DNA of 21,875 bases from a virus. The stretch is taken from the IMG/VR virus record IMGVR_UViG_3300042866_000130, positions 1 through 21,875 of that record. One strand, given 5' to 3'. The notes beneath the pieces were generated by a model that did not search any database, was not told where the DNA came from, and saw nothing but the letters and a program-made list of their open reading frames with translations. Of this stretch, positions 1-21,875 are shown piece after piece. The translations under genes and the position numbers were made by a program. Numbering within the stretch: position 1 is the first letter of the stretch; each line of letters starts with the position of its first letter.

Positions 1-3000
1 CTGGCGTAACTTCCGGGGTTGCAACTGGCGTGACTTCCGGGGTTGCAACTGGCGTCACTTCAGGCGTGACTTCAGGCGTAGTTTCCGGTGCTGCAGTAAC
101 CTGTGCAGTGGTTGCAGGCGCAGCCGTGACGTTATTCGCTACAGTTCCGCCTGTCTGCGTGTCTGTGGTCAGATTTACCGTCGAGCCAACATTTACGCCT
201 GTACCAGCATTGACGATCTGCGTGTTGCCAGTCGTGTCTGCCACCAGCACTTGACCTGTTGTCGTGTCTGCGGCAATCACCACGCCAAGATTTGTGCCGC
301 CACCAGTCGTAGAAGTGGCAGCGTTGACGTTGTTGACGAGGTTGGTGGTAGCTGTGTTGACAGTATCAACGCTAGTTCCTGTGGTTGCTGCCAACTGCAC
401 AACAGCTGTAGCAGCAGCGCCACTCGTCACATCGTTGTTGGTGACAAGACCAGTGCTAGCCAAGTTATTAACTGTGTTGTTAATAGCGTTGGCAGTGTTT
501 TGAGAAACCGTCAGCGTGTTGTTGGTCAACCCACTGTTGGTGAGGTTGGTGTTGGTGGTACCAGTGTTGCTAGTGATGTTCCCACCAGTGCTGTCTAGCG
601 TCACCACACTGCCTGCATTTGCACCCGTGTTGTTGTTGACGACAGAAACGACACCACTGTTGTCGATGACCAGCGCAGTGTTGCCAGTTGTGGCAATCAC
701 CACGCCTGCATTCTGAGTTCCTGTTGTGGCGGCGGTACTCGTTTCTGTAGCGGCAGTTGCCGCTGTACCAGTCGGGGCGGTGGCTGACGTACCAGTTCCT
801 GCTGCTGCACCAGTCTGTGTCTCTCCACCAGCAATGACGGACTGTCCAGCCGTGATGCCGCCAGTTGTGGTGCCGCCGATCAACGCCTCAAGAGCGCCCT
901 GCGTTAACGCAGCATCTAGAGATGGAAGCTGGTTGGTGATGGCAACCGCTTCTACCACGCCTTGCCCAAAACCTTCTGCAAACTCAGAAGGTGTTTCTCG
1001 CGTAATAGAACGTGCTGTGCGTCCAGGGATGCCACGAGTTGCAGCTGCTACAAGCTCAGACTCACCAACAGCAGTAGTAACAAGCGTGATGAAGCCAGAA
1101 GCAAGTGCCGCAGGCAAGGCAATAGCAGATGCACGCTCTTCACTAAATCCTCTGTTGATAAGCGATTGCTGCACATTTTGGTAAGTAGCAATTGCAGACT
1201 CACCTGCGTCTAGCGTAGCGTTGGTGCTGACAGCGCCTGCAACACCATATTTGCTAGCCAGTTGCTGACCAAACCTAGCTTTTGTTGCAGCAGAGATGGC
1301 TCGTCCTACGCCAACACCAGCGAGGAGCGGGACAAACTCCTGCACACCTTCGCTGATACCCCAGTCAATGATGGCAGCAGGATTACGAGCAGCAGCGGTA
1401 AGTGCTGCAACACTCTTTCCTAGCAAGCCTTCAACATTGGTAATCTCTTGAATGATCTGGTTTTGGCCTGTGCGAACTGCCGCACTAGTAGCTCCTGTGC
1501 CATAACTCTGAAGACCAGCAGCAACATTGGCAAGATTCTGGTTACCTGTAACGGTAGCGATGTAGCCAAGCTGCTCACCAACACCCTTGGCACCAGCAGC
1601 AGCGACATCACGGAATACATTGCTAGCACCGATATTGCCACCAGTGTTGGCCGTCAGAAGCATGGGCTGACCAGTATCTGGGTCAATCTGCTCGGAGGCT
1701 TCGGTGACAAACTGTTGCTGAAGTCCTCCTTGCTTTTCAGCGTCCGTCATGAACTTGCCGGTAACGCCAAACACTTCCTTGGCGTAAATGCCACGGCCTT
1801 TGTCGTCGTAATGAATTGTTATCTCGCCAAGATTGCCTGCTAGCTCATCTTGAGATGCAACACGGTAGGTTTTGCCACCTTCTTGGAAGTAAACGGCACC
1901 ACCGGACTCAAAGACGTTACCTAAGTTCTCAGGCAGATTCTCAACGGTAAAGACATTAGCTGCGCGAGGAGTCAAGCCTCCAAAGCCAGCACCAGGCGGT
2001 GTGTTGGCAGCTCTCTGTGCAAGCTCTGCTTCTTGATTGTTCTGAATGAAGCCAGCTGCTTCGTTAAGAATTTCTTGTCTTAAACCAGACAACAGTGCAG
2101 GATTGGCTTGCGACAACACCCTCACAGCCTCTAGCTGGTTGAAGGTAAAGATACGCAACCCTGGTGGCAGCATCTGCTGAGCGATCAACACTTCTTGGCT
2201 GTTAGGGTCTACAGCCGCCTCTCCACCTTGGCCACCGCCAGTCCCACCACCACCTTCGCCACCACCCGTGGTCGTCACCGTGGTTCTGGTTTCTGGAAGA
2301 GCAGGCTCGGTAGCCACTCGTGTGCCGGTATCAGGCTGAGATGGCAATGTCTTAATGCCTGCTGTTGATGCAGCAGCACTTTCTTGCCGCACCTGTTCCG
2401 CAACTGCTTGGCCACCACGCGCTGCAAGCTCGCCACCTACAGCGGTCAAAGCTGCCATCGGATCACCACCGCTAGCAATCAGACTCTGCACTGCACGGCC
2501 TGCAGTAGCACCACCTTCAAAAGATGCAGCCGTACCAGCGCCTGCAGCAATAGCAGAAGTCAAAATCTCACTGCCACTCTTGCCCTGTACTGCTGCTGAG
2601 ACTGCAGCATTTCCTGCGTTTGTTAGGATTCTTGCGATGTTGGGGTCATCTACAAGCTCAGAGATAGACGGCCCAAGATTGGGCATACCAGCAGAGATGG
2701 CTGTGGACAACGCCACATCTCGCACTGCGTCATCAAGGCTTTTGCCAGTTGCTACATCTACTGCAATCTTGGCAAGTGCATTACCTACTGTCGTAGCAGT
2801 TGCGCCTGTTAGCGCACCAGCTGCAGCTAACTGAGCAGCAAAGAATTCGCCAAGACCAGGAATTGCAGCAGAAACAAGGATGCCCACGATAGGGCTTTGC
2901 AAGAAACTTTGTTGCCGCTCTACCTCACGGTAAGTCTCATTACCTTCTGGGTCAAGCAAACGAATGTCTAGCAGACCACCCTCAATGCCTTTTCTGATTT

Positions 3001-3745
3001 GAAAAGATTTGATTGGCTCTGCATAGCTAACCTGTCCTTCACGGTCAATGACTTCCGTAAAGATAGGCGTGATTTCCCAGTCCGTGTACTTCTCACGCAG
3101 TTTTGCGATCTGACGCTCTGCATTTGCGCTAGTGAAGTAGCCTAGGTCAGCGTCGTAGTACACGCCACGATCAGTAGACTGCTCATCAACACCACCTGTA
3201 GCGGCAGGCGCGGCAGCAGGCGCGGCAGCAGGAGCCGGGGCTGGAGAGGGAGCCGAGGCTGGTGAAGGCGCAGGCGCAGGTGCCTCCGCTACAAAATCAC
3301 CACCAGTCTCTCGGTCTAACAAAGCAAGAATTTCTTGATCCGAAATATCGGATGCTTGTGCGGCTGGAGCAGGCGCGGGAGCCTGTGTTAAAGCTGCAGC
3401 GGGAGCAGGAGCAGGAGCGGCAGCAGGTGTTTCTGCTTTGAGCAAGTCTGCAGCAATGCTTTGCAGTAGCCGCCAGTTGTCATCCAGAGGAGCGCCTAGC
3501 GAATCTCTGATCTGCTGATCTGTAAAGCCTTGCTTGATAAGCAAGTTGTACAGCGTGGCCTTTTGCTTGGGCGTGCCATTGGCAATGTCTGGCGTAAATT
3601 GGTCACGGATTGCTTTTGCAATCTGCTCTGCAGTCATAACTGGCGAAGGTGCAGGTGCAGGCGCAGCCTGCTCTTGCTCTATAAGAGCAAGCATATCGGC
3701 ATCCAATTGCTCCATTTCGCTTTCTGCGCCTAGTCTTGTCGCCAT
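1..3745 (-). CDS. Giant modular virion protein, candidate internal/ejection protein (3' end outside window)
   Basis: This reading frame is open from an ATG at 3745 to the left edge (at least 1248 residues, no stop seen), so the C-terminus is missing. The start lies 1 base after the upstream stop. In order: a short acidic helix (about 11-26), Ala/Pro linkers (27-35, 105-132, 150-185) separating small helical pieces, a folded-looking segment (187-285) and Gly/Ala-rich hydrophobic helices (about 286-470). A Gly-rich linker follows (about 490-508), then mixed folded regions (510-790), another hydrophobic helical stretch (about 800-970), a Thr/Asn/Gly-rich region with two copies of a GVVIA-type module (about 1013-1055 and 1150-1195), and VATPEVTP tandem repeats at the edge. 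I recognise no enzyme motif. Size, position after the fibre genes and amphipathic or hydrophobic stretches suggest an internal virion protein that enters the cell with DNA, as in podoviruses. This is inference; a giant fibre or structural filament is the alternative. Confidence 0.75.
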   Translation of the reverse strand, partial: MATRLGAESEMEQLDADMLALIEQEQAAPAPAPSPVMTAEQIAKAIRDQFTPDIANGTPKQKATLYNLLIKQGFTDQQIRDSLGAPLDDNWRLLQSIAADLLKAETPAAAPAPAPAAALTQAPAPAPAAQASDISDQEILALLDRETGGDFVAEAPAPAPSPASAPSPAPAPAAAPAAAPAATGGVDEQSTDRGVYYDADLGYFTSANAERQIAKLREKYTDWEITPIFTEVIDREGQVSYAEPIKSFQIRKGIEGGLLDIRLLDPEGNETYREVERQQSFLQSPIVGILVSAAIPGLGEFFAAQLAAAGALTGATATTVGNALAKIAVDVATGKSLDDAVRDVALSTAISAGMPNLGPSISELVDDPNIARILTNAGNAAVSAAVQGKSGSEILTSAIAAGAGTAASFEGGATAGRAVQSLIASGGDPMAALTAVGGELAARGGQAVAEQVRQESAAASTAGIKTLPSQPDTGTRVATEPALPETRTTVTTTGGGEGGGGTGGGQGGEAAVDPNSQEVLIAQQMLPPGLRIFTFNQLEAVRVLSQANPALLSGLRQEILNEAAGFIQNNQEAELAQRAANTPPGAGFGGLTPRAANVFTVENLPENLGNVFESGGAVYFQEGGKTYRVASQDELAGNLGEITIHYDDKGRGIYAKEVFGVTGKFMTDAEKQGGLQQQFVTEASEQIDPDTGQPMLLTANTGGNIGASNVFRDVAAAGAKGVGEQLGYIATVTGNQNLANVAAGLQSYGTGATSAAVRTGQNQIIQEITNVEGLLGKSVAALTAAARNPAAIIDWGISEGVQEFVPLLAGVGVGRAISAATKARFGQQLASKYGVAGAVSTNATLDAGESAIATYQNVQQSLINRGFSEERASAIALPAALASGFITLVTTAVGESELVAAATRGIPGRTARSITRETPSEFAEGFGQGVVEAVAITNQLPSLDAALTQGALEALIGGTTTGGITAGQSVIAGGETQTGAAAGTGTSATAPTGTAATAATETSTAATTGTQNAGVVIATTGNTALVIDNSGVVSVVNNNTGANAGSVVTLDSTGGNITSNTGTTNTNLTNSGLTNNTLTVSQNTANAINNTVNNLASTGLVTNNDVTSGAAATAVVQLAATTGTSVDTVNTATTNLVNNVNAATSTTGGGTNLGVVIAADTTTGQVLVADTTGNTQIVNAGTGVNVGSTVNLTTDTQTGGTVANNVTAAPATTAQVTAAPETTPEVTPEVTPVATPEVTPVATPEVTP
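2..85 (-). repeat. In-frame tandem repeats at the window edge
   Basis: Two 24-base units (2-25 and 26-49) differ at one base and encode VATPEVTP on the minus strand. They are followed by degenerate 12-base units encoding PEVT. The array preserves the reading frame of the giant protein and probably continues beyond the window. Such Pro/Thr/Val repeats usually form an extended stalk or linker. Confidence 0.85.
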
Positions 3746-3746
3746 C

Positions 3747-4085
3747 TCACACCCCTAGCCTTGCAGCAATCTGCCGGTGAATAGTTTCGTGTACGCTCAA
3801 CCAGTCGTAGAAGTCTTCTTCCACGTTCCAGTCTGCATCCAGTAACTGGAAAGGATTGTCTAGGTTGAGAATGGAAGCTAGCGCCTGGTGTATCTGGTTG
3901 TGCACAAACAACCAGTCATCCAAGTTCCCAGGGTCTGCCTCCATGATGGGATAGTCAGGGATGCCTATGCCCTGATCTCCGAGGATGTTGTAGAACAAAC
4001 GGTGTTGCAGACCGTTCTCAAACAGCATCCGGCCCAGGCCGTCTACGTCTCCAAACTTAACGGTGGTGAGGTCGTCGAAGTTCAT
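3747..4085 (-). CDS. Small HxxxH repeat phage protein, function unknown
   Basis: A 112-residue acidic protein. Its ATG overlaps the stop of the upstream fibre gene in an ATGA junction, and its stop is 1 base from the giant gene, so the three are translationally linked. It is built from a degenerate repeat of about 37 residues: NGLQH at 24-28, HNQIH at 62-66 and HETIH at 99-103. The first two units are each followed by a DAD or EAD acidic stretch and a DW (D57-W58, D94-W95). Two units carry an HxxxH spacing and the first has NxxxH. Similar small proteins occur, in my recollection, beside tail genes in environmental podoviruses. I do not know a function. Metal binding by the histidines or a helical-bundle virion component is possible. 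No signal peptide or membrane segment is visible. Confidence 0.85.
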   Translation of the reverse strand: MNFDDLTTVKFGDVDGLGRMLFENGLQHRLFYNILGDQGIGIPDYPIMEADPGNLDDWLFVHNQIHQALASILNLDNPFQLLDADWNVEEDFYDWLSVHETIHRQIAARLGV

Positions 4086-5566
4086 ACGCCGTAGTAAGGA
4101 ATCTTCTTAAACGCACCGTTAATGAGCACCGTGACATAGCCTTCCGGGTCTAGCGGCAGGCTAGCGGTAGCAAACGTGGCACTAGCAGACGTGTTTGTGA
4201 GGTTGACGCTCGACGCCACTATCGTCACATTCGCTGCAGAAGTGATGCGACCTTGCGAGTCCACCACCACTTGAGCACTGTTGCCGGACGAACCATAGGT
4301 TCCAGCCGTCACACCAGTGTTTGTGAGATCGATAGCAACGTTAGAGCGGCCACCACCAGAATCATCAGCCGTGGTGATGACGGTGGCATTGCCAGGAATG
4401 AAGTTGACGATCTGCCGAGTGCCGACAGCTACGCCGTTGTTCTGCACACCCACCAGTTGCTGTGTGGTGTTAGCCACCACAGACAAGGTGCGGTCTGTCG
4501 TGAGGTTGCCGCCACCTGTCAGACCTGTTCCGGAGTTGATAGCGCGGGTGTCGGGTACTGCTCCGCTGACCTGAGCCACGCCTATAGCGATGACGACATT
4601 GGCTGCAGCAGTCAGACGACCCTGTGCATCAACAGTGAATGACGCAACATTGCTAGCACTTCCATAGCTTCCGCTGCTGACAGCGGTGTTGGCTAGGCTG
4701 ATGGTGCCTGTGGTGGTGATAGGCCCACCCGTCAAGCCTGTGCCGGTGGAAATGCTCGTGACGTTGCCTACGCCCTTGGTGTTGAAAGTGCTCCAGTCGG
4801 TGCTAGTCAGGTAGCCATCTGTTGTTGCATTTGCTGCAGGGATAGAAATGGCTGGTGTGGTACCACCGCTGGAGACAATGGGAGATGTCCCGCTAACTGA
4901 AGTGACGGGGTTGGTGCCGCTAGAGGCTGCAGTCAACCGTCCTTGTGCATCAACTGTGATGCTTGCGTAGGTGTAGGAAGCAGCCGTAACCGTCGTGTTG
5001 GCAAGAGAGATCGTGCCAGAACTGGTGATAGGGCCACCTGTCAGACCCACACCTGTTGCCACGTTCGTGACAGTACCACCCGTGACCACCGCCACATTGC
5101 TGATGTTGGTGATGCGCCCTTGTTGATCTACCGTGATCTCTGGAATGTTGGCAGTCGTACCGTAGGTTCCAGCAATGACAGACGTGTTGGCAAGATTGAG
5201 CGTGACGTTACCCGTCAGCTGCCCACCACCAGTAAGTGCAGTGCCTGCGATGACAAAGGTTGTGTTGGCAACAGCGCCCACGCTTGTAGCCGTGAGCACG
5301 ACAGCACCTGTCTGCCCGTTCACAGACAGCACAGCGTCCGTGTTGTCTATCTTCTGCCAGATGGTTCCGTTGAACAGGGCAAGATCACCGATCTGCCAGT
5401 CTGTTATCCCGTTGAGGTTGGTGTTACCCGCAACAGAAACATAGTAGTAGTCTCCCTTACTTCCAACGCTGGACTGCAGCGTCGGAGTATTGGTCTGGGC
5501 ATCCCAAGTGCCCTTGTAGACCAATGCGCCAATTGCGTTGGCAAAAGAGGAGACTGTCTTGAGCAT
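4082..5566 (-). CDS. Tail fibre-like protein with GLTGG / VDxQGR repeats
   Basis: A 494-residue Ser/Thr/Gly/Asn-rich protein. The N-terminal part (about 17-100) has the KGTWDAQTNTPTL, GDYYYVSVAG and WQIGDLALFNGTIWQKID pattern seen at the start of repeat-containing phage fibre proteins, often compared with small carbohydrate-binding modules. A VNGQTGAVVL linker follows. The body alternates GLTGG-type segments (four copies) with VD(Q/A/S)QGR(I/L)T segments (four copies), a known phage fibre repeat expected to form a trimeric beta-structured shaft. The C-terminal 40 residues form a small beta-rich end. I see no intramolecular chaperone (S74-type) domain. The start is 2 bases after the upstream stop, with GGAG seven bases before the ATG. 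Likely role: receptor recognition or side fibre. Whether it is the main receptor-binding protein cannot be told. Confidence 0.85.
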   Translation of the reverse strand: MLKTVSSFANAIGALVYKGTWDAQTNTPTLQSSVGSKGDYYYVSVAGNTNLNGITDWQIGDLALFNGTIWQKIDNTDAVLSVNGQTGAVVLTATSVGAVANTTFVIAGTALTGGGQLTGNVTLNLANTSVIAGTYGTTANIPEITVDQQGRITNISNVAVVTGGTVTNVATGVGLTGGPITSSGTISLANTTVTAASYTYASITVDAQGRLTAASSGTNPVTSVSGTSPIVSSGGTTPAISIPAANATTDGYLTSTDWSTFNTKGVGNVTSISTGTGLTGGPITTTGTISLANTAVSSGSYGSASNVASFTVDAQGRLTAAANVVIAIGVAQVSGAVPDTRAINSGTGLTGGGNLTTDRTLSVVANTTQQLVGVQNNGVAVGTRQIVNFIPGNATVITTADDSGGGRSNVAIDLTNTGVTAGTYGSSGNSAQVVVDSQGRITSAANVTIVASSVNLTNTSASATFATASLPLDPEGYVTVLINGAFKKIPYYGV

Positions 5567-5568
5567 TG

Positions 5569-5898
5569 TTACGCTCCGTCACCGGGCGTGATGTACACGA
5601 CAGCCGTGCTGGTCGATGTAATGCCGCTGAAGTAGGCGTTGGGCGGGAAGGTAAGGATTTCGTCTGTACCAGCCAACAGAGGGATAGAAAGGTTGGTGGT
5701 GGTCAGGACAGTGGCGTTGTTCACGGCATCGCTAGCAGAGGTGCCAACGCCCATAAACACCGTCACAGACCCGGAGTTGAGCACTCGGTATTGATTCCCG
5801 CCAAGGGTGCTAGACACCGCCTGCACCGCTGTGGGTGCGCTAGTGGCTGCGGTGAACACCACCGAGTTGCCTGATGGTGTGAAAGGTGCGTTAACCAT
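5569..5898 (-). CDS. Small beta-rich virion-associated protein, unknown
   Basis: A 109-residue protein rich in Ser, Thr, Val and Ala, with no charged core and no Cys, His or enzyme motif. Hydrophobic residues alternate in the pattern expected for a small beta-sandwich (for example VTVFMGVGTSASDAVNN and NAYFSGITSTSTAVVYIT). It ends 2 bases before the fibre gene start and is preceded by AGGA six bases before the ATG. The 80-base gap upstream of it is the longest gap in the tail-gene block. It probably caps, decorates or attaches to a fibre or capsid. This follows from context and composition only. Its C-terminal half resembles those of the two small proteins after the capsid gene. Confidence 0.75.
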   Translation of the reverse strand: MVNAPFTPSGNSVVFTAATSAPTAVQAVSSTLGGNQYRVLNSGSVTVFMGVGTSASDAVNNATVLTTTNLSIPLLAGTDEILTFPPNAYFSGITSTSTAVVYITPGDGA

Positions 5899-5916
5899 AA
5901 CGTGTCCTGACTTTCA

Positions 5917-5936
5917 TTTCACAAACAGGTGTGAAA
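5917..5936. repeat. 7-bp inverted repeat, TTTCACA and TGTGAAA
   Basis: Perfect 7-base arms separated by 6 bases, in the 80-base gap before the 109-residue gene. No T-run follows on the minus strand, so it is not a standard terminator. It could be an operator-like dyad or a hairpin in the mRNA leader that affects processing or translation. Confidence 0.5.
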
Positions 5937-5978
5937 AGACGATAAGCAATACCGCCAACGCCTCGTACCACAGTGCTT

Positions 5979-6302
5979 TTAAGCAGCCCACGGCAGCGGA
6001 GGAGTCACGATGGGAGGATCAATCTGGTTGTCGATTTGGGTCTGCACAGCAGCCTCAGTCGCATCCTTGTCCACGCCGTTGGCCCAGCACCAGCCCAGCA
6101 CATCATCTTCCGTAAGGTCTTCGTAGGGCACAAAAGAAGTGCCCTGCACCACCGGGAACGAGCAGGTCGAGTAGACGCTGCCGTTGTAAGTGCCGTCCGT
6201 GCCGTTGCATGACCAGTGGGCCGTGACAACGTAGTCAGCACCTTCGGGGGTGTTGGGGATGCAATCAAGGGCAGAGATTACCCAGTTGAAAGTCGTGGCC
6301 AT
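5979..6302 (-). CDS. Small conserved phage structural-region protein (DUF7936-like)
   Basis: A 107-residue protein beginning MATTFNWVISALDC, then a beta-rich half (VVTAHWSCNGTDGTYNGSVYST) and a C-terminal half with PYEDLTEDDVLGW and an acidic helix ending in a PPLPW-type tail. This order matches my memory of a small family common in cyanophages and other aquatic phages and named DUF7936. The function is unknown, and these genes sit among tail-fibre genes. The start is supported by AAGGAAAC four bases before the ATG. It is 15 bases downstream of the preceding gene. A role as a fibre partner or small virion protein is inference. Confidence 0.85.
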   Translation of the reverse strand: MATTFNWVISALDCIPNTPEGADYVVTAHWSCNGTDGTYNGSVYSTCSFPVVQGTSFVPYEDLTEDDVLGWCWANGVDKDATEAAVQTQIDNQIDPPIVTPPLPWAA

Positions 6303-6317
6303 TTCAGTTTCCTTTCA

Positions 6318-6743
6318 TCAAATCACTGACGCCGCTTCTAGCGTCAAAGAAGAAGTGGTGTAAACAGTCAGAGTAGAAGCGTCCCTGATTTCTAGTGTCA
6401 ACTGAGCCGTTTCGGTCAAGCCAGAAGTACCGTCCACAGAAACACTCCATGTCCGATTGCTGCTCAAAGCCAACCATGACCCAGTAGTTCCCGTCGGAGA
6501 ACCAGAGACAACTGTGGCGCGGATTTCGTAATCACTACCAGTTCCGGTTCCCGTCAGCCAAATGCCATTAGGTCTGGAATCATTGCTTGCCGAGGTGTAG
6601 GTTCCAGCACTGTTAACCGAAAACGATGCCGTCAACGTACCAGATGTTCCAGAACGATAGACATAAGGCGAACCGGGCAGCGCGGCCCCTCTAGCGGTAG
6701 GAGGCGTTTTAGCCCCCACCAACATCGTCATGATCCCGCTCAT
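6318..6743 (-). CDS. Beta-rich tail accessory protein, unknown
   Basis: A 141-residue Ser/Thr-rich protein whose ATG overlaps the stop of the large fibre-like gene (ATGA). A second in-frame ATG four codons later (MTMLVGAK) could also be used. Residues 30-141 alternate polar and hydrophobic residues, as in an immunoglobulin-like or jelly-roll fold (GTYTSASNDSRPNGIWLTG, YEIRATVVSG, AQLTLEIRD). No catalytic motif is visible. Tight coupling to the fibre gene suggests a fibre tip, adhesin or fibre-assembly role. This is inference from position and composition. Confidence 0.75.
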   Translation of the reverse strand: MSGIMTMLVGAKTPPTARGAALPGSPYVYRSGTSGTLTASFSVNSAGTYTSASNDSRPNGIWLTGTGTGSDYEIRATVVSGSPTGTTGSWLALSSNRTWSVSVDGTSGLTETAQLTLEIRDASTLTVYTTSSLTLEAASVI

Positions 6744-8617
6744 GACACGTTCCCCGAGATGACACAGACCGTTCCGCTGATGAACAGGATCGTTGCCACG
6801 CCACGGGTTGCAAGCGTTACAGAAGCCTTGTCTGCATCAGTTCCTGCAATGTACGCAGTGGTGATCGTACAGGTGATCGTGATGTTGCCAGAAGTATTGT
6901 TGAAGATGCTCACCACATCCCCAGTAGCGAAGGTCGCGTTAGGGATCGTGATGCTGCCGCCAGAACCGACTTCAATGTAGTCACCCACATCCGTCGTGGC
7001 CAGGGTGTAAGAACCCGTCTTGGCAGAACCCGACTGAGGAACCCCACGGAAGCCAACCCTAGAAGCAGTACCGGCAGCGTCCATGAAGAACAGATCGCCG
7101 GATGAGGAGTACAGAGATACGCCGTTGGTCAGCGTACCCGCAGGGGCAGTGCCATTGAAGATTTGGAGAGCGTTGGTGCCAACCGTAGTTCCACGGTTTG
7201 CCGTGCCGCCGAGGGAGAAATTGCCTCCATCAGTCAGCGTCATCAAATCCGTCGTGGTAGATGACGCGCGCTTGCTGAACGCAAAACTGTATCCAGTGCC
7301 GTCCCCCATATAGATTCGACTGATGGGGGCTTCGTAACTGAACAGCATTGGGCCCTGAGCAACGGACAGCGTTGCCGAGGACGTTACGGTAATTCCACCC
7401 TGAACAGTCAGTTTCTGCCCCGGCGAAGTTGTACCGATACCCAAGTCACCATCAGCATCAAGCGTCATCACCTGCGTGAAGGTGGCGGTGGTTCCTGCTG
7501 TGCCGGAGGAGGCGTTAAACCATTTAAATGTGCCGCCCTCTAATCGGTAAAAACCCGCCGCAGCAGTCGTTTTGTATGTGGGAACACCGCCGCTATTAAC
7601 GAATGCGTTATGCCAAATATCTGTTACGCTGCTACCAGTGTTATTTGCAAATGACGAAAGATTTCCTGCGTCAAGCACTCTCCATGTACTACCCCAAGCA
7701 CTCGGCGTCACCCCCAGACCGAGGTTGCCGGAGGTATCAAACGTGCCAATAATGTTGCTGTTTGTGAGGATTTGCAGGCTGTGATTCGACAGCGTACCGA
7801 TTGCGCCTTGCGTTGTGTACGTAATTCCTGTCTTGATTGTGCCGTCACCGATAGCAATAACGCCGCGCACATCCAACTTGTACGCAGGCGAACTCGTCCC
7901 AATGCCCAACCCGGTAGAGGTCAGGCGCATTAACTCGGATGCGTCTTGTTGGAAAATCAGGTTTGGAACAGTGCCAGACGTACGGGTAACTTGAATAACA
8001 CCGTTAGTTCCAGAAGTTGTTAGTCGAATCCTCTGCGCGTTAACAGCATCCCCGTTAAATACGTCTAAGGTAGTGCCCGCTGTGGATGCGCCAATAGATA
8101 TATTTCCAGAGGGTAAAGTTAAAGTCGTACCGTTAAACGTCAACGCCGACCCCGTGGTCAGCACCTTTGACGCATTGAGGTAGGCCACTCCGTTGGCGGT
8201 TCCTCCGTTGATCGTGACCGTCGAGGAAGTGGTCAGGGTGGTGACGTTGGCTGTGCTAGCAGTCGTGGCTCCCAGCGTGGTGCCGTTGATGCTGCCGCCC
8301 GTGATAGCCACGTTGCCGCTGCTCATGTTCGTCACATTGCCGGTGGTAATGTTGGCAGTGGTGACGTTAGCCGTTGTGGCAATGACTGTCGCGGCGTTGA
8401 GCGTGGTCACGTTGGCTGTGGTCACAGACACGTTTGTGATCGTGACATTGCCGCTGCTGATGGTCACGTTAGCCAGCGTCATGTTGTTGAGCGTGGTAAC
8501 CGTGTTGCCCAGCTGAATAGCGGTATTGCCCAACGTGATGGGCGTGTTGAAGTTGGAGTCCAGCTGCGACAGCGGAATAGAAACAGTCGCGTTGGCAAAA
8601 GAATACGGGACAGTCAT
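6740..8617 (-). CDS. Large tail fibre-like protein
   Basis: A 625-residue Gly/Ser/Thr/Asn-rich protein. Residues 1-25 form a conserved-looking N-terminal anchor (MTVPYSFANATVSIPLSQLD), followed to about residue 120 by NVT/ANVTT repeats that suggest a fibrous shaft. The central region has three or four GLGIGT(S/T)SP.KL-type segments, a motif common in phage tail fibres. The last ~100 residues (from GSAKTGSYTL through ITIPNATFATGDVVSIFNN to the C-terminus) match a C-terminal beta domain found in many environmental phage fibres. No S74 autoprotease is visible. The start is 1 base after the nozzle stop, with GAGG seven bases before the ATG. Its position directly after the nozzle gene fits a fibre attached to the tail hub and used for host recognition. 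Confidence 0.85.
   Translation of the reverse strand: MTVPYSFANATVSIPLSQLDSNFNTPITLGNTAIQLGNTVTTLNNMTLANVTISSGNVTITNVSVTTANVTTLNAATVIATTANVTTANITTGNVTNMSSGNVAITGGSINGTTLGATTASTANVTTLTTSSTVTINGGTANGVAYLNASKVLTTGSALTFNGTTLTLPSGNISIGASTAGTTLDVFNGDAVNAQRIRLTTSGTNGVIQVTRTSGTVPNLIFQQDASELMRLTSTGLGIGTSSPAYKLDVRGVIAIGDGTIKTGITYTTQGAIGTLSNHSLQILTNSNIIGTFDTSGNLGLGVTPSAWGSTWRVLDAGNLSSFANNTGSSVTDIWHNAFVNSGGVPTYKTTAAAGFYRLEGGTFKWFNASSGTAGTTATFTQVMTLDADGDLGIGTTSPGQKLTVQGGITVTSSATLSVAQGPMLFSYEAPISRIYMGDGTGYSFAFSKRASSTTTDLMTLTDGGNFSLGGTANRGTTVGTNALQIFNGTAPAGTLTNGVSLYSSSGDLFFMDAAGTASRVGFRGVPQSGSAKTGSYTLATTDVGDYIEVGSGGSITIPNATFATGDVVSIFNNTSGNITITCTITTAYIAGTDADKASVTLATRGVATILFISGTVCVISGNVS
8190..8530 (-). repeat. 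Degenerate repeats encoding NVT/ANVTT shaft
   Basis: Imperfect repeats with the recurring plus-strand core GTGACGTTGGC or GTCACGTTGGC, encoding repeated NVT triplets separated by 2-10 residues. They lie inside the N-terminal shaft of the 625-residue fibre. The repeats could expand or contract by recombination or slippage and so change fibre length. Confidence 0.7.
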
Positions 8618-8618
8618 T

Positions 8619-10865
8619 TCAGAACCTCACTCTTAGTTCGTGTTCCATCTCGAACGTGTTGACGACAAAGCCTGGGCCAGTGCTCGTGAGCGTCAAACCT
8701 AGATACTTTCCATACTGCTGGGCATCTGACTTGTACAGGTAGTACCCAGACACCGTAAGCCACCCAACCGTCTCCATCGCATTGTTAGTCCATTCAACCG
8801 TGTTGCCAAGGTTGTTAACCCAGTTGATGAAGTTCTCAGCGGTGTATGTCGGACTAGAACCAGTTTCACTGTCTACCGTGACATTCAGCGTAGCCGGATA
8901 GGTGAGTGTTGCCTCAATACCAAACTTCAATGCCTGCTTGGTGCGGATGGGGTCACCCAGCGGCATGAGCGCAGTGCGGATGGTGCTGTTGATGTTGGCC
9001 GCAGGGTCTGCGTACAACTGGTACAGGTCGGTGTCATCCACCCCGTAGAGCTTGATCGTTCCCCCAAACGGCACAGAAGTCACATAGTCAATGCTTCCTT
9101 GACTCGTGACAAACCACTTCTTGTCGAAAAACACGGCCTGAATCTGCCGTGGGGTTGCAGGAGTGGTGGTTGGGTCGTTGTAGGTGAAGTTGAAAGCCGC
9201 ACACAGGATGTTGTTGATTAGCACCTGCCCACCTGTAATCGGCTCGTTAAAGTCGATGTTCAGGAAGATGCCATCCAACGGGTCTGACAGCTTGCTGGTG
9301 GTAGAACCCACCAGTGCGTACATCCCGTAGTCGTTCATGAACAGCAAACTGCGGAAGTACGGGAAGATGGCGTCTGTGCGGCCTGTTCCGATACTGGCGC
9401 TGACGTTGGTGTTCGTAAACAGCGTGGTACCTTCTGGAGTCACACGCAGGTCAGAGATGATGTTGATGCTCGTTTCGCCAAAGATGTACAGGAAGTTGTT
9501 GGCAGAAACGATAGCCCTAATGTTCCCGCGCAGGGTGGAATCACTCAACGTGAGTGAGCCTGCGGAAACAGAAGTGAAGTCAGTCGCACTGTCTGCAGCT
9601 GAGTAGTACAGGGTTCTCCCTGATGCCACCCAAACACGACCACCGAATGTCGCTACATCCTGCACATCGTCGGTGTTGACGATAGCCTTGGCTGCTGCGT
9701 TGCTGCCGCCACCACCTGTAATCGTGACCACCACGTTGGAGTTGGCGGTGTAGCCTGCTCCTGGGTTTGTCATGATGACTTGGTTGACGGTGTTGCCGCT
9801 GACGATGGCAGTGGCGTTGGCCTGCGTGGTGTAGCCCGTAGCGTTACCGATGGTCACCACCACGTTGGCTGCGTTGCTGTAACCAGTGCCGCCACTCGTC
9901 ACCACCACAGAGACGGTGCCCTTCTTGAAGGTGGTCAGCTGTGAAATGGCAGTGGCATTGGTGCCGCCTGGGCTAGCCTCAATGGTGACGCTAGGCGGTG
10001 AGGTATAGCCTGAGCCTGCTTCTGTCAGGAAGATACTCGTGACAGAACCCGTGCTGATCGTGGCTATGGCATTGGCATTGGAGCCACCACCGTCTGTGAT
10101 CGTGACGGTTGGTGTCTTGATGTAGCCGGTACCTGGTTCTGTAACGGTGACAGACACCACGTTGCCACTGGCAAGCGCAGCTGTAGCCTTGGCGGTGATG
10201 CTGCCTGCGATGTCAGGAGCGGAGATCGTCACTAGCGGGACAGAGGTGTAGCCGCTGCCGGGAGCATCTACGGTGATGGCGCGGACTCCACCAGCTGCGG
10301 TGGAGATGGTGGCCTCTGCCAGAGCCTGTACGCCATTAGCCTGGTTGGGAGCCGAGATGGTGACCAACGGAGCCTGCGTGTAGCCAGAGCCTGGGTTGGT
10401 GATTCCGATAAAACCTACGGAATTGCCACTAACCAGGCTTGTGCCATTCCAGTTGTACAGCCCGTTCTCAGGGTCTGCGATGATGACCCGCTCGTTCTTG
10501 TACTGAGCGGTATTGGCATCACCACCGGAGAACGTGCCACTGGAGGCTACGTTGCCTTTTGTCTGTGTGGTGAGGTCGAAATACTGTGCTGCGCCGTTCT
10601 CGCTGAAGACAATGATGTAGTCATTGAGGTCGATGTTGGCAGAGCTGATGTGCGTGACCGTGTTGCCAAACACCACATTGTTGGCGGTGCTGTCTACGGT
10701 CTGCTTCTGGGCCTGGACGATCTTGATGTTGCCAAACCCGATGGGCATGGCGTTCTCAATCCAGGCAAACTCTTTTTCGTCAATCGCAGTACGGTTAGCC
10801 TTGGTGTTAATACCAAGGAAGTTCTTGATGACAGCGTAGGACTTCTTCTGCTCAGCCGCTGCCAT
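8619..10865 (-). CDS. Tail nozzle / head-closure-like protein with repeat insertion
   Basis: A 748-residue protein. The N-terminus (1-60) has VIKNFLGINTKANRTAIDEKEFAWIENA, typical of proteins sealing podovirus heads. Residues 80-145 and 400-748 look like beta-propeller blades (YIIVFSENGAAQYFDL, RVWVASGRTLYYS, FLYIFGETSINII), in the style of the P22 gp10 / T7 gp12 nozzle class. Between them, residues 155-395 form six repeats of about 42 residues, each with GxGY and an xVTI strand (GxGY near 159, 203, 245, 284, 326 and 369). The gene follows the adaptor gene by 3 bases and precedes the fibre gene, the expected place for a nozzle. Its Shine-Dalgarno is weak (only AAG close to the ATG), so it may be translated by coupling. 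The nozzle role is inferred from order and pattern, not from a search. Confidence 0.75.
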   Translation of the reverse strand: MAAAEQKKSYAVIKNFLGINTKANRTAIDEKEFAWIENAMPIGFGNIKIVQAQKQTVDSTANNVVFGNTVTHISSANIDLNDYIIVFSENGAAQYFDLTTQTKGNVASSGTFSGGDANTAQYKNERVIIADPENGLYNWNGTSLVSGNSVGFIGITNPGSGYTQAPLVTISAPNQANGVQALAEATISTAAGGVRAITVDAPGSGYTSVPLVTISAPDIAGSITAKATAALASGNVVSVTVTEPGTGYIKTPTVTITDGGGSNANAIATISTGSVTSIFLTEAGSGYTSPPSVTIEASPGGTNATAISQLTTFKKGTVSVVVTSGGTGYSNAANVVVTIGNATGYTTQANATAIVSGNTVNQVIMTNPGAGYTANSNVVVTITGGGGSNAAAKAIVNTDDVQDVATFGGRVWVASGRTLYYSAADSATDFTSVSAGSLTLSDSTLRGNIRAIVSANNFLYIFGETSINIISDLRVTPEGTTLFTNTNVSASIGTGRTDAIFPYFRSLLFMNDYGMYALVGSTTSKLSDPLDGIFLNIDFNEPITGGQVLINNILCAAFNFTYNDPTTTPATPRQIQAVFFDKKWFVTSQGSIDYVTSVPFGGTIKLYGVDDTDLYQLYADPAANINSTIRTALMPLGDPIRTKQALKFGIEATLTYPATLNVTVDSETGSSPTYTAENFINWVNNLGNTVEWTNNAMETVGWLTVSGYYLYKSDAQQYGKYLGLTLTSTGPGFVVNTFEMEHELRVRF
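9681..10403 (-). repeat. Six ~42-residue GxGY/VTI protein repeats
   Basis: Six in-frame repeats encode (N/A/E)PGxGY..xPxVTI modules with Gly/Ala/Asn-rich linkers, at a spacing of about 117-132 bases. Protein similarity is clear and DNA similarity is partial. They are located inside the nozzle-like gene. Confidence 0.85.
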
Positions 10866-10868
10866 GAC

Positions 10869-11711
10869 TTAAATCTGCGAGTATGGATTGGGGATGCGGC
10901 GGGTGTACACGGAGTTAAGCACTCCCTGCACATCCTTGAGGTACTGTTGTTTGAAGATTTCCGCTTCTCCGTAGCTCTGCTCCTTGTACTTGGCCTTGTA
11001 GGCTGCGTAAAACTGAACAGGGTTGGTATACGGAGCCTTGATCTCGTCAACCACGTTGGGGGTTGCAAGACTCAAAGGCAGCGGAAGCCGCACGGTATCG
11101 ACTTCGATGGTGTACGACTGGTCTGGTACGGGCGAGATATAGATGGATTTCTGCCCGTAAGTGGAGAAGCACACGGGCCTGCCCACGTAATTTTGCCAAT
11201 AACGAACCTGTGCGTTGAAGTCAGACCACGCCAGATAGCGCAGCGGAATGCGTGAATTACCCCAGTAAAGCGTAACGTTCAGTACATCCAGCGTCTCATC
11301 TCCTTGCGGCAAAGCCGAGTATGGGATGATTTCAGCATTGGCAGCATAGCGCAGCGTGGCTGTGCCATCCGTGAAGTTGGTGCTGGGCGGGAAGACATTG
11401 GCCCCACTGGGATAGGGAGGCGCAGAAGTGCCGAGCACACCGCCCGACACCACTTCGTAGATGAAGATGTTGGAGAAGATGTAGCTGCCAGTCGTGACAG
11501 TTGCACCTTCTGCCCAGATGGTAGCCGCTGTGCCGTCAGGTGCTAGAGGCGTGTAGGAAATCTGCAGGGTACGCAGACAGCCGGTGTCGCGTACTACCTC
11601 TTCCCTAGCCTCGTTGATGTAGTCGGTTAGTTCCGACTCGCTCCAAAAGACGCTATTTGCATCGTGCAAGAGGCGTTGCACTTCCAACAGATAGGAAGAT
11701 AGTGTTGCCAT
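10869..11711 (-). CDS. Head-tail adaptor (connector) protein
   Basis: A 280-residue protein. The N-terminus (MATLSSYLLEVQRLLHDANS, then FWSESELTDYINEAREEVVRDTGCLR, residues 1-46) is a helical pattern I associate with podoviral adaptor proteins, which bind the portal and receive the nozzle (T7 gp11 / gp6-like class). The middle (about 60-190) is beta-rich, and the C-terminus (200-280) is helical again with AAYKAKYKEQSYGEAEIFKQQY. The start is 12 bases after the upstream stop, with only a weak GGA seven bases before the ATG. The following nozzle-like gene supports the assignment. A ring of 12 copies below the portal would be expected from the family. Confidence 0.75.
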   Translation of the reverse strand: MATLSSYLLEVQRLLHDANSVFWSESELTDYINEAREEVVRDTGCLRTLQISYTPLAPDGTAATIWAEGATVTTGSYIFSNIFIYEVVSGGVLGTSAPPYPSGANVFPPSTNFTDGTATLRYAANAEIIPYSALPQGDETLDVLNVTLYWGNSRIPLRYLAWSDFNAQVRYWQNYVGRPVCFSTYGQKSIYISPVPDQSYTIEVDTVRLPLPLSLATPNVVDEIKAPYTNPVQFYAAYKAKYKEQSYGEAEIFKQQYLKDVQGVLNSVYTRRIPNPYSQI

Positions 11712-11723
11712 GTAGCGTCCATA

Positions 11724-12065
11724 TCAAGCGACCCTAGGACTGGCTTTCCCCGCTGCCCGTTTTTCAACGAGCAGGGGAACGACACCAGCCGCCGAGGGTA
11801 ACGAGCGGCCTTTGCTGGGAGCTTCGGTAGAGATCGTAATCTTACCGAGACGCTCCAATCCTTGTTCGTATTCGGTGTTGAGCCGTACCCAACCCAAGCG
11901 GATCAGGTACGGCATCTTGTCAGCGTCTTCATAACCAAAGACATGACGGGCTGCAGCCACCGGCATAGCCGTGGTTTGTCCCGCCTTGAACTCGTAGGTC
12001 ACGTTGCAGAACTCCGCAGAGAAGTTCTGCTCCGTGCCGTTGGTTATGTAGAGCGCATCACTCAT
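11724..12065 (-). CDS. Unknown phage protein between capsid and adaptor genes
   Basis: A 113-residue protein whose ATG overlaps the previous stop (ATGA). The N-terminal 75 residues look folded (LYITNGTEQNFSAEF, TYEFKAGQTTAMPVAAARHVFGYED, LIRLGWVRLN). The C-terminal 35 residues are basic and low in order. The AARHVFGY segment and the start resemble small proteins found next to capsid genes in environmental podoviruses, but I cannot name a family. No catalytic motif or membrane segment is seen. A minor head or head-completion protein is a guess from position. Confidence 0.75.
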   Translation of the reverse strand: MSDALYITNGTEQNFSAEFCNVTYEFKAGQTTAMPVAAARHVFGYEDADKMPYLIRLGWVRLNTEYEQGLERLGKITISTEAPSKGRSLPSAAGVVPLLVEKRAAGKASPRVA

Positions 12066-12472
12066 AGCGTCACAACGTCACCGAAGACCGTGATGTCGCA
12101 AGTGCCACCAGACACCGCAGTGTTCACTTTCACGAACAGAGCACCTGCACTGTACACGGTGGTAGCCGCGCCAGCTGCAAGCGTCATATCCTGGAAGGTC
12201 GAGGTGCTGGTGATGTTTGCCAACAGGGTGGCAGAACCAATGGCATTGCTCGTGTTCCCATCATTGCTGGTGAGAACACTGACGTTGCCAGTGGCGATAC
12301 TCTTGTTGGCGTTTGCAACAACGATACGGCGAACGATGTAGCTGGTGCCCCCATCCATGAAGATGGTAGCCACGGCGTTACCCGTGGAACCAATGTCCAC
12401 GGTGGCTTTTTTGCCAACGCCGAAGCTGCCGAATCGGTCAGGATAAAGAGCGCCTACATGATTCGCGTTCAT
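12062..12472 (-). CDS. Small beta-rich protein, possible capsid decoration
   Basis: A 136-residue protein rich in Gly, Ala, Thr and Ser, with a short extended N-terminus (MNANHVGALYPDRFGSFG) and then an all-beta pattern ending VKVNTAVSGGTCDITVFGDVV. Located 9 bases after the previous gene, with GGAG upstream of the ATG. Position shortly after the major capsid gene, small size and beta content suggest capsid decoration or head fibre. Its C-terminal pattern resembles that of the preceding 106-residue protein, so the two may be diverged paralogues. No enzyme motif is visible. Confidence 0.75.
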   Translation of the reverse strand: MNANHVGALYPDRFGSFGVGKKATVDIGSTGNAVATIFMDGGTSYIVRRIVVANANKSIATGNVSVLTSNDGNTSNAIGSATLLANITSTSTFQDMTLAAGAATTVYSAGALFVKVNTAVSGGTCDITVFGDVVTL

Positions 12473-12481
12473 ATCGGCTCC

Positions 12482-12802
12482 TTACGAGGTGTACGTGCTA
12501 GACACAGCCTGACCACCGTCCACAGTGACGAAGGTCACGGTGGTGTTGGTCGAAGCAGCGTTGACGAACACGTTGATGCCGTCAGAGATGAGCACGCCAC
12601 CCGTGTTGTTGGCCATCAGCGTGGTGATGGTCGAGCCGTTGTTAGCGGTGACCGTCACGTTTGCCGTGGGAAACATCAGGTAGGTACCAGCAGGCACAAC
12701 CGCGCCAGCCGTGGTGGCCGTAACGGTGGTGGTCTGCCAGTAAGCGCCTGCCGAGTTGGTCAGAGCGCCTGCAACGAGGATTTTGTTAAGTCCGAGTGCC
12801 AT
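12482..12802 (-). CDS. Small beta-rich protein after the capsid gene, possible decoration
   Basis: A 106-residue Thr/Ala/Val/Asn-rich protein beginning MALGLNKILVAGALTNSAG. The rest is predicted by pattern to be beta (TYLMFPTANVTVTANNG, GVLISDGINVFVNAASTN). It lies 13 bases after the capsid gene with AAGGAG upstream of the ATG, so it is probably translated at a high level like the capsid. It has almost no charged residues and no catalytic motif. Decoration or stabilisation of the shell is a reasonable inference from position; a virion surface adhesin is another possibility. Confidence 0.75.
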   Translation of the reverse strand: MALGLNKILVAGALTNSAGAYWQTTTVTATTAGAVVPAGTYLMFPTANVTVTANNGSTITTLMANNTGGVLISDGINVFVNAASTNTTVTFVTVDGGQAVSSTYTS

Positions 12803-12815
12803 GACGAGTTACTCC

Positions 12816-13817
12816 TTACAGGGTGAGGTAGTTGTAGCCCGTCACTTTGGACATCGCCTTGGGTTTGACGTTCACCAATTCGGCAATCATCAAAACCGCG
12901 CCGACGTAGCCAATCTGCCAGTTCGGCAGGGTGCTCTCGAAGCCCGTGAACACGAACGAACCCTGCTCATGGATGTAGAGCGACAGGTAGTTAGTGTTCA
13001 GGAAGTACACCGTGCCTTCCGGGCAGTACGGATCGGGATAGATCGGCACGCCAGCCACCATCAGGGCGCGGAATGCAGCCTGCGGCCCGTTGGGGTCGCC
13101 GTCGAATCCAGAGCCAGGGGTGATGACGTACTGCTCTTGACCCACGAAGTCTTGGGCCAACAGCGTCCAGGTACCGAAGCCGCAAACACCGAAGCTGGGC
13201 ATCTCAGCGCCGTTCTTCACGGTACCGGAGATGTACTGCAGGATGTTTTGACGGGTCGGGTTAACCGAGCCTGCAGCGTACTGCTTGCTCTTCCACCAGG
13301 TATAGGTGGAGCGGTCAATGTTGCCGTACGTGCCGGAATCGGCCACGGCCAGCGGCAGACCAGTAAACTGCTGCGTGTTGGTCGTGTTGTTGTACAGCGA
13401 GGTGGCCATTGCGTCCATCATCACGTTGGTCGCATCGTTCATGCGAGCCTCGATCAGAGGGATAACGGCTGCGTCTTGCTGAACGGCACCTTCCATGCCC
13501 AGGAAAGGCACGGGAGAGATCATCAGCTTGAGGTTGAACTCAGCGTTGTAAGCGCCTTGCTGGACGGACGGCTGGGCGAACGAGCCGCTGTAGTCAGACC
13601 ACTGAGCATTTACGAACTGAGCGCCCTGCACGGGCACGACCACGGAAGAGACACCGCCGGAGGCTTGCTGACTGTTGGCAATCAGTGCCGCCATAAGCGG
13701 AGTCGAGTTGTACAGCTGTACAACCATCTTGGGAATAAAGGCCCTCCGTGTGACATAGGTCAACTCGGTAAGCTGAGTTGAGCCTGCTGCCGGGAGGATG
13801 CCACCACCAATAGCCAT
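12816..13817 (-). CDS. Major capsid protein
   Basis: A 333-residue protein with a strong ribosome binding site (AAGGAGG four bases before the ATG). Features fit an HK97-fold coat protein of short-tailed environmental phages. An N-terminal arm contains ELTYVTRRAFIPKMVVQLY (18-36). FTGLPLAVAD lies at 151-160, the domain FGTWTLLAQDF at 214-224, and GVPIYPDPYCPEG and YFLNTNYLSLYIHE at 256-284. There is no obvious N-terminal delta domain, consistent with the separate scaffold candidate encoded just upstream. The shell assembles around the portal. The family call rests on recognised residue patterns and gene order. Confidence 0.9.
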   Translation of the reverse strand: MAIGGGILPAAGSTQLTELTYVTRRAFIPKMVVQLYNSTPLMAALIANSQQASGGVSSVVVPVQGAQFVNAQWSDYSGSFAQPSVQQGAYNAEFNLKLMISPVPFLGMEGAVQQDAAVIPLIEARMNDATNVMMDAMATSLYNNTTNTQQFTGLPLAVADSGTYGNIDRSTYTWWKSKQYAAGSVNPTRQNILQYISGTVKNGAEMPSFGVCGFGTWTLLAQDFVGQEQYVITPGSGFDGDPNGPQAAFRALMVAGVPIYPDPYCPEGTVYFLNTNYLSLYIHEQGSFVFTGFESTLPNWQIGYVGAVLMIAELVNVKPKAMSKVTGYNYLTL

Positions 13818-13847
13818 ATGGCCTCCTTGAGTTAAAAATTACCCTCT

Positions 13848-14378
13848 TTACAGCCCGATGGGTCGCGTAGGCTTACGCAACTCATTCAAGGCTCTCACAG
13901 CTTCTTCACGGGCTGCGCCTGCCGGGTTCTTCCAGTAACGGTTCAGGTCAAAGTTTTTGACGGCTGAGGGGTTGTAACCAGAAGAGGTCGGCGTTGCAGC
14001 CTGCTTCATCCACTTGTGATACTCGGCTGCTGTCTCGTGGTTGGTAATACCGCGCTCCAGCATGAGTTTCTCCACAGCCTTGACTTCTTCCTCGTTGTCA
14101 ATGAGTCCCTTCTTCAGCAGCCCATCACGGCGCTTCTGCAGGGTTTCCATTGCTTCCTTCTCGCGCAGCTTTGCCTCCAGCTGTTGAACACGCTGGTCAT
14201 TCTGCGACACCGCCTGTTGGACGGTCTGCTCAAGCTCAAGCTCAGGAATAGGAAGGTCAGGTTGAACCTTCTTAGTCATTCGCAAGAAGTCTTTGCGAGT
14301 CGCGGGATTCTCAGCGAGTTGCTTGGCCAGGAGGGCCAGCTCATCACGAGCGGATTGATCAAGGTTTTCGAGTGACAT
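13848..14378 (-). CDS. Scaffolding-like coiled-coil protein
   Basis: A 176-residue highly charged protein. Residues 60-115 form a long heptad-like helix (VQQLEAKLREKEAMETLQKR, then GLLKKGLIDNEEEVKAVEKL), and the C-terminus is basic (NELRKPTRPIGL). It lies directly before the major capsid gene, the usual place for a scaffolding protein, with AGAGGG upstream of the ATG. Basic C-termini in scaffolds often contact the coat protein. No protease motif is seen. A minor head protein is the alternative. Confidence 0.75.
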   Translation of the reverse strand: MSLENLDQSARDELALLAKQLAENPATRKDFLRMTKKVQPDLPIPELELEQTVQQAVSQNDQRVQQLEAKLREKEAMETLQKRRDGLLKKGLIDNEEEVKAVEKLMLERGITNHETAAEYHKWMKQAATPTSSGYNPSAVKNFDLNRYWKNPAGAAREEAVRALNELRKPTRPIGL

Positions 14379-14390
14379 AGCTTTACCCTC

Positions 14391-14409
14391 TTATCTGGTT
14401 ATCAGATAA
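14391..14409. repeat. 7-bp inverted repeat TTATCTG / CAGATAA
   Basis: Perfect 7-base arms with a 5-base loop, covering the stop codon of the 60-residue gene and the gap before the scaffold candidate. The stem is A/T-rich and no T-run follows on the minus strand, so a terminator is unlikely. It may be chance or a weak mRNA hairpin. Confidence 0.4.
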
Positions 14410-14584
14410 CTTTTTTACCGTCACCGGGCTTCTGAACAGCCATCGCGTTCTTCTTGTACTTGCTGGCGCCGTCAAGGCCACCAAACTGAGAGAAGCGAGG
14501 CGTGTTGACCATTTGGCCGTTCTGCTGATTGTTGTCAGTAGGACGACGGGGAGCTGCGGCTCCACGGGGCTTGAACAAGTCCAT
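14402..14584 (-). CDS. Small basic protein, unknown
   Basis: A 60-residue basic, Gln/Asn/Gly-rich protein (MDLFKPRGAAAPRRPTDNNQ, ending with KPGDGKKVI). AAGGAGTC lies just before its ATG, and the gene sits 10 bases after the preceding stop, so translation is plausible. No domain is recognisable and the sequence looks mostly disordered. It sits in the head-morphogenesis block, so a minor scaffold or DNA-binding head protein is possible. I do not assign a function. Confidence 0.65.
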   Translation of the reverse strand: MDLFKPRGAAAPRRPTDNNQQNGQMVNTPRFSQFGGLDGASKYKKNAMAVQKPGDGKKVI

Positions 14585-14594
14585 TTAAGACTCC

Positions 14595-15053
14595 TTACAT
14601 TGGGGGTTGCAGTGCGCCCATCATGGGAGCACCAGGGATCGGCGCTTGTGCCATAGCACGCCCTTCAGGCGTTGCGCCACCGGCCTGGGGGAGAGATCGC
14701 ATGAGTTGCATGATTTCAGCCTGCTGCAACTCGTTGGTAGACGCCTTGCGGCCACCGAGCATCTTGTTGAGCTTGGAGATGGCGTCCATGATGGTCTTGC
14801 CTTCTTCCGAATCTGCGCCCAACGCAGGCAGAGACTGCTCCAGAAGGTCGATAACCATGCCGATATTGACGAGTGCGCCTTCCTTGCTTCCCATCTTGGG
14901 TTCAGGCGTGGACATCGGAGCGCCCATCGGGGGCGTGTCTTCCGATGACATCTCGTCTTTCTCTTCGATCTCCACTTCTACCTTGGGGGCATTGGTGCCT
15001 GCGGAGCGTTGGCCCCGCATGAGTTCCATCAGTTTTTCGGCAGGTACGCTCAT
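14595..15053 (-). CDS. Acidic/Met-rich head-region protein, unknown
   Basis: A 152-residue protein. I choose the ATG at 15053 because AGAGG lies five bases upstream. A GTG two codons earlier would leave no room for that site. Residues 1-50 are acidic and disordered, and 55-120 are helical (LVNIGMVIDLLEQSLPALG, TIMDAISKLNKMLG, ELQQAEIMQLMRSLPQ). The tail is rich in Met, Pro and Gly. Similar proteins lie between portal and capsid genes in environmental podoviruses, in my recollection. It is the first gene after a candidate promoter (15073-15101). A scaffold partner or head-assembly role is plausible but unproven. Confidence 0.75.
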   Translation of the reverse strand: MSVPAEKLMELMRGQRSAGTNAPKVEVEIEEKDEMSSEDTPPMGAPMSTPEPKMGSKEGALVNIGMVIDLLEQSLPALGADSEEGKTIMDAISKLNKMLGGRKASTNELQQAEIMQLMRSLPQAGGATPEGRAMAQAPIPGAPMMGALQPPM

Positions 15054-15072
15054 GGTCACCTCTTTGGGCGAG

Positions 15073-15101
15073 TTTGTAAGTGTTTACTTTCCATTTGTCA
15101 A
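15073..15101 (-). promoter_or_regulatory. Sigma70-like promoter candidate before head genes
   Basis: In a 50-base gap, the minus strand reads TTGACA (15101-15096, exact consensus -35), a 17-base spacer, then TACAAA (15078-15073, 4 of 6 for -10). Transcription would start near 15066 and produce a ~13-base leader with the AGAGG site of the 152-residue gene. It would boost expression of the scaffold candidate and capsid genes. Based on sequence match only. Confidence 0.5.
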
Positions 15102-15103
15102 GA

Positions 15104-15271
15104 CTAACGACGATTATCGCGGTTGTAGCGACCCGAGTAAGTCTTGATATTCGTCTGCCGGTACTGCATGGTCGGAGCCTTTTCCTCGCTACGCAGTTGT
15201 TCTGTCGAGTAGCGGGGTTGGTCTGCCGTAGGTTGCTGAGTACCGGAAGACGGGGAGCCGTTGTTTTGCAT
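15104..15271 (-). CDS. Small Gln/Arg-rich protein after portal, unknown
   Basis: A 55-residue protein starting MQNNGSPSSGTQQPTADQPR and ending SGRYNRDNRR, then TAG. AAGGAG lies five bases before the ATG, and the gene starts 9 bases after the portal stop, so translation is likely. It is hydrophilic, rich in Gln, Asn, Ser and Arg, and probably disordered with a basic tail. No family is recognised. A minor head or DNA-associated protein is possible. Confidence 0.65.
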   Translation of the reverse strand: MQNNGSPSSGTQQPTADQPRYSTEQLRSEEKAPTMQYRQTNIKTYSGRYNRDNRR

Positions 15272-15280
15272 GGCTGCTCC

Positions 15281-16954
15281 TTATTGGATGAGGGGCATAT
15301 CTGCTGACATCCCGCCGCCAGCCTCTTGGGGAGGCTGCGGGATAGATTCTGGAGGAGGCTGCTTGGCTGCTGCGGCTGCGGCCTGCGCGGCAGCTTCCTT
15401 CTCTTCCATGATCTTCAGGCGCTCCTTGAGCTGCTGCTTCATGGGAGGATCGACCAAATCCAGCAACGACTCCTTGTCGATGACCTTGGCGCTGTAGAGC
15501 GAGAAAGCCATCTGGCGCATATCTTCCATGAAGATTGGCGAGTTGGAGTGAGCGTCCACTTTCACCATAAAGTCGGTGGTGAACTGATCTGCAACAAAAG
15601 GCACGCCTTGCGTGTCTTTGTAGTGAGTCGGGCTGTACAGCTGCATGGCCTTGAGGTACAGCGTGGCCATCTTCTCCAGCGCATCTTCAATGATGAGCGC
15701 ACGCTTCTTGGCGCGGCTGGAGCCTAGACGAGCAAGTTGAGAAGCATGGCCCGAAGAGCGAACCCCAGCTTCTCCCCGGCCTTGAAGTACGGACACGATT
15801 CCCGATGCCTCTTCAAACATCAGGTCAATCTCACCGATTTCTCTGAACAGGTCGTTAGGAATGTTCGGGGCCAGCTTCTCAACCTTTGCGTTGGGCATAT
15901 CGGTGGAGAGCAAGCCGCCTGCGCGGTTGAGCGCAAAGTTCTTCTCGTCCAACAAACCCGTGAACCCGATGAGCGCAGTAGGCGGCGAAACTTGCTTGCT
16001 CAGCAGGTCTAGGATTTCAGCCATGCGCTTGTTGCGGAGTTCTTGCAGGTAGACCAGGCGCGAGACTTCGCTGGCACCCCAGAAGTAGTCGTACAGCGGA
16101 TTCGGGCAGACCTGAATGAAGGGAAGCTCGCCCTTCATGAACATGGTTTCGTTGGGACGGTCATAGATGATGACGTCCGGGTCTGCCTTGGTGATGACTT
16201 GGTAGTCCTTGATGTCGTCGTCGTAGACGTAGAGTTCGATCATGCGAACCGTGTCTTCCGAGACTTGGGCCTTGTAACGCTCGTTGCCGCTGAGGTCGAG
16301 GTTGACGTTGCCGTACATCGTCGGGTTGGTCTGAGACATCAGGATGCGCTCGACACCCTCGGGACTGTCAGTGCGCTGATGCTCTGTGGCATTCACGCGC
16401 TTGACGATCTCTTCCCGGCGCGGGTGGCTGTACAGGCGTGCGTACAACTCACTCTTGGTGATGTAGTATTCCTGGATCAGTGCTTCTTGTGCGCTAAGGT
16501 TGGGGATGTCCTCGCGCAGCACGCCGATGCAGCTCGGCTCCACCAAGAACGGGTGGATGCCCTTGTTCATCACGAGCTTGATGAACGTGGAGTTGTAGCA
16601 CAGCGACCAAGTGACGGCTTGGGAGAAAACCTGGTCTGCGTTGGAGTTGGCCCACTCGTCATTGAGAGCGCGGGTCAACACCGGAATCTTGGTGTGCTCA
16701 GCGTCAGGCACAGCTGCGCCGGTGACGATGGAAAAGCGTGTGGTTTCAGCCGAATACAGAAAGCTCGTGAGCTGGTCGATATGCGGCTGAATCTTGTTGT
16801 AGATGGCTGGGGCCGAATCAAGCCCCGAGCCAAACATGAACCATGACCGAAGACCCAGATAGTCGGCTTTGCGAGAGTTCAGGGAAACTTCGCACTTCTC
16901 GATGAGGTCGAGATAGAACTGCTCGCGCTCTAGGTGATCGGTCGGGATTCTCAT
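15281..16954 (-). CDS. Portal protein
   Basis: A 557-residue protein. The size and pattern fit a podoviral portal: N-terminal helices with Asn/Trp/Phe-rich segments (WFMFGSGLDSAP, 38-49), QLTSFLYSAETTRF (61-74), the WSLCYNSTFIKL segment (116-127), DDDIKDYQVITKADPDV (245-261), NPLYDYFWGASEVSRLVYLQ (285-304), and a long helix with RAKKRALIIEDALEKMATLY. The C-terminus is Ala/Pro/Gln-rich. Start ATG overlaps the previous stop (ATGA). Twelve copies would form the DNA channel at one vertex, binding TerL during packaging and the adaptor after. It lies 5' of the scaffold candidate and capsid genes, the usual order. Identification is by residue pattern and order. Confidence 0.85.
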   Translation of the reverse strand: MRIPTDHLEREQFYLDLIEKCEVSLNSRKADYLGLRSWFMFGSGLDSAPAIYNKIQPHIDQLTSFLYSAETTRFSIVTGAAVPDAEHTKIPVLTRALNDEWANSNADQVFSQAVTWSLCYNSTFIKLVMNKGIHPFLVEPSCIGVLREDIPNLSAQEALIQEYYITKSELYARLYSHPRREEIVKRVNATEHQRTDSPEGVERILMSQTNPTMYGNVNLDLSGNERYKAQVSEDTVRMIELYVYDDDIKDYQVITKADPDVIIYDRPNETMFMKGELPFIQVCPNPLYDYFWGASEVSRLVYLQELRNKRMAEILDLLSKQVSPPTALIGFTGLLDEKNFALNRAGGLLSTDMPNAKVEKLAPNIPNDLFREIGEIDLMFEEASGIVSVLQGRGEAGVRSSGHASQLARLGSSRAKKRALIIEDALEKMATLYLKAMQLYSPTHYKDTQGVPFVADQFTTDFMVKVDAHSNSPIFMEDMRQMAFSLYSAKVIDKESLLDLVDPPMKQQLKERLKIMEEKEAAAQAAAAAAKQPPPESIPQPPQEAGGGMSADMPLIQ

Positions 16955-17451
16955 GACTTGTCAACCTGCAGGTTGTCTTGGTCGGGAATGTAACTTGCAG
17001 CGCGTGGCCCCGTCAAATTGCCTGCTTGCTTGGGATGGATGCCCACTTGCTCACCGGCAACCGACTTGAACTGGCCACCCAGCACCGAGTTCATGGAAAT
17101 ACTGCCGCCCCCGCCCCAGATCACGGAGTCGCCAGGACGCTGCTCACGCTGTTGCTGCTGAGCCATGATCTCGCCTGCTTCTTCAAACTGCTTGTCGGTC
17201 AGTTTGTTGTTGCGCTTGAGGTATCCGGTCTGGTGTTCGCCTTCGCGGGTGCTCTTGATGTCGGTCATCCCAAAATCTTGGGCCAGACCTTCCAGATTCT
17301 TGTCTGTTGCCTTGGTTTTGTCGCTCTTGAGGCTCACAGGTTGCAAAAACACCCGTGAAATCTCACCTTTACAGAGCTTCATGGGGCATTTTGCTTCCCA
17401 AGCCTCAAAGATTCCGTGTTCAGAACAGTAATAGTCGTGGAGAACGGCCAT
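16951..17451 (-). CDS. Zinc-ribbon-like phage protein before portal, unknown
   Basis: A 166-residue protein. I choose the ATG at 17451 because GAGGG lies seven bases upstream; an earlier ATG at 17475 would overlap the preceding gene. The N-terminus has C9, H12, C22 and C27 (YYCSEHG, KCPMKLCKG), the spacing of a small zinc-binding ribbon. The remainder is polar and Gln/Gly-rich with probable disorder (IMAQQQQREQRPGD, VIWGGGGSISMNS). It ends in an ATGA overlap with the portal start, so the two are co-translated. Similar short zinc-ribbon proteins precede portal genes in environmental phages, in my recollection. No function is assigned; a packaging cofactor or DNA-binding protein is possible. 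Confidence 0.8.
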   Translation of the reverse strand: MAVLHDYYCSEHGIFEAWEAKCPMKLCKGEISRVFLQPVSLKSDKTKATDKNLEGLAQDFGMTDIKSTREGEHQTGYLKRNNKLTDKQFEEAGEIMAQQQQREQRPGDSVIWGGGGSISMNSVLGGQFKSVAGEQVGIHPKQAGNLTGPRAASYIPDQDNLQVDKS

Positions 17452-17455
17452 GCAA

Positions 17456-17848
17456 TTACCCTCGCAGTGCTTCATCTAGGTCAGGTTGTTGATAGTCGTG
17501 GCGGTTGACCATGCCGACACGGACTTTGATGCCTTGCGGCGTCAGTTCCAGCTTGGTGGAGGGCATGAGAGGCGGCTTGGCCTCACGCCGGTAGTCCACA
17601 AAGCGGGTCTGGTCACGGTTTTGCATGATCCGTACCCGTCCCCGCAGCCATTCGTTGTAGCCTTTGCTCACTCTGATCTGCACCATCTCGCTCAGAGGCG
17701 CTTTCTTGTACAGAAACACGTCTTTGAAGGTCTGGGTGCCTATGCCGCACAGCTCGCAGAACAGTTTTATGCTGATTCCACGCTCTTTATCGGCGTGAAA
17801 CCGCTCCATAAGCCTGAAAAGCTCACTTTTTGGCCATATTTTGGTCAT
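17456..17848 (-). CDS. Possible helix-turn-helix protein, unknown
   Basis: A 130-residue basic protein. I choose the ATG at 17848, which overlaps the methyltransferase stop in an ATGA junction; a TTG four codons earlier is weaker. Residues 25-55 (ISIKLFCELCGIGTQTFKDV, then FLYKKAPLSEM) fit the spacing of a helix-turn-helix with a G-I turn. A basic segment follows (RVRIMQNRDQTRFVDYRREAK). The region 90-112 may form beta strands (TKLELTPQGIKVRVGM). It could be a DNA-binding protein. A small-terminase role is possible since it shares the packaging block, but it lies downstream of terL, which is not the commonest order. Uncertain. Confidence 0.75.
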   Translation of the reverse strand: MTKIWPKSELFRLMERFHADKERGISIKLFCELCGIGTQTFKDVFLYKKAPLSEMVQIRVSKGYNEWLRGRVRIMQNRDQTRFVDYRREAKPPLMPSTKLELTPQGIKVRVGMVNRHDYQQPDLDEALRG

Positions 17849-18366
17849 TTTTGACCCCAAAAGTAGAGGTCTTTAGACCCCTCATTTACGCTGAATTCAT
17901 GCTTCAAAAACAGCTTTTTGAGGTCAAAAGCAGCCTCAAAGTCCTCTTTTGTGAGGTTTTTGTAGTAATCGTTGGTGAATGGAGCATCGAAAGGGTTGCT
18001 TTTGGTCGTCCCGTGCTCTGCTCTACCCGTTGTAGCGCAGGAAAAGATGACAAGACCGTTGTCTTTGACCATCTCGACCATCTTGAGGAAGGTCTTTTGC
18101 CAGTTCTTGTCGTGCTCGAAGCACTCGCAGGAGATGGCCACATCAAACTTGTCGGCAAAAGGCAGCTCGTGCCCTGCACACACGACGTCTACGCCGGGGC
18201 CAGGGCCGAGATCACACCCGACGTACAGACTTGGCTCGTAGAAGAACTGCCGCACAGAGCCGTTGATGTCTAGCGACCCCACTTCCACCACCTTGGTGTG
18301 CCGGAAGTGCCAGGGGAAGGTACGGGTAAGGCTTGCGACAAAGCGCATTTGCTCAGGATGGCTCAT
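17845..18366 (-). CDS. Class I SAM-dependent methyltransferase
   Basis: A 173-residue compact methyltransferase. Motif I is VVEVGSLDING (26-36), which binds the amino-acid part of AdoMet. The acidic residue at the end of strand 2 is D52 (VGCDLG), followed by a strand 3 region (VDVVCAGHELPFADKFDVAI). Motif IV-like DVAISCECFEH spans 75-85 and is followed by a helix-strand unit (FLKMVEMVKDNGLVIFSC). No N4/N6 DNA-methylase DPPY or C5 PCQ motif is present, so a DNA restriction-modification role is unlikely. The start overlaps the end of the upstream glycosyltransferase-like gene by 14 bases, with GGAG four bases before the ATG, so the two are coupled. The substrate is unknown; glycan, lipid or protein is possible. 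Confidence 0.85.
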   Translation of the reverse strand: MSHPEQMRFVASLTRTFPWHFRHTKVVEVGSLDINGSVRQFFYEPSLYVGCDLGPGPGVDVVCAGHELPFADKFDVAISCECFEHDKNWQKTFLKMVEMVKDNGLVIFSCATTGRAEHGTTKSNPFDAPFTNDYYKNLTKEDFEAAFDLKKLFLKHEFSVNEGSKDLYFWGQK

Positions 18367-19147
18367 AACACTCCAACACGTAGTCCTTGGTCTGCAGCCA
18401 GTCCAAAAACTCCATCTCTCGATAGTAATTGCTCACTTCTGAGAGTGGTGCCTTGATCTTGATGTAGTTGTATGAGGTGAGTTTGCGGGTAGGGGCGTGG
18501 TGTCCTACCAGCTTTGAGAAGTCGATGTCGTCGTGAAAGCCTGGGCCTGCGTATTCCATGCTGAAGTTCTTGGCCACCTCTATGGGTGCGAACTTGATGC
18601 CGTGCTTTTCTAGCTCTGGACGCAGCCAGGTGCACAGCTGCACGTCTTCGTTGCAGAACGGTTCTACGTCAAAGTGCTTCCACAGGATGCCGCTCTTGGA
18701 AGGCTGGCGCAGGAACTTGCGAGAGCGCAGAGAGAAGCCGCCATTCTGGACAACAAGTGCCTCTGGTTGGCCAATCCAAGTGAAGTGGGTGTAGTAGTTG
18801 TTTCCGACCATCGCTGCGTGGGCAGGCGCACCCACATAGTCGTACTGGTAGTAGTCCTCGGTGAAGTTCTCACCGTTGAGCACCCAGCCGTCGTCCTGCA
18901 CGATGAGGCAGAACTCGGTCTTGATGTAGGTGTGCAGGCAGTACATCACGAAAAGGCTGTACTGCTTGTAGGTCATCTTGTGGCACTTCTTGTGCCGGAT
19001 GTGCTTAGGAAGGTTGCGCGGCCTGCGAGGCGAGATCAGCAAGCCCTGAGCACCAGGAAGTTCTAGAAGAGAACGCTCCAGAGATGGAACCGCGCTCTCC
19101 CCGCTGTTGTGGCCGTAGATAGCCACGACTGTTAGTTTGTCATGCAC
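18353..19147 (-). CDS. DUF5672 family glycosyltransferase-like protein
   Basis: A 264-residue protein. I choose the GTG at 19147, which overlaps the terL stop by 8 bases and puts the conserved KLTVVAIYGHN at the N-terminus; upstream codons lie inside terL. Features match my memory of DUF5672: LIVQDDGWVLN (81-91) with the acidic pair D85/D86, YDYVGAPA (102-109), NGGFSLRSRK (135-144) and CNEDVQLC (165-172). The order of strand, DD, YIGAP and GGFSLRS fits GT-A type glycosyltransferases that use a metal ion. The true substrate is unknown. It is followed by a methyltransferase, an arrangement often seen in polysaccharide modification. Presence in a phage packaging operon is unusual. It could modify a host surface glycan or a virion component. 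Confidence 0.8.
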   Translation of the reverse strand: MHDKLTVVAIYGHNSGESAVPSLERSLLELPGAQGLLISPRRPRNLPKHIRHKKCHKMTYKQYSLFVMYCLHTYIKTEFCLIVQDDGWVLNGENFTEDYYQYDYVGAPAHAAMVGNNYYTHFTWIGQPEALVVQNGGFSLRSRKFLRQPSKSGILWKHFDVEPFCNEDVQLCTWLRPELEKHGIKFAPIEVAKNFSMEYAGPGFHDDIDFSKLVGHHAPTRKLTSYNYIKIKAPLSEVSNYYREMEFLDWLQTKDYVLECYEPS

Positions 19148-20903
19148 TGCCGTACATCCCGATCTTCTTGAGGTAGTCGGCCACATTTCGCCCTATCTGG
19201 GCTTCCTGCACCGTCATGTTGTCTTGGGCTTGGGAGATGTTGCGGGTAATCTTGGCCGCTATCAGCCGAGGCTGCACCTGCTCTGCAAATGCAACAGCTG
19301 CCAGCGCAGAAGCAATCACCCGGTCATCCTTGGCCCTGCCTGGAGCGTGGATGGTGCCGTTTTCCCGCACGATACCCTTCATTTCCTCCAGGGTGTCCAT
19401 GCTCTTGATCTCCATCATCCCGCGCTCGAAGTAATCCTTCATGTAATTGAGCATCCGCTCCTTACTGGCGTGGGTGGTGACGTAGCCTATTGAGTTGGAG
19501 ATGCCACCCAGTGCGTCGTTACGCCTCCAGATGTAGTTGGTCATGCTGCCGAGCACGTCCAGCAAGCCACGCCCTGTAGCGTTGTTCATGCTCACAGCCA
19601 TGCGCTTCAAGTTCCTGATCTCGTTGATGACAGCCTGACCAGGCCCGTTCACCTCCAAGTTCAGCGTGGAGTTCTTGTAGGCACCTGCGAGGTGGGCGAT
19701 GACCCAGGCGAACTGGTAGGTATTGAGTTCAGAGGTGGCGAACTCGGCCACTTGCTCCATCCCGTCTGCGTAGCAACGGAAGACCTGGATGCAGAAACGG
19801 TCTGCCCAGTCAGAACTGCCGTAAGCCGGGTCTGCTCCGATGACGTAGTAGGCGTTGTCTACAGGCTCTTCCCAGACCTTCAGGACACCAAGCCGCTCTG
19901 TGCTCTTGAGCACCTCCGTGTCTTGGAAGAGAGAACCGAAGGCATAGCGATAGTTGTCAGGCACAAGCAGCTTGGAAGCCTTGGCTGCTTCTGTACACCG
20001 GGAGGTGGAGAAGAAGGAGGTGCCTGTCATCACGAAGGCGTAGTCCTCCGTGGGTGGGAACTCCTGGTACATGAGCGCCTCGTCCTTGATGCCCTCGTGC
20101 ATCTTCCAGCGCCACCAGGCCATCTGCCGGGAGTTGATCTCAAAGTTGTACAGGCGCTTGATGTCCTTGTGCCACTCCTTCTCTTCAGGAGTCAGCTTGC
20201 CGTCCCAGTACACCTTGTAGATGTTGCTCTTGGCATCCACGCTGTAGAACTCGTTACGCCACCAGCCGCAGAAGATCGCACGCTGGGTCTTGGCCCTCTG
20301 AGCCGTCTTGTACATATCGTGGAACATATTGAACCCACGGGCTGTGGACTCAAACAAGTACAGCCGGTCAGGATTGTTCTCGGCTAGGGAAGCCAACAGA
20401 GAAGCCAGACCCTCCTCGTCACCCCAGGAGCTTGTCTCCGTGCCGTGAAGGTATGTTATGGCCTTGCCACGGCCCAGTGAGCCTTTAGCGCGTAGTCCCG
20501 CCACCTGATAGAACAACCGACTTCTGTTCTTGAGGGACAACTGGTTCCTGTTGTGCCCTATTGCCGGAATCTTGAACTCCTTGGGCAAGCCATCCATATA
20601 CATGGACAGCGTGGTGCGGAACATATCCCGGTTCTCTTCCGTATCCGTCGTAAGCGTTCCCTGCAAACCCGGATGCGTGAAATGCCAATAAAGGTCTAGG
20701 GCTAGGGAAATGGTCGTAATCCCCAACTGCCGACCCTTCAAGATCACAAAGAAATGCACATCCTCAGCCAATCCTTTTGCAATCTCATCCATCACATACG
20801 TCTGAGTGCCCAGAAGATGATCCATCTTCCGCAAGCCCTGCTCCTTAGTCTCAATCTTGAGTTCAGAGCAAAAGCTGTAGAACTTGGCTAAATCAAATTT
20901 CAT
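19140..20903 (-). CDS. terL: Terminase large subunit (DNA packaging ATPase/nuclease)
   Basis: A 587-residue protein. I choose the ATG at 20903, which overlaps the upstream stop by 1 base; a TTG at 20924 lies inside the upstream gene. ATPase half: Walker-A-like GRQLGITT (57-64), ITYLHGTETSSWGD (149-162) as Walker B with catalytic Glu E156, and the FESTARG (184-190) coupling segment. Nuclease half: GADPAYGSSDW with D358, LEVNG with E417, and AKDDRV with D526/D527 as the metal-binding acids. Length is usual for the family. It packages DNA through the portal into proheads and cuts the concatemer. No inteins or frameshifts are seen. It is followed by an 8-base overlap with the glycosyltransferase-like gene. 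Confidence 0.95.
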   Translation of the reverse strand: MKFDLAKFYSFCSELKIETKEQGLRKMDHLLGTQTYVMDEIAKGLAEDVHFFVILKGRQLGITTISLALDLYWHFTHPGLQGTLTTDTEENRDMFRTTLSMYMDGLPKEFKIPAIGHNRNQLSLKNRSRLFYQVAGLRAKGSLGRGKAITYLHGTETSSWGDEEGLASLLASLAENNPDRLYLFESTARGFNMFHDMYKTAQRAKTQRAIFCGWWRNEFYSVDAKSNIYKVYWDGKLTPEEKEWHKDIKRLYNFEINSRQMAWWRWKMHEGIKDEALMYQEFPPTEDYAFVMTGTSFFSTSRCTEAAKASKLLVPDNYRYAFGSLFQDTEVLKSTERLGVLKVWEEPVDNAYYVIGADPAYGSSDWADRFCIQVFRCYADGMEQVAEFATSELNTYQFAWVIAHLAGAYKNSTLNLEVNGPGQAVINEIRNLKRMAVSMNNATGRGLLDVLGSMTNYIWRRNDALGGISNSIGYVTTHASKERMLNYMKDYFERGMMEIKSMDTLEEMKGIVRENGTIHAPGRAKDDRVIASALAAVAFAEQVQPRLIAAKITRNISQAQDNMTVQEAQIGRNVADYLKKIGMYGSA

Positions 20904-21139
20904 TAAGGCTTTTCCAATACCCAATCCGCTATTGCCAGCGCCACCCTCCTGTTACGGGCAACCCTCAACAACTCTTCCCACACGATGGGCGGGTAATCCC
21001 GTTTCCACCTATTCACCAACTTAATCTTCTGCGCCTTCCTAATGCACAGTAGCGCAGCCCTGGTTTCCCGCTGCAGCCGCACCCGAGATTCGTAAAGCTG
21101 CATCTGAATATCCCGATATGTATCCGTCCCGGGCTGCAT
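20903..21139 (-). CDS. Small helical protein just upstream of terL, small-terminase candidate
   Basis: A 78-residue basic, helical-looking protein (MQPGTDTYRDIQMQLYESRV, then CIRKAQKIKLVNRWKRDYPP). The ATG at 21139 has AGGA six bases upstream; a TTG two codons earlier is possible. Its stop overlaps the terL start by 1 base, the position typical of a small terminase subunit. It is shorter than most TerS proteins and lacks a recognisable winged helix, so the call is tentative. It overlaps the 72-residue ORF upstream by about 100 bases. Confidence 0.6.
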   Translation of the reverse strand: MQPGTDTYRDIQMQLYESRVRLQRETRAALLCIRKAQKIKLVNRWKRDYPPIVWEELLRVARNRRVALAIADWVLEKP

Positions 21140-21257
21140 CCTCAATCCTGTCCATCAACTGCCTGACCAGCATAGAGGCCATAAACAACCGAGCATCCAT
21201 CACCTCCAGCTCAGCCCTCAACTCATCCTCTTCCATCCACAACCTGTCAGCGTTCAT
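21039..21257 (-). CDS. Small acidic protein overlapping the next gene, unknown
   Basis: A 72-residue ORF with a strong AGGAGG five bases before its ATG, so it is likely translated. The first 45 residues (MNADRLWMEEDELRAELEVM, then LVRQLMDRIEDAARDGY) look like an amphipathic helix. The last ~25 residues, which overlap the 78-residue ORF, are Ala/Gly-rich and look unconstrained. The two could be separate overlapping genes, or one gene split by a frameshift or sequencing error. Confidence 0.55.
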   Translation of the reverse strand: MNADRLWMEEDELRAELEVMDARLFMASMLVRQLMDRIEDAARDGYISGYSDAALRISGAAAAGNQGCATVH

Positions 21258-21266
21258 TCCCGCCTC

Positions 21267-21491
21267 CTATTCCACCCTCCATACCCTCAGCATCTCACCC
21301 TCACTCCTGGCCACAAACTTCTGACCCAACCGCTTCCCCGCCCTGTAATTCGCATTCAACACCTTGGCCCTGTGCTCCACAGGCACCACAAACGAGTCAC
21401 CCACATCCATCTCCCCATACGGGTACGCAAACACCACACGAGGCTTGGGAAGATCAACACCCTTGCTGACCTCTATCGCAGTTATCGTCAT
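21267..21491 (-). CDS. Small conserved phage protein (DUF7303-like)
   Basis: A 74-residue protein. I choose the ATG at 21491, with GAGGG six bases upstream, over a GTG eight codons earlier. The order EVSKGVDLPKPR, YPYGEMDVGDSFVVP, then GQKFVARSEGEMLRVWRVE matches my memory of a small widespread phage family (DUF7303-like): a short strand start, a Y(P/A)(F/Y)xEMxVGDSF centre and a RVWR(I/V) end. Its function is unknown. It opens the transcription unit, 9 bases before the next gene. No membrane segment or Cys cluster is visible. Confidence 0.75.
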   Translation of the reverse strand: MTITAIEVSKGVDLPKPRVVFAYPYGEMDVGDSFVVPVEHRAKVLNANYRAGKRLGQKFVARSEGEMLRVWRVE

Positions 21492-21515
21492 CTCTAACCC
21501 TCTACAAGTAACCAC

Positions 21516-21544
21516 ATCATACGAACAAAAAAAGGGCTACGCAA
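21516..21544 (-). promoter_or_regulatory. Possible promoter overlapping the terminator stem
   Basis: On the minus strand: TTGCGT at 21544-21539 (3 of 6 for -35), a 17-base spacer, and TATGAT at 21521-21516 (5 of 6 for -10), giving a start near 21509 and a short leader to the ATG at 21491. The -35 lies in the terminator loop and stem. The match is weak. Confidence 0.3.
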
Positions 21545-21552
21545 GGTAGCCC
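21527..21552 (-). terminator. Rho-independent terminator
   Basis: Perfect 7-bp stem GGGCTAC/GTAGCCC with a 5-base loop (21534-21552), followed on the minus strand by seven T residues (complement of the A-run 21527-21533). It would stop leftward transcription arriving from beyond the window before the late gene block, or attenuate it. There is no T-run on the plus strand side. Confidence 0.8.
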
Positions 21553-21854
21553 CAATCGAAGGAGAGATGCCAACTGCTGTTGGCCCCATAAATGTACTTT
21601 TTTTTTGGGGAGGAGAAAGGTTGGGGTCACGCCAAACCCGACCCTCCGACCCAACTGCCTGGACTCTCTTTGGGTTGCGTGTGCGCAGCGCAGGGATGGT
21701 GCCCAGTCCCGAACCCAGCCGTGCCTACTCATGCACGCGCCCACTCCCCGCGTGGTCATGACAGGGATGGTGGCCCTGGCCCCATAGTTTCACGCTATGC
21801 CCGAGCGGTAGGTGATAGTCCTTCCGCTCTGCGTCACTTTGGTGCGTCCCTTTC
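21553..21854. other. Gene-less GC-rich stretch
   Basis: I see no convincing gene here. It holds a 9-base T-run (21598-21606) followed by GGGG, and an 11-base direct repeat CAGGGATGGTG (21691-21701 and 21762-21772). Base composition differs from the coding block. No tRNA shape (no TTCGA arm) was found. It could contain regulatory or packaging signals, or the end of a gene outside the window. Confidence 0.5.
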
Positions 21855-21869
21855 TGTACATAAAGTACA
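21855..21869. repeat. 5-bp inverted repeat TGTAC / GTACA
   Basis: Perfect arms around ATAAA at the right edge. Short, so it may be chance, but it lies in a non-coding region and could be half of an operator. Confidence 0.35.
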
Positions 21870-21875
21870 CACACC

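Follow-up and report, generated by a model that had tools for sequence, protein, structure and literature searches.

Several tail nozzles of the podophage type are known to carry additional domains on their propeller. For phage SU10, the published structural account describes a nozzle protein, gp17, in which four Ig-like domains are inserted between blades 2 and 3 (PMC9509320). The same account reports that these domains straighten on infection and that, together with the short fibres, they extend the tail by 277 Å, that three tryptophans dock the trimeric fibre, and that sequence similarity between the SU10 and T7 nozzles is undetectable (PMC9509320). In T7 gp12, a tip domain is described as coming out of the blade-3 loop (PMC6702177), and the crAss001 muzzle is described as having two Ig-like domains below its propeller (PMC10172136). 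In the light of these precedents, as far as the three sources describe them, we cannot follow an earlier note, made from the DNA sequence analysed here, in doubting that an insertion between blades is standard for the P22 gp10/T7 gp12 type. The insertion itself is ordinary; what is new in the nozzle reported here is its building material, a GxGY repeat, and an even arithmetic in which the repeats come in pairs.

The window, that is, the whole stretch of DNA analysed, corresponds to the complete IMG/VR virus record IMGVR_UViG_3300042866_000130 (21,875 bases). Its minus strand carries a head-tail gene cluster coding for terminase, portal, major head protein, adaptor, nozzle and fibre (Table 1). 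We know of no virion, host or solved structure for this phage group. The nozzle gene adjoins the adaptor gene within this portal-capsid-tail cluster, in which adaptor and portal have matches to the corresponding SU10 Pfam families. Two other genes, coding for a methyltransferase-like protein and a DUF5672 protein, lie between those of the terminase and the portal (17845-19186, minus strand). At the left end of the window, a 1248-aa frame (2-3745, minus strand) runs off the sequence; it has an Ala/Pro-rich start, an Ala-rich middle and a Thr/Asn-rich, PEVTP-like end, and could encode an internal virion protein or an ejection protein.

Table 1 Features of the head-tail gene cluster and of the nozzle gene, in window coordinates (r1 to r6, repeats in order; aa, amino acids)
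Feature	Position	Strand	Basis or remark
Terminase	19140-20924	-	Head-tail cluster of the window
Portal protein	15281..16954	-	Pfam SU10_portal, E 8.5e-10
Major head protein	12816-13817	-	Head-tail cluster of the window
Adaptor (head-tail connector)	10869..11711	-	Pfam SU10_adaptor, E 1.4e-13
Tail nozzle protein, 748 aa	8619..10865	-	ORF; predicted fold matches the Pa223, P22 gp10, SU10 gp17 and T7 gp12 nozzles, Z 19-27
N-terminal platform strands and first two four-stranded blades, residues 1-147	10425..10865	-	DSSP; grouping ours
Repeat r1 (residues 149-187), N-terminal half of domain A as proposed	10305..10421	-	Best position for the first repeat in 52/57 four-repeat and 15/19 two-repeat relatives
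Repeats r2+r3 (residues 188-271), proposed to form domain B, nested in A	10053..10304	-	Missing as one block in four-repeat relatives; insert residues 45-124 covered by fold matches
Repeat r4 (residues 272-311), C-terminal half of domain A as proposed	9933..10052	-	Best position for the second repeat in 55/57 four-repeat and 12/19 two-repeat relatives
Repeats r5+r6 (residues 312-396), proposed to form domain C	9678..9932	-	Missing in two-repeat relatives; insert residues about 165-252 covered by fold matches (best Z 6.3)
Remaining five propeller blades, residues 397-640	8946..9677	-	DSSP; conserved in aligned relatives
C-terminal platform, residues 641-748	8622..8945	-	DSSP
Loop 678-706 with Trp682, Trp692 and Trp702, proposed fibre dock	8748..8834	-	Triad in 228/229 relatives
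Tail fibre, conserved N-terminal anchor and variable remainder	6740..8617	-	Comparison to downstream ORFs in 97 relatives

Searches with the nozzle protein found no match in Pfam or NCBIfam and nothing useful among the sequences of solved structures, and a profile comparison with the SU10/PaP4-type nozzle family was not significant (hhalign, probability 0.4%). The AlphaFold2 model of the full-length protein, based on 74 aligned relatives (pLDDT 86.1), matched solved nozzles at Z 19-27 over 402-481 residues, including those of Pseudomonas phage Pa223 (Z 27.3, 441 residues aligned, rmsd 3.1), P22 gp10 (Z 25.3, 425 residues), SU10 gp17 (Z 24.9, 452 residues) and T7 gp12 (Z 20.8, 443 residues). 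Unrelated propellers matched 266-309 residues of the model, with Z values of up to 20.9; because of this overlap Z alone does not separate the T7-type matches from unrelated propellers, whereas the aligned length does. DSSP assignment on the model, with a grouping of the strands that is our own, gave two four-stranded groups before the insert (residues 70-107 and 118-146), five groups after it (about 401-439, 451-488, 500-525, 544-587 and 594-631) and further strands at both ends. The predicted fold identifies the 748-aa protein as a podophage-type tail nozzle, and the strand count supports an insertion in its propeller; the nozzle-like propeller proposed in the earlier note, with propeller-type strands before and after an array placed between blades, is thereby recovered. 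In this model, the insert would occupy an inter-blade loop preceded by two blades and followed by five, or would come after blade 3 if the velcro blade is counted as blade 1.

The insert contains six GxGY motifs, at residues 159, 203, 245, 284, 326 and 369 (spacing 44, 42, 39, 42 and 43), paired in order with the strands LVTI, LVTI, TVTI, SVTI, VVTI and VVTI. Both the number of repeats and their location given in the earlier note (9681-10403, residues 155-395) proved exact. Shuffling the whole protein yielded 0.29 GxGY motifs on average and at most 4 in 20,000 shuffles, and shuffling the insert only yielded a mean of 0.12 and a maximum of 2. In the DNA, the copies have diverged to the point that only short direct-repeat families are found (61-94% identity), so the repetition is ancient and preserved at the protein level, which sets it apart from a recent tandem duplication.

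Among known nozzles, SU10 gp17 (PDB 7z47, 7z4b, 7z4f) resembles the window protein in having a platform, a seven-bladed propeller and domains inserted between blades (Ig-like in SU10 and tentatively so here), as well as a three-Trp loop (the fibre dock in SU10, a proposed one here) and neighbouring genes from similar adaptor and portal families. However, its four Ig-like domains have no GxGY repeats and its insertion would lie one blade earlier, according to our motif reading of SU10 aligned with insert-free relatives. T7 gp12 likewise has a propeller with a tip module from the blade-3 loop, but this tip is a β-barrel and not a repeat array. P22 gp10 (471 aa) and the Pa223 nozzle (512 aa), among the best whole-model fold matches, are shorter than the window protein by about the length of the array. 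P22 gp10 aligns over 420-425 residues and Pan3 (445 aa) over 402, and neither has room for the repeats.

We collected relatives from seven scans of viral contigs, one scan of genome contigs and two phage records, obtaining 476 loci with a nozzle ORF. From each viral-contig scan, which had up to 598 relatives, the best 80 were kept, so less common forms may have escaped. Only two near relatives came from the phage collection, and four loci, all in MAG contigs, from the bacterial genome collection. Once 17 ORFs without the scored N-terminal part and all identical sequences had been dropped, 351 distinct full-length proteins remained. As scored, 63 of them have two repeats, 202 four and 86 six; one protein devoid of most of its N-terminal domain (L232) scored two but carries four, which corrects the split to 62, 203 and 86. 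None of these 351 proteins, drawn from the best 80 of up to 598 per scan, has an odd or zero number of repeats. The length between the two propeller parts, measured independently of any repeat model, also falls into steps (70-80, 140, 160-170 and 240-250 residues). A previous count on 240 proteins had given odd or zero numbers for 11: L232, eight proteins with an extra module, and L038 and L169, which one-by-one inspection showed to have six and two repeats, respectively (contig-edge or filter cases). The stricter repeat-match filters (model coverage) of the 351-protein count were chosen after seeing that previous result. The earlier note had also considered that the repeats might be an integral part of all family members; this is true of the near family, where each of the 351 full-length relatives carries two or more, and not for the wider nozzle fold, to which P22 gp10 and Pan3 belong.

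The eight proteins with an extra module (L216, L238, L239, L241, L245, L251, L252 and L259) are two-repeat forms with an inter-domain length of 135-140 residues and a different 60-residue module inside r4. A similar module of ~60-70 residues occurs in the adaptor of the window (residues about 65-125) and in that of L082, though not in that of L081, with the motifs W..., Y.V, TAP or SAP..., and NGT or DGT.TL.Y. It may be a mobile surface module common to tail proteins.

Position-specific models trained on 15 six-repeat proteins identified the repeats that are kept in the shorter forms; L172 and L203, for their extra weak match, and L216 were left out of this analysis. In 57 four-repeat proteins these are r1, r4, r5 (53 proteins) and r6 (56 proteins), and in 19 two-repeat proteins they are, less cleanly, r1 and r4 (counts for r1 and r4 in Table 1). 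When applied to six other six-repeat proteins placed elsewhere in the tree, the models recovered the exact six-position order in three, the others deviating at r2, r3 or r5. From these assignments, the units gained or lost are r2+r3 and r5+r6.

The same units are suggested by the predicted structure of the insert, which folded alone with a pLDDT of 93.9. Foldseek found no match to it in the PDB at E 0.001, and the 22 matches to solved folds listed by VIA-align were weak, the best being T4 gp18 (Z 6.3 over 74 residues) and all others listed having Z <3. Eight of the 22 lie at r2+r3 and ten at r5+r6 (ranges in Table 1), and three fit no pair. One FnIII match spans insert residues 4..164 with 73 residues aligned (Z 2.3), as expected if r1 and r4 form a single split domain, and several other matches listed are, going by their titles, to Ig, FnIII or IPT domains. 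The deletion pattern agrees with these ranges, the segments gained or lost coinciding with whole fold-match units. Tentatively, each pair of repeats might thus be one Ig-like domain, with domain A made of r1 and r4, domain B (r2+r3) nested in A, and domain C made of r5 and r6; the name of the fold is a lead, and the split domain A is suggested by the Z 2.3 match and the deletion pattern.

Could the even numbers instead be an accident of ancestry, namely a few old events widely inherited without any structural pairing? The sequences counted are related and, if only well-supported branches are considered, the changes in repeat number that are forced amount to only 3 per group in a tree of 100 representatives (C-terminal part only) and to 4-8 in a tree of 124. 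Nevertheless, parsimony on the former requires at least eight changes, all even; the tree of 124, made by a quick method and containing one long-branch row (L253), gives 15, a total inflated by the inclusion of L232 as miscounted. In the tree of 124, a four- and a six-repeat protein (L110/L311) are 85% identical in their C-terminal part. As the segments that come and go also match whole fold units, we consider shared ancestry by itself a very improbable explanation.

A different possibility, put forward in the earlier note, is that the array is a receptor-binding appendage, which would determine host range. The array is expected to lie on the surface, cyanophage tail fibre and baseplate proteins contain similar repeats and, in terms of mean pairwise identity among 22 six-repeat proteins, domains B (57%) and C (62%) are more variable than the blades (73%). 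However, conservation of r1 (75%) equals that of the blades and conservation of r4 (65%) that of the N-terminal part (64%), and the hypervariable exposed part expected of a receptor-binding protein was not found in the array of these 22 proteins. It is the neighbouring gene that has the usual fibre pattern: in the window fibre, the first 25-60 residues are conserved (N-terminus VPY.FA.AT..IPLSQLD.NF) and the remainder is variable. Among the downstream ORFs listed for 97 relatives, 92 match this fibre; in 89 of these the match starts within the first three fibre residues and mostly covers <150 residues, and in three it involves the C-terminal part instead; those listed measure 96 to 998 aa, some being ended by contig edges. 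Given the conserved anchor and variable end of the fibre and an array only modestly more variable than the rest of the nozzle, receptor binding probably resides in the fibre, and a receptor-binding role for the repeats appears quite improbable. The repeats might also provide a surface to which other parts of the virion, such as the fibre base or the capsid vertex, bind or against which they pack, without any role in ejection. GxGY repeats do occur in several different cyanophage virion proteins, and nozzle domain 4 of SU10 is described as touching the short tail fibre (PMC9509320). Yet changes in array length come in whole pairs of repeats, against a constant fibre N-terminus and a constant Trp triad of the nozzle, which is not suggestive of one fixed contact and makes this role improbable too. 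The triad has a 10/10 spacing in 227 of 229 relatives, in a loop that is overall only 48% identical among the 22 six-repeat proteins and that, by analogy with SU10, is a possible fibre dock. It was rejected as the same site as the SU10 triad (839, 847, 857), since the latter is at a different place in the chain: it lies at the edge of the propeller, ahead of the C-terminal platform part, and the window triad is within that part.

We therefore favour, with a probability of about 0.72, a nozzle with a paired-repeat, Ig-like tip that plays a role in DNA ejection. In such a nozzle, the platform would seat on the adaptor, the seven-bladed propeller would line and gate the channel, and the tip inserted in the inter-blade loop would project distally and lengthen the DNA-ejection channel, with host recognition sitting in the separate fibre encoded downstream. 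The tip would consist of β-sandwiches of about 80 residues, one per repeat pair: A, always present; C, following A in the four- and six-repeat forms; and B, placed between the halves of A in the six-repeat forms. Its likely function is that of a distal tail tip of adjustable length, the pairs being building blocks to lengthen or shorten it, and it may rearrange at host contact as the Ig-like domains of the SU10 nozzle do. A more specific version, in which nested two-repeat Ig-like domains are gained or lost whole (1, 2 or 3 per subunit), setting the reach of the channel through different host envelopes and possibly straightening upon infection as in SU10, is speculative and rather unlikely.

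The family has already been deposited, roughly named: UniProt A0A6J5L2T0 (uncultured Caudovirales phage, 738 aa), a relative whose insert matches that of the window protein (44% identity over 250 columns), is called 'Bacteriophage P22, Gp10, DNA-stabilising'. In the literature that we searched, we found no analysis of its repeats and no description of a GxGY-repeat nozzle tip. The repeat region matches 366 of 50,697 phage records at E 1e-5, 360 of which are named Synechococcus or Prochlorococcus phage or cyanophage; the proteins matched include the gp7 baseplate wedge initiator, a neck protein and tail fibres (31-52% identity among the matches listed), and there are also matches to PHROG tail and head families and to viral predicted structures. 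These cyanophage regions have the same repeat type as the window nozzle, but in a different protein and tail type. One nozzle relative (L082, MW202753.1, 7059-9047) is annotated as 'baseplate wedge initiator', probably because it has GxGY repeats in common with cyanophage gp7.

A repeat type of cyanophage virion proteins thus works here as a two-repeat building unit, and its sharing with those proteins may explain the misnaming of such nozzle genes. The large natural series of otherwise similar nozzles with one, two or three proposed tip domains provides a means to ask what a nozzle tip does.
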